From positions 1 to 64,000 of the forward strand of contig JAJRRA010000049.1 of NCBI GenBank assembly GCA_024279945.1: a DNA stretch of 64,000 nucleotides, written 5' to 3'. Shown one piece after another: positions 1-64,000 of this stretch; position 1 is the first letter of the stretch, and the number at the start of each line of letters is the position of its first letter. The notes below the pieces were generated by a model, which saw only the letters and a program-made list of their open reading frames with translations, was not told the DNA's origin and made no database searches. The position numbers and the translations under genes are program-made. Source of the DNA: Gammaproteobacteria bacterium. GTDB taxonomy: Bacteria; Pseudomonadota; Gammaproteobacteria; Xanthomonadales; SZUA-36.

Positions 1-1
1 C

Positions 2-139
2 ACAATTCTACAGATTCTGAGCCTGACTCTTTTCGAAAAAACTCCGTTAGAACAAATACTTACGAATTGCGATTACAAAACTGATGGGAACGATATGTGC
101 AACCAATTGAATTTGTTTGATAATTTAACGGGACAGTAG
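2..139 (+). mobile_element. IS4-family transposase, C-terminal fragment (cut by window start)
   Basis: Frame 2 is open from the first base and ends at TAG 137-139. It encodes about 45 residues beginning TILQILSLTLFEKTP and ending QLNLFDNLTGQ. This is the typical C-terminal tail of DDE transposases of the IS4 family, a leucine-rich stretch followed by a QLNLF-type end; the match is from memory of the family. The catalytic part would lie upstream of the window. The bases just after the stop (about 130-142) probably include the right inverted repeat, but the left end is not visible, so the element boundary cannot be fixed. It places mobile DNA next to the broken MauJ-like gene and the tRNA. Confidence 0.8.
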
Positions 140-195
140 TGGCATGATTTATTACTCCAATTCGACCCCAACAACTCGGAAGAAATAGCCAGATT

Positions 196-1017
196 ATGAT
201 GTGCTTTTTCACTGCCGCCGTCTCTGGAGACTTTCCGTGGCCCCGAGACGCAGTCAGTCTAAATTACAACGGAAATAATTACCTTTTGGTTCCACCTCGA
301 CTGGGTATTCTCCCGCAGATCGTGTTGGATTATGGAACGCCCAGACCAAGTAACGGATTTGCTGGCTATGATAAACAGAGGTCGATAATCAATTCGCTTC
401 TCAGTGCACTGGCATGGAGTGCGTCCTGTGGCCTCCATATTGAAGACGCAGTGGAATCTTCCAGACGAACCAATCTAATCTACTACGGCGGCCAAAGCCG
501 TATATGCCAACCGACTTCGGTAGGGTTGTGGCTAACTGTTCCTGAAAATGAAAGTCAGCGTAGAGCGCTTGCTATCTATAGGGAGGCGCAATGGATAGGC
601 CATAAGCTCCCTGCTGTGGCTATGCTTTGGTTTTTCAAAATTCTAGAAATCGCAGCAGGCGAGGGAAGAAGGAAGATGCTTGCCTTCTTACAAAGCTTGC
701 GACATGATTTGTTTGGAGATGCAGAGCTGCGAGCACGAGAAATAGAGAGCGCTGGCAGCCAGCTTGAAACTTATCTGTACGAACAGCGTTGATGCGCCAT
801 TGCACATGCTCATGATCCTGCCGACTATTCGCCCGATGACGCAGCACAGATTCGTAGTATAGGTGTTGACTTGTGCGTGATGATCCAATGCTCCGAACTG
901 ACCATCGAAAATCATCTTGGGGTACCGTCTATGATGGAGATGATCAGGAGAGGCCGAGATGCTGCCCACGATCAAAGCGCTGAAGGGTGGGTAATCGTGG
1001 ATAGAATCCAATCATGA
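196..1017 (+). pseudogene. MauJ-like protein gene interrupted by an in-frame TGA
   Basis: The 198-residue reading frame (196-789) stops at TGA 790-792. The same frame then continues for 74 more codons to TGA 1015-1017, starting CAIAHAHDPADYSPDD. In proteins annotated as methylamine utilization MauJ, an LY-x(3)-R-CA-[IV]-AHA segment is typical. Here it reads LYEQR-stop-CAIAHA, so the stop sits where an Arg is expected, and CGA to TGA would explain it by one C-to-T change. The function of the MauJ-like family is unknown, and members are common in accessory DNA. The start is uncertain: ATG at 196 or 199, with the frame open back to 148, so the 5' end may have been cut by the neighbouring IS. Alternatives are a sequencing error or readthrough. 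Confidence 0.7.
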
Positions 1018-1165
1018 AGGGGTATTGGCAACATCAAGTCACTTTTGCAAGCGCTTGCAAAAATAACAATCAGCCGCCTTCCAAAAGGAAATTCCCAATC
1101 GGTCCAGTTTCAGCGGCCGCTGCAGATACTGACGGTGTGTGGGATACAACCCATTCGCTCCAAAA

Positions 1166-1209
1166 CTGTAACCCATGTGCTCGGAATAAACTGTTACCTA
1201 TGTGCCAAG
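1166..1209. repeat. Two imperfect 19-bp direct repeats, probable mobile-element debris
   Basis: The sequences at 1166-1184 (CTGTAACCCATGTGCTCGG) and 1191-1209 (CTGTTACCTATGTGCCAAG) agree at 14 of 19 positions and are spaced 25 bp apart. Similar short repeats occur at the ends of some insertion sequences, but no transposase frame lies beside them. With the IS fragment upstream and the tRNA downstream, they suggest decayed mobile DNA. The rest of 1018-1226 holds no convincing gene. Confidence 0.35.
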
Positions 1210-1226
1210 AAAGCACCTGAAAATAC

Positions 1227-1303
1227 TGGTGGTGATGGGTGGACTTGAACCACCGACCTCAGCATTATGAATGCCGCGCTCTAACCAGCTGAGCTACATC
1301 ACC
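1227..1303 (-). tRNA. tRNA-Met (anticodon CAU), CCA encoded
   Basis: Read on the minus strand, it folds as a full cloverleaf. The 7-bp acceptor stem GGTGATG/CATCACC is followed by discriminator A and an encoded CCA. The D arm is GCTC/GAGC. The anticodon arm CGGCA/TGCTG has one G-T pair and loop TTCATAA. The T arm is GGTGG/CCACC with loop TTCAAGT. The anticodon is CAU. The body resembles elongator tRNA-Met rather than initiator, since there is no mismatch at the acceptor end; a lysidine-modified tRNA-Ile(CAU) cannot be fully excluded. The 3' end faces the IS/pseudogene region, the usual geometry for island insertion at a tRNA. Confidence 0.95.
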
Positions 1304-1399
1304 ATTTTGGGCCTGCGTGCTTCGCTTGTGTGCCAAGGGAAGCGGGGCGCAAATTTTCTATTCCCCGGCAGCGAATGTCAACCCGCAAATGCCCGAAAT

Positions 1400-2335
1400 T
1401 CAAGAAAAATGGTAAGCATAGGCCGCAAAGAAGCGGTCTTTGATCTCGTCCAGGGTCGGATTGTGGTTCTGGCAGCCCTGGTGGGCTATCTTGATGGCGC
1501 CCATCACCGAGCCAATCCGGCACATGGTAATCAGGTCGATGTCGTTCAGCAGACCGTACAGCAGGCCGGCGCGGAAGGCGTCGCCACAACCGGTCGGGTC
1601 CTGGATGTCATCGGCTTTTACCACAGCGACTTCCTGTTCGCCTTTCCTGGTCCGGATCAGAGATCCTTCCGGGCCGCGGGTTACGATCAGGGCTTCGACC
1701 TGTTTTGCTATGGTCTCCCCGTCCTGGCCGGTACGTTCCTTGAGTAACTGGAACTCATAATCGTTGACCACCACGTAGCGGGCTTCCCGGATAAATTGGG
1801 CCAGTTCTTCACCGTTGAACATGGTCATGCCCTGTCCCGGATCAAAGATATGCGGAATACCCTGTTCAACGAAGTCCCGGCTGTGCTGGATCATGCCCAG
1901 TTTACTGTCCGGTGCAACGATGCCAATGCGGATGCCTTGCGTATTTTTCACTTTATTCAGGTAGCTGTGTTGCATGGCTCCGGGATGGAATGCGGTGATC
2001 TGGTTATCGTCAATGTCGGTGGTGATAAAGGCCTGGGGTGTAAATTCACCCTTCATGTGCCGCACGTAGCGCCGGGCAATGCCCAGTGCGTCCAGGTGTT
2101 TTTTGTACGGAGTGAAGTCATCGCCCACGGTGGCCATGGGAAAGGGTTCGCTGCCGAGCAGTTTCAGGTTATAGGAGATATTGCCGGCTACGCCGCCAAA
2201 CTCCCGGCGCATTTCAGGGACCAGGAAGGCCACATTCAGGATGTGCACCTTATCCGGAAGAATGTGCTTTCTGAACTGGTCGGGGAACACCATGATGGTG
2301 TCATAGGCCAGTGAGCCACAGATAAGTGCGGACAT
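1400..2335 (-). CDS. PfkB/ribokinase-family carbohydrate or nucleoside kinase
   Basis: This 311-residue protein has the PfkB signatures. N-terminal ICGSLAYDTIM is followed by a conserved GGVAGN sugar-binding segment near residue 48. C-terminal DPTGCGDAFRAG near residue 247 carries the catalytic Asp and the anion hole. Family members phosphorylate sugars or nucleosides with ATP in the cytoplasm, and this subgroup is often annotated as adenosine kinase-like, so the substrate is not settled. It stands alone between the tRNA and the divergent mre operon. Its start codon shares a 263-bp upstream region with mreB. Confidence 0.85.
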   Translation of the reverse strand: MSALICGSLAYDTIMVFPDQFRKHILPDKVHILNVAFLVPEMRREFGGVAGNISYNLKLLGSEPFPMATVGDDFTPYKKHLDALGIARRYVRHMKGEFTPQAFITTDIDDNQITAFHPGAMQHSYLNKVKNTQGIRIGIVAPDSKLGMIQHSRDFVEQGIPHIFDPGQGMTMFNGEELAQFIREARYVVVNDYEFQLLKERTGQDGETIAKQVEALIVTRGPEGSLIRTRKGEQEVAVVKADDIQDPTGCGDAFRAGLLYGLLNDIDLITMCRIGSVMGAIKIAHQGCQNHNPTLDEIKDRFFAAYAYHFS

Positions 2336-2423
2336 GTTTTCCTCGTTAGCTGATATACAATCGTGCGCAGTGTACTGGATTTGGCCAAAGACAGGGGAAT
2401 TGTCATGTCTTTCTGCTGGTCAG

Positions 2424-3648
<1,225 letters not shown>

Positions 3649-3654
3649 GCCTGT

Positions 3655-3715
3655 GAGCGATGATGCCTTATCAGGGTCGGCCCCAAGGGGCCTGTAATAA
3701 TCGCTCGCAAGCGAG
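3655..3715 (+). promoter_or_regulatory. Structured mreB-mreC intercistronic region with competing hairpins
   Basis: GAGCGAT (3655-3661) can pair with ATCGCTC (3700-3706), enclosing a GGCCCC/GGGGCC stem (3679-3692). Part of the same 3' arm can instead form CTCG-CAAG-CGAG (3704-3715). The two folds are mutually exclusive. No U-tract follows directly, so a plain intrinsic terminator is unlikely. An RNA-processing site, an attenuator or a stabilising 3' structure for mreB mRNA would fit. Confidence 0.45.
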
Positions 3716-3751
3716 TTCATACGGATTTAACAGACTCTATCAGGTTGAATT

Positions 3752-4768
3752 TTGGTAACAGGAAGCTCCGGGGCAGACACCACATTTTTTGGGCCGGTGG
3801 CCCAGACGGCGCGGTTGATGCTCTATGGCCTGGTCGCTGTGGTGTTGATGGCAATGGATCAGCGCGGTCATTATGTGCCGAAAATTCGCAGCATGGCCCT
3901 GTACCTGGTTGAACCGGTTTACCACGTTGTGGACTGGCCCGCCCGTGCTGCGAGAAACGTGTTCGGGCAGTTCCAGTCCCATCGCTCGCTGCGACATGAT
4001 AATGAATCCCTCAAACAACAACTGCTCCGTCAAAAAGGCGCATTACAGCGCTTTGCAGCCCTGACCGAGGAAAACCGAAGGCTTCGCGCTCTGATAGACG
4101 GTGCGGACGGGCAAACGTTTGAGTTCCAGTTTGCCGAACTGGTTGGGGTAGATCTTGATCCCTTTTCTCACAAAGTCGTGGTCAATCGGGGCGCACTGGA
4201 TGGTGTGCAGTCCGGACAGGCGGTAATCGATGGCGCCGGAGTGATGGGCCAGGTTGAAGAGGTTCAACCCCATTTCTCCACTATTCGTTTGATTTCCGAT
4301 CCCAATCACGCTTTGCCGGTCCAGATCAATCGAACCGGCTTGCGCACGGTTGCCTTTGGTTCAGGTGAAACCGCTGCGCTCAAGATGCCCGGCGTTCCCC
4401 GTCAGGCCGATGTCCGCGAAGGTGACCTGGTTGTCACCTCTGGCCTGGGAAATCGTTTTCCGGGCGGGTACCCGGTGGCTGTCATCAGCCGTATCAACCG
4501 GCACGAAGGGCAGACATTCGTAGTGGTGGAGGCCATGCCGCTGGCCGCACTGGACCGGGCCAGGGAAGTCCTCCTGATCAACACACCGGATACAGCGCAG
4601 GAAGAAGCGCCTGATAACGTAGATTTGGTCGAAAAGAGCGCGCTTCAGCAGGATGCGCTTGATGAGGAAACCGTTGAGGGGGAAACGGTTGAGGGGGAAA
4701 CAGTCAACAAGGATATTATTGACGAGAACGTCATGGGGCAGGATCTTGAAGGGGAGGACGGAGAGTGA
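3752..4768 (+). CDS. mreC: Rod shape-determining protein MreC
   Basis: MreC is a bitopic inner-membrane protein whose periplasmic part binds and activates PBP2. One membrane segment (LMLYGLVAVVLMAMD, about 22-36) is followed by a coiled coil (about 75-112, rich in NESLKQQLL and EENRRLRALI) and then the beta domains with VVTSGLGNRFPGGYPV. The start is a TTG at 3752; the next ATG (3818) would remove conserved residues before the membrane helix, so TTG is preferred. The C-terminal tail of about 60 residues is very acidic and contains a 15-bp direct repeat (4667-4710) encoding GETVEGETV, an addition to the usual family length. Confidence 0.93.
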   Translation: MVTGSSGADTTFFGPVAQTARLMLYGLVAVVLMAMDQRGHYVPKIRSMALYLVEPVYHVVDWPARAARNVFGQFQSHRSLRHDNESLKQQLLRQKGALQRFAALTEENRRLRALIDGADGQTFEFQFAELVGVDLDPFSHKVVVNRGALDGVQSGQAVIDGAGVMGQVEEVQPHFSTIRLISDPNHALPVQINRTGLRTVAFGSGETAALKMPGVPRQADVREGDLVVTSGLGNRFPGGYPVAVISRINRHEGQTFVVVEAMPLAALDRAREVLLINTPDTAQEEAPDNVDLVEKSALQQDALDEETVEGETVEGETVNKDIIDENVMGQDLEGEDGE

Positions 4769-5262
4769 ATCGTCGGCGCGATCGTCCCGGTGTGCTTGTT
4801 GCAACCCTGCTTGCTGCCATCGTGCTCACGCTGATTGCCCTGCCGCCGGCACTGGATGGCTTGCGTCCCTACTGGGTGGCGCTGGTGCTGATTTACTGGT
4901 GCCTTGAGACACAGGGCCTGATCACACTGGGATTGGCTTTCAGTATCGGTTTGTTGCTCGATTTGCTGACCGGGAGCCTGCTGGGCTTGCACGCACTCAG
5001 TCTGGTCATCCTGGTTTACCTGGTCACTCGATTCAGGGCGAGATTGCGGTTTTTCCCCACCTGGCAACAGGCGCTTTCCGTGTTCGCACTGCTGTTGAAT
5101 GACCGCATCATCCTGCTGTGGATTCTCAGTCTGCGTGGCGACCCCTTGCCCTCGCTTGGCTTTTGGTTGCCGCCCATCGTGGGGACCTTGTTGTGGCTCC
5201 CGGTTTTCCTCTTGCTTGATCGGTTCAGGGGCAATATGCGCCGTCGCGCAGCCGCCCGGTGA
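4765..5262 (+). CDS. mreD: Rod shape-determining protein MreD
   Basis: This 165-residue integral membrane protein, with five or six hydrophobic helices, matches MreD in length and in the GLAFSIGLLLDLLTGSLLG segment (about 54-72). MreD works with MreC and RodA/PBP2 in the elongasome. The ATG overlaps the mreC stop by 4 bases (ATGA), a sign of translational coupling. The C-terminal end, after the last helix, is basic (MRRRAAAR). Confidence 0.92.
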   Translation: MNRRRDRPGVLVATLLAAIVLTLIALPPALDGLRPYWVALVLIYWCLETQGLITLGLAFSIGLLLDLLTGSLLGLHALSLVILVYLVTRFRARLRFFPTWQQALSVFALLLNDRIILLWILSLRGDPLPSLGFWLPPIVGTLLWLPVFLLLDRFRGNMRRRAAAR

Positions 5263-5269
5263 TTGTGCA

Positions 5270-7153
5270 GTGAGCCACAGACTCGGCAAGAGAATATTGG
5301 GAAAGTCCAGTCAGCCGTTGAAAGACCAGGCACTGGAAGGCAGCGGCTTTGCTCGCCGGGCAATGATCTCTTTCGCGCTGGTGCTGGTGGCAATCGTTCT
5401 GTTGAGTCTGCGTTATGTTTACCTGCAGGTCATCAGCCATGATGAGTTTACTACCCGGTCGATCAACAATCGCGTACGGGTGGTTCCCGTTGCCCCCAAC
5501 CGGGGTTTGATCTACGACCGGCGGGGGCGCCCCATTGCGCAGAACCTGCCTGCCTATCGCCTGGAGTTGATACCGGAGAAAGTTGAAAACCCGCAAGAGA
5601 CCATTCTGGCGCTGGGTGAATTCATCGATTTTCCGGATGACGTGGTGGAAAGGTTCCAGCGGGCACGGAAGCAACGCCGGGTGTTTGACAGTGTGCCGCT
5701 CAAGTTCAGTCTCAGCGGGGAGGAGGTGGCCCGGTTCGTGGTGGACCGCCACCGCTTTCCCGGCGTTGATGTCGTTCCCTATCTTGCCCGCTACTACCCT
5801 TACGGTGAATTGCTCACCCATGTTCTGGGTTACGTGGGGCGACTGGATGAGAATGATCTGCAGCGTGTTGACGCCGGCAACTACCGTGGCACGACCCACA
5901 TCGGTAAAACCGGAATTGAGCGCTACTATGAACATGAACTCCATGGTGTCAGCGGTGTTGAAAAAATTGAGACCAATGTGCAGGGTCGCAGGCTCCGGGT
6001 GCTGGATCGCCAGGACCCGGTTCATGGCGATGATCTGATCCTGTCACTGGACGTGCTGGTGCAGCAGGCAGCCTGGGACGCCCTGGGCGATCGGGCTGGA
6101 GCCGTGGTGGCGATTGATCCGAACGACGGTTCCGTGCTGGCCATGGTCAGCAAACCGGCTTTCGATGCCAATGCTTTCGTGCGTGGCATCAGCGGTAAGG
6201 ACTACCGGGCCATTCTCAATGCACCGAACCGGCCCCTGTTTAACCGGGCGCTCCAGGGGGGCTATGGGCCGGGTTCCACGATCAAACCCTTCGTCGGGCT
6301 GGCGGGTCTGGAACTGGGCGTGGTGACACCGGAAAAACGGGTGTTTTCTACTGGAAAATTTTTTCTGCCGGGCCAGGAACGCCCGTATCATGACTGGAAA
6401 CCCGGTGGTCACGGATGGGTCGACATCTATGGCGCTCTGGAGCAATCGGTGAACACTTATTTCTACCAGTTGTCGCTGGACATGGGGATAGACAGGATGC
6501 ATGACTACCTGTCCCGGTTCGGGTTTGGCAGCAGGACCGGCCTGGATTTGCTGGGTGAGAACCCCGGCGTCCTGCCGTCGCGGCAATGGAAGCGGGGCCG
6601 GTACGGACAGCCATGGTATCCGGGTGAAACAATCATTGCCGGCATCGGCCAGGGTTTCAATGTCGCCACACCCCTGCAATTGGCCAACGCGCTGGCAACG
6701 CTGGTCAACGGCGGCACCCGGTTTGCCCCGAGGCTTCTGTTCGCAGCGAAAAGTGCCGGTGATGGACAGGCGCAAAGACGCCACGCCCCGGTCGTGCAGC
6801 AGGTCCCGGTTAAGGATCCGGCTAACTGGGATGTTGTGCGTGAAGGAATGAGACGGGTGGTGCATGGTGTGAAAGGAACCGCTCGCGCCATCCGGCCGGA
6901 ATCAGGCTTTCAGATTGCGGGCAAGAGTGGTACCGCGCAGGTAGTGGCACAGGTGGACGGGGAGAAACAGAATGCCAGGACAACATCCCGGAGGTTACGT
7001 CATCATGCCCTGTTCATCGCGTATGCTCCTTTTCGCAATCCGGGAATTGTGGTCGCGGTGGTTGTCGAGCACGGGGGTGGGGGTTCCGCAGAGGCGGCGC
7101 CTGTGGCGCGAGCCGTAATCGATTCCTGGTTGAATCAGGAACCTTTGAGATGA
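5270..7153 (+). CDS. mrdA: Penicillin-binding protein 2 (elongation transpeptidase)
   Basis: PBP2 is the class B transpeptidase that cross-links peptidoglycan during elongation with RodA. The GTG at 5270, 7 bases after mreD, gives a 627-residue protein. It has one membrane anchor (about 33-55), a dimerisation/pedestal domain, and the transpeptidase motifs: GPGSTIKPF with the active Ser near 334, SVNTYF near 392 and KSGTAQ near 550. The frame extends further upstream inside mreD, but that part does not look like PBP2, so the GTG start is preferred. It overlaps rodA by 4 bases. Confidence 0.96.
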   Translation: MSHRLGKRILGKSSQPLKDQALEGSGFARRAMISFALVLVAIVLLSLRYVYLQVISHDEFTTRSINNRVRVVPVAPNRGLIYDRRGRPIAQNLPAYRLELIPEKVENPQETILALGEFIDFPDDVVERFQRARKQRRVFDSVPLKFSLSGEEVARFVVDRHRFPGVDVVPYLARYYPYGELLTHVLGYVGRLDENDLQRVDAGNYRGTTHIGKTGIERYYEHELHGVSGVEKIETNVQGRRLRVLDRQDPVHGDDLILSLDVLVQQAAWDALGDRAGAVVAIDPNDGSVLAMVSKPAFDANAFVRGISGKDYRAILNAPNRPLFNRALQGGYGPGSTIKPFVGLAGLELGVVTPEKRVFSTGKFFLPGQERPYHDWKPGGHGWVDIYGALEQSVNTYFYQLSLDMGIDRMHDYLSRFGFGSRTGLDLLGENPGVLPSRQWKRGRYGQPWYPGETIIAGIGQGFNVATPLQLANALATLVNGGTRFAPRLLFAAKSAGDGQAQRRHAPVVQQVPVKDPANWDVVREGMRRVVHGVKGTARAIRPESGFQIAGKSGTAQVVAQVDGEKQNARTTSRRLRHHALFIAYAPFRNPGIVVAVVVEHGGGGSAEAAPVARAVIDSWLNQEPLR

Positions 7154-8241
7154 AGCGCGTTCTGCCAGGTTGGGTCAAGTGGCCACGGCTGGATTTTCCG
7201 TTGTTGGTTTCCCTGCTGCTGTTGATGGGTTTCGGCCTGTTGGTTTTGTACAGTGCTTCGGGGCAGGATATGTCAGTCGTTTACCGCCAGGCTATCCGCC
7301 TTGCGGTCGGTCTTGCGGTCATGTTGTTGCTCAGCCAGGTTCCGCCGCACATTCTCCGGCTGTGGACGCCCTGGCTGTATTCGCTCGGCATGGTTCTCCT
7401 GCTAGCGACCTGGTTTTTCGGGGTGGGAAGGAGCACCAGTCGCTGGCTGGATCTCGGTCTGTTCCGTTTTCAGCCGTCAGAGATTATGAAACTGGGCATT
7501 CCGATGATGGTGGCCTGGTATCTGCATCCCCGCAGATTGCCGCCCGATCTGCTTAACATGCTGGTATCAATTGCCATTGTGCTGGCTCCCGTGCTGTTGA
7601 TTGCCCAGCAGCCGGATCTGGGGACCTCGTTGCTGGTGGCGGCAAGCGGCGGCTTGACGCTTTTCCTGGCTGGAATGCGCTGGCGTTTCATCCTGGTGGC
7701 GGCGGGACTGGCCGCTGCGGCAGCACCTGCGTTGTGGTTCGTCATGCATGAATACCAGCGCAACCGGGTGCGGACCTTTCTGGACCCTGAGTCCGATCCA
7801 CTGGGGAGCGGCTGGAATATCATCCAGTCGAAAATTGCGGTCGGCTCAGGTGGCATACTGGGCAAGGGCTGGCTGAATGGCACTCAATCAAATCTTGAAT
7901 TCATACCCGAGCGCCACACGGATTTCATTCTGGCGGTACTCTCCGAAGAATTTGGCCTGGTGGGTGTTCTCGCGCTGTTCACAGTCTATGTTTATATCAC
8001 GGGCCGGGGTCTGTATATTGCCAGCAATGCGAGAAACACTTATGCACGTTTGCTGGCCGGCAGTTTGAGCCTGACCTTCTTTGTCTACGTGCTGGTCAAT
8101 GGTGGAATGGTGTCAGGGACGCTACCGGTGGTGGGTGTTCCCTTACCCCTGGTCAGCTACGGCGGAACATCCATCGTGACACTTTTGGCCGGTTTCGGCA
8201 TATTAATGTCCATTTATGGTCACCGGAATTTCATACGTTAG
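7150..8241 (+). CDS. rodA: Peptidoglycan glycosyltransferase RodA (SEDS family)
   Basis: RodA polymerises lipid II into glycan strands together with PBP2. The 363-residue protein is almost wholly hydrophobic with about ten helices. It carries the SEDS hallmarks: FQPSEIMKLGIPM near 108, the extracytoplasmic loop GTQSNLEFIPERHTDFIL near 243-260 with the conserved Glu/Asp, and PLPLVSYGGTS near the C-terminus. It overlaps the PBP2 stop by 4 bases and is followed by a 99-base gap before mltB. Confidence 0.97.
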   Translation: MKRVLPGWVKWPRLDFPLLVSLLLLMGFGLLVLYSASGQDMSVVYRQAIRLAVGLAVMLLLSQVPPHILRLWTPWLYSLGMVLLLATWFFGVGRSTSRWLDLGLFRFQPSEIMKLGIPMMVAWYLHPRRLPPDLLNMLVSIAIVLAPVLLIAQQPDLGTSLLVAASGGLTLFLAGMRWRFILVAAGLAAAAAPALWFVMHEYQRNRVRTFLDPESDPLGSGWNIIQSKIAVGSGGILGKGWLNGTQSNLEFIPERHTDFILAVLSEEFGLVGVLALFTVYVYITGRGLYIASNARNTYARLLAGSLSLTFFVYVLVNGGMVSGTLPVVGVPLPLVSYGGTSIVTLLAGFGILMSIYGHRNFIR

Positions 8242-8340
8242 CGGCCTGGGAACTCAGCTTAATATTAGGGCTTGATAATACGGCCTGAGGAAAATCAGAT
8301 TAAAATGCAGAATACTGTGCTTGAAGGAACACTATTGTTT

Positions 8341-9321
8341 ATGAAACGGACTCTCGCCCTGGCTCTGGTTATGATACTGAGCACTTCCTGCCTGGCTCAG
8401 CAGCATCCGGGTGCCGAAGAATTTGCGGCAAAAGTTGCCCTTGAAAGTGACCTGGACAAGCAAGAAGTTTTGCGGTTGCTGCAGGGCGCACGCTTCAAGC
8501 AATCCATTGTTGATGCAATGACCCGTCCGGCAGAGGGCAAGCCCTGGCACATGTACCGGCCGATTTTCATTACCGACAAGCGCATCAACGGGGGAGTGGC
8601 ATTCTGGCGGGAGCACGAGGAGTTGATCAACAAGGCGGCAGAGCGGTTTGGCGTTGATCCCCAGATCATTGTGGCGATTATTGGTGTGGAAACATTCTAT
8701 GGCCGCATTACCGGCAGCTACCGTGTTTTGGACGCGCTGACCACCTTGTCTTTCTACTATCCGGATACGGGCAATGACCGCTCCAGTTTTTTCTCCCGTG
8801 AGTTGATGAATTTTATCCTTCTGGGGGAGGAAGAAGGCCTGCCGCTGACAGATGTGAAGGGATCCTATGCGGGCGCCATGGGACTGGGTCAGTTCATGCC
8901 CAGCAGCTACCGTGAATACGCGGTGGACCTCGATGGTGACGGACGCCGTGACCTGTGGAGTTCCATGGATGATGTGATCGGGAGCGTGGCCAACTACCTG
9001 CACCGCCATGGTTGGCAGTACGGTAAACCCGTCACTTTCCCAGCCAGAGTTCGCGATGACGCCAATATGGATTTGGTATCCAGGCGTGATTTCAAGGTGA
9101 AAATGACGGTCGATGAACTGGCGGCAGGCGGTTTTGAGTCCACGGTGCCCGTTAGTGGAGATAGCCTGGCTGCCGTGGCACGCCTGGAAGAAGCGGATGG
9201 GATGAGTTACTGGCTCACCTTCAAGAATTTCTACGTCATTACGCGCTACAATCGCAGCCCGCTGTATGCCATGGCGGTGTTTGAGCTGAGCGAAGCGCTT
9301 AAAGCAGGGCTTGAAGGCTAA
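8341..9321 (+). CDS. mltB: Membrane/periplasmic lytic murein transglycosylase B
   Basis: MltB cleaves the MurNAc-GlcNAc bond, giving 1,6-anhydro ends. IIGVETFYGRITG near residue 115 holds the catalytic Glu, followed by LDALTTLSFYYP and GAMGLGQFMPSSYREYAVD, all typical of the family. The ATG at 8341 starts a clear signal sequence (MKRTLALALVMILSTSCLAQ). An earlier in-frame ATG (8272) would bury it, so 8341 is preferred. The Cys lies in a poor lipobox (STSC), so cleavage by signal peptidase I after CLA is also possible. The stop overlaps the rlpA start by one base. Confidence 0.95.
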   Translation: MKRTLALALVMILSTSCLAQQHPGAEEFAAKVALESDLDKQEVLRLLQGARFKQSIVDAMTRPAEGKPWHMYRPIFITDKRINGGVAFWREHEELINKAAERFGVDPQIIVAIIGVETFYGRITGSYRVLDALTTLSFYYPDTGNDRSSFFSRELMNFILLGEEEGLPLTDVKGSYAGAMGLGQFMPSSYREYAVDLDGDGRRDLWSSMDDVIGSVANYLHRHGWQYGKPVTFPARVRDDANMDLVSRRDFKVKMTVDELAAGGFESTVPVSGDSLAAVARLEEADGMSYWLTFKNFYVITRYNRSPLYAMAVFELSEALKAGLEG

Positions 9322-10157
9322 TGAGCCCGCACGGCAAGCCAGTGTTCCGCCGGTTTGTTCCGGCATGCCTGTTGCTGGTGGGGCTGTTGGCCCTGTTGCT
9401 GGTTTCCTGTTCCGGTGAACAAAAAAAGCAGGCTGATGGCCCCTCCACCCGTGATATCAAGGCTAGTGAGGTCAAGGATGCGGTTCCGCGTGCAGAACCG
9501 CTGGCGCGATACGGTAACCATTCTCCATACGAGGTTTTTGGCAAGAAGTACACCGTGATGCAAAGCAGCAGGGGATATCACGAACGCGGCGTGGCTTCCT
9601 GGTACGGAAGTAAATTTCACGGACGGCGTACCTCCAGCGGGGAGCCTTACGATATGCACCTGGCCACCGCTGCGCACAAGTCGCTTCCCTTGCCTACCTA
9701 TGCCGAAGTCACCAACCTGGACAATGGCCGCAAGGTTATCGTCAAAATCAATGATCGCGGACCATTCAAGAGCGGTCGCCTGATTGATCTGTCCTACGGA
9801 GCCGCACTGCGGCTGGGCATGATTTCCACCGGTACGGCGCGGGTTGATGTGCGAGTAATTGATGTTGACTCCGATGCGGGTGGACAAACCATTGCCGTTG
9901 CCGGCATTGATACTGAAAACGATGCGGGAAGCATCGGTAAGACCTGGCTGCAAGCCGGGGCGTATGGCCGGCGTGAAGGGGCAGAGGAACTCGCCAGGCA
10001 GTTGGAGCAGGCCAATGTATCCCCGGTTTCCATTCACAATACGGATCAGCTCTTCCGGGTCTGGCTGGGGCCCTATGTGAGCTCAATCGAGTTAGAATCA
10101 GTCATTGCCCGGGTCATTGAACTTGGTTTCGAGCGCCCGCACAGGGTGAAGCACTGA
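9321..10157 (+). CDS. rlpA: Septal/sidewall RlpA family lytic transglycosylase lipoprotein
   Basis: The N-terminal hydrophobic segment ends in LLVSC (Cys30), a good lipobox, so the mature protein is a lipoprotein. The central double-psi beta-barrel (about 88-180) includes GVASWYGSKFHGRRTSSGE and the KINDRGPF motif with the catalytic Asp. A C-terminal SPOR domain (about 208-277) should bind denuded glycans. RlpA in Pseudomonas cleaves such glycans. It follows mltB with a one-base overlap and precedes dacA. Confidence 0.95.
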   Translation: MSPHGKPVFRRFVPACLLLVGLLALLLVSCSGEQKKQADGPSTRDIKASEVKDAVPRAEPLARYGNHSPYEVFGKKYTVMQSSRGYHERGVASWYGSKFHGRRTSSGEPYDMHLATAAHKSLPLPTYAEVTNLDNGRKVIVKINDRGPFKSGRLIDLSYGAALRLGMISTGTARVDVRVIDVDSDAGGQTIAVAGIDTENDAGSIGKTWLQAGAYGRREGAEELARQLEQANVSPVSIHNTDQLFRVWLGPYVSSIELESVIARVIELGFERPHRVKH

Positions 10158-10174
10158 AGGAATATAGTATAAAC

Positions 10175-11365
10175 ATGAAAAACAACTTTCTCATCGCACT
10201 TGTTCTGGCCGGTTTTGTCACCCTGGCATTTGCACAGACACCGGTACCCGACAAGCCATCACCCAGGGCGGGGGCACGGCCGGTACCTGCCGCGCCGCAG
10301 CTTGGCGCCAAAAGCTACCTGTTAATGGACTTCAACAGCGGGCAAATCCTGGTTGAACATAACGCGGACCTGCAGGTGGAACCCGCCAGCATAACCAAGC
10401 TCATGACATCCTACGTGGTGTTCAAAGAACTTGCCGAGGGAAATATCACCCTGGAAGACACCGTGCCGGTGAGTGAAAAAGCCTGGCGAACCGGTGGTTC
10501 ACGCATGTTTATTGAGCCCGGTATGCAGGTCACCGTTGAAGAATTGATCAAGGGTATGGTGATCCAGTCCGGGAATGATGCCAGTGTGGCCCTGGCTGAG
10601 TACGTTGCAGGCAGCGAAGACGCCTTTGCCGGCTTGATGAACCACTATGCCGAATTGCTCGGTATGAGCGGCACTTCCTTCAGGAACTCCACCGGACTGC
10701 CTGATCCGGAGCACTACACCACGGCGCGGGATATTGTACGGCTCAGCGCGGCCATTATTCGTGAATTTCCAGAGTACTACGCATGGTATTCGGAAAAAGA
10801 ATATACCTTCAACAACATTCGGCAACACAATCGCAATACCCTGCTGTGGCGAGACCCTGCGATCGATGGCCTCAAAACCGGCCATACCCAGTCAGCCGGC
10901 TATTGCCTGGCGGCCTCAGCCAAGCGTGATGGTATGCGGCTGATCAGCGCAGTGATGGGTTCCTCTTCGGAGACCAGCCGTGCCAGCGAAAGCCAGGCTT
11001 TGCTGAATTACGGTTTTCGTTTTTTCGAAACCGTGCAACTGTACCAGGCAGGGCAGGAACTGGCGCGTGGTCATGTATGGAAAGGGCTGACCGAAGAAGT
11101 CACACTGGGTCTGCAAGATCCTTTATTCGTTACCATTCCTCGTGGACGTTACGATGACCTTGATGCACAGATCGAAATGCAACCGGTGTTGAGCGCACCG
11201 CTCGCTGCGGGTGTCACGGTGGGCAAAATCACGGTTCAACTGGGTGAAGACCTGGTTGCAAGCCGTGACCTGGTGACGCTCAGTGCGGTAGAAGAGGCCG
11301 GTTTTTTTGGCCGGTCCTGGGATAGCCTGCGCCTTTGGATTGACAGTTTCTTCGAAGATGGTTGA
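10175..11365 (+). CDS. dacA: D-alanyl-D-alanine carboxypeptidase (PBP5/6 type)
   Basis: This periplasmic enzyme trims the terminal D-Ala of pentapeptides. It has a signal peptide (to about residue 20, LAFAQ), the SxxK motif in PASITKLMTS (Ser near 71), SGN near 131 and KTGHTQSAG near 234. The C-terminal beta domain ends in an amphipathic helix (SWDSLRLWIDSFF) that would anchor it to the inner membrane. The length of 396 is normal. Its stop overlaps the next start by 8 bases. Confidence 0.96.
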   Translation: MKNNFLIALVLAGFVTLAFAQTPVPDKPSPRAGARPVPAAPQLGAKSYLLMDFNSGQILVEHNADLQVEPASITKLMTSYVVFKELAEGNITLEDTVPVSEKAWRTGGSRMFIEPGMQVTVEELIKGMVIQSGNDASVALAEYVAGSEDAFAGLMNHYAELLGMSGTSFRNSTGLPDPEHYTTARDIVRLSAAIIREFPEYYAWYSEKEYTFNNIRQHNRNTLLWRDPAIDGLKTGHTQSAGYCLAASAKRDGMRLISAVMGSSSETSRASESQALLNYGFRFFETVQLYQAGQELARGHVWKGLTEEVTLGLQDPLFVTIPRGRYDDLDAQIEMQPVLSAPLAAGVTVGKITVQLGEDLVASRDLVTLSAVEEAGFFGRSWDSLRLWIDSFFEDG

Positions 11366-11630
11366 TGACAGCGAGCTTTCCCTGCTGGAATTTCCCTGCC
11401 GCTTCCCGATCAAGGCAATGGGGCGGCAGAGTGAGGAATTTGAAGCGCTGGTCAGTGCAATAGTGACCCGCCACGCACAATTGTGGCCGGATGAACCGGT
11501 TCGCTCCGTTCCCAGCAAGGCAGGAAATTTCGTTTCCGTCACCGCCACGGTGGAGGCACGGTCCAGGGTGCAGTTGGATGCTATTTACCAGGATTTGACC
11601 GATTGTGAACTGGTGCTGATGGCGCTCTGA
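11358..11630 (+). CDS. ybeD: YbeD/DUF493 family protein
   Basis: This small 90-residue protein has an LLEFPCRFPIKAMG start and an ACT-like ferredoxin fold expected from the DUF493 family. It sits between dacA and lipB as in many gammaproteobacteria. The biochemical role is unknown, though conserved linkage to lipB suggests a link with lipoylation or envelope regulation. The ATG inside the dacA end (MVDDSELSLL) is chosen over the frame's first codon because only from there does the protein look like YbeD. Confidence 0.9.
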   Translation: MVDDSELSLLEFPCRFPIKAMGRQSEEFEALVSAIVTRHAQLWPDEPVRSVPSKAGNFVSVTATVEARSRVQLDAIYQDLTDCELVLMAL

Positions 11631-11651
11631 ATTTCGGACTGGTCCAAGATT

Positions 11652-12302
11652 ATGTCTGCCTTCAATTCAGCTTCAAAACACCTGCTGGTGCGACAGCTTG
11701 GGCTCGCTGATTATGTGCCGGTCTGGCATGCCATGCAGGATTTCACCGACCGGCGCGATGAAAATACGGTTGATGAACTTTGGCTGGTGCAGCATCCACC
11801 GGTTTTCACCCAGGGGCAGGCCGGAAAAGCTGAGCATGTGTTGGCGCCCGGCGATATCCCTGTAGTCCAGGTCGACCGGGGTGGGCAGGTGACCTATCAC
11901 GGTCCCGGCCAGATCGTCGCTTACCCACTGATTGACCTGCGCCGCGGTGGCATGGGTGTTCGTGCATTCGTCACTGCCATCGAGGAATCCATCATTCATG
12001 TGCTGCGTAAGTACGGTGTCATCGGTCAGCGACTTAAGGGAGCGCCGGGAATTTATGTTGATGGGGAAAAAATTGCATCGCTTGGCTTGCGCATACGGCA
12101 GGGGCGAAGTTTTCACGGCCTGGCATTCAATATTGACATGGATCTGGAACCTTTCCAGAGAATCAACCCCTGTGGTTACGAGGGGCTTGTGGTCACCCAG
12201 CTCAAGGCATTTTCATCCTTTGTGTATGGTGAAGTTGAGAGTCATTTGGTGGACAGTATTGCCACACAACTGGGCTACAGTGAAGTCACCGGAAACATCT
12301 GA
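11652..12302 (+). CDS. lipB: Lipoyl(octanoyl) transferase LipB
   Basis: LipB moves octanoate from acyl carrier protein to lipoyl domains of 2-oxoacid dehydrogenases and the glycine cleavage H protein. The 216-residue product has [20 protein letters not shown], the catalytic Lys in [10 protein letters not shown] (near 138) and the catalytic Cys in INPCGY (near 174). It is followed by the tandem repeat and then lipA, the next enzyme of the same pathway. Confidence 0.96.
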
Positions 12303-12310
12303 TCAATTTC

Positions 12311-12414
12311 GGATCGGCGTAGTCATCCCCCCGTCATTCCGGATCGGAGCAGCCATCCCCCCGTCATTCCGGATCGGAGTAGCCATCCCCCCGTCATTCC
12401 GGATCGGAGTAGCC
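12311..12414. repeat. 30-bp tandem repeat, 3.5 copies
   Basis: Units begin at 12311, 12341, 12371 and 12401 with an exact 30-base period. Each starts GGATCGG and contains CATCCCCCCGTCATTCC; only a few bases differ between copies. It lies in the lipB-lipA gap and has no spacers, so it is not a CRISPR. The CGTCATTCCGG portion resembles dispersed extragenic repeats of proteobacteria, suggesting expansion of such an element. Confidence 0.9.
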
Positions 12415-12418
12415 GCAT

Positions 12419-12477
12419 CCGGAATCCAGGTGCTATGATTCAATCGCTTACTGGATTCCGGCATTTGCCGGAATGAC
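12419..12477. repeat. Inverted-repeat element containing the lipA start codon
   Basis: CCGGAATCCAG (12419-12429) is an exact inverted copy of CTGGATTCCGG (12451-12461). A short CCGG-CATTTG-CCGG hairpin follows (12458-12471), then AATGACC. This resembles a small extragenic palindromic element. The ATG in its last arm (12473-12475) is the first start codon of the lipA frame, so the element may supply or mask the lipA start. Confidence 0.6.
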
Positions 12478-13507
12478 CGAACATCAGCAATTAATTACGG
12501 AATTTAATTTGGAACAGGATGATAAACAGGCCGACAGGATAACCATACGCGTCGGTGGCATAAAAGAACTGGGTGCCGAGAAAATGGCGCGCAATACTGC
12601 CCGTTTCAACGCCGATGCCCCGCGTTTGCGCAAGCCGCCGTGGATTCGTGTGCGCCTGCCTGCGGGAAATGCCGTGGCGGACCTGAAATCAAAACTCCGG
12701 AACCGGGAGTTGGTCACGGTATGCGAGGAGGCAACCTGTCCCAACATCCACGAATGTTTTTCCAAAGGTACGGCCACGTTTATGATCCTGGGTGAAGTCT
12801 GCACGCGGCGCTGTTCCTTCTGTGACGTGGCTCATGGCCGTCCCTTGCCACCAGATGAACAAGAACCTGAGCGGCTGGCTAGAACCATTGGTGAAATGAA
12901 CTTGAAATATGTAGTGATCACTTCAGTGGATCGCGATGACCTCAGGGATGGCGGTGCGGGGCATTTTGCCGCCTGTATCGATCGGATTCGCGAAGTAAAT
13001 CCGGATGTTCAGGTAGAAATCCTGGTGCCGGATTTTCGCGGCCGGGGAAAAATCGAAAGGGCGCTGGAAATCCTGTCTGCGTCTCCTCCGGATGTTTTTA
13101 ATCATAATCTCGAAACAGTGGAATCCCTGTACCGCAATGTCCGCCCCGGAGCGGACTACCAGTGGTCGCTGGACCTGCTGGCCCGGTTCAAACAACAGCA
13201 GCCGGATATACGCACCAAGTCGGGCATCATGCTGGGCCTCGGTGAAAGCCGGGAGCAGGTTGAACAGGTCCTCAGGGATCTGCGGGACCATCAGGTTGAC
13301 ATGATCACCATTGGTCAGTATCTGCAACCCACCGCGCATCACCACCCGGTGATCCGCTACTGGACGCCCGAAGAATATGAATATCTGGCTGAATTTGGCT
13401 ACGGACTCGGATTCGCACACATGGCAAGTGCACCACTGGTGAGGTCATCCTACCACGCCGACCTGATGGCCAAAGAATCCGGCTTGCTGAGCGAGAAAAG
13501 ATCGTAA
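12473..13507 (+). CDS. lipA: Lipoyl synthase LipA (radical SAM)
   Basis: LipA inserts sulfur at C6 and C8 of the octanoyl group. The auxiliary 4Fe-4S cysteines are in [12 protein letters not shown] (from about 84) and the radical SAM cluster is in [13 protein letters not shown] (from about 110). The C-terminal RSSYHAD supplies the conserved Ser ligand. [14 protein letters not shown] upstream of the core aligns with the start of other LipA proteins, so a start before residue 40 is needed. The ATG at 12473 is the only ATG that fits, although no good ribosome site precedes it. Confidence 0.95.
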
Positions 13508-13639
13508 TTTGGTCCCCATTATTGCTGGATTTTGAACCTGTGCATTGAATTTCTTGTCTGAAACATGCATTAATAGGGGCTCCCACACGCATCCCGGTGC
13601 TCAAGAGGGTGGTTTCCCGTTTATACCAGGAGTTTAGAA

Positions 13640-15880
13640 GTGAGACGAATATCGATTCTGATTGTATTGTTGCTGGTCAGTTTTCCGGCCCTGGCGGCAG
13701 TGGATGCGGATGCGTCACTGGGCCTCAAACCCAGCATAGACCAACGCTACGCTACCAACCTGGCGACCAAGTTTCTGACCAACTGGCATTATAAGAGTAC
13801 CCGCCTGGATGATGAGCTTTCGAGTAAAATATTTGATGGATACCTCAAGCTCCTGGATCCCAATAAGGTATATTTTCTGAAAACAGATATCGATGGATTT
13901 GAGCGCTATCGAAACAATCTGGATGATGCGCTTCGGCATTCTGATCTGTTGCCGGCTTATGACATATTCAATGTCTATGTGGACCGTGTCAGGCAGCGGG
14001 CCGATTATTCCCGTTCGCGCGTAAAACAGCCATTTGATTTCACCATAGATGAGTATTATCCATTCGATCGGGAGGATGCTGACTGGGCTCAGAACACGGA
14101 AGAACTGGATGAGTTGTGGCGTTTGCGCGTCAAGAATGATTACCTCCGGCTGAAGTTGACCGACAAGGACGGCGAGGCCATAGAAGAAACATTGACTGAA
14201 CGTTATGACAACCTGGAACGCAGAATTAATGAGCTCAACGCCGAAGATGTGTTCCAGTTTTTCATGAATGCTTTTGCCCAGTCCATTGAACCACATACCG
14301 CTTACCTTTCTCCCCGGTCTTCCGAGAATTTTGAAATCTCGATGAAGCTGTCACTGGAAGGTATCGGCGCCCTGCTGGGGCGGGAGAATGAGTACACGAC
14401 GATTTCAAGAGTTGTAGCGGGTGGCCCTGCTGCACAGGATGGACGCCTCAAAGCCGGCGACCGAATCACTGCAGTTGGCCAGGGCCGGAACGGCAAGATG
14501 GTTGACGTCATTGGCTGGCGTATTGACGATGTTGTGGATCTGATCCGTGGCCCCAAGGACACGGTGGTGCGTCTCGAAGTCCTGCCGGAGGATGTGAGCA
14601 TCAGTGGTCCCACCAGCACCATCGACATCGTTCGTAATGAGGTCAAGCTGGAAGAACAGGCGGCCAAGAGCAAAATCATTGAACTTCCGCTGCATGGCTC
14701 TGCGGATGGGGATTCTGCGGAAGGCTCCGATGAAGAAGTGATCAAGATTGGTGTGATTGACTTGCCGGTTTTCTATCTTGATTTTGCCGGCCGGGCACAA
14801 AACAAGCCCGATTACCGTTCCAGTACCCGTGACGTTCACAAACTGATCGTGGAGCTTGAAGAACAGGGTGTGAAGGGAATCGTGGTTGACCTGCGCAATA
14901 ACGGCGGCGGGTCTTTACTCGAAGCAACAACGCTTACCGGCCTTTTCATTGACAAGGGGCCGGTGGTTCAGGTGCGCAATTCCAGCGGCCGTATTTCCCT
15001 GGAAGAGGATGTTGATCCGGGCATGGCCTGGGACGGGCCACTGGCCGTACTGGTCAACCGCTACAGTGCTTCGGCATCAGAAATTTTTGCGGCCGCCATC
15101 CAGGATTATGGCCGTGGACTGGTCATTGGGGAACCTACCTTCGGCAAAGGCACGGTGCAAAGTTTGCTGGACCTGGATGATTATGCACCTTCGGACACGC
15201 CGGACATGGGCCAACTGAAAATTACCATGGCCCAGTTCTTCCGCGTCAATGGCGGCTCCACACAAAACCGGGGAGTCGTGCCGGATATCCGTTTCCCATC
15301 GGCCGGTGATCCGGAGAAATACGGGGAGCGCTCCTATGACAACGCACTACCGTGGACCAGCATCGACCCTGCTCGATACGCCCCCAGCGGCGACCTGGAT
15401 CACATGGTGGTCGTGGCCGACAACCGTTACAAAGACCGCGTGGGTGAGAATCAGGAGTTCAACTGGTTGCTCAGCGACATTGATGATTACAACATTCATT
15501 CAAATGAAAAAAAGGTTTCCCTTCTGGAATCCGTTGCCCGTGAGAAAATGGCGGAAGAAGAGGCCAGGCGTGCCGAACGTAAAGCCAAGCGTCAACTCCT
15601 CAATCCCGAGTTGACTGAGGAAACTTCGTTGGTTGAAGCTTCAGGTTCGGAATCCTCCAGTGAGTCTGTCGATGTTGATGCCAAGCCTGGCGATGAAGTC
15701 GGCAATGATGTAGACGGTGATGAGGAAGACAGCGATGAGGAAGAGAGGCCCGATTTCCTGCTACGTGAAGCTGCTCGGATTGTGGCGGACGTGGCCGAAC
15801 TGGAGTCAAACCGGGAATTACTGGAGCGCCGGTTCTCCCAATTAAGCGCCGAGGCTCCGGAGCATCAAAAAATCAATTGA
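13640..15880 (+). CDS. prc: Tail-specific (C-terminal processing) protease Prc
   Basis: This periplasmic S41A serine protease degrades proteins with non-polar C-termini and trims cell-wall enzymes. The GTG at 13640, behind an AGGAG, starts a signal peptide (ISILIVLLLVSFPALAAV). A PDZ domain (about 235-320) precedes the catalytic domain, with Ser in RYSASASEIFAAA (near 475) and Lys in TFGKGTVQS (near 501). The tail-specific protease C-terminal domain follows. Two acidic inserts (near 355 and 670-710, rich in Glu, Asp and Ser) make it longer (746) than E. coli Prc. Confidence 0.96.
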   Translation: MRRISILIVLLLVSFPALAAVDADASLGLKPSIDQRYATNLATKFLTNWHYKSTRLDDELSSKIFDGYLKLLDPNKVYFLKTDIDGFERYRNNLDDALRHSDLLPAYDIFNVYVDRVRQRADYSRSRVKQPFDFTIDEYYPFDREDADWAQNTEELDELWRLRVKNDYLRLKLTDKDGEAIEETLTERYDNLERRINELNAEDVFQFFMNAFAQSIEPHTAYLSPRSSENFEISMKLSLEGIGALLGRENEYTTISRVVAGGPAAQDGRLKAGDRITAVGQGRNGKMVDVIGWRIDDVVDLIRGPKDTVVRLEVLPEDVSISGPTSTIDIVRNEVKLEEQAAKSKIIELPLHGSADGDSAEGSDEEVIKIGVIDLPVFYLDFAGRAQNKPDYRSSTRDVHKLIVELEEQGVKGIVVDLRNNGGGSLLEATTLTGLFIDKGPVVQVRNSSGRISLEEDVDPGMAWDGPLAVLVNRYSASASEIFAAAIQDYGRGLVIGEPTFGKGTVQSLLDLDDYAPSDTPDMGQLKITMAQFFRVNGGSTQNRGVVPDIRFPSAGDPEKYGERSYDNALPWTSIDPARYAPSGDLDHMVVVADNRYKDRVGENQEFNWLLSDIDDYNIHSNEKKVSLLESVAREKMAEEEARRAERKAKRQLLNPELTEETSLVEASGSESSSESVDVDAKPGDEVGNDVDGDEEDSDEEERPDFLLREAARIVADVAELESNRELLERRFSQLSAEAPEHQKIN

Positions 15881-15911
15881 TTGATCTGGTTTTCTAACAT
15901 CCCCCGCTTAT

Positions 15912-15938
15912 AAAAAAACGGGCCACCGAAGTGGCCCG
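15912..15938 (-). terminator. Intrinsic terminator of the porin gene
   Basis: The stem CGGGCCAC/GTGGCCCG (15919-15926, 15931-15938) closes a CGAA loop. On the minus strand it is followed by seven T (15912-15918), the form expected for the porin transcript. It lies between convergent prc and the porin gene. A weaker T run on the plus side (15951-15955) could let it serve prc too. Confidence 0.85.
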
Positions 15939-15982
15939 ATAGAATTCCGGTTTTTCGTAAAGACAACCGGTATTGTTAACGC

Positions 15983-17365
15983 TCAGTAGTAATACTTGGC
16001 TGAGAACTGTACGCGGGTCAAATTACCGTCTGCACCCGTTTCAATTTCCCGGTTGGCCACCATGAATTCGACACCGAAATCAAGTTTGGGCTGCGGGCGG
16101 TAGATAAAGTTAATGCGAACACTGGCAATGTCCTTGCTCACACCCATCCCGGTCAGGGAAGTATCATTGGCTATCGCCAGGTAACTGGGCGTGATGTTGG
16201 TGCGCCATTTGTCACTCCAGTAGTGGCGGTAGGAGACATAGGCACCCCAGACACTAATGGTGTGCAGTTTGCCATTGGCATCCAGCACCGCGCCATTACT
16301 CGCATTCAGGCCGATGTAGCGACCCAGGCCATCACCCAGGCTGGCCATCCACATGATGTCATCCTTTGCACCAACCTTGTGTTTTCCGGCCAGGCTGACG
16401 CCCCAGGCTGTGGTGTTGTCGTCAATCCCCACTGCTTTATTGGTATAGGACAGTTGCCGCAACATAACGGCGGCGCTGAAGTTCCCCCAGTCGCCTTTAA
16501 GATTGTAACGTGCTACCAGATCGGGTACCTGGCTATCGTCAGCAACGATACGGCCACCTCCACCGTAGGGAGTGATCGTTGATTGCGGGTTTTCCGCAGC
16601 GAACATCCACGGGCCGGAAGTGTAGCGAACCTGGAGTTGACGTCCAAACAGACTGCCATCGGCCGGTCCGACAAAATCCAGATTATCCGGGTTCGTGCCC
16701 ACATTGTAGAAAGTCTGCCAGGTCTGGCCAAACAGCCATTTGTTATAGGTCACGAAAGCATGTCGCATCCTTGGATTCCAGGAATTTGAGATACGCTCAT
16801 CACCACCTGGGGATAGCTGGAAATCCATTTCAACATAGGTTCCAATCTTTCCACCGTTATCCAGGGCGTGCGCCGATTTGAAAAATATCCGGGTTTCCGA
16901 AGAGTTGAAGTCCAGGTAGGATTCGCCCGCACCACCGCCAACCGGGGTGACTGAAGGGATATAAAAATCCCTGGCGGCGCTGCCGCCTGCGACCGATCCA
17001 TCGCTGAAATCGCTGTACATGAAGTCCGCCTTGACGAAGCCACCAAACTTGTAGCTGTGTTTATGAACATCCTCTGCTACTGCTGCCTGGTGCTGTGCCA
17101 ATGCCTCTGCGACGCTGGCTTCGCCAAATTTCTGTGCTGTTTCCTCTACTACTTCCAAGGTAATTGCCGGCTCCTGTGCTGCTGCCGGTGGCGCTTCTTT
17201 CTCCTTGTCCAACAGTTGGTGCACCAGGCTTTCGAGTTCGGCAATGCGTGCTTCAAGTTCTTCGACTCTGTCCCCATCCGCAAAGACACTGCCTGACCAG
17301 CTTAAGCTTAAAACAGCTGCGACAGACAGGCTCAGAATGAGCTTCCTCAGTGTTTTTTGGGCCAT
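15983..17365 (-). CDS. DcaP-like trimeric outer-membrane porin
   Basis: This probable outer-membrane channel takes up carboxylates. The 460-residue protein starts at ATG 17365 behind GAGAGG, has a signal peptide ending VFADGD, then a short coiled coil (DRVEELEARIAELESLV, about 32-48) and an Ala/Glu-rich linker. The beta barrel of about 370 residues begins with FGGFVKADFMYSDF and ends in YYY with a terminal aromatic, as barrels require. DcaP homologues transport dicarboxylates in Acinetobacter. Lying divergent from acs supports a role in organic acid supply. An earlier ATG (17404) is less likely. Confidence 0.85.
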   Translation of the reverse strand: MAQKTLRKLILSLSVAAVLSLSWSGSVFADGDRVEELEARIAELESLVHQLLDKEKEAPPAAAQEPAITLEVVEETAQKFGEASVAEALAQHQAAVAEDVHKHSYKFGGFVKADFMYSDFSDGSVAGGSAARDFYIPSVTPVGGGAGESYLDFNSSETRIFFKSAHALDNGGKIGTYVEMDFQLSPGGDERISNSWNPRMRHAFVTYNKWLFGQTWQTFYNVGTNPDNLDFVGPADGSLFGRQLQVRYTSGPWMFAAENPQSTITPYGGGGRIVADDSQVPDLVARYNLKGDWGNFSAAVMLRQLSYTNKAVGIDDNTTAWGVSLAGKHKVGAKDDIMWMASLGDGLGRYIGLNASNGAVLDANGKLHTISVWGAYVSYRHYWSDKWRTNITPSYLAIANDTSLTGMGVSKDIASVRINFIYRPQPKLDFGVEFMVANREIETGADGNLTRVQFSAKYYY

Positions 17366-17423
17366 GATAGCCTCTCCCATTTGAAATGTGTGCAGACGAA
17401 TCATGCGTAAGATCGGGGCAAGG

Positions 17424-17531
17424 GTGTATTAGTCTTTGGTCTAATAAATGCGGAATGATTACACCAAATGCATATCGTTCGTGACACGGTTACCGGGCAG
17501 ACAGGCGGGATTTCGACCAATGTCTAATGGG
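17424..17531. promoter_or_regulatory. Divergent porin/acs control region with inverted GACCAAWGWCTAAT motifs
   Basis: The 221-bp gap between the porin and acs starts contains GACCAAAGACTAAT on the minus strand (17442 down to 17429) and GACCAATGTCTAAT on the plus strand (17515-17528). They agree at 12 of 14 positions. Each faces the gene on its own strand in mirrored orientation. A shorter match, GACTAAAG, lies at 23705-23712 before the symporter operon. CrbR, encoded after acs, is a natural candidate to bind them, but this is inference. Confidence 0.5.
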
Positions 17532-17586
17532 TGCTTCGGTGTTAACAGTGGGAGAATCAGAGGCTGAATCAAGCAAGGTAATTACC

Positions 17587-19530
17587 ATGGAAAAAACCTA
17601 TCCGATACCCACGAACGTTGCGGCAAACGCCTGGATAAACAGTCAGGACTATGCAGCGCTTTATCAGAAATCCGTCGACGACAATGAAGGCTTTTGGGCT
17701 GACCAGGCAGGGCGAATTGACTGGATCAAACCTTTCAGCAAAGTGAAGGATGTATCCTATGACAAGGAAGACCTGCATATTCGCTGGTACGAAGACGGTA
17801 CGCTGAACGTCTGCGCCAATTGCGTTGACCGCCACCTGGAAGATAAAGCGGATCAGGTCGCCATCATATGGGAAGGTGACGATCCGGCCATCGACCAGAA
17901 AATTACTTACACCGAATTGCATGAAGCGGTTTGCCGCTTTGCCAACGTGCTCAAGTCCCAGGGCGTGCAGAAAGGGGATCGGGTCACCATCTACATGCCC
18001 ATGATTCTCGAAGCGGTTTATGCCATGCTGGCCTGTGCTCGGATTGGCGCCGTACACTCAGTCGTATTCGGAGGGTTTTCACCAGATGCGCTGGCAGGCA
18101 GAATCGTCGATTGCGAATCCCGTATCGTGATCACAGCGGATGAAGGTCTGCGGGGTGGAAAAAAGATTCCGCTGAAAGCCAATGTCGATGCAGCCGCCAA
18201 CATCGAAGGTGTGTCCGGTCTGCTTGAAAAAGTCATCGTGGTGAGGAATACGGCTTCCGAGGTGTACTGGGATGAGAGTCGAGACCTGTGGTTGCACGAG
18301 CAGTGGGAAAAAGTGGGCAGCGATTGCCCACCGGAGGAAATGAACGCAGAAGACCCGTTGTTTATCCTTTATACATCGGGATCTACCGGTAAACCCAAAG
18401 GTGTCCTCCATACAACTGGAGGTTATCTGGTTTTTGCTGCACTGACACATCAGTATGTTTTTGATTACCACCCTGGTGACATTTACTGGTGTACTGCCGA
18501 TGTCGGCTGGGTGACCGGTCACAGTTACATTGTTTACGGACCGCTGGCAAACGGCGCCACGACCCTGATGTTCGAAGGCGTGCCCAACTATCCGGACGCC
18601 AGCCGCTTCTGGCAGGTTTGCGACAAGCACCAGGTTAATATCTGTTATACGGCTCCGACCGCGATCCGCGCCCTGATGCGCGAGGGTGATGAACCGGTTA
18701 AACGGACTTCACGCAAATCCCTGCGTTTACTGGGTTCCGTTGGCGAACCCATCAACCCGGAAGCATGGGAGTGGTATTACCATGTAGTGGGCGAAGGCCG
18801 CTGCCCGATTGTCGATACCTGGTGGCAGACAGAAACGGGCGGTATTTTGATAACGCCCTTGCCGGGCGCCACTGAACTCAAGCCGGGATCTGCTTCAAAA
18901 CCCTTTTTCGGTGTGCAGCCCGCACTGGTCGATGGTGATGGGACCTTCCTTGAAGGCGCTGCCGAAGGCAACCTGATCATCACGGATAGCTGGCCGGGCC
19001 AAATGCGTACTTTATATGGTGACCACGCACGATTTGCAGAGACCTATTTTTCCACTTTTCCCGGCTACTATTTTACCGGTGACGGCTGTCGCCGCGATGC
19101 GGATGGTTATTACTGGATCACCGGCCGGGTCGATGATGTGTTGAATGTATCCGGTCACCGCATGGGCACGGCAGAAGTCGAAAGCGCCATGGTTTCGCAC
19201 CCGGCTGGTTCCGAAGCCGCAGTGGTCGGGTATCCTCATGACATCAAAGGGCAGGGTATTTACGTTTTCGTTACCACCCTGGCCGGGATAGAAACCACCG
19301 AAGAGCTTCGCAATGAACTTCGTCAGTGGGTACGCAAAGAAATTGGCCCGATCGCATCCCCGGACCTGATACAGTGGGCGCCGGGACTACCAAAAACGCG
19401 GTCAGGTAAAATTATGCGCAGGATACTACGCAAGATAGCAGCCAATGAGTACACGGATCTGGGCGATACCTCGACCCTGGCAGAACCGGCCGTGGTAGAC
19501 GAACTGGTTGAGGGTAGAATGAACCGCTGA
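17587..19530 (+). CDS. acs: Acetyl-CoA synthetase
   Basis: Acs activates acetate with ATP and CoA through acetyl-AMP. The 647-residue product has the AMP-binding loop [18 protein letters not shown] (near 261), the WWQTETGG core and the C-terminal [11 protein letters not shown], whose Lys is the usual site of regulatory acetylation. The ATG at 17587 (MEKTYPIP) is preferred to the upstream ATG at 17527 because it matches the normal N-terminus and follows AAGG. The stop overlaps the next start by one base, coupling it to the CrbR-like regulator. Confidence 0.97.
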
Positions 19531-20204
19531 TGCCAAACCGACTGATTGCCCTGCAGGCTGATACGGTGATTGTCGCCGACGATCACCCGTGGTTCCGGAC
19601 TGCCATCAAGGAGGCTCTGCAGGCCAGCCAGGGCGAAACGACCTTCCTGGAGGCCAGTTCGTTTGAAACTTTGCAGACTCTGGTGGAGGAAAACCCGGAC
19701 GTAGACCTGGTTCTGCTGGATCTGCATATGCCTGGTGTCAGTGGTTTCGCGGGTCTGGTCTACTTGTGCAAACGCTATCCCAGTGTTCCGGTTGTGATTA
19801 TTTCTGCCAACGAGGACCCGTTGGTGATCCAGCGGGCTCTGGATCATGGAGCGGCCGGTTTTATCCCCAAATCCTCCAACATCAAGATCATTACCAGTGC
19901 GATTGAGGATATCCTGATGGGGGAGATATGGGCGCCGTCATTACCTCAGCCTGACCTGCCCGGCAACAACGTTTCCGAGCTGGCTCTGGCGGAGCGCATG
20001 GCCCAACTGACGCCGCAACAGTTCAAGGTGCTGATGATGGTTTCGCAGGGGCTGCTGAACAAGCAGATTGCCTACGACATGGGTATTTCAGAGGCTACTG
20101 TAAAGGCCCACGTAACGGCGATTATGAACAAACTTGGAGTCAGTAACCGAACCCAGGCCGTGCTGGCGGCCAGTAAACTGGATGTGTCGAAGCCTGATTT
20201 ATAA
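19530..20204 (+). CDS. crbR: LuxR/NarL-type response regulator, CrbR-like
   Basis: The receiver domain has the acidic pair in VIVADDHP, the phospho-acceptor Asp in LLDLHMPG (near 64) and the Lys in GFIPKSS. A LuxR-type helix-turn-helix follows (LTPQQFKVLMMVSQGLLNKQ to NRTQAVLAAS). In Vibrio and Pseudomonas, CrbR (ErdR) with CrbS activates acs. Here the gene overlaps acs by one base and converges on a CrbS gene, so the same role is inferred. The symbol rests on context. Confidence 0.85.
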   Translation: MPNRLIALQADTVIVADDHPWFRTAIKEALQASQGETTFLEASSFETLQTLVEENPDVDLVLLDLHMPGVSGFAGLVYLCKRYPSVPVVIISANEDPLVIQRALDHGAAGFIPKSSNIKIITSAIEDILMGEIWAPSLPQPDLPGNNVSELALAERMAQLTPQQFKVLMMVSQGLLNKQIAYDMGISEATVKAHVTAIMNKLGVSNRTQAVLAASKLDVSKPDL

Positions 20205-20228
20205 TTTTGACAGAGCACAGCGCCAAGC

Positions 20229-23200
20229 CTATTTTTTCAGCATGTTGGTCATCAGAGCCCGCAGTGCTGCAGGCCTGATGGGTTTGAGCAACAGTCCATA
20301 GCCCCTCGAGCTTACAGCGTCTTCGAGTTCACTCGACCGGTCGGCCGTGATGACAATCGCCGGTAACTGGGTTCCAAGCAGATTATCCAGATGCTGCATC
20401 ACCTGCAGACCGTGGCTTTCATTGCTCAGGTGATAGTCAACCAGCACAAAGTCCGGTGTTCCGTGCAGGAGCACCTGCTGGGTGGCCTCGGCCTGAGTCT
20501 CAGCCAGCATAACGGTCGGGCAGCCCCAACGATCCAGCAGCAGGTTCATGGCCTCGAGTATGTCCGGTTCGTTGTCTACGCACAATACGACCAGATCCTT
20601 CAGTCCGGAGGCTTCAACGAAGACCGTAGCCGGGCTTTCTTGCCGCTGAACGCCGGGTTGGTGCGTCAGCGGAACATTAACTGAAAAACAGCTGCCGTGC
20701 CCTGCTTTCGAAGTGACATCAATTTCGTGATCGAGCATCCGCGCAATCCGTTCACAGATGGCAAGCCCCAGTCCCAGGCCCTTTTCATCCAGGCGGAGCG
20801 CATAATCCAGGCGGTGAAATTCCTGAAAAATAGCCTCCACTTCGGAGTCCTTTATGCCGACACCGGTGTCCCAGACACTGATGCGCAGTTGCTCTCCCCG
20901 CAAACGACAACCCAGCAATACACCGCCGGTTTCGGTGTAATGGATTGCGTTGGCGAGAAAGTTCTGCAGAATGCGATAGAGCAGCTTGCGGTCGCTGTAG
21001 ATCACGTGGTCAGTCGCGTGGACCCGCAACAGAAGATCCCGGTTACCGGCCAGCGCCTTGAAATGTCTCCTCAGTTGCTCAAAAAGATCCGCTACCGGGA
21101 TGGCTTCCAGGGCCGGTTCATACATGCCCGAGTCCAGCTTGGATATATCCAGCAGGGCGCTTAATAATTGTTCAGAGGCCTTCAGGCTGCGATCAATTCG
21201 CTTGACCAGTTCGGATTGCTCATTGTCTGAACCCTCTTGTTGCTGGCGCAAAATGGAAACGAACAAGCTGGCGGCATTCATCGGTTGCAGCAGATCGTGA
21301 CTGGCGGCAGCCAGAAAACGGGTCTTGCTCCGGTTGGCTTCTTCAGCGACCTGCCTTGCTTCGTCCAGTTCTGTATTGGCTCCCCTGAGTTCGCGGGTTC
21401 GTTGTTGTACGCGTTGTTCCAGTGTCTCGTTGATCAGTTGCAACTCGCGTTCGATATCCTTGAAGTGGGTAATGTCGGTGAAGGTTGTGACGTAGCCGCC
21501 TCCCGGCATGGGATTGCCCTGGATCTCAAGGACCTTGCCATCCAGCCAGGGGCGTTCGTAGCGATAATCCTGGCCACTGCGCAAATGATTCAGGCGTTTG
21601 CGAATTTCACTTTTTCGGTCGCCGATCAAGCCCCGTTCTGCGTTCATGTGGATCAGGTCTTCGATTGGCCTGCCGATATAAAGGGTGTTTTCCGGGTAAT
21701 CCATCAATTCTACGTAGCGCCGGTTCCAGCCCACCAGGCGTAAGCCCTGATCAACCACGCTAACACCCTGTGACATGTTATCGAGGGTAGATTCCAGTAA
21801 TTCGCGATTGAACTGGACGGCTTGCGATGTGCGGTCCAGCAGCTCCATTACCGCTTCGGGCCCCAGGCCCCGGTGATGCAATGCGGCGCTCAGCACGGTC
21901 CTGGCAGAGGCAGAACCAATGGAACCGGCCAGCAGGCGTTCGCCGAACTGGATCGTTTCCGGTGTTGCCAGCGCCCCGGCTTGCAGTTTGGGTAATCCCA
22001 GATGGGTAGACAGCGCCCGGCGGGTTTTGCTTATGCCGAGGAAGCGGCCGATGGTCGTTTCCAATTCTCCCAGCGTGATCAGCCCGCTACTGGCCTTGAG
22101 GGTTGCTCCGGCAACAACGGGAAATTCTTTGTCCGGCTTGATCAGCGAGATGATAAAGATGGCCGACGCATTCAATATCAGCGAAAACGCAGCGCCCTGA
22201 TTGAAGCTCATTGAAGGAATGATATCCAGCAGATTTTCCAATAGGCCTATTGAGGTGAAAGAAGGCAGCAACAGCCATATGAACCAACTTCCGACGCCAA
22301 GGGAAAGTCCCCAAATGGCGCCCATCCGACTCGCACCTTGCCAGTAGATGCCGATCAGCATCGCCGGAGCAAATTGTGCAGCCGCTGAAAAGGACAGCAG
22401 GCCGATGGAGGCGAGCGGCACGCCGGATTCAATCGTGCGATAGTAAGCAAAGGCTGCCAGAGCAAGCAGCAGGATCGATATTCTGCGCACGCGTAACAGG
22501 GTTTGAGAGAGGTCACGCTTGCCTTGCCTCGCGGTCATGCCGCTCCGCAACAATAAAGGCATGACGATGTCGTTGCTGATCATGATCGCCAGGGCAACCG
22601 TGGAGACGATGACCATCCCGGTAGCTGCAGAAAAACCACCGAGGAAGGCGAGCACCGTAAGCATCGGCTGGTCAAAGGCCAGTGGCAGCGACAATACGTA
22701 AGTGTCCGGATTGACATCCTGGCCGGAGAACTGGGTCAGCCCGGCCAGGGCAATGGGTATGACCAGCGCAGCAAAGACAAACAGATAGGCCGGGAAGATC
22801 CAACGCGCCACGCGCAGGTCGGTGGTGTCCCGGAATTCGACAATAGCCACGTGGAATTGACGCGGCAGGCACAAGATCGCCACCATGGCCAGCAAGGTCT
22901 GGATGCCAAAACCTTCCGGCAGTTTCCAGGGAGAAAACAGTTGCTGGTACCTGCCATGCTCCCGCAACGGCTGCGCGATGCTGTCGAGCCCATCAAAAAT
23001 GCCGAATATAACGAATAAACCGATGGCGATAAAAGCCAGTAATTTCACCAGGGATTCAAAGGCAATGGCCCACATCAATCCCCGGTGATGCTCACTGGCA
23101 TCCATGTTGCGGGTGCCGAATATCATGGCGAACACAGCCAGAGCCAGCGCCAGATACAAAGTCAGATGGTCAGGCAGAACTGCGGTACTTCCCGCAGCTT

Positions 23201-23642
23201 CGCTGATGACACCGATGCTGGTCGTAATGCCCTTGAGTTGCAGGGCAATATAGGGCACGACGCCAATGACTGCGGCGCAGGTAACCAGCACCGCAATCGT
23301 GTGGCTGCGACCGTAACGATAGGCAATGAAGTCTGCAATGGAAGTGATGTGCTGGTCCCTGCTGGTAATGGCGATCCGACGGAGTACATCGAAGCCGAGC
23401 AGCATCAACAGGGCCGGCCCAAGGTAGATGGGCAGAAAGCCCCAGCCGGTAGAGGCGGCACTGCCCACTGCCCCGTAAAACGTCCAGGAAGTGCAGTAGA
23501 CCGCCAGTGAAAGTGAGTAAATGATGGCCTTGAACTTCGGGTGGCCGTGGCCGATCCGTTGCTTGTCACCAAACCATGCAATGGCAAACAGCAGGCCCAT
23601 GTAGGCCAGGACAATGAGAGCTAATTTCCAGGGACTAAGCAT
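20229..23642 (-). CDS. crbS: CrbS-type hybrid: Na+/solute symporter domain fused to sensor histidine kinase
   Basis: The order in this 1137-residue protein is: SSS-family transporter domain with about 13 helices (1-490), STAC linker (about 520-600), PAS (about 620-730), coiled coil, HisKA with ASHDLLQP (His near 782), HATPase with NAIHYT, DTGVGI and GLGLGLAI, and a C-terminal receiver with Asp in VDYHLS (near 1068) and Lys in LLKPIRP. In characterised CrbS proteins it senses substrate availability and controls acs through CrbR. It converges on the regulator gene with a 24-base gap and is divergent from the symporter operon. Confidence 0.92.
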   Translation of the reverse strand: MLSPWKLALIVLAYMGLLFAIAWFGDKQRIGHGHPKFKAIIYSLSLAVYCTSWTFYGAVGSAASTGWGFLPIYLGPALLMLLGFDVLRRIAITSRDQHITSIADFIAYRYGRSHTIAVLVTCAAVIGVVPYIALQLKGITTSIGVISEAAGSTAVLPDHLTLYLALALAVFAMIFGTRNMDASEHHRGLMWAIAFESLVKLLAFIAIGLFVIFGIFDGLDSIAQPLREHGRYQQLFSPWKLPEGFGIQTLLAMVAILCLPRQFHVAIVEFRDTTDLRVARWIFPAYLFVFAALVIPIALAGLTQFSGQDVNPDTYVLSLPLAFDQPMLTVLAFLGGFSAATGMVIVSTVALAIMISNDIVMPLLLRSGMTARQGKRDLSQTLLRVRRISILLLALAAFAYYRTIESGVPLASIGLLSFSAAAQFAPAMLIGIYWQGASRMGAIWGLSLGVGSWFIWLLLPSFTSIGLLENLLDIIPSMSFNQGAAFSLILNASAIFIISLIKPDKEFPVVAGATLKASSGLITLGELETTIGRFLGISKTRRALSTHLGLPKLQAGALATPETIQFGERLLAGSIGSASARTVLSAALHHRGLGPEAVMELLDRTSQAVQFNRELLESTLDNMSQGVSVVDQGLRLVGWNRRYVELMDYPENTLYIGRPIEDLIHMNAERGLIGDRKSEIRKRLNHLRSGQDYRYERPWLDGKVLEIQGNPMPGGGYVTTFTDITHFKDIERELQLINETLEQRVQQRTRELRGANTELDEARQVAEEANRSKTRFLAAASHDLLQPMNAASLFVSILRQQQEGSDNEQSELVKRIDRSLKASEQLLSALLDISKLDSGMYEPALEAIPVADLFEQLRRHFKALAGNRDLLLRVHATDHVIYSDRKLLYRILQNFLANAIHYTETGGVLLGCRLRGEQLRISVWDTGVGIKDSEVEAIFQEFHRLDYALRLDEKGLGLGLAICERIARMLDHEIDVTSKAGHGSCFSVNVPLTHQPGVQRQESPATVFVEASGLKDLVVLCVDNEPDILEAMNLLLDRWGCPTVMLAETQAEATQQVLLHGTPDFVLVDYHLSNESHGLQVMQHLDNLLGTQLPAIVITADRSSELEDAVSSRGYGLLLKPIRPAALRALMTNMLKK

Positions 23643-23782
23643 GTGTCACGAAGCTTTTTCATATTGTATTGCAACGGACCATTTGTTGGCTAAACGCCCT
23701 CTACGACTAAAGTAGGAGCGTTATGCCTATATTCTCAACGTAACATAGAGATCGGAAATTTACCATCGGAGAGAGGCTAGTT

Positions 23783-24043
23783 ATGAGTGATCAAACCAAC
23801 AGACAAGCTTATTGGAAGGCGAACCTGAAGCTGGTGGCATTTTGCCTCAGCATCTGGTTTGTCGTGTCCTACCTTTTTGGGATTATCCTGGTCGATCAGC
23901 TGAATACCATCAGACTTGGCGGTTACAAGCTGGGCTTCTGGTTCGCCCAGCAGGGGTCAATGTACATCTTCGTTGTGCTGATTTTTTTCTACGCGAATCG
24001 CATTGGAAAAATCGACAAGCAATTCAATGTGCACGAAGACTGA
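23783..24043 (+). CDS. Small subunit of Na+/solute symporter (DUF4212)
   Basis: This 86-residue protein has two membrane helices (about 18-42 and 52-74) and the signature QLNTIRLGGYKLGFWFAQQG between them. DUF4212 proteins are encoded beside VC_2705-type large symporter subunits and are thought to be needed for their function. The GAGAGGC before the ATG is a good ribosome site, and the large subunit starts 9 bases downstream. Confidence 0.93.
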   Translation: MSDQTNRQAYWKANLKLVAFCLSIWFVVSYLFGIILVDQLNTIRLGGYKLGFWFAQQGSMYIFVVLIFFYANRIGKIDKQFNVHED

Positions 24044-24052
24044 AGGAGAAAA

Positions 24053-25837
24053 ATGATGGATCTTAAAACAATGACATTTTTGGTCGTCGGCGCAACATTT
24101 GCGTTGTACATTGGTATTGCCATCTGGGCCAGAGCCTCGACTACCAAGGAATTTTATGTGGCTGGAACGGGCGTACACCCGATTGCCAATGGCATGGCGA
24201 CGGCCGCTGACTGGATGTCTGCTGCATCCTTTATTTCCATGGCGGGCCTGATCGCTTTCCTGGGCTATGATGCATCGGTATACCTGATGGGCTGGACCGG
24301 TGGTTACGTTTTGCTGGCCTTGTTGCTGGCGCCCTACCTGCGCAAATTCGGCAAGTTCACGGTATCGGAATTTATCGGGGAACGGTATTATTCCAAGGCG
24401 GCGCGAATGGTGGCTGTACTTTGCCTGATCGTGGCTTCCATCACCTACGTGATCGGCCAGATGAAGGGCGTTGGCGTTGCTTTCGGACGATTCCTGGAAG
24501 TTCCGTTGCACACCGGTGTTGCCGTCGGCATGGCCATCGTATTTATTTACGCGGTAATGGGCGGTATGAAAGGTATTACCTACACCCAGATCGCACAGTA
24601 TTGCGTGTTGATCTTTGCTTACACCGTGCCGGCCATTTTCATCACGCTGAACCTGACCGGTGTCCCGATTCCACAGATTGGTCTCGGCAGCACCATGGCC
24701 GATGGTTCTGGCGTGGCATTGCTTGACAAATTGGATATGGTGGTAACCGACCTTGGATTTGCCGCCTTTACGGCGCAGAAGTGGTCAACCCTGAATATGG
24801 TTCTGTTGACCTTGTCGCTGATGATCGGAACGGCAGGTTTGCCACATGTCATTATGCGTTTCTTCACGGTTCCCAAGGTAGCGGATGCCCGTACCTCGGC
24901 CGGTTGGGCTTTGATCTTTATCGCCATCCTCTATACCACTGCACCTGCAGTTGGCGCAATGGCCCGTTTGAACCTGATGCATACCATCCAGACCGGGGAA
25001 GTTGGATCAGTCGATGGCAACATGGTGTATGCGGACAGGCCAGACTGGTTCAAAAACTGGGAAATCACGGGATTGTTGAAGTTCGAAGACAAGAATGGCG
25101 ATGGCCGCGTTCAGTACTACAACGACAAGAACAAAGATTTTGCCGCCAAGGCCGCAAGTTTTGGCTGGAAAGGTAATGAAATGGTTAAGGTCGACCGTGA
25201 CATCATGGTGCTGGCTAACCCGGAAATTGCCAACTTGCCCAACTGGGTTATTGCCCTGGTGGCTGCCGGTGGTCTGGCAGCAGCGCTGTCAACCGCTGCC
25301 GGTCTGTTGCTGGCAATTGCCACCGCTGTTTCACATGACGTGATTAAGGGCATGATCTCCCCGGACATATCGGAAAAGAAAGAGTTGCTGGCGAGTCGCC
25401 TGTCTATGGCGGGCGCCATCCTGGTGGCTGGTTACCTGGGTATGAATCCACCCGGCTTTGCGGCCCAGGTGGTGGCGCTGGCGTTTGGCCTGGCCGCATC
25501 GTCCATATTCCCGGCCCTGATGATGGGTATCTTTAACAAGAATATGGACAATATCGGCGCTATCGCCGGTATGTTGACCGGCCTGTTTTCAACCCTGATT
25601 TACATCTTCTGGTTCAAGGGCTGGTTCTTTATTCCGGGAACGGCAATGGCGGCAAACACGCCCGACAACTGGTTCATGGGTATTTCACCCGAGGCATTTG
25701 GTGCAGTCGGGGCGATGCTTAATTTCTTAGTCGCCTATCTTGTATCCAAAGTTACGCCTCCACCACCGGAGCACATCCAGCACCTGGTGGAAAATATCCG
25801 CGTACCGATTGGTGCAGGCAAAGCAGCCGATCACTAA
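24053..25837 (+). CDS. Na+/solute symporter large subunit (ActP-related, VC_2705 subfamily)
   Basis: This 594-residue SSS transporter has about 13 helices. Conserved segments are ADWMSAASFISMAGLIAF, GYDASVYLMGWTGGYVLLAL and GTAGLPHVIMRFFTVPKV. A hydrophilic insert of about 65 residues (about 320-385, containing DKNGDGRVQYYNDKNKD) is typical of this subfamily. With Acs and CrbSR nearby, acetate or another short carboxylate is the likely substrate; this is inferred. Start ATG 24053 or 24056, after AAGGAG. Confidence 0.92.
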   Translation: MMDLKTMTFLVVGATFALYIGIAIWARASTTKEFYVAGTGVHPIANGMATAADWMSAASFISMAGLIAFLGYDASVYLMGWTGGYVLLALLLAPYLRKFGKFTVSEFIGERYYSKAARMVAVLCLIVASITYVIGQMKGVGVAFGRFLEVPLHTGVAVGMAIVFIYAVMGGMKGITYTQIAQYCVLIFAYTVPAIFITLNLTGVPIPQIGLGSTMADGSGVALLDKLDMVVTDLGFAAFTAQKWSTLNMVLLTLSLMIGTAGLPHVIMRFFTVPKVADARTSAGWALIFIAILYTTAPAVGAMARLNLMHTIQTGEVGSVDGNMVYADRPDWFKNWEITGLLKFEDKNGDGRVQYYNDKNKDFAAKAASFGWKGNEMVKVDRDIMVLANPEIANLPNWVIALVAAGGLAAALSTAAGLLLAIATAVSHDVIKGMISPDISEKKELLASRLSMAGAILVAGYLGMNPPGFAAQVVALAFGLAASSIFPALMMGIFNKNMDNIGAIAGMLTGLFSTLIYIFWFKGWFFIPGTAMAANTPDNWFMGISPEAFGAVGAMLNFLVAYLVSKVTPPPPEHIQHLVENIRVPIGAGKAADH

Positions 25838-25857
25838 TCAGGACTATCGTGTGATGA

Positions 25858-25890
25858 AAGGGCCGGCAGAAATGCCGGCCCTTAAATTTT
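25858..25890 (+). terminator. Intrinsic terminator of the symporter operon
   Basis: An 11-bp perfect stem, AAGGGCCGGCA/TGCCGGCCCTT (25858-25868 and 25873-25883), with a GAAA loop is followed by AAATTTT. The right arm overlaps the stop codon of the convergent nitrilase gene by two bases, so it probably ends transcripts from both sides. Confidence 0.85.
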
Positions 25891-26817
25891 CTTGGTTTCG
25901 GGTTGATTCTTGACCGTGAGTTCAAAAATATCGTTACGGCTGTAGTGTCCGCAGACATCAAAGTCCATGCGACTACGGACCAGTTCATCAAGATCCACTT
26001 CTGCGGTCAAAATACCTTCTTCATGGTATAAGGGGCCGGCCAGAATCTCACCCAAAGGTGACACGATGACGCTGCCGCCCCGGGAGAGCACTTCCGGCCT
26101 GTCTTCCGCCAGTTCAACCTGCAGGTGTTGCGGAAAATCACTTTTGCTGAAGTACTGGTTACAGCCGATTACATAGCACCGGCCCTCGAAGGCGATGTGC
26201 TGCATGGTGGCGTTCCATGAATCACGGGAGTCTGCCGTGGGTGCAAGGTAGATTTCAATACCCTTTTCATACATCGCCATTCTGGCCAGTGGCATATAAT
26301 TTTCCCAGCAAATCAAACCGCCGATTCTCCCGATTTCGGTATCAAAGGTGGACAGGGTGGAGCCATCACCCTCACCCCAGATGAGGCGTTCCGCCGCTGT
26401 TGGTTTTATTTTTCGGTGTTTACCCAGCAGGCTTCCATTCGGGCCAAAGTAGAGCAGCGTGCAATACAATGTTTTGTTTACTTTGTCACGCTCCGTTACG
26501 CCAACGGTCAGGAAAACGCGGTTCTGTTTTGCGCAGCGAGCAAGCTTATCGGTATAAACCCCCGGTACTTCAACACTGTTTTGCCAGTATTCCCCGAACT
26601 GGTTCCGCCCGGATTGTGTCCTGCTGCCTACGACGGTGCCGAAACCCAGGCCGGCGGGATAGCCTGGCAGAAATGTCTCGGGGAATACCACCAGCCTGCA
26701 ATCACGACCTGCTGCATCTGCGGTGAGCATAATCACTTTTTCCACCGACTTTTCGAGGTCGAAAATGACCGGAGTTGCTTGCACACAGGCGACTTTGAAT
26801 TTTCTGTTTTTGTTCAT
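25882..26817 (-). CDS. Nitrilase (carbon-nitrogen hydrolase superfamily)
   Basis: The 311-residue product has the full catalytic set: Glu in VVFPETFLPGYP, Lys in GKHRKIKPTAAER, Glu near WGEGDGS and Cys in GGLICWENYMPLAR. HRKIKPT and CWENYMPL are the forms of true nitrilases (branch 1), which turn nitriles into carboxylic acids and ammonia, rather than of amidases. Its start overlaps the stop of the upstream alpha/beta hydrolase by one base, so the two are co-translated. The natural substrate is unknown. Confidence 0.9.
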   Translation of the reverse strand: MNKNRKFKVACVQATPVIFDLEKSVEKVIMLTADAAGRDCRLVVFPETFLPGYPAGLGFGTVVGSRTQSGRNQFGEYWQNSVEVPGVYTDKLARCAKQNRVFLTVGVTERDKVNKTLYCTLLYFGPNGSLLGKHRKIKPTAAERLIWGEGDGSTLSTFDTEIGRIGGLICWENYMPLARMAMYEKGIEIYLAPTADSRDSWNATMQHIAFEGRCYVIGCNQYFSKSDFPQHLQVELAEDRPEVLSRGGSVIVSPLGEILAGPLYHEEGILTAEVDLDELVRSRMDFDVCGHYSRNDIFELTVKNQPETKKI

Positions 26818-27566
26818 CAGGGTTGTACCGGGTTAATAAAATCAATAATACGTTCAATGAGTTCGTCACGAACATCGGTCTTGAACAGGTGTTGTGCATG
26901 GGCGCTTCCCGGGTAAATCTGAATCTGTTTCGGTTCAGACGATGCATCGTAAATCGCCCTGACAGAGCTGAACATCCTTTCGTTTTCTGAAACGACAAAT
27001 AATTTGTCGGTTGTTGGAGACTCTGCAGCCGGCCCGCCGGCCGGCGCCAGCAAGACCACTTTATGTATGGGAACGGTGTTGTTACTCAGCGCCGCAAGTA
27101 CAGCCGCTCCACCCATGCTTGCCCCGACGATATTGATGTCTGTAAAACCCTGGTCTTCAAGGTAGGAAATCGCACCGAGCATATCGTACATTTTGTTGGT
27201 GCTGCTGCCGGTCGTGCTGTTGCCATACCCTCTGAAGTCTATGGAAAGTGCGGAAATACCCTGACGCTGAAAAGCCTCCGCCAGAAAGTACCAGCTTTCC
27301 TTATCGAAAACGGCGCCATGGGCGAAAATAACAATTCGGGTGCTGCTGGCCGCAAAAAATGATGCTTCAATTGTGCCGCCGTCTGTCGTGCCAAAATAAA
27401 TTAACTCATGGGATTGAGCAACAGCCACGGGACTGTTCAAAACAGCGACGAAAATAAACATCGAAACCAAGTGGTTGAGTATGGTGCTTGCTCGCGCGGC
27501 ATTTCGATGCCGGGTTTTCTCCGGCACCGCATGGGTAGGGAATATTGTAATAGAATCAAATTTCAT
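26817..27566 (-). CDS. Secreted alpha/beta hydrolase
   Basis: This 249-residue alpha/beta hydrolase has an oxyanion HGAVFD segment, the nucleophile elbow GASMGG (Ser near 131), an acidic candidate in the VVSENERMF region and a His in PGSAHAQHLF. A hydrophobic stretch near 35-50 (MFIFVAVLNSPVAVAQS) looks like a signal peptide ending AQS. The true start may therefore be the internal ATG at 27461 rather than 27566. It overlaps the upstream gene by 11 bases and the nitrilase gene by one. Substrate unknown. Confidence 0.75.
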   Translation of the reverse strand: MKFDSITIFPTHAVPEKTRHRNAARASTILNHLVSMFIFVAVLNSPVAVAQSHELIYFGTTDGGTIEASFFAASSTRIVIFAHGAVFDKESWYFLAEAFQRQGISALSIDFRGYGNSTTGSSTNKMYDMLGAISYLEDQGFTDINIVGASMGGAAVLAALSNNTVPIHKVVLLAPAGGPAAESPTTDKLFVVSENERMFSSVRAIYDASSEPKQIQIYPGSAHAQHLFKTDVRDELIERIIDFINPVQP

Positions 27567-28638
27567 AGAAATTCCCGCTGGAGCGATATTTCATACCTTC
27601 CTCCGCGAATCTGCCATTAATCGCGTCTTTGAAGAAAATCAGCACTTTGTGGTTCCTTCGAACCACCTTTCCTTCAAAATAGGCATGGGAATTCTTGACC
27701 CAGGGCGCGTTGGTCAGGTTTATGTAGTAAGCCTGGCCTGAATTCAGATTGCGAATATAGTGCCCCAACCTGGCTAGTTGCTGTTCTCCGAACTTAGCTC
27801 GTGAGGCTGCCAGGGCCTGATCGTTTTCATTGATGGTGATGTAGCACCTTTTCTTGCATCTGATCCGGTCGACCCACTCCGCATGATCCTTGTTGTTGGT
27901 ATCGGCTGCGACCAGCAGGACGTTATCAAATATGAGCTGGTTACCTTCTGAAACAGTGGTTTTGAGCAATTGCTTGAACAAATAGTTGCCCATGCTGTGC
28001 AGCATCAGGTTGAGCGTGAAGGGACAATTTTTGTGTAGTAACCGGGAATAGAGCTGATCCTGTTTTTCCCGGTCGTGCTCATAGGAGTTTTTTGCCTGCT
28101 CGCGGAGCTTCTTCCGGTTGGCTTTGGATATCAAGTTCAGGTAGTGGCCCACTTTTGATAAGGTACGGTCCAGGGCACCGGCGGAGGAACGGGCATCCCG
28201 TTTGTCGGATTTGTAATCTGCAACACCCTTAATGCCGCCTCCGTTTGCAGGCCAGGAAAAAGACACAACTTCCACTTTGTACAATTTTTTGAGTTCTTCA
28301 GCCCGCTTCAGCACGGCTTTGATGTCGTTGTTGTAACCGTGGACAAATATAAGGATATTGGTTTTGTTGGTTCTTGATTTTCTGGCCAGTTCACAGGCCA
28401 CGGCGAGGCTTGCGTAGTGGTCCTCGTTGATATCGATATCCAGATCAAACTCCGATTTGAGATTTTGTACATTCGTTCTGCTCAGTACATCATCGAGCCA
28501 GTCTACATTCCACTTGTTGCCCTTACGCTCAACGTTTGCAAACCGCAATTCATTGGGCCCCAGTCGATTTGGTCGCGACCCGAATTGGCCAAGCCCACTT
28601 TTATCTTGCCTGATATCTCTGTTGGTAACGACGTACAT
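27556..28638 (-). CDS. DUF900-like alpha/beta hydrolase
   Basis: The 360-residue protein opens with MYVVTNRDIRQ. It has NILIFVHGYNNDIKAVL (about 93-109), VVSFSWPANGG, and a nucleophile elbow LMLHSMGNYLFK (Ser near 217). This order is typical of DUF900/alpha-beta hydrolases of unknown function. There is no signal peptide, so it is probably cytoplasmic. The Lys/Arg-rich segment 150-205 is an unusual insert before the elbow. It is the first gene of the three-gene overlapping set that ends with the nitrilase. Confidence 0.75.
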   Translation of the reverse strand: MYVVTNRDIRQDKSGLGQFGSRPNRLGPNELRFANVERKGNKWNVDWLDDVLSRTNVQNLKSEFDLDIDINEDHYASLAVACELARKSRTNKTNILIFVHGYNNDIKAVLKRAEELKKLYKVEVVSFSWPANGGGIKGVADYKSDKRDARSSAGALDRTLSKVGHYLNLISKANRKKLREQAKNSYEHDREKQDQLYSRLLHKNCPFTLNLMLHSMGNYLFKQLLKTTVSEGNQLIFDNVLLVAADTNNKDHAEWVDRIRCKKRCYITINENDQALAASRAKFGEQQLARLGHYIRNLNSGQAYYINLTNAPWVKNSHAYFEGKVVRRNHKVLIFFKDAINGRFAEEGMKYRSSGNFYEI

Positions 28639-28836
28639 GATCGGTGCCTCCTAAGCCTGACGATCAGCCCGAAATCTGATGGCTGTCCTGTGGTAACCCT
28701 GATCCGAGTATAAGACGAATCAGGTTTTTTTTATGGAAAACGACCAAACGGGTTTCCCGCCTGCGGGGGAAATGAGTATGATCAACGGTTATTCGAGCCT
28801 TTGACGTTTGGAAACTGGAATGGAGTCCGGCTTGTG

Positions 28837-30090
28837 ATGCGAAAAGGACAACGGCCCGGCCTGAAGATCGGTATGAATCTATCCGGTGACAGAGGCGGTT
28901 ACCGCCGGGTTTTGCCATTCAGGCCTGCCTGGCTGGTCATTGCCCTTGTGGCGGCGATGGATGTGGTATTCATCGTCCCTGCGGTGCTGGCTTTTCAGGA
29001 TGCGGCCGCTGGATGGAGCAACTTTGATTCACTGTTCGATTTGGTGGGTGCGTTTTTTCTCAGTGCCTGGTTGATTGGCTGGTTGCTGGCGCCACTGGTG
29101 CTGACTCTCGTTCTGATAATCATGCTCTTCGGCAGGGAAGTGCTGCGGACCTCTCCCGGGAGGCTTGATGTCTTTCTGGGTTTGCCGGTATTGGGCATTA
29201 CCGCGCGATATGACCTTGCAAAGGTGCGTAATCTTCGCATCGAAAAAGCGCTGCCAAAGTCAGGTCACTCGTGGCGGGGGCCCCACCTGGTTTTTGACTA
29301 TGGCGCCAGTACGGTTCGGCTTGGTTATGATATTGGTATTGGGGAACTGGCTGAAATAAGGAGGGGCATCGAGAGGGCAGGCGGTATATCGATCCGGGAT
29401 GGTGAGGCCCGCGCAGAAGAACCAGCGCCACAGCGGGAACCGGATGAGGATGTTTTGTCTGCTCCTTTGACGGCGAAAGCAGCTTGCGATGATCCGCCGG
29501 CCACGCTGGCTTCTCCTTCCACACTGGCGTTGATTATAGCCAACCTGATTCCGCTTGCCGGCGCCGTTTTTCTGGGCTGGAAACTGAGTGATGTGATGGT
29601 GCTTTACTGGGCGGAAAGTGCGATCATCGGTTTCTTCAATATCTGTAAAATTGTGGTCATAGGCCGTTGGCTAGCCTTGCTGGCCGCACCATTTTTTCTT
29701 GGCCATTTTGGTGGGTTCATGTCAATTCACTTCCTGTTTATCTACCTGTTCTTCGTCAAGGGGGTGTCGGCAGGCAGCGTTTCGGGTGGTGATCTGGCTG
29801 AAGTCGGACAACTTTTTGTCAACCTGTGGCCTGCGTTGCTTGCGCTGTTTGTCAGTCATGCTTATTCCTTTTTTCATAACTTTATCGGCCGACAGGAATA
29901 CCGTGGGCGAACGGTGAAAATGCAGATGTCAGAGCCGTACAGCCGGATCATATTCATGCACCTGGTGCTCATTTTCGGAGGTGGTCTGTCCATTCTGCTG
30001 GGACAACCCACACCCGTGTTGATCATCGTGATCGGCCTGAAAATCTATTTCGATGTGAAGGCACACCTGAAGCAGCGGACCCGTTCTTGA
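28837..30090 (+). CDS. Multi-pass membrane protein, DUF6498-like
   Basis: This protein of about 417 residues has two hydrophobic parts. The N-terminal pair of helices (about 35-55, 75-100) is followed by a cytoplasmic PH-like stretch and a Pro/Glu-rich linker. The C-terminal block of about six helices contains VLYWAESAIIGFFNICKI and HFGGFMSIHFLFIYL, typical of DUF6498 proteins. No function is known. The start is uncertain: TTG 28801, ATG 28837 or ATG 28873. It is divergent from the hydrolase operon and convergent with the isomerase gene. Confidence 0.65.
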   Translation: MRKGQRPGLKIGMNLSGDRGGYRRVLPFRPAWLVIALVAAMDVVFIVPAVLAFQDAAAGWSNFDSLFDLVGAFFLSAWLIGWLLAPLVLTLVLIIMLFGREVLRTSPGRLDVFLGLPVLGITARYDLAKVRNLRIEKALPKSGHSWRGPHLVFDYGASTVRLGYDIGIGELAEIRRGIERAGGISIRDGEARAEEPAPQREPDEDVLSAPLTAKAACDDPPATLASPSTLALIIANLIPLAGAVFLGWKLSDVMVLYWAESAIIGFFNICKIVVIGRWLALLAAPFFLGHFGGFMSIHFLFIYLFFVKGVSAGSVSGGDLAEVGQLFVNLWPALLALFVSHAYSFFHNFIGRQEYRGRTVKMQMSEPYSRIIFMHLVLIFGGGLSILLGQPTPVLIIVIGLKIYFDVKAHLKQRTRS

Positions 30091-30121
30091 GCCGCTTGGC
30101 GGATGAGTGCGATATGCAGGT

Positions 30122-32548
30122 TTAGCGGTTGTGGTAGCGGTTCAGATCAAACAGTCCGGAGAGGATGGGTTTGTTGCGGGCATACTCATCCTGGAACCAG
30201 TCTGCCGTCTCCCAAAACGCGGGGTCGGTACGACGAATGCCGTAAAGATCAACAAACTTTTCATAATCCGTGAAACTGCGGATGGCGGCACAGCTTTGGG
30301 TGAATGCATCAATCTCCGACAATGCCACTGAAAAAAAGAAATTGGGGTAGGACCCTTCCAGCCACTTCGTCACGGTAATGGTATCGCTGTCAATATCCGT
30401 GCGGTCCCGTTCGTGCTCATCGGCAAGAAAAGAAGTCACATTTTTATATGCCTTATTGCGAATCAGGGAGTAGGTCAAATCCTGTTCCGGATCGTCCATC
30501 CTGACGCGCACGAAAGCAACATCGGGGAAGGCGTACAGGTCGGCCCCCCGCATGCGGGCGATCTTCTCCATCGCTGTATCCACCAGGGTAATATCCGTCT
30601 CAGGCAACTGCCCTGGGCAATCATGAATACCACAGCGGTTTATTACATCTGCCCGGGCCGCAACCGCTGCGACACGGTTCTTGATGTACCGGTAAAGCTC
30701 CCCTTGTGAATCGGCGGTCTTGTAGCCACTTACAGATTCAACCTTCAACCAGTCCTGTGGCGCCTTGAAGAACTTTTCCACGCCGGTGCGCAGCCCTTTG
30801 TACCAACTGTCGCGAATGTCCTTGCGCTGATCGGCAGGGAGGAAGGCCAGAAAATTATCTTCTCCCTCCATGCGCAGAAAGTCCATGTAGATCCGGGTGT
30901 TTACCTGGTGGACCACGTTACCGTACACGTTGAATCCGGCAACCAGCAGGTAATGAATCCGTTCCAACAGCGGGTAATCCACAACCCAGGCTGTCTCCGG
31001 AGCATCGCCGACCAGCCCATAGCTCACAGAGCCGCTGTCAAAAGGCCGGAACACGGTCAGGGAGGCATTGGGGTTGTCGCCATCGCCGTCCCAGATATAA
31101 CCCAGTGCATGATTGATGTCGTGGGTATTGATCTTCTCGAACAGGGTTTGCTTGGTGGCCATGTAGCGCCGCTGGCGCTGCCAGTAATCGGTCCAGATAC
31201 TGACCGGGTTGAGTGAACTGCGGCGATCGGCCGGTAATTGCAGGTCATCGGCCACGCTGCCTATGAAGTGTGCATCATTGGTGAACACTTCCTGGTCCGG
31301 GTCAAAAAACAGCACCCAGAACTGGTCTTCGATGACACTCAGCGCGATCTGCCCCCGGCAGACCGGACCCTTGATAAAGCCCTCGATAAAGAAGCGCGCA
31401 TCATCCAGCAGGAAGCGGTAGCGTGACTTGAGTGGTAGATCAACAAATACCTTGAACGGATTGGATGCAATCTCCGGTTCGTAGGACGGTAATTCGCGCA
31501 CCTTGAAATCGGGGGCCAGAAAAAGCTTCCGGTAATGCTCCATCCGCTGGTCCGAGAACTCATAAACGATGTGATTCTTTATCACGATACTCGGTTGGTA
31601 GCGCGTCAAGCGGTAGTAAAACGGTGCAGCGCCTGGATCGTCATAGGGGCGCACGGTTGGAATTTCATTGATCGCCTGGCCTGGCGGTGTGGTGGAGCGA
31701 ACCAGGCGGTAAAACTCCCGCATCGGTGATCCGACAAAATGAATATGCGCATGAAACAGGTGTTCATACAGGTAGCGGCTGACCAGGCGTTGCTTGTTGA
31801 ATGAGCGGTTGAGAAAATTTTCCCATCGTTCGATCTGTGGCAATACAGCCGTTGAGGGTCCGGGTGCCGGGGGTGTCTGTGCTCCCTGGGCCAGCCAGGA
31901 AACCAGTGTTTGATATTCCTGTTCGGACAGGTTCGGCATGGCGTAAGGCATGCCCCACAGGGGGTGTTCTTTGGCGTATTGATCGACAGAATCCAGCGTT
32001 GGACAAGTCTGTTCGCGGTCAAGCCCCAGCGTGAAGGTGTCCGGTAACAGGTCCGTACGGGGTTGGGGATGCTGCTGTTTAAGTCGCAGCAAGCGATACA
32101 GTAGTGAACCTTCCAGGTTCTGTTTGGGATTCTGATCCCCCTCATTGAGTATCGCGAAGAAATCGCGGGAACGCCATTCTGCAGTGCTCTTGGCATCTAT
32201 AAACAGGCGTGTTGGCGGCGTAGCCGTAATACGCGGGCTGTAGACAAGTTCTTTGCTGGCGCCGCGCTGCACGCCTTCTCCTGAAGAAAGTTTCAACTGG
32301 CACGGGGCATCGTAACAACCATGGCAAACGACACAGCGTCGTTCCAGCACAGGTTTTACCTGCTGATCGAATTCAACCGGGCTGTCCGGAAAGGCCAATA
32401 ACAGCTCCGATTCATCTACCGCGCTTGCTCCGCTCTGGGTGGAGAGCAGCGATATAGGGGACTGGTAAAAGAGAAAGGCTGATAGCAGGGCAATAAAGAA
32501 AACCAGTGCCACCAGTTTACTGATTGATATGTTGTGCCGCCCCGTCAC
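30122..32548 (-). CDS. cti: Fatty acid cis/trans isomerase (Cti), heme c type
   Basis: Cti converts cis- to trans-unsaturated fatty acids in existing membrane lipids, a fast response to solvents and heat. The 808-residue protein has an N-terminal membrane/signal segment (about 10-30). The heme-binding site in RRCVVCHGCYDAPCQLKL (Cys72, Cys75, His76) has the extended form characteristic of Cti. The body (FHAHIHF, MDFLRMEGEDNFLAFLP) also matches the family. It acts in the periplasm. It stands as a single gene. Confidence 0.92.
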   Translation of the reverse strand: MTGRHNISISKLVALVFFIALLSAFLFYQSPISLLSTQSGASAVDESELLLAFPDSPVEFDQQVKPVLERRCVVCHGCYDAPCQLKLSSGEGVQRGASKELVYSPRITATPPTRLFIDAKSTAEWRSRDFFAILNEGDQNPKQNLEGSLLYRLLRLKQQHPQPRTDLLPDTFTLGLDREQTCPTLDSVDQYAKEHPLWGMPYAMPNLSEQEYQTLVSWLAQGAQTPPAPGPSTAVLPQIERWENFLNRSFNKQRLVSRYLYEHLFHAHIHFVGSPMREFYRLVRSTTPPGQAINEIPTVRPYDDPGAAPFYYRLTRYQPSIVIKNHIVYEFSDQRMEHYRKLFLAPDFKVRELPSYEPEIASNPFKVFVDLPLKSRYRFLLDDARFFIEGFIKGPVCRGQIALSVIEDQFWVLFFDPDQEVFTNDAHFIGSVADDLQLPADRRSSLNPVSIWTDYWQRQRRYMATKQTLFEKINTHDINHALGYIWDGDGDNPNASLTVFRPFDSGSVSYGLVGDAPETAWVVDYPLLERIHYLLVAGFNVYGNVVHQVNTRIYMDFLRMEGEDNFLAFLPADQRKDIRDSWYKGLRTGVEKFFKAPQDWLKVESVSGYKTADSQGELYRYIKNRVAAVAARADVINRCGIHDCPGQLPETDITLVDTAMEKIARMRGADLYAFPDVAFVRVRMDDPEQDLTYSLIRNKAYKNVTSFLADEHERDRTDIDSDTITVTKWLEGSYPNFFFSVALSEIDAFTQSCAAIRSFTDYEKFVDLYGIRRTDPAFWETADWFQDEYARNKPILSGLFDLNRYHNR

Positions 32549-32613
32549 AGGCTGAATGTTAGCAGAAACAACTTCCGGGCGAAGCCTGGATAGAGGTGCG
32601 CGCTATCCAGGCA

Positions 32614-34890
32614 TCAATCCCCGCTCAGGTAGCTGCGGATCTTGTCCGATGTAATCGGCAAATCCTTACAACAAAGTCCAGTGGCCTTGCGCACCGCATC
32701 GGCAATGGCCGGTGCAGTCGGGCAGGCCAGCCCTTCGCCGGCTTCCTTGGCACCAAAGGGGCCTGTTTCCTCGTATGTTTCGATGGTTTCGGAGACCGAG
32801 GGCGGCATGTCTTCAGCAACCGGCACCTTGTAGTCGAGGAAGCTTGTATTAAGGGTTTTTCCTTCCTCCATCAATAACTCCTCGCTGAGTGCGTAGCCAA
32901 GACTCATCTGGATTGATCCCTCCAGTTGTCCTTCCACAGCCATGGGGTTGAGTTCCGTGCCGCAGTCATGAACGGTAAACATTTTGTTGACCTGCACCAT
33001 GCCGGTTTCGAGATCGACCGAGGTATCCGCTACCTGAGCGCCGAAGGAAAAAGCCGGCGAGACCAGGCCGCAATCACGCGGTGTGTAGTAGCCGGTGGCT
33101 TTGAGCGGTTTGCCCCGGTTTGAGCGCTGCACCATAGCGACCACATCCCCGAAGGGAAGTCCGTGAGCGGGTTTGCTCTTCGGGTAGATGTGCCCGTTGC
33201 CGCATTCGATCTCGTGGATAACGTTGAGGTTCAATTTCAGGGAGACCATGTCGAACAGTTGCTCTTTGACCTTGTGTGCCGCATCGCGCACGGCGTTGCC
33301 CGCCATCAAGGTGACGCGACTGCCCCAGGTTCCCAGGTCAGATTGCGGGCAGGTAGCCGTGTCGCCCGTGACCAGGCGGATGTCGCTGACTTCGAGTCCC
33401 AGTTCCTCGGCCAGGATCTGCACCAGGATCAGGTCCGAACCCTGGCCGATATCTGCGGCCAGGGTAGACAGCTGAGCGGTGCCGTCATCGAACACACGTA
33501 CTTCCGCTGCCGAGAAGGTGTACTGGGTGTTGAACCAATTGAAGACGCCACCGGAAATGAAACTGTAGCAGGCGATACCCAGGCCCTCGCCGGGCCTGGC
33601 ATCGGCCTGACGCTCATCCCAGTTGCTGAGTTCGCGCACTTTCTCCAGGCATTCGATGAAACCGCAACTGCCGATTGTTGCCACACCTGGAATTTTGTCT
33701 CCCTCGACCATGGCGTTTTTCAGGCGCAACTCAATCGGGTCGATGCCCAGTGCATCGGCAGCCAGGTTCATTTGAGTCTCGCCGGCGAACAGGGCCTGCG
33801 GAGCGCCGAAACCTCGCATCGCGCCAGCCGGCGGGTTATTGGTGTAGATGTAATTGCCACGGTAGCGATAGGCAGGCACCCGGTAGAGCATGGCGCCGAA
33901 GTTGCCGATCAGGAAGGTCGCCGTTGGTCCCATTCCGTTGTACGCACCTCCATCGAGGTGGGCGATTACTTCCTTGCCGGTAATGGAACCGTCCTTTTTG
34001 AAGCCGATTTTGCTGGTAATTTTTACCGGGTGGCGACGTCGGCCACTGGCAAACTCTTCCGCACGGGTCAGCGTGAACTTGACCGGCTGCCCGGTTTCGC
34101 GAGCCATCCAGGCGGCACAGAATTCCCAGGGCCGGAGCTCCATTTTCCCGCCAAAGCCTCCACCAACGTGAGGTTTGATGACCCGGACATCGTTTTCGCG
34201 CAATTCCATGGTCTGTGCCAGCAGGCACTGGACGTAGTAGGGCGTCTGGGTCGAAGTCCACAAGGTGATACGGCCATCCGCATCCGCCTGGGCCAGCGCG
34301 ACGCAGGGTTCCATGTAGGCATGGCTGACGGCATGGGTGGTGAACGTGTCCTCGCGTATGTAGTCGGCTTCTGCAAACGCTTTTTCCAGGTCTCCATAGT
34401 CAATTTTACGCTCAAGACTCAGGTTGTTCTCCCGGTGGGAGTGCAGCGTTGGGGCACCTTCTGCCATGGCGTCATCGACATTGAATACGGCCGGAAGTGG
34501 CTCATACTCCACATCAATGAGTTCTGCGGCTTTGCGCGCCGTGGCCTCATCGATGGCCGCGACAGCCGCGACTTCATCACCGATAAAACGCACGCAGTCG
34601 TGGGCCAGCACGGTCTCGTCCTGCAGTTCGGGCACCAGTCTCCAGTTACCGTAACGAATGGCCGGAACATCGTTACCCGTGATGATACATTTAACACCGG
34701 GGAATGCTCTGGCTTTTGATACATCAATGTGCTTGATGTGTGCATGGGCGACCGGGCTGCGCACCATGACGCCGTAGAGCATGCCAGGCAGACTCAGGTC
34801 TCCGGTGTAGCGGGCGGTACCGGTGACTTTGGCGTGGGCATCCAGCCGTGGGACTCTTTTCCCGATCAGGGTTTTTCTTTGCTCACTCAT
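32614..34890 (-). CDS. Molybdenum hydroxylase large subunit (xanthine dehydrogenase / 4-hydroxybenzoyl-CoA reductase family)
   Basis: This Mo-cofactor subunit of 758 residues starts at ATG 34890 (MSEQRKTLIG). KVTGTARYTGD opens the first domain. GGGFGGKMELRPWEFCAAW and GAMRGFGAPQALFAGE are cofactor-binding segments. The active-site Glu lies in FGAKEAGEGLACP (near 716). It overlaps the FAD subunit by 4 bases. Its sequence suggests the CoxL/HcrA branch, not classic purine enzymes, but the substrate cannot be read from sequence. No maturation genes (XdhC/MocA types) lie nearby. Confidence 0.9.
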   Translation of the reverse strand: MSEQRKTLIGKRVPRLDAHAKVTGTARYTGDLSLPGMLYGVMVRSPVAHAHIKHIDVSKARAFPGVKCIITGNDVPAIRYGNWRLVPELQDETVLAHDCVRFIGDEVAAVAAIDEATARKAAELIDVEYEPLPAVFNVDDAMAEGAPTLHSHRENNLSLERKIDYGDLEKAFAEADYIREDTFTTHAVSHAYMEPCVALAQADADGRITLWTSTQTPYYVQCLLAQTMELRENDVRVIKPHVGGGFGGKMELRPWEFCAAWMARETGQPVKFTLTRAEEFASGRRRHPVKITSKIGFKKDGSITGKEVIAHLDGGAYNGMGPTATFLIGNFGAMLYRVPAYRYRGNYIYTNNPPAGAMRGFGAPQALFAGETQMNLAADALGIDPIELRLKNAMVEGDKIPGVATIGSCGFIECLEKVRELSNWDERQADARPGEGLGIACYSFISGGVFNWFNTQYTFSAAEVRVFDDGTAQLSTLAADIGQGSDLILVQILAEELGLEVSDIRLVTGDTATCPQSDLGTWGSRVTLMAGNAVRDAAHKVKEQLFDMVSLKLNLNVIHEIECGNGHIYPKSKPAHGLPFGDVVAMVQRSNRGKPLKATGYYTPRDCGLVSPAFSFGAQVADTSVDLETGMVQVNKMFTVHDCGTELNPMAVEGQLEGSIQMSLGYALSEELLMEEGKTLNTSFLDYKVPVAEDMPPSVSETIETYEETGPFGAKEAGEGLACPTAPAIADAVRKATGLCCKDLPITSDKIRSYLSGD

Positions 34891-35753
34891 GTCTGCACCG
34901 CTAGTTGTTCGAGTCCTCGGAAGATCAGTACGCCAACCATGTGGCGCTTGTGCTCCTCGCTTGCTCTCAGGTCTGAAATCGGGCTGCATTCCTCGCCGGC
35001 CGTTGCTGCGGCACGTTGCAGAAGGTCCGGGTCAGGTTGCTTGCCCTTTAACACAGCCTCGGCCTGCTTCGCACGCATTGGCCGTGGAGCAACGCTGCCC
35101 AGAAAAATGCTGACCTCAGCAAATACACCGTCCTGAATACACAGGGAGATGCAAGCGCTGGTAGCGGCAATATCCACTCTGGAGCGCGGTGAGTGCTTGA
35201 GGAAAAGTGACCGTTGGTGCTCGCCTGGTGGCGGCACGATGATACGTTGCACGATTTCGTACTCAGCAAGGCAGGTTTTGCCAGGGCCGGTTATCAACTC
35301 CTCGACTGAAATTTCCCGCTTTAACCCGGGGCCGATGATTACCGCCCGGGCACCCAGAGCCATCAGTGGTGTGGCCGTATCGGCTGCCGGGGAGGCGTTG
35401 CAGATATTTCCAACCACGCTGGCTTTGTGCCGCACCTGCACGGTAGCGAGTTCTTCGATTGAATCGACAAGACAGGCATAGTGTTCGAGTGCGGGAGCAA
35501 AGGCTGCCACGTCTGCGAGCACCGTGTTGGCGCTGATGGTGAGCCCCGTGGATGAGTCGTAGTCGAGTCCGTTAAGGACTGCTATCTCCTTGAGACTGAT
35601 GAGGTGCTTATAATGCACTCGCCCGCCATCGAGTGCGATCAGCAGATCGGTTCCGCCGGACATCACCCGGGCACTGGGACCAAATTCCTGCAGGAGTCGA
35701 AAGAGTTCATCCGTATGAGAAGGACTGTGGAAGTTGAATTCCGGCAAGCTCAT
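34887..35753 (-). CDS. FAD-binding subunit of the molybdenum hydroxylase
   Basis: The 288-residue protein matches CoxM-type medium subunits: RVMSGGTDLLIAL (about 29-41) and VVGNICNASPAADTATPL (about 113-130) bind FAD. It lacks the extra 4Fe-4S loop that marks the beta subunit of 4-hydroxybenzoyl-CoA reductase, which argues against that exact enzyme. It overlaps the 2Fe-2S gene upstream and the Mo gene downstream by 4 bases each, so the three are made together. Confidence 0.9.
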   Translation of the reverse strand: MSLPEFNFHSPSHTDELFRLLQEFGPSARVMSGGTDLLIALDGGRVHYKHLISLKEIAVLNGLDYDSSTGLTISANTVLADVAAFAPALEHYACLVDSIEELATVQVRHKASVVGNICNASPAADTATPLMALGARAVIIGPGLKREISVEELITGPGKTCLAEYEIVQRIIVPPPGEHQRSLFLKHSPRSRVDIAATSACISLCIQDGVFAEVSIFLGSVAPRPMRAKQAEAVLKGKQPDPDLLQRAAATAGEECSPISDLRASEEHKRHMVGVLIFRGLEQLAVQT

Positions 35754-36235
35754 TGTCCGCTCCCTTTTTTCGCCCGGGCAGCAGTTTCGATGGCCTCAAT
35801 AATTTTTGTATAGCCGGTACAGCGACAGATATTCCCGCCGATGGCATGGCGAATTTCACTTTCGGTTGGATCAGGATTTGTCCTCAACAGATGCACTGAG
35901 GACATGATCATGCCCGGCGTGCAATAGCCGCACTGAACCGCACCCTTCTCGACGAAGGCCTGTTGCACCGGATGCAGTGTTGTGCCTGAAGTTGAGATAC
36001 CTTCAATGGTGGTGATGGTCCTGTTCCTGGCCTCGACCGCCAGCGTCAGGCAGGAGTTGACCGGGCGTCCGTCAAGCAACACCGTGCAAGCTCCACAATC
36101 CCCGGTGCCGCAGCCATGCTTCGTGCCGGTCAGGCGTAAGTGGTCACGGAGCAACTGCAGGAGCGTTAGGTTGGGACGCACAGCGACCTCGCGAAGATCG
36201 CCGTTGACGATCAATTCAATGACGTGGGTATTCAT
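35750..36235 (-). CDS. 2Fe-2S subunit of the molybdenum hydroxylase
   Basis: The 161-residue small subunit has both clusters: a plant-type ferredoxin site with Cys42, Cys47, Cys50 and Cys62 (HGCGTGDCGACTVLL) and the C-terminal site with Cys102, Cys105, Cys137 and Cys139 (VQCGYCTPGM, NICRCTGY). It passes electrons from the Mo site to FAD. It is the first gene of the operon. An inverted repeat lies 18-65 bases upstream. Confidence 0.95.
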   Translation of the reverse strand: MNTHVIELIVNGDLREVAVRPNLTLLQLLRDHLRLTGTKHGCGTGDCGACTVLLDGRPVNSCLTLAVEARNRTITTIEGISTSGTTLHPVQQAFVEKGAVQCGYCTPGMIMSSVHLLRTNPDPTESEIRHAIGGNICRCTGYTKIIEAIETAARAKKGSGQ

Positions 36236-36252
36236 GGCAGCGTCCTTTCAAG

Positions 36253-36300
36253 TACGGACTGTAGAATAAAAGTACTTTACTGCGGGTTCTACCGTCCGTA
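36253..36300. promoter_or_regulatory. Inverted repeat upstream of the molybdenum hydroxylase operon; 371-bp gap
   Basis: TACGGACTGTAG (36253-36264) and CTACCGTCCGTA (36289-36300) form a 12-bp inverted repeat with one mismatch. A nested AAGTAC/GTACTT pair lies at 36250-36277. It could be an operator or a 5' leader hairpin of the minus-strand operon. The rest of the gap 36236-36606 shows no convincing gene; the short frame 36438-36644 has no recognisable features. The prepilin operon promoter should lie in its right half. Confidence 0.4.
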
Positions 36301-36606
36301 ATCCAATAGATGATTTGTATCAACGCTTCTATTTGAGCATCGGCGGCGTCTTTTTTTAGCTCAGTATTCCGCCCGTTTTGACCGCTTTGAAAATCAGGGC
36401 AGGAGTCGGTGTATAGCCTGCCAACATTAGCCATAAAGTGAGCCGGATATTTGAGCGGTCAGATTCAGAGGATAAACGGTCATTTCCACCGGCCGGCACC
36501 AGGGCTAATTGTCCTATACTTCATCCCTACAGCGTAAAGGCTGATTATCTGACTGGATTTTGCCTGTCCAAAATTAGATTCAATATGCCTGTTTGCAAGG
36601 AGAAAC

Positions 36607-36831
36607 TTGGAACTTCAACGCTCTTCGCAAATAAACGGATTTAGATTACTTCACTTAAACGGACTTGCTTTGATTGAGATGGTGACCGCCATCGCGATCA
36701 TGGCCGTTGCGGCCGGCAGTTACGTTTACTCACTCAATCAGAACAGTGCAGCATTCACACCCAAATTCGGCGGCATGACGCTAACGGACAACAGCGGCTG
36801 GAAATTGCGCCAAGCAGGTTTTTTTTCATGA
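36607..36831 (+). CDS. Very short prepilin-like protein
   Basis: This 74-residue protein starts at TTG 36607, 5 bases after AAGGAG. LNG-LALIEMVTAIAIMAVAAGS fits the prepilin peptidase site and hydrophobic helix of type IV pilins (Gly-1, Glu+5), but only about 50 residues follow the cleavage site. The stop overlaps the next gene by 4 bases. It could be a real minor pilin of minimal length or a truncated remnant kept in the operon. Confidence 0.6.
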   Translation: MELQRSSQINGFRLLHLNGLALIEMVTAIAIMAVAAGSYVYSLNQNSAAFTPKFGGMTLTDNSGWKLRQAGFFS

Positions 36832-37340
36832 TTTTGAAAATGCAGACAAATTCCAGGGGGATTTACTTCAGAGGTGTGACCTTGATTGAACTTCTGGTCG
36901 TGCTGTCCATGGGGGTCATCGTGTTCACGTTTGCCGTACCTTCCATGAAAGACGTCTCCGCTCGTGCAAACATCAGGACAGCCTCTGAGAATATCTCTTA
37001 TGCGTTCCGGATGGCAAAGAATACGGCCAGGGTTACCAATAGACCGGTCACTTTAAGCCTGTCCACGGGGACTTCGGCCAACAGAATTAGCTTCACATCT
37101 CCCAGTAACACTGGGGTGAATACCGACAGCGTGACAATTCAGGATATTACTCTCCCGGTGAACGTTTCCGTGGTAGCTGATCCGGCGGAATTTACCTTCG
37201 ACACGATGGGAATGATCGTTGGCTTCAGCACATCGATCCACATTGTACTGGCTTCAACGGGTGATTCCTCGCACACAACCACGGTCAGTATCGTCAATGG
37301 TCTTGGTAGTGTGACAATCAACCGGGATTCATCCAGCTAG
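36828..37340 (+). CDS. fimT: Minor pseudopilin, GspH/FimT type
   Basis: The 170-residue protein has the cleavage site FRG-VTLIELLVVLSMGVIVF (Gly-1, Glu+5) and, after the helix, the NIRTASENISYAFRMAKNTA stretch typical of GspH/FimT. Minor pilins of this type help start type IV pilus assembly and are processed at the inner membrane. It lies in a five-gene prepilin operon. The symbol is by family, not by proven orthology. Confidence 0.85.
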   Translation: MILKMQTNSRGIYFRGVTLIELLVVLSMGVIVFTFAVPSMKDVSARANIRTASENISYAFRMAKNTARVTNRPVTLSLSTGTSANRISFTSPSNTGVNTDSVTIQDITLPVNVSVVADPAEFTFDTMGMIVGFSTSIHIVLASTGDSSHTTTVSIVNGLGSVTINRDSSS

Positions 37341-37351
37341 TGAGGCCAGCC

Positions 37352-37900
37352 ATGAGACATCGGTACTTCCGACGTACCGGCGACAATCAGTCAGGTTTTT
37401 CCCTGGTTGAGAACCTGGTGTCGGTCGTGCTGTTGAGCCTGGGCAGCCTGGTGATCGCAGAGAGCACGGCTACTGCCATCAAAGCCAATAGCGACATCCA
37501 GGCACAAGCAATGGCGCTGACCGCCGCGAGCCGGACCCTGGAGCCGATCTATATCCGTGCCCAGAATCCCTATACTACAACGCCTGGTGAGGCGGATTTT
37601 CAGGCCGTGATCAACAGCTTCGCGCCGACCACGGGCCTGCAGGCATCCGGTGGCTCCGCTGTCAGTGGTAACCAGGCCTCCGGCGCCCGTGATGATTTCA
37701 TCGTTAGCATCATCGAGGCCGTGGACGCCGCCGGCACCAATGTCTTGACAACGGTGGGCCCATATGTATCGCCGGTTACCGTTGGCGTACTGGTCAAATA
37801 TAAAGGCATGACCGCCGGGCGCCAGAACGCTCAAGGCGTTCAGGAAGCATCCGATATCAAGGAAGTGCATACCAGTATGACCTACGTTCTGGGCGGCTGA
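37352..37900 (+). CDS. pilV: Minor pilin, PilV type
   Basis: This protein of about 182 residues has the prepilin site QSG-FSLVENLVSVVLLSLGSL and the following AESTATAIKANSDIQAQAM, as in PilV. The ATG at 37352 has GAGG six bases upstream and is preferred over GTG 37340, which overlaps the previous stop. Its position between the FimT- and PilW-like genes matches the classic minor pilin order. Confidence 0.8.
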   Translation: MRHRYFRRTGDNQSGFSLVENLVSVVLLSLGSLVIAESTATAIKANSDIQAQAMALTAASRTLEPIYIRAQNPYTTTPGEADFQAVINSFAPTTGLQASGGSAVSGNQASGARDDFIVSIIEAVDAAGTNVLTTVGPYVSPVTVGVLVKYKGMTAGRQNAQGVQEASDIKEVHTSMTYVLGG

Positions 37901-37907
37901 GCAGACC

Positions 37908-38507
37908 ATGAGACCGACCGTCATCATGTATCAACGGGCCTGCCGCGGTTTCACGCTGGTGGAGATGATGGTATCCCTGCTTGTGGGCATCCTGATCAGC
38001 ACGGCGACAATCGCGGCGTATGTTTCGCATGGCCGTACGATCTACCAGCAGATCGGCTATAGCGAGGCTGGCGAAGATGTCAGTGAAGCCTATGTTTTGC
38101 TATCCCGCCTGATCAGGCAGGCCCAGCGCAACACCATCAACATCAGCGGCGTGACCACGGTCGGCAACTGCACTTCCAACATTACCATTGACCTGGCGGT
38201 GCCTGGTGGTTTTCCGATCTGGCCCAACACTCAGAGCCCGTTTGACCACAACTGGATACGCCTGGTGCTCAGTGATACCGGCGCCCACGCCCACGCCATA
38301 ACCATTGCCAAGGCGGTGGAGGGTGGTCTGGGTAGTGCTGCTGCAGTACCGTTTGCCGGTTCTAATTCGGGCAATAACACCAGGATCACCTGTTTGAGCC
38401 TGGTCAAACAGGCCGATGAAACCTATGTATTTTCCGTGGCCGGCTATGCACGCAACTTCATTGACGGTGATGTCACCTTTGAAGGTGTGATTATGCCGCG
38501 CAACTGA
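37908..38507 (+). CDS. pilW: Minor pilin, PilW type
   Basis: This 199-residue protein has the site CRG-FTLVEMMVSLLVGILIS and a PilW-like stretch, GEDVSEAYVLLSRLIRQAQR. It starts 7 bases after the previous stop. A Cys pair (in VGNCTSN and RITCLSL) may form a disulfide in the pilin head. PilW helps prime pilus assembly with FimU/T, PilV and PilX. Confidence 0.82.
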   Translation: MRPTVIMYQRACRGFTLVEMMVSLLVGILISTATIAAYVSHGRTIYQQIGYSEAGEDVSEAYVLLSRLIRQAQRNTINISGVTTVGNCTSNITIDLAVPGGFPIWPNTQSPFDHNWIRLVLSDTGAHAHAITIAKAVEGGLGSAAAVPFAGSNSGNNTRITCLSLVKQADETYVFSVAGYARNFIDGDVTFEGVIMPRN

Positions 38508-38524
38508 ATGAGCAGGAACAGATC

Positions 38525-39520
38525 GTGCAAATAAATTATTCCAGTCACCGAAATCAACAACGTGGACTGACCTTCATCCTGGTTCTGGTGCTGTTGATTC
38601 TCACGGTCTCAGCCAGCCTCTCTTTTCATCAGTATCTGATTTCTTCGACTCGCATGTCGAACGCTACAAGGGATAATTCGGCTTCCCTGATGCTGGCTGA
38701 AAGTGCTATGGAAATGTTGCGCGGTGGTTTTATCAATACCCTTGACAGTACCAATGCCATGGTCACCGACAGTTGCAGCATTAAAGGTGCTCCCTACGAC
38801 AGATGCAGAGCACATTCTGTAATCAACAGCATGGATGATCCTTTCGGCCTGGAAACCACCCTGAACAGTGCCAATCTCGCCTACATTTTTTACGTCGGCA
38901 CAAGCGGAATCACCCAGACCTCGCCCAGTATCCTGCAGGCTATGGCCAACGGTGAGGCCACGGCAGCAAACGGCACTTTTTGTAGCGTAAATTCACATGC
39001 TGTCAGTGATGCTGCTTGCCGGCTGAGAATTGATGACCTGTTCAGCAATGGCCGAAAGGCCAAGCTGTACACAACAAATGACAGCGGCAGGCTGGTCAGC
39101 AGCGCGGCTGCGACCTGGAATGCCGAACGGAGAGGGAGCCTCAACAATGGTACCGTGGCTGCTGCCTGGATGGAGTTGACGATGAATCCAGATGAAGCCG
39201 GTGCGGTTGATCTCTGGGTCGAATCTGTCGCCCAGGTGGGCGCGGCGACATCGTATGTTCAGCGCTATGTCGGCACCTACTCAACAGCAGTGGTTACCGA
39301 TGCATTCGCCGGTTCGAGTAGTGGCGGCGGTACAAGTGGGTTTTCTCATTCCTCGGCACTGGCGGAACAACCGCTTGTTCAAATACCAGGATCTTCTCAT
39401 CCGTCAGGCGGCGGTGATTGCTATACCGAATGTACGAGTGGTTCGTCCACCACTTCCTCCGGCGGAAAACCTCCGGGCGCCAACCGCTGGGTGGAAATCA
39501 GGCCACAGCTAAGGTATTAG
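38525..39520 (+). CDS. pilX: PilX-like minor pilin
   Basis: This 331-residue protein starts at GTG 38525. QRG-LTFILVLVLLILTVSAS lacks Glu+5, as is common for PilX/GspK-type tips, and the SLMLAESAMEMLR segment is typical of PilX. The Gly/Ser-rich C-terminal part (SSSGGGTSGFSHSS, SGGGDCYTECTSGSS) is low in complexity and unusually long for PilX. No PilY1 or PilE gene follows. The next gene, on the other strand, ends 66 bases away. Confidence 0.75.
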   Translation: MQINYSSHRNQQRGLTFILVLVLLILTVSASLSFHQYLISSTRMSNATRDNSASLMLAESAMEMLRGGFINTLDSTNAMVTDSCSIKGAPYDRCRAHSVINSMDDPFGLETTLNSANLAYIFYVGTSGITQTSPSILQAMANGEATAANGTFCSVNSHAVSDAACRLRIDDLFSNGRKAKLYTTNDSGRLVSSAAATWNAERRGSLNNGTVAAAWMELTMNPDEAGAVDLWVESVAQVGAATSYVQRYVGTYSTAVVTDAFAGSSSGGGTSGFSHSSALAEQPLVQIPGSSHPSGGGDCYTECTSGSSTTSSGGKPPGANRWVEIRPQLRY

Positions 39521-39586
39521 CCGCATATTGCACCAAGCGGTGGTCAGCCTGACTATAAGTGAATGAATATGCGGGTTAAGCCTGTT

Positions 39587-41911
39587 TTAAGGCCTGCTTG
39601 TATTCATTTTGATGTAATTGAGAATCTGGCCCCCGATGGGGTTGTCGGGGTGCATGGAAACCATTACTTCCGCGAGAGCCCTGGCTTCTTCAAACATACC
39701 CCTTTTCAGATAGTGATCCGCCAGGCCAAACTGAAAATCCAGGTTACGCGGCTCAAGCATCAGGGCCGAGCGCAGTTCATGCTCGGCTTTTGATGTATCT
39801 TGCAGGTGCTGGTAAAGGAGCCCCAGGTTGTAATGAATGCGGGCTTGCTCAGGCAGACCTGCAGATGCCTGTTCCAGAAAACTGACGGCTTCACTGTATT
39901 TCTGGACTTCAACCAGGAGAAGGCCGAGAGAATAGGCCATTTCATACAGTTCCGGTTGCTCCGCCACCACTTCCCGAAGAAGCTGTTCTGCCTGCTCATT
40001 CTGACCATTGCGGTTATACAACAAAGCCAGGTTGGACTTGGCCGGGAAGTAATGATTGTCGATCCGGATAGCCGCCTCGTACTGGCTGATCGCATCCTCC
40101 GGCCGATCCAGCTCGGCATACAGATTGCCCAGGTTATAGCGTCCAAAGGAGAAATCGGCTGAATACTCCATGGCGGCCTCGTACTCCTGCAGAACGGGCC
40201 GGAAAACTTCCTGTTGTGCGGCATCCAGGTACTTGTTCAAGTCTCCTGCCAGACGGCTGGCCGCCTGGATACGAACGGTTTTGACCGGGTCATACAATAG
40301 GGAGGCCAGCAGCTTTGCCAATTTTCCCTGGTCTGCTAACTCGATGGAGGCCACCGCGGTGCGACGCAACAGGGCATCCTCATCCATCAGGGCGGTTTCC
40401 AGGACCTGCGCGCTTTGCTCACCGGGATAATTCACCAACAGGGAAAGGGCAGTCGCCCGCACAATAACCGGGTAGAGCGGATCGCCGGCTAGTTGGATCA
40501 GTGCTGCACCGGCAGCGGGATCTCCCTGACGAGCACGGGCAATCGTGTTGCCGTAGTGGACTGTCTGGCCAGGACCGTACCATTTGCTGACGGTTTCTTG
40601 TGACCATTGCGACTGCCTGTCCACGTGGCAGCGAAGGCAGGCGTCCGGTGAGCCGATGGCGGCGCTGAGCGCTGGGTCTGGAACCCGAAAGCTGTGGTCC
40701 GGGCGATAGTCAACGCCCATATAAGTGCGGCCCGGCATATGGCACTGGACGCACTGCGCACCGGTGCCTACGGCAAACAGGACCTCACCTTCTGCTGACT
40801 TTATCGGCTCACCCGGCTCACCTTCCTGCTTGTGGAAGTGGTGTTCAGTAGTGTCGTATTGGGCGGCTTGGTGGCACTGCAGGCAAAGCGCGTTTCCCTC
40901 CTTGATCCGCTTGACGGAGTGAGCGTCATGGCAGTCGCTGCAGCGCACGTCGCGGTGGTACATTTTGCTTTGGGTGAATGAACCGTAGACGTAGACTTCT
41001 CCGCGGATCTGGCCGTCGGCAAAGTAAAGGTCTTCGGTCAGCAGGCTCGGCAGGAAATTGTCGAGGAAATCGGTTTCGGTATGGGTGTAGTCGCCCATGA
41101 TGGAGCGGCGGGAGTGGCAGGATGCACACAGCTCGACCTGTTCCTTCGAACTGATATGGGAAGTTTTCTGTTCCAACTCAAAATTATTCGCCTGTGGACG
41201 CGCCATTTCAGGCATCTCTGCCCAATTCACGTGCCGGGAACCCGGTCCGTGACAGGCTTCACAGCCCACATCAATATCTGACCAGGTGGTGTTGTAGCTG
41301 TCACTTACCGGGTCGTAGTTCTTCTGCAGGTTGGTGGAGTGGCACTCAGCGCACATACCGTTCCAGTTCTGTGCCGCATTGGTCCAGTACAGCCAGTCGT
41401 CCGGGTCGACCGGCCCTTCAGGCGGCACCCGGAACCATTTGTTGTCCCTGGCGTCCCAGGCGACAGGAAGGGTTTGAAGCCGCCCGCCGGGGAAAGGAAT
41501 CAGATACTGCTGCAGGGGGTACCAGCCGAAGGTATGAGTAATTTCAAAATCACCCATCTCCCCGCCCGGTCCATTGGTGTGAACAAAGAATTTCCCTTCT
41601 TTACGGTAGAAGCGCGAGGTGACTCCGTGCAGCGTGAATTCAGCATCATTGAAATCTCCCCGCACTGAAGTTTCGCTGGCAACGTCCATGGCCAGATCGT
41701 GGTGGGAGCCTTCCCATCTGTCGTATTCCCGGTTATGGCAGCCCTTGCAACTGGTGCTGCCGACAAAGCTTGAGACCGGAATGGGGACGGCCACTTCGCT
41801 CTTGTTTTTCACGGAGGTGAAGTAATAAACCGGCAGGGACAATACGATAACCATCGCTGCAATCAGGCCGGTCCACTCCCATGCTGCGGTGTTGTTGGCT
41901 GGCCGGCTCAT
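39587..41911 (-). CDS. Octaheme cytochrome c with C-terminal TPR domain
   Basis: This 774-residue protein has an N-terminal membrane anchor (about 15-33). Eight CXXCH sites follow: CKGCH, CAECH, CEACH, CASCH, CSDCH, CLQCH, CVQCH and CLRCH (about 55-440). Then come HEAT-like helices (about 470-570) and five or so TPR units to the end. The heme domain should be periplasmic and accept electrons from the adjacent Rieske/cytochrome b proteins; the TPR part suggests a docking partner. The start overlaps the Rieske gene by 4 bases (ATGA). I know of no named function. Confidence 0.85.
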   Translation of the reverse strand: MSRPANNTAAWEWTGLIAAMVIVLSLPVYYFTSVKNKSEVAVPIPVSSFVGSTSCKGCHNREYDRWEGSHHDLAMDVASETSVRGDFNDAEFTLHGVTSRFYRKEGKFFVHTNGPGGEMGDFEITHTFGWYPLQQYLIPFPGGRLQTLPVAWDARDNKWFRVPPEGPVDPDDWLYWTNAAQNWNGMCAECHSTNLQKNYDPVSDSYNTTWSDIDVGCEACHGPGSRHVNWAEMPEMARPQANNFELEQKTSHISSKEQVELCASCHSRRSIMGDYTHTETDFLDNFLPSLLTEDLYFADGQIRGEVYVYGSFTQSKMYHRDVRCSDCHDAHSVKRIKEGNALCLQCHQAAQYDTTEHHFHKQEGEPGEPIKSAEGEVLFAVGTGAQCVQCHMPGRTYMGVDYRPDHSFRVPDPALSAAIGSPDACLRCHVDRQSQWSQETVSKWYGPGQTVHYGNTIARARQGDPAAGAALIQLAGDPLYPVIVRATALSLLVNYPGEQSAQVLETALMDEDALLRRTAVASIELADQGKLAKLLASLLYDPVKTVRIQAASRLAGDLNKYLDAAQQEVFRPVLQEYEAAMEYSADFSFGRYNLGNLYAELDRPEDAISQYEAAIRIDNHYFPAKSNLALLYNRNGQNEQAEQLLREVVAEQPELYEMAYSLGLLLVEVQKYSEAVSFLEQASAGLPEQARIHYNLGLLYQHLQDTSKAEHELRSALMLEPRNLDFQFGLADHYLKRGMFEEARALAEVMVSMHPDNPIGGQILNYIKMNTSRP

Positions 41912-42405
41912 GTTTTACCCGGATACACGATCTGGTCCGCCGCATATTCAGACCGCCTTTCCGGCCTGGTGGCATTTACCCTGATGACATTGTTTTCAAT
42001 GGCCACCGGGTACAGGTCCAGTGCGCGGGGCGCCGGCGGGCTGATGACATCGCCCCGGATATCGAACTCGGAGGAATGGCAAGGGCAGATGAACCGGTTT
42101 TTTCCAGACACCCAGGGAACCGTACAGCTTAAATGGGTGCAACTTCGTGACAGGGCCAGGAAGCCACCATCATCCAGGCGGGCCAGGTAAAATTTTCCAC
42201 GTACGAAAGCAGTTACTGTGCCGGGCTCAAAACTGTCGACCGATCCGGCGATAATGATTGCATCCTGATTCGTTGCAGCCGTTCGTGATTTTCGGGGTTT
42301 AAAGTAAATGATCAGCAGCGCGATCAATTCAGCGAAGGCCAGGGTGCCCAGTAGCGTCCAAAGTCTGTTGAAAAAGGACCGGCGGGAAAGGGTCTGGTTT
42401 TCCAT
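41908..42405 (-). CDS. Rieske 2Fe-2S protein
   Basis: The 165-residue protein from ATG 42405 has an N-terminal SRRSFF sequence (Tat-like) before a membrane helix (about 15-34). The Rieske site is complete: Cys89 and His91 in SCTHLSC, Cys107 and His110 in CPCHSSEFD, with Cys94 and Cys109 placed for the disulfide. It starts 5 bases after the cytochrome b stop and overlaps the octaheme gene. An upstream extension of the frame lies inside cytochrome b and is not real. Confidence 0.92.
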   Translation of the reverse strand: MENQTLSRRSFFNRLWTLLGTLAFAELIALLIIYFKPRKSRTAATNQDAIIIAGSVDSFEPGTVTAFVRGKFYLARLDDGGFLALSRSCTHLSCTVPWVSGKNRFICPCHSSEFDIRGDVISPPAPRALDLYPVAIENNVIRVNATRPERRSEYAADQIVYPGKT

Positions 42406-42410
42406 GTTGT

Positions 42411-43841
42411 CTATCCTGCCCACATCAATTGCATACCGGCACCCCTGAACCAGATCCCAATGACCGTCACAACCACGAAGGCGGTCATCAGCAGGGTAAA
42501 CAGAGCCTGGATTGCTTCGTTGTTGCTTGCTTTGAATCCCCGCTTCATCAGAATATAGAAGCCTGCGCAAGCGGTCAGCACAAAGGCAAAGGGCAGCAGG
42601 CCGTTAGCCGTCATTCCGGGTGTGCTGCTCAGGCCTGAATTGATGACAAACTCATCGAGCCACACGCTGGCAACTGTGGCGGCAGTTGCCAGTACAACCG
42701 CAACAAGCGCCATTTTACGACCTTTGACAGAAGCAAACCAAACACCGGCCGTTTCGACTTCGTAGCTGATGTACGGCAGGGATAGCAGCCCGAATACAAG
42801 TAACAGGGGAATGACCAGGAGTGCATATAGCGGATGAAAGTGCATCAGCAATTCCTGGATTCCCATAAAGTACCAGGGCGCCTTGGTGGGGTTGGGGCTC
42901 AGGCCGGGATTGGCCTGATCGGCAAGCGGGGCATTGAGCAGCATGGATAGGATGAGGAGAACGGCCAGCAATACCAGGGCCATCGTCACCTCACGCGCGA
43001 TCAGGTTTGGCATGGTGTTGACTTCAGCGCCCCGGATATCCGGGGGTTCTGCGGCTGAGCGGGGGATTACCAGGCCGCCCGCCTTGCGAATTCGCCAAAA
43101 GTGGAAGGGCAGGAAAAACAGCAGCAGAGCAGGCAAAATGGCAGTATGAATGGCATAGAAATTCATCAGGGTCGCCTTGCCCGGTTCTGATCCTCCAAGT
43201 ATCCCCTCTTTGAGCCCTGTCCCCACCCACGGAATGTAATCCAGCATGGAAGTGCTGATGGTGACCGCCCAGTAGGCCTGCTGATCCCAGGGCAGGAGGT
43301 AGCCGGTAAAATTGGAAAGAACAATGGCGGCGAAAAGAGTCAATCCGATGAGCCAGTTAAACTGGCGCGGTGCAACGAACGCGCCGGTATAAAAGACCCG
43401 TAAAAAATGCAGGAAGCTTATAAAAACGAGTCCGTTGGCACCCCAGCGGTGAAGATTTCTGACTAACTGCCCGAAAGGCACCTGAGTATTCAGGTAGGCG
43501 ATGGAGTCATAGGCTGCGCCGGGAGAAGGCTGATACACAAACTTGAGCATCAGGCCGGTAGCGAAAAGAACAAAAACCAGCACAGCGGCCATGCCACCCA
43601 GACCCCAGGTCAGGGATAGCTTAAGACTGCGCTCCGGAACGGTGGCTGGCCTGAAGTGTAGCAAAAAGCTGTGCAGATATTTCCGCGAGTCGTTCGGCTC
43701 ACTTTCCGTCGCCTGATTTCCAGGAAAAATTGATAAGCGGATGCGTTGCAGGATATTCAAGATGTTGGTGTCACTGATTCTTCTTGCAATTATGCTGTCT
43801 GGAACCAAATAGTTTACGCAAATTTGCCGTGCTGGGCTCAA
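42411..43841 (-). CDS. Cytochrome b of a bc/b6f-like complex, fused N- and C-terminal halves
   Basis: The heme His pairs are His131/His145 (x13 spacing) and His232/His247 (x14 spacing). The x14 spacing in the second pair is the b6f-like form. About eight helices follow the order of cytochrome b6 plus subunit IV. The Qo motif reads APWY (321-324, PNPTKAPWYFMG) instead of PEWY. Quinol oxidation with electron transfer to Rieske and the octaheme protein is inferred. The start is unclear: TTG 43841 gives a long hydrophilic N-terminus; the conserved part begins near residue 55. Confidence 0.88.
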   Translation of the reverse strand: MSPARQICVNYLVPDSIIARRISDTNILNILQRIRLSIFPGNQATESEPNDSRKYLHSFLLHFRPATVPERSLKLSLTWGLGGMAAVLVFVLFATGLMLKFVYQPSPGAAYDSIAYLNTQVPFGQLVRNLHRWGANGLVFISFLHFLRVFYTGAFVAPRQFNWLIGLTLFAAIVLSNFTGYLLPWDQQAYWAVTISTSMLDYIPWVGTGLKEGILGGSEPGKATLMNFYAIHTAILPALLLFFLPFHFWRIRKAGGLVIPRSAAEPPDIRGAEVNTMPNLIAREVTMALVLLAVLLILSMLLNAPLADQANPGLSPNPTKAPWYFMGIQELLMHFHPLYALLVIPLLLVFGLLSLPYISYEVETAGVWFASVKGRKMALVAVVLATAATVASVWLDEFVINSGLSSTPGMTANGLLPFAFVLTACAGFYILMKRGFKASNNEAIQALFTLLMTAFVVVTVIGIWFRGAGMQLMWAG

Positions 43842-43951
43842 TTTATGCTTCCATATCTCCTCATTGTTAGCAAAATGCCTGTGGTGTATTTGGATTACAG
43901 CCTACAAAACCACCACCCTGGCTCCATTTATCTTGTCCATCTGGTACTCAA

Positions 43952-46276
43952 GTGAGGCAAACAGTCTCTGCTATAGTCAGTAAAATGCATTGGCCAGCAT
44001 CAATTCCATCATCAGCTTTCCTGCTCTGCATGTTCATTTCCAACATCTGCCCTGCAGATATTTCCGCCAACAGTATCAGCAAGGCGCCGCTGAGTATGAA
44101 TCACAGAGCGAATTCACTGTCCTCCGGTAATGATTGCCCCGTCGAGTCGGCTGGAGGCGGTCGTGCCCTTAGCGTTGCCTCCGCAGGGGACTATTGTTGG
44201 GAATACGAAGCCAGTGTAAGCGGCCCCCCCGGCAATCCTCGCCCGGAATCGGATATCTCGGTCAGTGGCAGCGCGGCATTTGGAGCACTGGAAATCAACA
44301 CCTGGGCCGAGCGGACCCTCACTATCGCAAACAGCGGTACCGCCGATCTTCTTATTGGAAGCCTGAATGGATTGTCAGCGCCGTTTTCCATTGTGTTCGA
44401 TGCCTGCTCGTCAGGCACGCTCGCGCCGGGATCCTTCTGCACGGTATCGCTGCGATTTTCACCCACTGTTGCAGGCTATCAACGCGCCACCCTGAAGGTA
44501 TCGTCCCATGACCCAAACGAATCGGATATCGTTATCACCGCCAGCGGCGCAGGAACGAAATTCGACAGCGGAATCAATCCGGATTTCGACCCACTGAACG
44601 GTAACGGCAATGTCACCCGCAGCCATCTGACAGCCGACACACTCCTGAATGGATCCGATCCTGGTAGTCGGGTTGATCTTTCAGCTTATGCAGTCCCCGG
44701 AAATGCAGCCCGTCCGGATCACGTTTTCGAGGGATCGCTGGAGCTGTTTGGTGAATCCGTTGGTGGTTCCTTTAGCGTGGTCAAGGATACTTTTCGTCTC
44801 ACCGACAACAAGGATTCCACTCGAAAACACCTGCCTGAATTCAACTTCGAATTTGTCCAGACAGGTACCCACCTGCTACCCGTTGAACGTGGGACGATGA
44901 GCGATACGCACCCCGAGTGGGAATATATCCTCGAAGCCGGCCGTGTCTGGAAGGAGAATGGTGACCATGGTTTCAGCCGTGCCGCCATTCCCTTTACCTT
45001 GCATGAGAAAAACGCCAACTGCATGCACAATGGCGTGTTGACTTTTCTGTTCAGGGACGATGGCTCTATTTCCCGGGTCGCCTACCAGATATCCAGCGAA
45101 ACCTGCCTGTACTTCAAGGCAGACATGTGGGGCTTGCTCGATGCAGTCTATTCACCTGCACCTGTTGTCAATGCCGATAAGCTGCGCCGGCAGTATCAGG
45201 ATGAAGTGAACGGGCGCATGCCGGTCAAGCCCATCTCTGAACTGGCTGTTGATTATCCAGGCACGGATCCGGAGCAGTTCGGCAGTGCGGCGGAGACCAA
45301 CCCGGAACATATGACGATCTACGGCTTCATTATCGATGGCGTTCATTACGCTGGTGGCTGTGAAACCCGTTACGGCACTTATCCCTACTGCGACAATCTG
45401 GTCATCCCGTCCTATTCAACCGCAAAATCTGTCTTCGCCGGTCTTGCAATGATGCGCATGGAACTGAAACATCCCGGATTCATGGGCAATATCGTGGCTG
45501 ATCAGGTGCCGGATTGCGCGGCCAACGGCAATTGGAATGATGTGACCTACGCAAATGTCATCGACATGGCAAGCGGCAACTACGGCTCCGGGCTGTATAT
45601 GAGTGACGAACACTCCCTGCATACTGGCCGCCTGTTCCAGGCGCTTGATCACGCCAGCAAGATCGACTACTCCTGCACACAATATTCGCGCAAGAGCGCA
45701 CCGGGCAGTAAGTGGGTGTATCACACTTCAGACACCTACATCCTCGGTACGGCAATGAACGCGGAGATCAAGGATCTGGAAGGTGCAGACCAGGATATTT
45801 TCACCGATATGCTGGTGGAGGAAATCTTCAAGCCAATCGGAACCAGCCCCACATCGCATGTTACCCGCCGTACCTATGACACGGTGCAGCAGCCCTTCAC
45901 CGGATGGGGGCTTTCATTCCTGCGTGATGATGTCGCCAAATTGTCGCAGTTCCTGAATGTTGACGATGGCATGGTCGATGGGCAAATGTTACTTGACCCC
46001 CTTGAGTTTGATGCTGCCCTGCAACGCGATCCGGGTGATCGTGGGCTCAGTCCATCAACTGATCTCAAATATAATAATGGTTTCTGGGCGCGAGAGATCA
46101 AGTCAAGTACCGCTTGCGCTATGGATACCTGGGTGCCCTTTATGTCCGGTTTTGGCGGAATTTCGGTGGTCTTGCTGCCAAACGATACGACTTACTATGC
46201 TTTCAGCGATGACAATACCTTTCTTTGGATGGATGCAGCGCTGGAATCGCACCGAATCCGCAGCTTGTGTCCTTGA
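43952..46276 (+). CDS. Secreted beta-lactamase-fold serine hydrolase with N-terminal Ig-like domain
   Basis: The 774-residue protein has a signal peptide (about 20-38). A HYDIN/ASPM-like Ig domain follows (about 105-205; ALEINTWAERTLTIANSGTA, LAPGSFCTVSLRFSPTVAG), then an unknown beta region. The C-terminal serine hydrolase domain has SYSTAKSVFAG (Ser near 489, Lys near 492) and WVYHTSDTYILG in place of the usual Tyr-x-Asn. It resembles esterase EstB/penicillin-binding relatives; substrate unknown. Many paired Cys suggest disulfides outside the cytoplasm. Not part of an obvious operon. Confidence 0.75.
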   Translation: MRQTVSAIVSKMHWPASIPSSAFLLCMFISNICPADISANSISKAPLSMNHRANSLSSGNDCPVESAGGGRALSVASAGDYCWEYEASVSGPPGNPRPESDISVSGSAAFGALEINTWAERTLTIANSGTADLLIGSLNGLSAPFSIVFDACSSGTLAPGSFCTVSLRFSPTVAGYQRATLKVSSHDPNESDIVITASGAGTKFDSGINPDFDPLNGNGNVTRSHLTADTLLNGSDPGSRVDLSAYAVPGNAARPDHVFEGSLELFGESVGGSFSVVKDTFRLTDNKDSTRKHLPEFNFEFVQTGTHLLPVERGTMSDTHPEWEYILEAGRVWKENGDHGFSRAAIPFTLHEKNANCMHNGVLTFLFRDDGSISRVAYQISSETCLYFKADMWGLLDAVYSPAPVVNADKLRRQYQDEVNGRMPVKPISELAVDYPGTDPEQFGSAAETNPEHMTIYGFIIDGVHYAGGCETRYGTYPYCDNLVIPSYSTAKSVFAGLAMMRMELKHPGFMGNIVADQVPDCAANGNWNDVTYANVIDMASGNYGSGLYMSDEHSLHTGRLFQALDHASKIDYSCTQYSRKSAPGSKWVYHTSDTYILGTAMNAEIKDLEGADQDIFTDMLVEEIFKPIGTSPTSHVTRRTYDTVQQPFTGWGLSFLRDDVAKLSQFLNVDDGMVDGQMLLDPLEFDAALQRDPGDRGLSPSTDLKYNNGFWAREIKSSTACAMDTWVPFMSGFGGISVVLLPNDTTYYAFSDDNTFLWMDAALESHRIRSLCP

Positions 46277-46369
46277 CCTGCGTATTGCATGTTTGTCCTT
46301 GCCCTTAACCCTGTAGCAGTGCAACAATTACATACTTGGTTGCTGGATCAGTCCGCTGCCATCGGTTTA

Positions 46370-46540
46370 ATGAATATCATGACGGGCAAAAATCACAATT
46401 CAAAAAATCAGCATTCCGGTGACAGGGGCTCCAAACCACCCCACACGGGGGAATTGCCGAAGGAAATCAATGGTCCAAAAGGCCCGGAACCAACTCGTTA
46501 TGGCGATTGGGAAAATAAAGGCCGCTGCAGTGATTTTTAG
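46370..46540 (+). CDS. Succinate dehydrogenase assembly factor 4 homologue (DUF1674)
   Basis: This protein of 53-56 residues (ATG 46370 or 46379) ends in GPEPTRYGDWENKGRCSDF, the DUF1674/SdhAF4 signature. In mitochondria SdhAF4 binds flavinated SDHA and helps it join SDHB. It sits 67 bases before sdhC. With sdhE at the other end, the operon is flanked by two assembly factors. The N-terminal part is hydrophilic and low in conservation, as usual. Confidence 0.85.
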   Translation: MNIMTGKNHNSKNQHSGDRGSKPPHTGELPKEINGPKGPEPTRYGDWENKGRCSDF

Positions 46541-46607
46541 CCTGCATGATGCACGCCCAATACACTCTTTTATCGTAACCATTTCAACCTAATCCAGAGA
46601 TATTGCC

Positions 46608-47006
46608 ATGCCCATGAATGAGCGACCGCTATCCCCTCATTTACAGATTTACAAGCTGGAATTACCCATGGTGCTGTCGGGATTGCACCGGATCACGGGT
46701 ATTGCCCTGTCGGTCGGCAGCATCCTGCTGGTTGCCTGGGTCGTGAGTGCGGCGCACTCTGCTGAAGCTTTTGCCAGCATGAGCGGCTTTCTTGGCGGGT
46801 TCATCGGCCAGTTCGTATTGTTTGGCTGGGCGTTTTCCCTGATCTATCACTCGGTCAATGGCGTTCGCCACCTGATTTGGGATACCGGCAGGCTGCTGGA
46901 GATTGACGAAATTCATCGCAGCGGCAAGATCGTGCTCGCCCTGAGTGTTGTTCTGACGCTGATCGCCTGGTTGCTGGCGGGTGGTTTCCCGGGAGGTGGC
47001 GCATGA
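46608..47006 (+). CDS. sdhC: Succinate dehydrogenase cytochrome b556 subunit
   Basis: This 132-residue membrane anchor has three helices. RPLSPHLQIYKLELPMVLSG and LHRITGIALS carry the Ser/Arg positions near the quinone site, and the heme His is in SLIYHSVNGVRHLIWD. It passes electrons from SdhB to ubiquinone. It overlaps sdhD by 4 bases. Confidence 0.96.
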   Translation: MPMNERPLSPHLQIYKLELPMVLSGLHRITGIALSVGSILLVAWVVSAAHSAEAFASMSGFLGGFIGQFVLFGWAFSLIYHSVNGVRHLIWDTGRLLEIDEIHRSGKIVLALSVVLTLIAWLLAGGFPGGGA

Positions 47007-47383
47007 AATACCGCAGCCCTCTATCTGTTGCGCGTGGACTCGGTTCTTCAAACGATGGCCTGGGCCATTGGTGGGTTCAGCGCCTGACGGCGTTGGGACT
47101 GGTGCCGCTGGTTCTGTGGTTCGTGGTTTCCATTATTTCTTTATCCGGGCAAAACCATCAACAGGTCGTAGTCTGGATGCAGTCGCCGCATCACAGCATC
47201 TTACTCGGCCTTTTTCTGGTGACCGGACTCTACCATGCCAATTTGGGTTTACAGGCGATATTCGAAGATTATATCCAGGCACGCTGGTTACAATTGAGCG
47301 CAAGAATCGGGGCTTCATTTGCAGCCATATTGTTGGGCTTTACAGGCGTTTTTTCCCTTATTGGGCTGGCATTTGGAGGCTAG
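47003..47383 (+). CDS. sdhD: Succinate dehydrogenase membrane anchor subunit
   Basis: This 126-residue protein has three helices. [20 protein letters not shown] starts the first, and [16 protein letters not shown] holds the conserved His and Asp-Tyr near heme and quinone. The start overlaps the sdhC stop; the sdhA start lies 7 bases downstream. Confidence 0.95.
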
Positions 47384-47390
47384 AAGAATA

Positions 47391-49184
47391 ATGAGCCAAG
47401 CGTACGAAATAATTGAACACCGTTATGATGTGGTGGTGTTGGGTGCTGGCGGAGCCGGTTTGCGAGCCACCTTCGGTATGGCCGAGCAAGGCTTGCGCAC
47501 CGCCTGCGTCAGCAAGGTATTCCCGACCCGCAGTCACACGGTGGCTGCACAGGGCGGGATCGCCGCATCGCTGGCAAATATGGGCCCGGACAGTTGGCAG
47601 TGGCATATGTACGACACGGTCAAGGGATCAGACTGGCTGGGTGACCAGGACGCGATTGAGTATATGTGCCGGGAAGCGTCCCAGGCCGTTTACGAACTCG
47701 AGCACGCCGGTTTACCCTTTTCCCGTACCGAAGATGGCAAAATTTACCAGCGCCCCTTCGGTGGTCATATGAGTAATTTCGGCGAAACGCCGGTGCCGCG
47801 CGCTTGTGCGGCAGCCGACCGGACCGGACATGCCATGCTACATACCCTGTATCAGCAGGCATTGAAACACCAGGCGGAATTCTTTGTTGAGTATTTCGCC
47901 ACCGACCTGATTATGGATGACGAGGGTGTTTGCCGGGGCCTGCTGGCATGGGACCTCAACAGCGGCAAGCTGCATCGTTTCCAGGCGCACATGGTGGTGC
48001 TGGCCACGGGTGGTTATGGACGTACCTATTTTTCCTGCACCTCGGCGCATATCTGTACCGGTGACGGTCACGGCATGATTGCCCGTGCCGGTTTGCCATT
48101 ACAGGATATGGAATTCATGCAGTTCCATCCCACCGGTGTGTATGGCGCCGGCATGCTCATCACCGAAGGTGTGCGGGGTGAGGGCGGTTATCTGACCAAT
48201 TCCGAGGGTGAGCGTTTCATGGAACGTTATGCACCCAATGCCAAAGACCTCGCTTCAAGGGACGTAGTCAGCCGGGCCATGACCATTGAGATCAACGAAG
48301 GTCGTGGCGTCGGATCAGAGCACGATCATATTCATCTGCACCTGGAACACCTGGGTGGTGAAGTGATCAATGAGCGCTTGCCCGGTATCGCGGAAACATC
48401 AAAGATTTTCGCCGATGTAGACGTAACCCGTGAACCCATTCCGGTATTGCCCACCGCCCACTACAGCATGGGCGGTATCCCGACCAACTATAAAGCGGAA
48501 GTATTGCGTCCCACTGCGGACGATCCGGACGCCGTCGTGCCCGGATTGATGTCCATTGGCGAAGCGGCCTGTGTTTCCGTACATGGCGCCAATCGCCTGG
48601 GGTGTAATTCCCTGTTGGATCTGGTGGTGTTTGGGCGCGCCGCTGCCTTGCGTTGCGGCGAATTGTTTAAGCCGGGCGCAGCGCACAAACCCTTGCCTGA
48701 CCATGCCACTGAAGCGGCGATTGAACACTTTGACCGCGTTCGAAACACCCGGGGTGACACTACTGCCGCGCAGTTGCGCTTGCGTATGCAACGCGCCATG
48801 CAGCGTCATGCGGCAGTATTCCGTTCCGAGGAAATCCTCAGTGAAGGAGAGCAGTTGATTAATGACTGTTGTGCGAGTTTCAGTGATTTGGGCATCAGTG
48901 ACCGCGGCATGATCTGGAATTCGGATCTTGCCGAAAGCCTCGAACTTGAGAACCTGCTGGTGTGTGCCTCGGCCCTGATTACCAGCGCACTGCATCGCAA
49001 GGAAAGCCGTGGCGCCCACGCTCGTGAGGATTTCAGTGAACGCGATGATGCAGACTGGATGAAGCACACCTTGTCCTGGCAGGGAGATGCGGGTACTTCG
49101 CCGAAGCTTGGCTACCGGCCGGTGCACACCTACACCCTCACCGACGAAGTCGATTACATCGAACCCAAAAAACGTGTTTATTAA
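47391..49184 (+). CDS. sdhA: Succinate dehydrogenase flavoprotein subunit
   Basis: SdhA oxidises succinate to fumarate in the TCA cycle. The ATG at 47391 ([13 protein letters not shown]) gives 597 residues. [20 protein letters not shown] is the FAD fold. [10 protein letters not shown] contains the His that binds FAD covalently. [30 protein letters not shown] and [17 protein letters not shown] form the active site. A longer frame into sdhD is not plausible. Confidence 0.97.
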
Positions 49185-49199
49185 AAACAAGAGATCCAG

Positions 49200-49985
49200 A
49201 TGATGAAATTTTCGCTTCCATTGAATTCCCGCGTCGTCAAAGGTAAAAACTGGGCGGCCGATGAAAACAGCAGTAATGTACGCAAATTCAACATTTATCG
49301 CTGGGATCCGGATACCCCCGACCAGCCACGGGTCGACAGCTACGAAGTGGACATGGACAACTGTGGTCCGATGCTCCTGCATGCGCTAATCAAGATCAAG
49401 GATGAAATCGACCAGACCCTGACCTTCAGACGTTCCTGCCGCGAGGGGATCTGTGGTTCCTGCGCGATGAATATCAATGGCACGAACACACTGGCCTGCA
49501 CTCTGAACATGAGTGATCTGCCGGCGGGTGACGTGGATATTTACCCCTTGCCGCATATGCAGGTGGTGAAGGATCTGGTCCCCGACATGACCCATTTCTA
49601 TGCCCAGTACGCCTCCATTGAGCCCTGGATCAAAACCCAATCTCCGCCGCCCCCGGATAAAGAACGGCTGCAATCGCCGGAAGACCGGAAAAAGCTCGAC
49701 GGCCTTTACGAATGTATCCTGTGCGCCTGCTGTTCAACTTCCTGCCCCAGTTACTGGTGGAACGGTGAGCGTTACTTGGGGCCGGCCATCCTGCTGCAGT
49801 CTTACCGCTGGCTGGTGGATAGCCGGGACGAATCGGCGGGTGAACGCCTCAATGACCTGAACGATCCTTATCGTCTGTTCCGCTGTGACACCATATTGAA
49901 CTGCACCCGGGTCTGTCCCAAGGGCCTGAATCCGGCAAAAACCATTGTGGATATCAAAAAACTCCTGTTGGAACGCGAAATTTGA
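49200..49985 (+). CDS. sdhB: Succinate dehydrogenase iron-sulfur subunit
   Basis: This 261-residue subunit has three clusters: 2Fe-2S in [20 protein letters not shown] plus a later Cys, 4Fe-4S in [20 protein letters not shown], and 3Fe-4S in [17 protein letters not shown]. It links SdhA to the membrane quinone site. The N-terminal extension of about 25 residues (to [10 protein letters not shown]) is longer than in E. coli. Confidence 0.97.
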
Positions 49986-50007
49986 ACAGGAATCCGACCT
50001 TGCAGCC

Positions 50008-50253
50008 ATGACGCCACAGGATCCCAGGATCGGCCGCATTCGCTGGCGCGGGCGGCGGGGCATGAAGGAACTGGACAGTCTGTTCGAGCATTTTTTTGAA
50101 ACGAAACTGACGGGCTGTGACGATGAAACCCTCACCGCATTTGAACGCCTTCTGGAGTGCCAGGATATCGATTTGCTGGACTGGTTGCTGGGCCGGTCAG
50201 ATCCCACAGACACGCAGCTTAAGCGCATTATCGACCTGATACGCGGCAATTGA
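50008..50253 (+). CDS. sdhE: FAD assembly factor SdhE
   Basis: The 81-residue protein has the SdhE core IRWRGRRGMKELDSLFEHFF with the RGMxE motif needed to promote covalent flavinylation of SdhA, then LLECQDIDLLDWLLGR. ATG 50008, 23 bases after sdhB, is chosen because the longer frame extends into sdhB. It converges on the regulator gene. Confidence 0.94.
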   Translation: MTPQDPRIGRIRWRGRRGMKELDSLFEHFFETKLTGCDDETLTAFERLLECQDIDLLDWLLGRSDPTDTQLKRIIDLIRGN

Positions 50254-50266
50254 GAAGGAATTCGAG

Positions 50267-50815
50267 TCATTTTGCCACAGGTTTCTTCGCCAGTTTTCTT
50301 TGCAGGGTTCGCCGGTACATCCCCAGGCTCCTGGCCGTGGCTGAGATGTTGCCGTCATTTTCTTTCAGTACTTTCTGGATGTGCTCCCACTCAACCCTTT
50401 CCACGGACATCGGGCTGAATTCCTCCAGCACTTTCCGTCGTGGCGAATTTCCCGCCAGGGCATTGACCACATCATCTGCAATGACGGGTTTGCTCAGGTA
50501 GTCGGACGCCCCCCGTTTTATGGCAGTGACTGCGGTCGCGATACTGGAATAACCGGTCAGCACCACGATCGTCATGTCCGGATTGATGTTCATCAGTTGC
50601 GGGATAAGGTCCAGGCCGGATTCCCCGTCCAGCTTGAGGTCAACGACAGCCATATCCGGTACGGCCTGGCGAGTCTGCTCCAGGGCATCTGCAATTCCGG
50701 GTGCGGTAAGGACATCAAAGCCGCGCTTACTCATTGCCTTGCCAAGCACGTGCAGAAAGATGTCGTCATCATCCACCAGAAGCAGTTGCCGCCTATTCAT
50801 TTTCTGAGGGGTCAT
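50267..50815 (-). CDS. RegA/PrrA/ActR-type response regulator
   Basis: The receiver domain (LLLVDDDDIFLHV, phospho-Asp in VVDLKLDGESGL, Lys in YLSKPV) is followed by a Fis-like helix-turn-helix, DGNISATARSLGMYRRTLQR, characteristic of RegA/PrrA global redox regulators. Start candidates are ATG 50824, 50815 and 50800; 50815 has GAGG nine bases upstream. It overlaps the kinase end, so the two are coupled. Targets in relatives include respiratory oxidases, carbon fixation and denitrification genes; here they are unknown. Confidence 0.88.
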   Translation of the reverse strand: MTPQKMNRRQLLLVDDDDIFLHVLGKAMSKRGFDVLTAPGIADALEQTRQAVPDMAVVDLKLDGESGLDLIPQLMNINPDMTIVVLTGYSSIATAVTAIKRGASDYLSKPVIADDVVNALAGNSPRRKVLEEFSPMSVERVEWEHIQKVLKENDGNISATARSLGMYRRTLQRKLAKKPVAK

Positions 50816-52073
50816 CTTCAGCATCCTCGTGCAGGGGGAAGTGTATCTCCAGGCAGGCTCCGGCGCCCGGAACCCCTGTCATCACCACGTTGCCGCCCAG
50901 GCGCTCAATAGAAGCCTGGCTGAGGAGTACGCCCAGCCCCAGGCCTCCCTGCTTCCGGCTGATATAGGTTTTACCGAGGCTGCCTGCAATGTCTCTCGGG
51001 ATGCCGCGGCCGCGATCCTCTATTGTGATCAATACGGCACCCGGGCGTGAATCAACCCGCAGTGAAACATATTCGGGGCTGGCATCGGCGGCGTTATTCA
51101 AAAAGCTCATCAAGGCATGCTCCAAGCTTTGATCGTAGCGAATGCTCAACTTCGATACCTGCCCGGGGATGTGTGTCGTCAGTTTGATCTCCGGCCGGGC
51201 CAGGCTCCATTTCTCCAACAGCTTGTCCAGCAGCACCCCAAGCCGGGTGACCCGTATCCGGCTGTCCTCGGTGGTGGTGGAAACCAGTTGCCGAAGGACG
51301 GCATCGCAGCGCTCTATCTGTTGCTCCAGCACGGTCATCTCGTCCTTCAGTTGCGGATGCTCATGACCCATTTCATCCAGCGTCACCGCCATCGTTGCCA
51401 GAGGGGTTCGCATCTCGTGAGCCGTGCCGGCCGCGATACTGGCGACACTGATTATTTGCTCATTCCTGAGGCTGGCCTCCCGGTTACGGGAAATTGCCCG
51501 GGACTACTCCCTGAGTGTTGCAGCCATGCGCACTACAAACCAGGAAATCAACAGGGCGCTGAAGCCAAAATTGACCCACATACCCAGGAAATGGGCACTC
51601 ATCATGGTGCCGTCGCTGGACATTTGGAACAGCTCCAGTGGCTGGTAGTAGAATAGCAGCAAGGTATACAGAGCAATGCTGAGAAAGGCGATAAACCAGG
51701 TATGAGCCGGACGCAAAACCGCTGCACTGATAATCAGCGGCAACAGGTAAGAACTGACAACGGGATTGGTAGAACCACCCGTGAAATAGAGGATCAGTGT
51801 CAGGAAGATGATATCCAGCAGCAAGTTGGCAAAGAATTCGTTCTCACTGACCGGCCACTCGGCCCGGAGACGGACGAAAATCATTGCGTTGAAAGACACC
51901 ATCGCCGAAAGAATCAGGAACAACGGTAGCCAGGGGAATGCAACCGTCCCGTAAAACCGGAACCAGAACAGGGTTGCCAGCAGGGCCACAATTCCAATAC
52001 TGCGAATCAGGCAGAGCCGTAGCAGGTTCTGCCGTGTCGGATGTACTTCTTGTTTCAGCTTACCAGTTGGCAT
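50793..52073 (-). pseudogene. RegB/PrrB-type sensor histidine kinase split by an in-frame TAG
   Basis: From ATG 52073 one frame runs through six membrane helices, including the RegB quinone-binding heptapeptide region (TGGSTNPVVSSYLLP), to AATLRE, then TAG (51506-51504). The same frame continues SRAISRNREASL, then AAGTAHEMRTPLATMAV (H-box), the HATPase (NNAADASPE, DRGRGIP, GGLGLGVLLS) and ends at 50793. Removing one codon gives a normal RegB of about 426 residues. The downstream piece has an ATG inside the H-box but lacks the phospho-His, so re-initiation would not restore function. CAG to TAG or a similar single change, or a base-call error, is likely. Confidence 0.85.
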
Positions 52074-54186
52074 TTAGCCTAATGTAATAGTTCCTGCCTG
52101 TGCTGTACAAGCGCTCACCCACGGACACATCACTGTCGGCAACCCGATTATAGCCGCCGAGGTGGTCCTGGTAAGCCTTGTCGAAAATATTTTCAACACC
52201 GAGATGGATATCCATCATGCTGCCCAGGCTGAATCCACACCTCAAATTTGCGATTCCCCAACCGGCACTGGATTTTTCATTATTGTAAGCAGAAACCTTG
52301 TTTTGCTTTGAGGAAGCAATACTTTCAAGGGAAACAAAGTAACGCTCACGGTTAAAAGTCAACTCCAGGAAAGATGACAGCGGTGCGATCCGGTACAGAT
52401 TATCCTCAACATCCACGCGTTTGCCCCGGACATAACCGAGATTGCCCCTAAGTATCCACGCTTCGCTGACTGCATATTCATAAGCAAGATCCAGGCCATA
52501 AAACTCTGCATTTACGTTGACAAATTGCAGCGGCAGGCTGCCGCCCATCATCAAGGCAAACATATTGGCGGTCATATTGGTGGAGGGTACCCCCTGGATG
52601 TAGTTTTTAACATCCCGGAAGTAGGCTTCCGGACTCAGTTCAAAACTGCCAAGCGACCAGTCTATACCAGCGGTAAACTCGATACTGGTCTCCGGTTTGA
52701 GGTTGATATCACCAATATAGGTGAATCCGTCTGCGAGTCCGGCGGTGGCCTCCATCGGCAGCCACAGATAACGTTCCTGGTAACTGGGTGAACGGGCTTT
52801 TCGACCCAGCCCCAGGTTCAGTCGGGAGGTGTCTCCCAACCGGTGGCTGGCTTTGAGAGTACCACTCCACTGGTCGTCTTTTTGCTTCCGGTCAGATTCA
52901 TTGAATGCCTGCGCCAGTTCGTCAAGCCGATCCTGTTGAGACACGGACATCATGCCACCCATGGGCATCATGGCGAGATTGCCCCCAACTTTGCCTGCAT
53001 CCATGTCAACGCGATTGTATCTGAGCCCCCCTTCAAAATCCCATCCGCTTAATGCCCTGTTAGCTTGCATGAATACACCTGTCCGGTCCCTTGCCACCGC
53101 GTTGAAGTTGGTGATGTAAAACATATCCTTACCCGGATCAGTGATGTCGGCGTCATGTTTTTCCTGCTGGGCGTCCATGCCGAACAGCAGTTCAGTGCTG
53201 CCCATGTCCATGTCGTACGTCAGTTTGAATCCATTGCTGTTGCCGACTGCCAGTGTCTGCCTCAGGGACTTCATGCCCGATGGGTTGGTGGGGGGTGGAC
53301 GCAAGCTGAAATTATTCATCACGTGAGTCACTGCGAGTGTGTTTGCCCGTAAGGCCAAACCTCCTTCACCCGCTTGCGCATCAAGCCCAAAACTGTATTG
53401 CTCGGAATCCACGAACAGAATATCCATGGGCAGTGCCGGCGTACCGCTTTCCCCGGTTCTGTTGATCACGGCACCCAGGTTGATATCACCCCAGGTGAAG
53501 CGGTGGCCATAAGCGAGGCGGTATTGCTCGCGGTCATACAGGGAGGTGCTGACCGTTCCACCGTTGAATTCGTAGTCATCACCCTGGTCCATGCTGACTG
53601 CCAGGTCGAGCCAGTTATTCTGGTTGTGCGCACCCAGATAGAGCGCCGTCCCGAGGCTGTGTGCGTTGTGTCCGTAACTGATATCCGCCAAACCGAAGGT
53701 ACTCCAGTCCTTCTCGTTGGAAAAGCCTTCGTTGCGGGCAGTCATCTCGATACTTCCGCCCAGGCCTTCGGCAACGGTGACAACGGAACCCAGACCACGG
53801 TAGAGGGTGACGGACTGGGTCAGCGACCGGGGAATGGAGGACAAGGGTGAGTCCATCCAGTTGGGGCCGCCAGATGTATATGTCTGCCCATCAATCGACA
53901 CATTGTTGTGTGCACCGAACAGGCCACGGTACTGGCTGATCCTGCTGATTGGGCCGTTGTTGTTCCTGTTGCCGCCGGGAAACAGCCGTAACAGTTCACT
54001 GTTGTCAACGCCAGGCTGGGTGACCTTGCTGATGTTCAGTTCCAGGGCATCCCTCGACCTGACACCGCTGACGATCACAACTTCCAGCGTGGATTCATCA
54101 GCATCACCTGCCGATTCCTCCTGTTGTTCATTAGCTGAACTTGAGGTGATGGGCAAAAGCAGCACAACAAATAAAAAAAATATCAT
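52060..54186 (-). CDS. TonB-dependent outer-membrane receptor
   Basis: This protein of about 708 residues has a signal peptide (MIFFLFVVLLLPITSSSA), a TonB-box-like LEVVIVSG, a plug (ISQYRGLFGAHNNVSIDGQT, GLGSVVTVAEGLGGSIEM) and a 22-strand barrel ending in YYIRLNANW with the terminal aromatic. Met-rich stretches (LAMMPMGGMMSV, MFALMMGGS) hint at copper or another soft metal, but this is weak. The stop overlaps the kinase start by 14 bases, so receptor, kinase and regulator share a transcript. Start ATG 54186 or TTG 54213. Confidence 0.85.
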   Translation of the reverse strand: MIFFLFVVLLLPITSSSANEQQEESAGDADESTLEVVIVSGVRSRDALELNISKVTQPGVDNSELLRLFPGGNRNNNGPISRISQYRGLFGAHNNVSIDGQTYTSGGPNWMDSPLSSIPRSLTQSVTLYRGLGSVVTVAEGLGGSIEMTARNEGFSNEKDWSTFGLADISYGHNAHSLGTALYLGAHNQNNWLDLAVSMDQGDDYEFNGGTVSTSLYDREQYRLAYGHRFTWGDINLGAVINRTGESGTPALPMDILFVDSEQYSFGLDAQAGEGGLALRANTLAVTHVMNNFSLRPPPTNPSGMKSLRQTLAVGNSNGFKLTYDMDMGSTELLFGMDAQQEKHDADITDPGKDMFYITNFNAVARDRTGVFMQANRALSGWDFEGGLRYNRVDMDAGKVGGNLAMMPMGGMMSVSQQDRLDELAQAFNESDRKQKDDQWSGTLKASHRLGDTSRLNLGLGRKARSPSYQERYLWLPMEATAGLADGFTYIGDINLKPETSIEFTAGIDWSLGSFELSPEAYFRDVKNYIQGVPSTNMTANMFALMMGGSLPLQFVNVNAEFYGLDLAYEYAVSEAWILRGNLGYVRGKRVDVEDNLYRIAPLSSFLELTFNRERYFVSLESIASSKQNKVSAYNNEKSSAGWGIANLRCGFSLGSMMDIHLGVENIFDKAYQDHLGGYNRVADSDVSVGERLYSTGRNYYIRLNANW

Positions 54187-54384
54187 TTTCTGCACAAGAA
54201 TAGCCTGGTCCAAAAATCAGGGGAGAATATACACGGCAGAAATCGGCTTGGGATGTGACAGATTGTCGCAGTCGTATTTGCGGACACGCGGCAGCATGTT
54301 CTTCGGCGACGGTGAGGATTGCTTCTTTAAGGTGCTGCTGTGGTGTATCTTTTGTACGTTACACCACACTAGAATCACTGCAGC

Positions 54385-56562
54385 ATGATTCACCACCCGA
54401 TAATCAAGGTCGCACTACCGGTGCCACTGCCGCAACTGTTTGACTACCTACAGGCGGAAGATGGCTCTTTGACACCCGTGGGTTCGCGGGTGCTGGTTCC
54501 TTTCGGGCAACGGGAACGGGTGGGCATGGTCATGGGGCATGCCACGGAAAGCGCTCTGCCGGCGAATCGCCTGCTGCGGATTATCCGGCCCCTGGATCAG
54601 TCTGAGCCCTTGCTGGATCCCGCTTTGCTCAAGTTGCTTGAGTGGTGCTGGAAATACTACAAACATGCCCCCGGTGAAGTGGTTTTGGGTGCACTACCGC
54701 CGGCCTTGCGCAAGGCTCAGGGCAAACTGCCCCCGCCGCCCGTCCATTATTCCCTCACCCTGGCCGGCCGGGAGCGATTGGAGCAAGCCGCAGGCCGGCA
54801 AAAGACCCAGTACCTCATGCTTGAAGCACTGCAGGCGGGAACCAGCGGCGCTGAAGCCTTGTCCGGTATCGGCAGCCAGTGGCGGAAAACTCTGGCGCGG
54901 ATTATGGAGCAGGGCTGGGTAGAGCAGAGCCCTGCAACAATGGATCCACCGGTTTTTTTACCCGGACCGCAGTTGCTGGATGCGCAGGAAAAAGCCGTTG
55001 ATCAGATATCAAGGGATCTGCACCACTTTCACTGTCATTTACTCGACGGAATCACCGGCAGCGGCAAGACCGAGGTTTACATAAAGTTGATGGAGCAATT
55101 GCTGGCCAGAGGCAGACAGGTGTTGGTGCTGGTTCCGGAAATCGGACTGACGCCGCAACTGCTTCGGCGGTTCAGGCAACGCCTGGGGCTTGAGCCTGCG
55201 GTGATTCACTCCGGTCTGAGTTCGGGGCAGCGGCTGGAAGCCTGGGCAGCGGCCCGGGCCGGTCGTGCCCAACTGATCGTGGGTACACGCTCCGCCCTGT
55301 TTACGCCGTTGCCCAAAGCGGGCCTGATTATCCTCGATGAAGAGCACGATGCGTCTTTCAAGCAACAGGACGGTTTCCGCTACTCGGCCCGGGATATTGC
55401 CATCAAGCGGGCAGCGGATCTGAACATCCCGGTGGTCCTGGGCAGCGCCACCCCATCCCTGGAATCACTGAACAATGCCTTTGCCGGCAAGTATGCCTGG
55501 CACCGTTTGCGCGAACGGGCAAACTCGGCGTCTTTGCCCCGTTGGCGTGTGCTGGATATGTGTCAGCAAAACACTTTCCATGGTTTATCCGATACCGCGC
55601 TGGAAGCCATGAGTGAAGCGCTTGCAAGGAAAGAACAGGTCATGGTTTTCCTCAATCGCAGGGGCTATGCGCCGGTACTGATGTGCCGGCAGTGTGGCTG
55701 GTACGGTAGTTGCGACCGCTGCGATGCCCGTCTGACCTGGCACCGCAGCGCCGGCCTGCTGTGGTGTCATCATTGTGGTAGCCGGAAAAGGGTGCCCAGG
55801 TTGTGTCCCGACTGCCGGGCAGACGGCCTGACGGGTGCGGGTGAGGGCACCCAGCAACTGGAAGAAGCCCTGGAGCAGCAATTTCCGGGGATTCCGGTTT
55901 TGCGTTTCGACCGGGATCGCACCCGAGGCAAGGGTGTGCTGGCCACCCAACTTGATGAAGTACTGAAGGGTCAGCCCTGTTTGCTGGTGGGTACGCAAAT
56001 GCTGGCCAAGGGCCACCATTTCCCTGCGGTCACACTGGTCGTGATCGTCAACGTTGACCAGGCTTTGTTCAGTTCAGACTATCGTGCGCTTGAGCGTATG
56101 GGCCAGATGCTGCAACAAGTCGCAGGCCGGGCCGGCCGGATGGACAAGCCCGGCACCGTGATCCTGCAAACACTGCACCCGGAACATCCGGCGCTGGAGT
56201 TGTTGCTGACCCGTGGTTATGAAGCCTATGCTCGGTGGTTGCTGGAAGAGAGGCAGTTGGCGGGGCTTCCACCCTCGGGCTATCAGGCCTTGTTACGTGC
56301 GGATGCCCATGAGCGCTCAGACGTGGAAAAGTTTTTATCCGAAGCAATCGATCTGTTTCCACCGGGAGATGCATCGGCCCACGGTCCGCTGCCGGCCATC
56401 ATGGAGCGAATGGGAGGACGTTCACGCATGTACCTGATCGTGGCCAGTCCCAGCCGCTCCAGCCTGCACAGTCAAATTGATCAGTGGTTGTTGAGCCTGC
56501 GAAAGCTGCCTTCCGCACGAAAAACCCGCTGGTCTATCGATATCGACCCGCAGGAACTGTAA
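54385..56562 (+). CDS. priA: Primosomal replication protein N' (PriA helicase)
   Basis: PriA reloads the replisome at stalled forks. The 725-residue protein has the 3'-end-binding N-terminal domain (IIKVALPVPLPQLFDY), Walker A GITGSGKTEVY (near 218), a DEEHDASFKQQDGFRYSARD box, and two zinc sites in CRQCGWYGSCDRCDARLTW and CHHCGSRKRVPRLCPDC. Helicase motifs V-VI are VGTQMLAKGHHF and VAGRAGRMDKPG. A 171-bp gap separates it from the divergent receptor gene; a strong terminator follows. Confidence 0.97.
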   Translation: MIHHPIIKVALPVPLPQLFDYLQAEDGSLTPVGSRVLVPFGQRERVGMVMGHATESALPANRLLRIIRPLDQSEPLLDPALLKLLEWCWKYYKHAPGEVVLGALPPALRKAQGKLPPPPVHYSLTLAGRERLEQAAGRQKTQYLMLEALQAGTSGAEALSGIGSQWRKTLARIMEQGWVEQSPATMDPPVFLPGPQLLDAQEKAVDQISRDLHHFHCHLLDGITGSGKTEVYIKLMEQLLARGRQVLVLVPEIGLTPQLLRRFRQRLGLEPAVIHSGLSSGQRLEAWAAARAGRAQLIVGTRSALFTPLPKAGLIILDEEHDASFKQQDGFRYSARDIAIKRAADLNIPVVLGSATPSLESLNNAFAGKYAWHRLRERANSASLPRWRVLDMCQQNTFHGLSDTALEAMSEALARKEQVMVFLNRRGYAPVLMCRQCGWYGSCDRCDARLTWHRSAGLLWCHHCGSRKRVPRLCPDCRADGLTGAGEGTQQLEEALEQQFPGIPVLRFDRDRTRGKGVLATQLDEVLKGQPCLLVGTQMLAKGHHFPAVTLVVIVNVDQALFSSDYRALERMGQMLQQVAGRAGRMDKPGTVILQTLHPEHPALELLLTRGYEAYARWLLEERQLAGLPPSGYQALLRADAHERSDVEKFLSEAIDLFPPGDASAHGPLPAIMERMGGRSRMYLIVASPSRSSLHSQIDQWLLSLRKLPSARKTRWSIDIDPQEL

Positions 56563-56616
56563 AAAAAAGGGGTCAGGTTGAATAACCTTCGGTTAGTTCA
56601 ACCTGACCCCTTTTTT
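56561..56616. terminator. Strong bidirectional terminator between priA and the ClC gene
   Basis: A 14-bp perfect stem GGGGTCAGGTTGAA/TTCAACCTGACCCC (56569-56582, 56597-56610) is extended by an inner TAACC/GGTTA stem. Eight A precede it and six T follow, so it works in both directions. The right arm (56598-56610) also encodes the last residues (KKGSG) and stop of the ClC protein. GGGGTCAGG-type inverted repeats recur in many proteobacteria as mobile-like units. Confidence 0.92.
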
Positions 56617-58457
56617 ATGCGGAACGAGAGGCTTTCCGCGACAGATTGTGCAATATCATCGTTGGTTACATAACCAATGATGTCATCCGTGCGGGGAACG
56701 CGATGCCCGCTTTTGACCACCAGGGCCATTCTGCTGCCCTTGCGCGACATGCGCTTGATGACATCGAACATGACATCCGATTTGCGAGCCAGAGAGAACG
56801 GTGTCTGAGTCAGGTCATCCAGGGTGAGCGCCTGGGTGTTGGTTTTGAGAATCATCTGCAGCGCCTCCGCCACGATGATCACGCCGGCAATTTTATCGCC
56901 ACGGCTGATCAACACATGTTCTACTGCATGTGGTGATGCAGCTATTTGCTGGGCAAAATCCTCCAACCCCGTATCACCCGGGTAAACCGGCAGCAACTCA
57001 TTCATCACATCAGCGGCCCGCCTGACCAGGAACATGTGGGAATGCAGCATGGTGGGGATATGGATGCCGCGGCGAGTCAGTTTCAGGGTATAAATGTTGT
57101 CTTCCGACAGGAATCGCCGGACGCCCTGCGCCATGGCGACTGCGAGAATCATTGGCAGAACAATATCGTAGTCACGGGTCATTTCGAAAATCATCACCAC
57201 GGCAGTCATGGCGGCGCCGGTAGCGCTTCCTACCATGGCGGCCATCCCCACCATGGCAAAAGTCGGCACGGCACTGGCTTCGGCCGGGAAGCCGATACCG
57301 TAGAAAGCACCGAAGGCGCCACCCAGCGTCGCGCCAAGGAACAAGGCAGGTGAGAAGATGCCACCAGAAGCTCCGGCGCCCAGCGTTACGGATGTTGCAA
57401 ACAGTTTGGTCACAAACAGCAGCAGCAAAATCACGCCGACGGTCATTTTGCTGTCCAGAATTGCCTGGATGGTTGAATATCCCACACCCTGAACGTGGTA
57501 GTGACCCAGCGTCAGCATCAAACCGTAGAACAGGGTACCCAGCATCGCCATGCCTATCATGTGACGCAGGTATTCATTTTTTATTTTGCTTTCAAACAGA
57601 TCTTCCGTCCAGTAGACGCTGCGCACATAGAGTGCTGCGGCGACTCCCATCAAGGCGCCGAGCAGGGTGAATGCTGCCAGTGAGACCAGGCTTGGATCCA
57701 GTCCGTGCAGGGTTTCCGGCAGATAAAAGGCCGGCTGGTCACCCAGGTAAGCCCGGCCGATAAAGGTGGCAGTCCCGGTTGCAATCGCTACCGGCATGAA
57801 GGTGCGTACACTCACCTCCGGCATCATGAGTTCGACTGAAAACAGTACGGCGCCAAGCGGTGTATTGAAGGTCGCAGCGATACCGCCGCCGGCTCCGGCA
57901 GCCACCAGTGTAATGCGCTGCCACGGCACCAGCCGTGTCCAGCCACCCACCGTAGACGCTATGGCTGATCCAATCTGCACGATGGGACCTTCGCGGCCTA
58001 CCGAGGCGCCGGTGCCAATGGAAATGGCGGATGCAATTGACTTGATCACCACCACCACCGGGCGGATATGACCGCCTTTGTAGTAGACCGAATCCATCAC
58101 TTCAGGGACACCATGCCCGCGGGCTTCGGGCGCGAAATTCTTGACCAGAAACGTGACGATAACCGCACCGACGACCGGCACCAATATCACCAGCGCCCCC
58201 CAGGGGCTGGGCTCGGTGAATATATTGGCGTCGTATTCCATAGACCAGCGGCCAAGAAAGGCCAGGTTGTGGATCAATCCGATGAGGTTGCGAAAAGCAA
58301 CCGCACCATAGCCTGTCGCCACACCGATGATCAGGGAAAGTACAGATAACTGTATCAGGCCGACTTCCTTCTTATCCTGGTGCATCATCAGTTGACAGGG
58401 TTGTAATGGGTTCCGGGCGGCAAAAAAATGTTTGCTGTTTGAATCTGTATTATGCAT
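56598..58457 (-). CDS. ClC-family chloride/proton antiporter or channel with CBS domains
   Basis: This 619-residue protein has the ClC selectivity motifs: GHGVPEVMDS (replacing GSGIP), GREGPIVQIGS with the gating Glu, and GAGASGGIFSPALFLGA. About 18 membrane helices are followed by a cytoplasmic CBS pair (about 465-600; HMFLVRRAADVMNELLPVY, YVTNDDIAQSV). Eukaryote-like CBS tails let nucleotides modulate transport. The start may be an internal ATG pair at 58388/58385. The C-terminus is encoded in the terminator stem. Confidence 0.9.
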   Translation of the reverse strand: MHNTDSNSKHFFAARNPLQPCQLMMHQDKKEVGLIQLSVLSLIIGVATGYGAVAFRNLIGLIHNLAFLGRWSMEYDANIFTEPSPWGALVILVPVVGAVIVTFLVKNFAPEARGHGVPEVMDSVYYKGGHIRPVVVVIKSIASAISIGTGASVGREGPIVQIGSAIASTVGGWTRLVPWQRITLVAAGAGGGIAATFNTPLGAVLFSVELMMPEVSVRTFMPVAIATGTATFIGRAYLGDQPAFYLPETLHGLDPSLVSLAAFTLLGALMGVAAALYVRSVYWTEDLFESKIKNEYLRHMIGMAMLGTLFYGLMLTLGHYHVQGVGYSTIQAILDSKMTVGVILLLLFVTKLFATSVTLGAGASGGIFSPALFLGATLGGAFGAFYGIGFPAEASAVPTFAMVGMAAMVGSATGAAMTAVVMIFEMTRDYDIVLPMILAVAMAQGVRRFLSEDNIYTLKLTRRGIHIPTMLHSHMFLVRRAADVMNELLPVYPGDTGLEDFAQQIAASPHAVEHVLISRGDKIAGVIIVAEALQMILKTNTQALTLDDLTQTPFSLARKSDVMFDVIKRMSRKGSRMALVVKSGHRVPRTDDIIGYVTNDDIAQSVAESLSFRIKKGSG

Positions 58458-58559
58458 GACAACGACGCTGTATGGATACCGTCATTGTGTTTAATTGGAT
58501 CAATTTACAAGCCTGCTCCGCCGCTCGCGCCATTGGGACAGCAATATACTGATAAAATC

Positions 58560-59819
58560 ATGCAGGAAATGAACAATCCTCACAAAAAAACAACTTTCTG
58601 GCTGGCGATGTTACTTGCCCAGGGCGCTGCGTTTCTAATTTTTAAGGATCTGGCGGATATCAGCCAGTGGGTCATCCAGTCCAATCGTGAGTTCACCATG
58701 ATGGTTTGGTATAACCGTCAGTTGATCACCGGCATTGCGATCGTTGCTCTGCTCATCGCCCTGCTGATCTGGCGCAGGCAGAAGTCTGTCTGTCCTAAAC
58801 CACTGCTGGGTTTCCTGCTGTTTTTCTTCGCGCTGAATATCTACTCGGGAATGATCAATCCGAAGTTGATGTTTCGCGCGCAGCAGCAACAGGCGAGCTT
58901 CGTGAGCGTGGATGCTGCTGCCGAATACATGCAAGCCAGCCTGCGCAACGCGCATTTCGGGCCCGACTCCTATGCTTCGGTCGATGACATCAATGTCATT
59001 GTGCTTGAAACCGACCATGGCGCTTATGCGTATTCCGACTACTACCTGTTGCAGCCCCATGTGGTAAAAGGCGATACCATCGGTGGCGAAGAAGTCATCA
59101 TGACATACTGCGGGTTGACCAACCTGGGCATCGCTTACAGTCCGGTGATTAACGAGCAGGCGCTCGACCTGACCGTCATGACGCAGCTCAAAAACAACCT
59201 CGTGCTGTTCGACAAGAACAGCGGTGAGCCGATACAACAGATTCTGGGCAGCCGTGAGGGTGATCCGCAAAAACGCAAAATGAAAGAGTGGCCGACCATC
59301 CGCATGCCTTTTTCATCATTTCGAGAGATCTATCCGGATGGCAAGGTGTTTATCAATGAGATTCCGGATTTTTCCGAACATCCGGTTCTTGCGCTGTGGG
59401 ATCGCCTGGTCCGCCATGTGATGATGGTGCCAGGCGTTGGCCTGAACTGGATCGATAACGGCAAGCCTGCTTTCCCAACCATCGAGTTCAAGGATAAACG
59501 CTTGCCGATGAAAGAGTTCGTGTACGCGATAAGCGTAGGTGATGATTATGTCGCCTATACCAAAGAATTCATCAGGCAGCATGGCAACACGATCAATGTC
59601 GGGATCGGGGGCAAACCCGTCGTTGTCGATTATGATCCTGAACTGGATGTCCTGACGGCTTTTTTTAACACCGATGGGGCAAAGCCGGTCCGGGATATTG
59701 ATGTGTTGGGTACTACAGACGATGGACGACAGCTTGAACGTGTGAACACACTCAAAAGCATGATGTTCTGGTTCATTTTCGTCGAATTTTATCCGGATAC
59801 TGATGTTAATCGTATCTGA
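58560..59819 (+). CDS. DUF3179-domain membrane protein
   Basis: This protein of about 419 residues has three N-terminal helices (about 13-30, 48-66, 75-95). A large extracytoplasmic DUF3179 domain follows, with GEEVIMTYCGLTNLGIAYSP, NNLVLFDKNSGEPIQQILG and PNGVDR-like ordering absent. The family function is unknown. ATG 58560 is chosen over 58452, which would overlap the divergent ClC start and add a hydrophilic leader; ATG 58569 is also possible. Probably a single gene. Confidence 0.75.
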   Translation: MQEMNNPHKKTTFWLAMLLAQGAAFLIFKDLADISQWVIQSNREFTMMVWYNRQLITGIAIVALLIALLIWRRQKSVCPKPLLGFLLFFFALNIYSGMINPKLMFRAQQQQASFVSVDAAAEYMQASLRNAHFGPDSYASVDDINVIVLETDHGAYAYSDYYLLQPHVVKGDTIGGEEVIMTYCGLTNLGIAYSPVINEQALDLTVMTQLKNNLVLFDKNSGEPIQQILGSREGDPQKRKMKEWPTIRMPFSSFREIYPDGKVFINEIPDFSEHPVLALWDRLVRHVMMVPGVGLNWIDNGKPAFPTIEFKDKRLPMKEFVYAISVGDDYVAYTKEFIRQHGNTINVGIGGKPVVVDYDPELDVLTAFFNTDGAKPVRDIDVLGTTDDGRQLERVNTLKSMMFWFIFVEFYPDTDVNRI

Positions 59820-59846
59820 AAATAGAGCCAGTAAAGGAGATGACAG

Positions 59847-60494
59847 GTGACCCCCGACTCTTTTGTCAAACTCGTTGGCCGCGAGAAAGCCAGCGCTATT
59901 TTACGTATTGATGACCAGGAAAAAGCGGCGCTGGCCATGGATGCAGCCGTTCGCGGCGGGTTCCGGATCATCGAGTTCACCCTGACCATTCCGGGCGTGT
60001 ACGAGCTGATCCGGGATTTCTCCCGCCGGGATGAGCTTGTGGTTGGCGCCGGAACGGTGATGAATGAAGCCGATGCGCAGCGATCGGTGGAAGTCGGCGC
60101 TCGCTTTATTGTGTCGCCGGTAGTGGATGAAGCCGTCATCAGGGCCGCCAACGAACTGGGAGTTGCCAGTATGCCCGGCACCCATACGCCCAGCGAAATG
60201 TTACGGGCTCATCGGGCCGGCGCCCGTTTGCTCAAACTATTTCCGGTTCCCGCCGGCGGGCCCGCCTGGGTACGCTCTGTGCTGGGTCCCATGCCCTACC
60301 TCAAGATTGTGCCCACCAATGGTGTCGATCGGCATAATGCCGGGGAGTGGATCGCTGCAGGCGCATATGCAGCGGGTTTCGTTGCGCCGTTGTTTCAGGC
60401 CGATGATCTCAAGGCCGGGCGTTGGGATGTCATCGAAGAACGCGCGCAAAAATGTCTGGCCTCCGTCCGCCTGCAGGGAAGGCAGGCCGGCTGA
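59847..60494 (+). CDS. eda: 2-keto-3-deoxy-6-phosphogluconate / 2-keto-4-hydroxyglutarate aldolase
   Basis: This class I aldolase splits KDPG to pyruvate and glyceraldehyde 3-phosphate in the Entner-Doudoroff route. The 215-residue protein has Glu in FRIIEFTLTIP, the Schiff-base Lys in ARLLKLFPVP (near 130) and the phosphate site LKIVPTNGVDR. The GTG at 59847 follows AAGGAG. No edd or other pathway gene is adjacent, so side use on 2-keto-4-hydroxyglutarate is possible. Confidence 0.92.
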   Translation: MTPDSFVKLVGREKASAILRIDDQEKAALAMDAAVRGGFRIIEFTLTIPGVYELIRDFSRRDELVVGAGTVMNEADAQRSVEVGARFIVSPVVDEAVIRAANELGVASMPGTHTPSEMLRAHRAGARLLKLFPVPAGGPAWVRSVLGPMPYLKIVPTNGVDRHNAGEWIAAGAYAAGFVAPLFQADDLKAGRWDVIEERAQKCLASVRLQGRQAG

Positions 60495-60837
60495 CCCATC
60501 ACTGCCATATCCCGGGGCAAAGCGGGGGAATTTGACCGGTGCGGTAAAGCGCCGGCATGCGGTTTTCATACAATACTCTTGCAATCTGTTGATATAATTC
60601 CAATTATGCCCATGTCTTTGCATATGTGAATTGACCCCGTCTATAAGCCGCTTAGGTCGATTGTCAGTAAAACGCTGGATACAAATGACAAGTTAGAGGT
60701 TGCCAAAGTACTCGCCATTTCGCCTACAGCGTTGAAATCATGGGTGAATCCGCTCGCCGTGTATTGTTGCAAAGCACTGATTTTGCTATGCTCAGGGGCT
60801 ATAGATTTAAGCGATTGTGATAACGATCAGGTGCTCT
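60495..60837. other. Gap with a possible HTH-gene remnant
   Basis: This 343-bp stretch has no complete gene. A frame open on the plus strand from 60630 encodes LRSIVSKTLDTNDKLEVAKV followed by LAISPTALKSWVN (to about 60755), which looks like the first helices of a phage-repressor-type helix-turn-helix. It has no usable start codon and runs out of frame with the next ORF. A decayed regulator is possible; chance is not excluded. Confidence 0.25.
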
Positions 60838-61365
60838 ATGTCTTTCAGGGTTTTTGTAAGTGGTTCAGGCAACTTCCAATACATTCGAAACGGTGTCGAT
60901 TTTGGTGATGTTTACGAATTGGGTGATGGCCTGAATCGCATGACGTCGGTAAGTGGCGGAGTCAGCTCATTCGTGCAGGACGAAGTTACCGGAGCTGCTA
61001 CACCGGATTCTCCGCTGCAACAGATGTTGAATACCATGGGGCAGATTAGCGGATTTGATTTGTTACGGTCTTCGGTAACCATAACGCTTGCCACTATGAG
61101 CCCAATCCACATCCATCTTGCGGCACGACAATCTAATTGGTTGATGCCCGATATATCCAGGGGATGTACGCTGCTGCTGTCGGTCCGTGATCACGCCCCG
61201 GTCAGGGGGTTTCTGCAGGACATCACTCCAGTGTTGGATGCGACCGAGATGCGAACCTTTGGTGTCCTTGCCGCCCTTGCCGCAGTATTTTCCAATTTTT
61301 CAGTGAGCGGTGGGCGAGCGCCAGTGGACGGAAGCTATCGGCTGTTGATCCAACTGTCGCACTAG
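60838..61365 (+). CDS. Hypothetical protein, unrecognised
   Basis: I do not recognise this 175-residue protein (ATG 60838, or 60817 with a 7-residue extension). It starts MSFRVFVSGSGNF. It is rich in Ser, Gly and hydrophobics, has no clear signal peptide or membrane span, and has one moderately hydrophobic stretch (FGVLAALAAVFSNFSV). It abuts the remnant of an IS91-type transposase on the other strand, sharing its last 4 bases, so it may be cargo brought in with mobile DNA. Confidence 0.5.
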   Translation: MSFRVFVSGSGNFQYIRNGVDFGDVYELGDGLNRMTSVSGGVSSFVQDEVTGAATPDSPLQQMLNTMGQISGFDLLRSSVTITLATMSPIHIHLAARQSNWLMPDISRGCTLLLSVRDHAPVRGFLQDITPVLDATEMRTFGVLAALAAVFSNFSVSGGRAPVDGSYRLLIQLSH

Positions 61366-61628
61366 GAGGACTCACAACGAACCCTCAATAAGCCATGTTC
61401 AAGTCTTCCGCATTTCAAGTACCCGCCAAATTCTTTGGTAACGTATGCCGGTAGGTACTTGCCATGGCTGGCCAACCTGGACTGAAACTCAGGCCAGTAT
61501 TCGACTATAAGACGTTTAAACGCCAAATTACTCGAAACCCCATAGTATTGAACGGCTATTAAAATCAAGTCTTCAGCCAGAGTACCGGGCAATCCGGCCC
61601 TGTTTGGGTGTCCAGGGCTGAATTCCAC
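61362..61628 (-). pseudogene. IS91-type transposase zinc-binding domain, truncated remnant
   Basis: The 88-residue frame contains FKRLIVEYWPEFQSRL, LPAYVTKEFGGYLKCGRLEHG and LLRVRCESS. This is the N-terminal zinc-binding region of IS91/ISCR-like transposases (usual form: YLRCGILAHGFARVRC followed by more Cys). It breaks off exactly where the next Cys pair should come, at the end of the hypothetical ORF on the plus strand. The catalytic Tyr domain is missing, so it is a dead fragment. Confidence 0.75.
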
Positions 61629-61818
61629 TCGGACACATCTCTGTTTTGGGCCAATTCCGGTGCCTGGGGTGAAAAAGGTCCTGCCGCTCCCCGGCCGGGA
61701 ACAGCTGAAACTGCTTTCTCATTCAGGTAGGTTTCAGACACAGTAACGTCGCCGAAATAGCGGTCAGATTGTATACTCCCCGCTTCAGAAATTGAGGCTT
61801 ACGCGCAGGACCTGTTTT

Positions 61819-62832
61819 ATGGAATCAAACCAGACCAGTAGCTCGACGCAGGGCACCGCCGTCACCGGTGCCCACGAAGCATTCAAATCCCTTAACCGAA
61901 CCGCCAATGAACTGATCATCGGCCAGCAACGGTTGATGGAGCGTTTATTGATTGCCTTACTCAGTAACGGACATCTGCTGGTTGAGGGTGCTCCGGGGCT
62001 GGCTAAAACAACGGCGATCAAGGTGATTGCAGACCGCATCGAAGGTGACTTCCATCGCATCCAGTTCACGCCGGATTTGTTACCGGCCGACCTGACCGGT
62101 ACGGAAATCTACCGGCCGCAGGAAGCGACTTTTGAGTTTCAGCAGGGGCCGATTTTTCACAACCTGATTCTGGCGGATGAGGTCAACCGGGCGCCTGCCA
62201 AGGTTCAGTCGGCGCTGTTGGAAGCCATGGGTGAGCATCAGGTGACGGTGGGGCGTGTGACCTATCGTCTACCGAAATTATTTCTGGTCATGGCTACGCA
62301 GAACCCGATTGAACAGGAAGGCACCTATCCTTTGCCGGAGGCGCAACTGGATCGTTTCCTGATGCAGGTTTCGATTGGCTACCCGGATGCCGCGTCGGAA
62401 CAACTCATCCTGGAGTTGGCGCGCCAGCAGGCACGTGATGAACTGGGAGAAACGTCCGCACCCGCCATGATGGTGACCCAGGAACAGGTCTTCAGTGCGC
62501 AGCGGGGTGTGCTGGATTTATACATGGCGCCGGCCCTGCAGGAATACATTGTGGCTTTGGTGTTGGCTACGCGTGATCCGGGTAGCTGGGACAAGGGTAT
62601 GTCGAGACTGGTCAGTTACGGAGCCAGCCCCAGGGCAACCATCGGCCTGGACCGCTGTGCGCGGGCGCGGGCCTGGCTGGATGGCCGGGACTATGCCTCT
62701 CCGGACGATATTCATGCCATGATTCACGATGTTATGCGCCACCGCGTGTTGCTTTCCTACGAAGCGGAAGCGGATGGCGTTACCGTGGATGAACTGGTCA
62801 ACCGCTTGCTGGAACGGGTGCCGGTTCCGTGA
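61819..62832 (+). CDS. MoxR-family AAA+ ATPase
   Basis: The 337-residue protein has Walker A GAPGLAKTT (near 54), Walker B LILADEVNRAPAKVQ, sensor ATQNPIEQEGTYPLPEAQLD and a C-terminal lid. MoxR ATPases act as chaperones, usually with VWA and DUF58 proteins encoded next to them, as here. ATG 61819 behind AGGA is preferred over the non-ATG start at 61792. It overlaps the DUF58 gene by 4 bases. The gap before it (61629-61818) holds no gene. Confidence 0.94.
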   Translation: MESNQTSSSTQGTAVTGAHEAFKSLNRTANELIIGQQRLMERLLIALLSNGHLLVEGAPGLAKTTAIKVIADRIEGDFHRIQFTPDLLPADLTGTEIYRPQEATFEFQQGPIFHNLILADEVNRAPAKVQSALLEAMGEHQVTVGRVTYRLPKLFLVMATQNPIEQEGTYPLPEAQLDRFLMQVSIGYPDAASEQLILELARQQARDELGETSAPAMMVTQEQVFSAQRGVLDLYMAPALQEYIVALVLATRDPGSWDKGMSRLVSYGASPRATIGLDRCARARAWLDGRDYASPDDIHAMIHDVMRHRVLLSYEAEADGVTVDELVNRLLERVPVP

Positions 62833-63773
62833 AGCCGGGACAAATCCCTTCCAGTGAAGGGGATGGCATTCATCTTTCAGCCGCCGAACTGATTTCCCTG
62901 CGGCCGCGCTGTCACGCACTGAGGCTACCGATGCGGCAAGCCGCAGCATCGGCACTGGCGGGTGCTTACCGTTCAAGATTTCGTGGCCGTGGCGTCGATT
63001 TCCTGGAATCGAGAAATTACCAGCCGGGCGATGACATCAGGAATATGGACTGGCGGGTAACTGCCCGCACCGGCAAGCCTCATACCAAGGTGTTCCAGGA
63101 AGAACGGGAGCGGCCGGTACTGATCGTGCTGGATGCGAGTCCCAGCTTGTATTTTGGTACGCGGCGAGTTCTAAAATCCGTAGCGGCAGGGCAAATTGCC
63201 GCCGCCGTTGCCTGGTCAGCCGTCCGCCGCGGTGACCGTATCGGTGGATTCTTTTTCGCGCCGGGGCATCATCGTGAACTGAGACCGGCCGGTGGCCGCT
63301 GGGGTGCGATGCGGATGATCCAGGGCCTGGTGGACTGGCTACAGCCGGAGCGGATCTCCGATGAGGGACAGGAACCCCTGTCGATTGCACTTGAACGGGT
63401 GCGCCATACCGTGCGCCCGGGTAGCCTGATCATTATCATCAGCGATTTTTTCGGTCTGGACGAAAACTGTAACCGTCATCTTTCCCGCCTGCGGCAGCAC
63501 AACGATGTAGTGGGTTGCCAGGTTCTTGATCCTGCTGAGCATCAACTCCCCGGCGGGCGTTACCCGATAACGGATGGTGAACAGGTCTCGGTGCTGGATT
63601 TGGGCCAAAAAGATTCAAGAAGCCGGTACGAGGCGATGAGCCTAAGGCATCTCGATGAACCCCGCCGCTTGTTTCAGAAACATCAGTGTGGCTGGCTGGT
63701 ATTGCATACCAATGACGACCCGGTGGACGTCCTGGGTCGTGAATTACGCATGCTGGTGGGTCGTCCGGGATAG
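62829..63773 (+). CDS. DUF58-domain protein
   Basis: The 314-residue protein has the DUF58 signature, NYQPGDDIRNMDWRVTARTG (about 59-78), followed by FQEERERPVLIVLDASPSLYF, a VWA-like fold with a partial MIDAS site. It works with the MoxR ATPase encoded just upstream, probably in a membrane-associated complex with VWA proteins expected beyond the window. Start GTG 62829, inside the moxR end. Confidence 0.92.
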   Translation: MKPGQIPSSEGDGIHLSAAELISLRPRCHALRLPMRQAAASALAGAYRSRFRGRGVDFLESRNYQPGDDIRNMDWRVTARTGKPHTKVFQEERERPVLIVLDASPSLYFGTRRVLKSVAAGQIAAAVAWSAVRRGDRIGGFFFAPGHHRELRPAGGRWGAMRMIQGLVDWLQPERISDEGQEPLSIALERVRHTVRPGSLIIIISDFFGLDENCNRHLSRLRQHNDVVGCQVLDPAEHQLPGGRYPITDGEQVSVLDLGQKDSRSRYEAMSLRHLDEPRRLFQKHQCGWLVLHTNDDPVDVLGRELRMLVGRPG

Positions 63774-63787
63774 CTCGCATATTGCCG

Positions 63788-64000
63788 ATGAATACCGATC
63801 CGTCACCATTACTTGAGCAGTTGCAGGACATTCATGCTGCGGGGAGTCCCCTGTGGTGGCCACCGGCAATTGGCTGGTGGATAGTGGCCTTGTTGTTGCT
63901 GTTTCTGGTCATCGTTGCTACACGCTTTGTGCATCGAAAACTGGCTGCCCGCAAGCGCCGGCGGGAGTGGCTTCAAGCACTGGATTCGATTGGCCGGGAA
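63788..64000 (+). CDS. DUF4381-like membrane protein, 5' part (cut by window end)
   Basis: From ATG 63788 the frame stays open to the end (71 codons). It starts MNTDPSPLLEQLQDIHAA, then PLWWPPAIGWWIVALLLLFL opens a single membrane helix, then a basic stretch KLAARKRRREWLQAL. This is the DUF4381 pattern, which follows DUF58 in MoxR operons. Its start is 14 bases after the DUF58 stop. Confidence 0.85.
   Translation, partial: MNTDPSPLLEQLQDIHAAGSPLWWPPAIGWWIVALLLLFLVIVATRFVHRKLAARKRRREWLQALDSIGRE

Follow-up and report, generated by a model that had tools for sequence, protein, structure and literature searches.

A Rieske/cytochrome b operon with an octahaem-TPR cytochrome as its candidate electron exit in a gammaproteobacterium

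Introduction

Three adjacent genes in a 64,000-nucleotide stretch of gammaproteobacterial DNA (hereafter the window, meaning the whole stretch that was analysed) raise the question of how a cytochrome b and a Rieske protein might pass electrons on when their neighbor is an octahaem cytochrome with TPR repeats. The initial annotation had read the locus as a variant quinol:cytochrome oxidoreductase with an unusual exit, a reading that is supported by the linkage of the genes and by the same main groups in their trees. We prefer, with a probability of roughly 0.7, the interpretation that the three gene products make up a Rieske/cytochrome b quinol:multihaem-cytochrome oxidoreductase on the b6f-like side of the family, in which electrons would flow forward from ubiquinol to the octahaem protein. 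Evidence for it comes from intact haem b and cluster ligands, conserved linkage, and the additional presence of a canonical bc1. This interpretation and two of the alternatives discussed below (reversed flow and a terminal reductase) overlap, differing only in the direction of flow and the final partner, so that their probabilities should not be expected to add up to unity.

Rieske/cytochrome b complexes with a multihaem exit are already known. The octahaem-TPR subtype appears undescribed: neither it nor its APWY...QE signature is described in the literature searched, a body of text that excludes most subscription papers.

Organization of the operon

The genes for cytochrome b, the Rieske protein and the octahaem-TPR cytochrome lie side by side on the minus strand, at confirmed coordinates 39587-43841. 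Their initial identification was borne out by open reading frames, Pfam families and intact ligand motifs. The reading frame of the fused b6/subunit IV-like cytochrome b (42411..43841, minus strand; PF00033/PF13631) has 476 codons from the first TTG, and comparison with family members suggests that the real start lies near TTG 43760. For the Rieske [2Fe-2S] protein (41908..42405, minus strand; 165 aa with a hydrophobic N-terminal stretch), the ORF caller places the start at 42570; gene position and homologues make ATG 42405, with a 5-base gap after the cytochrome b stop, the likely one. The Rieske stop, which ends at 41908, overlaps by 4 bases the octahaem gene (39587..41911, minus strand), whose product is a c-type cytochrome with a HEAT-like and TPR C-terminal part and matches PF13435, PF09699 and TPR families above cut-off.

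The Rieske protein had been described as complete, and it is: PF00355 matches above cut-off (E=1e-10), and the cluster motifs CTHLSC and CPCHSS (42070..42141, minus strand, by alignment) contain the ligands, Cys and His being invariant across seven aligned rows, the window counted. The operon thus has the Rieske [2Fe-2S] gene beside cytochrome b that defines the superfamily.

A b6f-like cytochrome b

The superfamily's two bis-His b haems are predicted by the ligand residues and by PF00033, which matches above cut-off. The ligands are His131, His145, His232 and His247 (43101..43451, minus strand, by alignment), and the same four residues with identical spacing occur in all 80 nearest relatives (best 80 of at least 589), in the bc1 of this genome, and in its cytochrome b-ferredoxin fusion.

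The claim of a b6f-like cytochrome b held in part. Its likeness to b6f rests on profile scores, the best solved-chain match being cytochrome b6 (E=6e-50, against E=1e-37 for the best bc1 chain). The x14 spacing in the second His pair, previously offered as a b6f mark, is not one, because the canonical bc1 of this genome shares it. The model of the protein (pLDDT 83.7) has nine predicted long membrane helices, two more than the total of b6 plus subunit IV. In structure comparison it matched cytochrome b chains of complex III with Z 28-32; cytochrome b6 chains are absent among the 50 VIA-align matches listed, which is no evidence against the likeness. The position of the haem cn cysteine (Cys35 of b6) is occupied by Gly in the window and by Cys in 14/80 nearest relatives (best 80 of at least 589). 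Among NCBIfam families the top match is ExtP (NF040969), at 272 bits under the cut-off of 290, which places the protein outside that family, and ExtQ is fifth; none of the 299 genomes of the phylum sample reached the ExtP cut-off.

The Qo motif and its surroundings

Alignment agrees with the initial annotation that the Qo motif is APWY in place of PEWY: A321-P322-W323-Y324 (42870..42881, minus strand) aligns to P-E-W-Y, within K-A-P-W-Y-F at residues 320-325. All nine family rows contain KAPWY, except G005 with KAPWF. Relatives were collected by patterns outside the Qo site, and the best 80 of at least 589 were aligned. These nearest 80 have APWY (71), AAWY (8) or SPWY (1), i.e., always [A/S][P/A]WY, and PEWY in no case, although farther ones may differ. 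A local mutation or assembly error is ruled out by the presence of the motif type in 80/80 of these relatives.

The idea that loss of the Glu is peculiar to this operon was not supported: the motif is near-fixed in relatives, and the canonical bc1 of the host has PVWY. Among cytochrome b controls from Proteobacteria that do not have APWY, the motif could be read in 48, and 47 of these lack the Glu; this is a pattern-limited reading in which only certain second letters are allowed and 5/54 loci yielded no motif. By sequence, the missing Glu therefore proves little, the canonical bc1 here being PVWY. The role of this glutamate is itself still unsettled (PMC9162462).

Further along the chain, Q329-E330 (42852..42857, minus strand) aligns with the place of bc1 Tyr279-Ala280 (yeast numbering). 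Position 329 is Gln in 80/80 and position 330 is Glu in 78/80 and Asp in 2/80 (best 80 of at least 589 relatives), and the bc1 of the same genome has Tyr-Ala. We tentatively suggest, as a possibility that we ourselves regard as doubtful, a Rieske/cytochrome b branch with a rewired Qo site, in which the Pro and Glu of PEWY became Ala/Ser and Pro/Ala and the proton acceptor moved eight residues to the invariant acid E330, beside an invariant Gln in the Tyr279 place; the octahaem-TPR subtype would have come from anaerobes that use menaquinone, and Gammaproteobacteria would have adapted it to ubiquinone. A natural Glu-less branch with an invariant acid and Gln nearby would offer a comparative test of Qo proton exit.

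The octahaem-TPR subunit

The third protein begins with a putative membrane anchor (residues 8-35; 41807..41890, minus strand), a helix in the model that is hydrophobic in five of five family rows. Eight haem c sites follow (residues 55-429; 40625..41749, minus strand); a beta region (model strands 75-161) separates the first haem from the second. The window protein has eight CXXCH motifs. Every one of the 18 aligned rows, the window counted, has eight haem sites, haem 8 being CX4CH in six of them. Residues 453-554 (40250..40555, minus strand) form HEAT-like helical repeats, with pLDDT mostly >80 and a profile match (E=4e-9) to 6ft5, an engineered alphaRep chain. TPR repeats span residues 564-771 (39599..40222, minus strand; TPR_19 E=4e-20, and model). 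The operon therefore has the gene order, predicted anchored octahaem-TPR subunit and eight haem sites that characterize the subtype.

Such a protein might be a terminal reductase for an N or S compound or a metal oxyanion, fed by cytochrome b and the Rieske protein, and not a relay. This is fairly unlikely, although several observations are in line with it. Residues 383-441 partially match PF02335 (cytochrome c552, NrfA family; 23.9 bits, below the 24.1 cut-off), residues 319-446 partially match the solved multihaem chain 6i5b (E=2e-13), and the nearest named family of the cytochrome b, under its cut-off, is ExtP from a Geobacter selenite/tellurite cluster. Stand-alone, secreted-looking homologues without cytochrome b are common. 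In addition, the authors of a Caldithrix report propose Rieske/cytochrome b donation to an octahaem nitrite reductase, the pair, possibly of the same clade as locus L057, adjoining nap genes. However, no known multihaem reductase matched over its full length in the families listed or in the 60 of 175 solved chains listed. The model has low confidence in the haem region, too poor to reveal an open haem, and its Foldseek matches are mostly TPR and other helical-repeat chains.

Conservation of the trio

Of the 21 named clade members outside Chloroflexota, 19, under seven phylum labels, have the order cytochrome b, Rieske, octahaem-TPR. Both misses are contig edges, two of the 19 have an octahaem gene truncated at the end of the contig, and in L071 and L076 an extra ORF separates cytochrome b from Rieske. 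Operon-type octahaem proteins (21 plus one unlinked protein) form one clade with SH-aLRT 100, apart from 23 stand-alone proteins; five of 29 stand-alone loci (<=650 aa) are not in this tree, nor are the truncated L059 and L071 genes. The cytochrome b tree divides into matching main groups (Bacteroidota with Caldithrix; L055/L075; L065/L079; Woeseiaceae apart) and places the window family near Desulfobacteraceae. Its label count is inflated by fam_L038 (G033), labelled octahaem though its contig ends before the gene, and by fam_L041 and L051, which are the same contig. Both trees are quick searches, midpoint-rooted, with SH-aLRT support only, and their agreement is one of main groups.

Within the family, cytochrome b is patchy (9/37 genomes, many of them incomplete), and the majority of the octahaem-TPR proteins found in Gammaproteobacteria are unlinked to it. 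In genome G623 (a single contig, 72% complete), no cytochrome b/Rieske genes lie near the operon-type octahaem gene, and the sole cytochrome b match is bc1-like. The octahaem-TPR protein could also be a separate periplasmic scaffold or sensor, merely co-transcribed with the other two. The family is indeed common without cytochrome b in Gammaproteobacteria, and none of 29 other octahaem-TPR loci has cytochrome b/Rieske genes in the examined flank (at most ~1.5 kb, less at contig ends). We nevertheless consider this very improbable: the operon-type clade is separate, its main groups recur among the cytochromes b, and the trio encodes no other c-type exit subunit. Because the trio is conserved and its octahaem clade stands apart from stand-alone homologues, the three proteins probably function together, as judged from comparative data.

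No further partner is encoded alongside the trio, and no shared partner was seen among 20 neighboring proteins scanned (19 in relatives, one in the window). Sulfatases lie beside the operon in two cases and look incidental.

Quinones and the direction of electron flow

A canonical bc1 (petABC), whose cytochrome b has PVWY, is present elsewhere in the genome, and a bc1-like cytochrome b occurs in 9/9 genomes having the window-type cytochrome b. UbiG was found in 8/9 of these, and none of the nine had an MqnA/D-family or MenD match that passed the cut-off. The earlier suggestion of a different quinone is thus not supported for menaquinone, whose use is unlikely judging by the families tested. 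The subtype was probably acquired from anaerobes and kept beside bc1 in ubiquinone-using Gammaproteobacteria.

In our preferred scheme, ubiquinol would be oxidized at the Qo site of the fused cytochrome b. One electron would reach the Qi site by way of both b haems, in a Q cycle. The Rieske domain would hand the other to the octahaem-TPR cytochrome, anchored in the membrane and taking the place of cytochrome c1/f. From the octahaem protein it would pass to a partner in the periplasm or outer membrane, for which the TPR/HEAT arm may serve as a dock. We infer from the genes that the three proteins assemble into one complex, that a Q cycle operates and that electrons move in this order. Ubiquinol lies at about +100 mV, and low potentials are common in bis-His multihaem cytochromes. 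Ubiquinol would be a poor donor for low-potential haems, so either the octahaem potentials are raised or the flow is reversed.

In the latter case, the octahaem-TPR protein would take external or periplasmic electrons, and cytochrome b/Rieske would drive them uphill to ubiquinone by the proton gradient. Many of the close relatives come from groups of anaerobes that use menaquinone, in which forward flow is expected; moreover, neither a donor oxidase nor a porin-cytochrome conduit turned up in the window ORF list (by eye) or in the scanned neighbors of relatives. We regard reversal as unlikely on these grounds, even though the genomes have ubiquinone genes without the menaquinone families, bc1 is at hand for the forward route, and there is a precedent in Nitrospina gracilis, for which an octahaem Rieske/cytochrome b operon and reverse flow through the bc complex are described (PMC3578206).

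The subtype is a compact three-gene module that would wire the quinone pool to a multihaem cytochrome. As its bearers retain a normal bc1, a single cell would allow the two exits to be set side by side.

Comparison with known systems

The bc1 of the same genome resembles the window operon in having Rieske and cytochrome b proteins and no Glu in the Qo motif. Its cytochrome b is 32% identical to that of the window, over residues 79-255 only, and has PVWY with Tyr-Ala and a cytochrome c1 exit, whereas the window has APWY with Gln-Glu and, as its third gene, the octahaem-TPR cytochrome. Cytochrome b6f is the closest by profile match, but the window lacks its haem cn cysteine, PEWY and cytochrome f exit, and has a fused chain with extra helices in place of separate b6 and subunit IV.

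Geobacter extOPQ encodes a Rieske protein (ExtO), a cytochrome b (ExtP) and a membrane protein (ExtQ) (PMC5877670, PMC2825233). It shares with the window the ExtP/ExtQ NCBIfam matches and nearby multihaem c-type proteins; ExtP and ExtQ are separate whereas the window cytochrome b is fused, and the ext cluster includes several more multihaem proteins as well as a porin of the outer membrane, none of which the window trio has.

The complexes of Kuenenia (anammox) and Nitrospina combine b6 and subunit IV with a hexa- or octahaem cytochrome (PMC12954380, PMC3578206). They resemble the window in a b6f-like cytochrome b, a Rieske protein and a multihaem c-type protein replacing cytochrome f/c1; they differ in that the window cytochrome b is fused, its Rieske gene lies downstream, and the trio contains no NAD(P) oxidoreductase. 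The operon octahaem profile did not match the octahaem subunits of L115, L119, L120, L129 and L130, the five loci that this comparison covered. The haem cn cysteine is found in L115 and 13 other relatives (best 80 of at least 589), where the window has Gly, and the Qo motif of L115, a Nitrospina relative, is KAPWYF, as in the window.

Gene Organization and Cofactor Sites

The window carries on its minus strand the three-gene set proposed in the initial annotation, with cofactor sites intact: a fused cytochrome b (42411-43841), a Rieske protein (likely extent 41908-42405) and an octahaem cytochrome with TPR repeats (39587-41911). Five bases separate the cytochrome b stop from the Rieske ATG, and the octahaem gene overlaps the end of the Rieske gene by 4 bases. 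Because a divergent ORF starts at 43952 in the window's ORF listing, upstream of cytochrome b, and converging, minor-pilin-like genes (by eye) lie on the other side, the three genes alone appear to form the unit. The divergent ORF (43952-46276, 774 aa) has a C-terminal half that is serine-hydrolase-like by eye; a Pfam search at 1e-8 gave zero matches.

All four haem b histidines are kept in cytochrome b, both cluster motifs are present in the Rieske protein, and eight haem sites occur in each of 18 aligned octahaem proteins, the window's among them (haem 8 is CX4CH in 6). The predicted cytochrome b model (pLDDT 83.7) has nine long helices, and the 50 VIA-align matches listed, spanning about 323-345 residues at Z 28 to 32, all belong to cytochrome b of complex III or bcc. 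The earlier description of this protein as b6f-like holds in that cytochrome b6 is the closest solved chain by profile (E=6e-50; best bc1 chain, 1e-37), but fails at the haem cn cysteine, whose position is occupied by glycine.

The model of the octahaem protein shows a helix at the N-terminus (residues 8-35), beta structure between the first and second haems, and HEAT-like and TPR repeats C-terminal of the haems; confidence is low across the haem region. The protein partly matches the NrfA-type family PF02335, just below cut-off, and the solved multihaem chains 6i5b and 6qvm. This would fit a reductase role, which we consider less likely; we take the trio to be a Rieske/cytochrome b quinol:multihaem-cytochrome oxidoreductase.

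Distribution of the Trio

Window-type cytochrome b was found in nine of 37 family genomes and in none of 24 from the order's other families. A bc1-like cytochrome b match accompanies it in all nine; canonical petABC itself was read in the window genome only (3.92 Mb, 91 contigs, 97% complete; the window lies on contig C50), where it is present apart from the trio. Two further loci were seen in this genome. One, on contig C77 at about 18-25 kb (L007:1414-3522, L048), encodes a third cytochrome b of 702 aa that joins an N-terminal cytochrome b domain to a two-cluster ferredoxin and reads LDWYY at the Qo-like place; its gene lies next to two COX1-family genes and one that looks SCO-like by eye, and matches in similarly long frames occur in several family genomes. 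The other, on contig C78 at about 65 kb (L004:1072-1761, L049:4605-5294), encodes another petA-like Rieske protein, one with a UCR_Fe-S_N domain; that contig gave no cytochrome b match.

In a cytochrome b tree of named relatives, 36 rows including the window's make up one branch (SH-aLRT 100). Of its 21 named non-Chloroflexota members, 19 have the octahaem-TPR gene next (truncated at a contig edge in L059 and L071); the remaining two lie on contigs that stop short of it. A three-haem cytochrome takes its place in 7 of 8 Chloroflexota members; the Chloroflexota locus L062 shows neither a Rieske nor a c-type gene. Among 51 more distant relatives, many, not all, have the Rieske-cytochrome b-multihaem order, and none of the multihaem genes tested there matched the operon octahaem profile in full. 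Genes flanking the trio vary between relatives. Sulfatase genes adjoin it in two (L055:12449-13990, L073:6268-7737), and a sulfatase-like gene (by eye; L205:7312-8838) lies beside a stand-alone octahaem-TPR gene.

None of 299 sampled genomes of the phylum scored above cut-off with the model of ExtP, a Geobacter cytochrome b family (NF040969). The window ranked first (274 bits), followed by genome G150 (211 bits), whose protein reads PEWY.

Qo Motif and Quinone Type

Relatives were collected, one genome per species, with a pair of peptide patterns that avoid the Qo site, and the 80 best were analyzed out of 589 or more. In place of PEWY, 71 of them carry APWY, 8 AAWY and 1 SPWY, and none PEWY itself. 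The place of bc1 Tyr279 (yeast numbering; Gln329 in the window protein) is Gln in 80/80 of these best matches, followed by Glu in 78 and Asp in 2. As a control, petABC of the window genome reads PVWY, then Tyr-Ala. A pattern-based survey of 54 proteobacterial loci, window included, gave PVWY in 41, PTWY in 3, PLWY in 2, and PSWY, PEWY and APWY (the window) in one each; five yielded no motif, and Glu is missing from 47 of the 48 readable loci other than the window. At locus L132 (G150), a proteobacterial cytochrome b reads PEWY and has a further Glu close to the invariant-acid position of the APWY branch (PEWYFLFLYELL).

According to excerpts of a review (PMC9162462), variation at the second motif residue is systematic and correlated with potentials and quinone type, and replacing the glutamate compromises turnover only in part. 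Taken together, relatives, controls and review indicate that the missing Glu is a trait of the branch and does not by itself signal a new quinone; the APWY motif stands as first described, but its lack of Glu is less unusual than was then supposed. The conserved Gln-Glu pair is more telling. Residue 280 of bc1 is not known to be among the pocket residues, which counts against a role for Glu330.

Quinone genes were sought in the nine genomes with window-type cytochrome b, including two (G002, G033) whose contig stops before the other two trio genes. PF02621 (futalosine route) was found in none and MenD above cut-off in none, with weak sub-cut-off matches in all nine; UbiG was above cut-off in eight, and the remaining genome is 77% complete. 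Judged by these families, the nine are probably ubiquinone genomes, and the change of quinone once inferred from APWY finds no support.

Origin of the Octahaem Subunit

Of 369 gammaproteobacterial genomes sampled, 31 encode an octahaem-TPR protein (E up to 1e-30). None of the 29 loci returned besides the window's has cytochrome b or Rieske in the examined flank, and the protein starts of many look by eye like signal or lipoprotein peptides. Among 45 octahaem proteins placed in a tree, the 21 encoded with cytochrome b and Rieske group with one unlinked protein (G623) in a clade of support 100; the other 23 fall outside it. The main groups of this clade agree with the cytochrome b tree, and both trees place the window family near Desulfobacteraceae, away from Woeseiaceae. 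The simplest reading would be that a stand-alone cytochrome was recruited once and the trio then transferred as a whole, with at least two arrivals in Gammaproteobacteria; since both trees have midpoint rooting only, the direction of this transfer is inferred. In G623 (72% complete; bc1-like cytochrome b match only), the anchored operon-type gene (L171, L200) has neither cytochrome b nor Rieske nearby and adjoins an RND efflux-like pair (by eye).

Discussion

The trio is a real, conserved and apparently undescribed subtype of a known class. Its interest is reduced because APWY is common to the branch and a quinone change is unsupported; worth following are the APWY...QE signature, recruitment of an octahaem-TPR protein as the exit, and the presence of the trio beside bc1 in ubiquinone bacteria. 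The three subunits would assemble into one complex and operate a Q cycle, with electrons presumably leaving quinol for the octahaem protein. With ubiquinol as donor, either the octahaem chain would have fairly high potentials or flow would be reversed. As far as excerpts of the sources go, this reading is in line with the multihaem-exit complexes proposed for Kuenenia (PMC12954380), Nitrospina (PMC3578206) and Geobacter (PMC5877670, PMC2825233), and also for Caldithrix and Methanoperedens.
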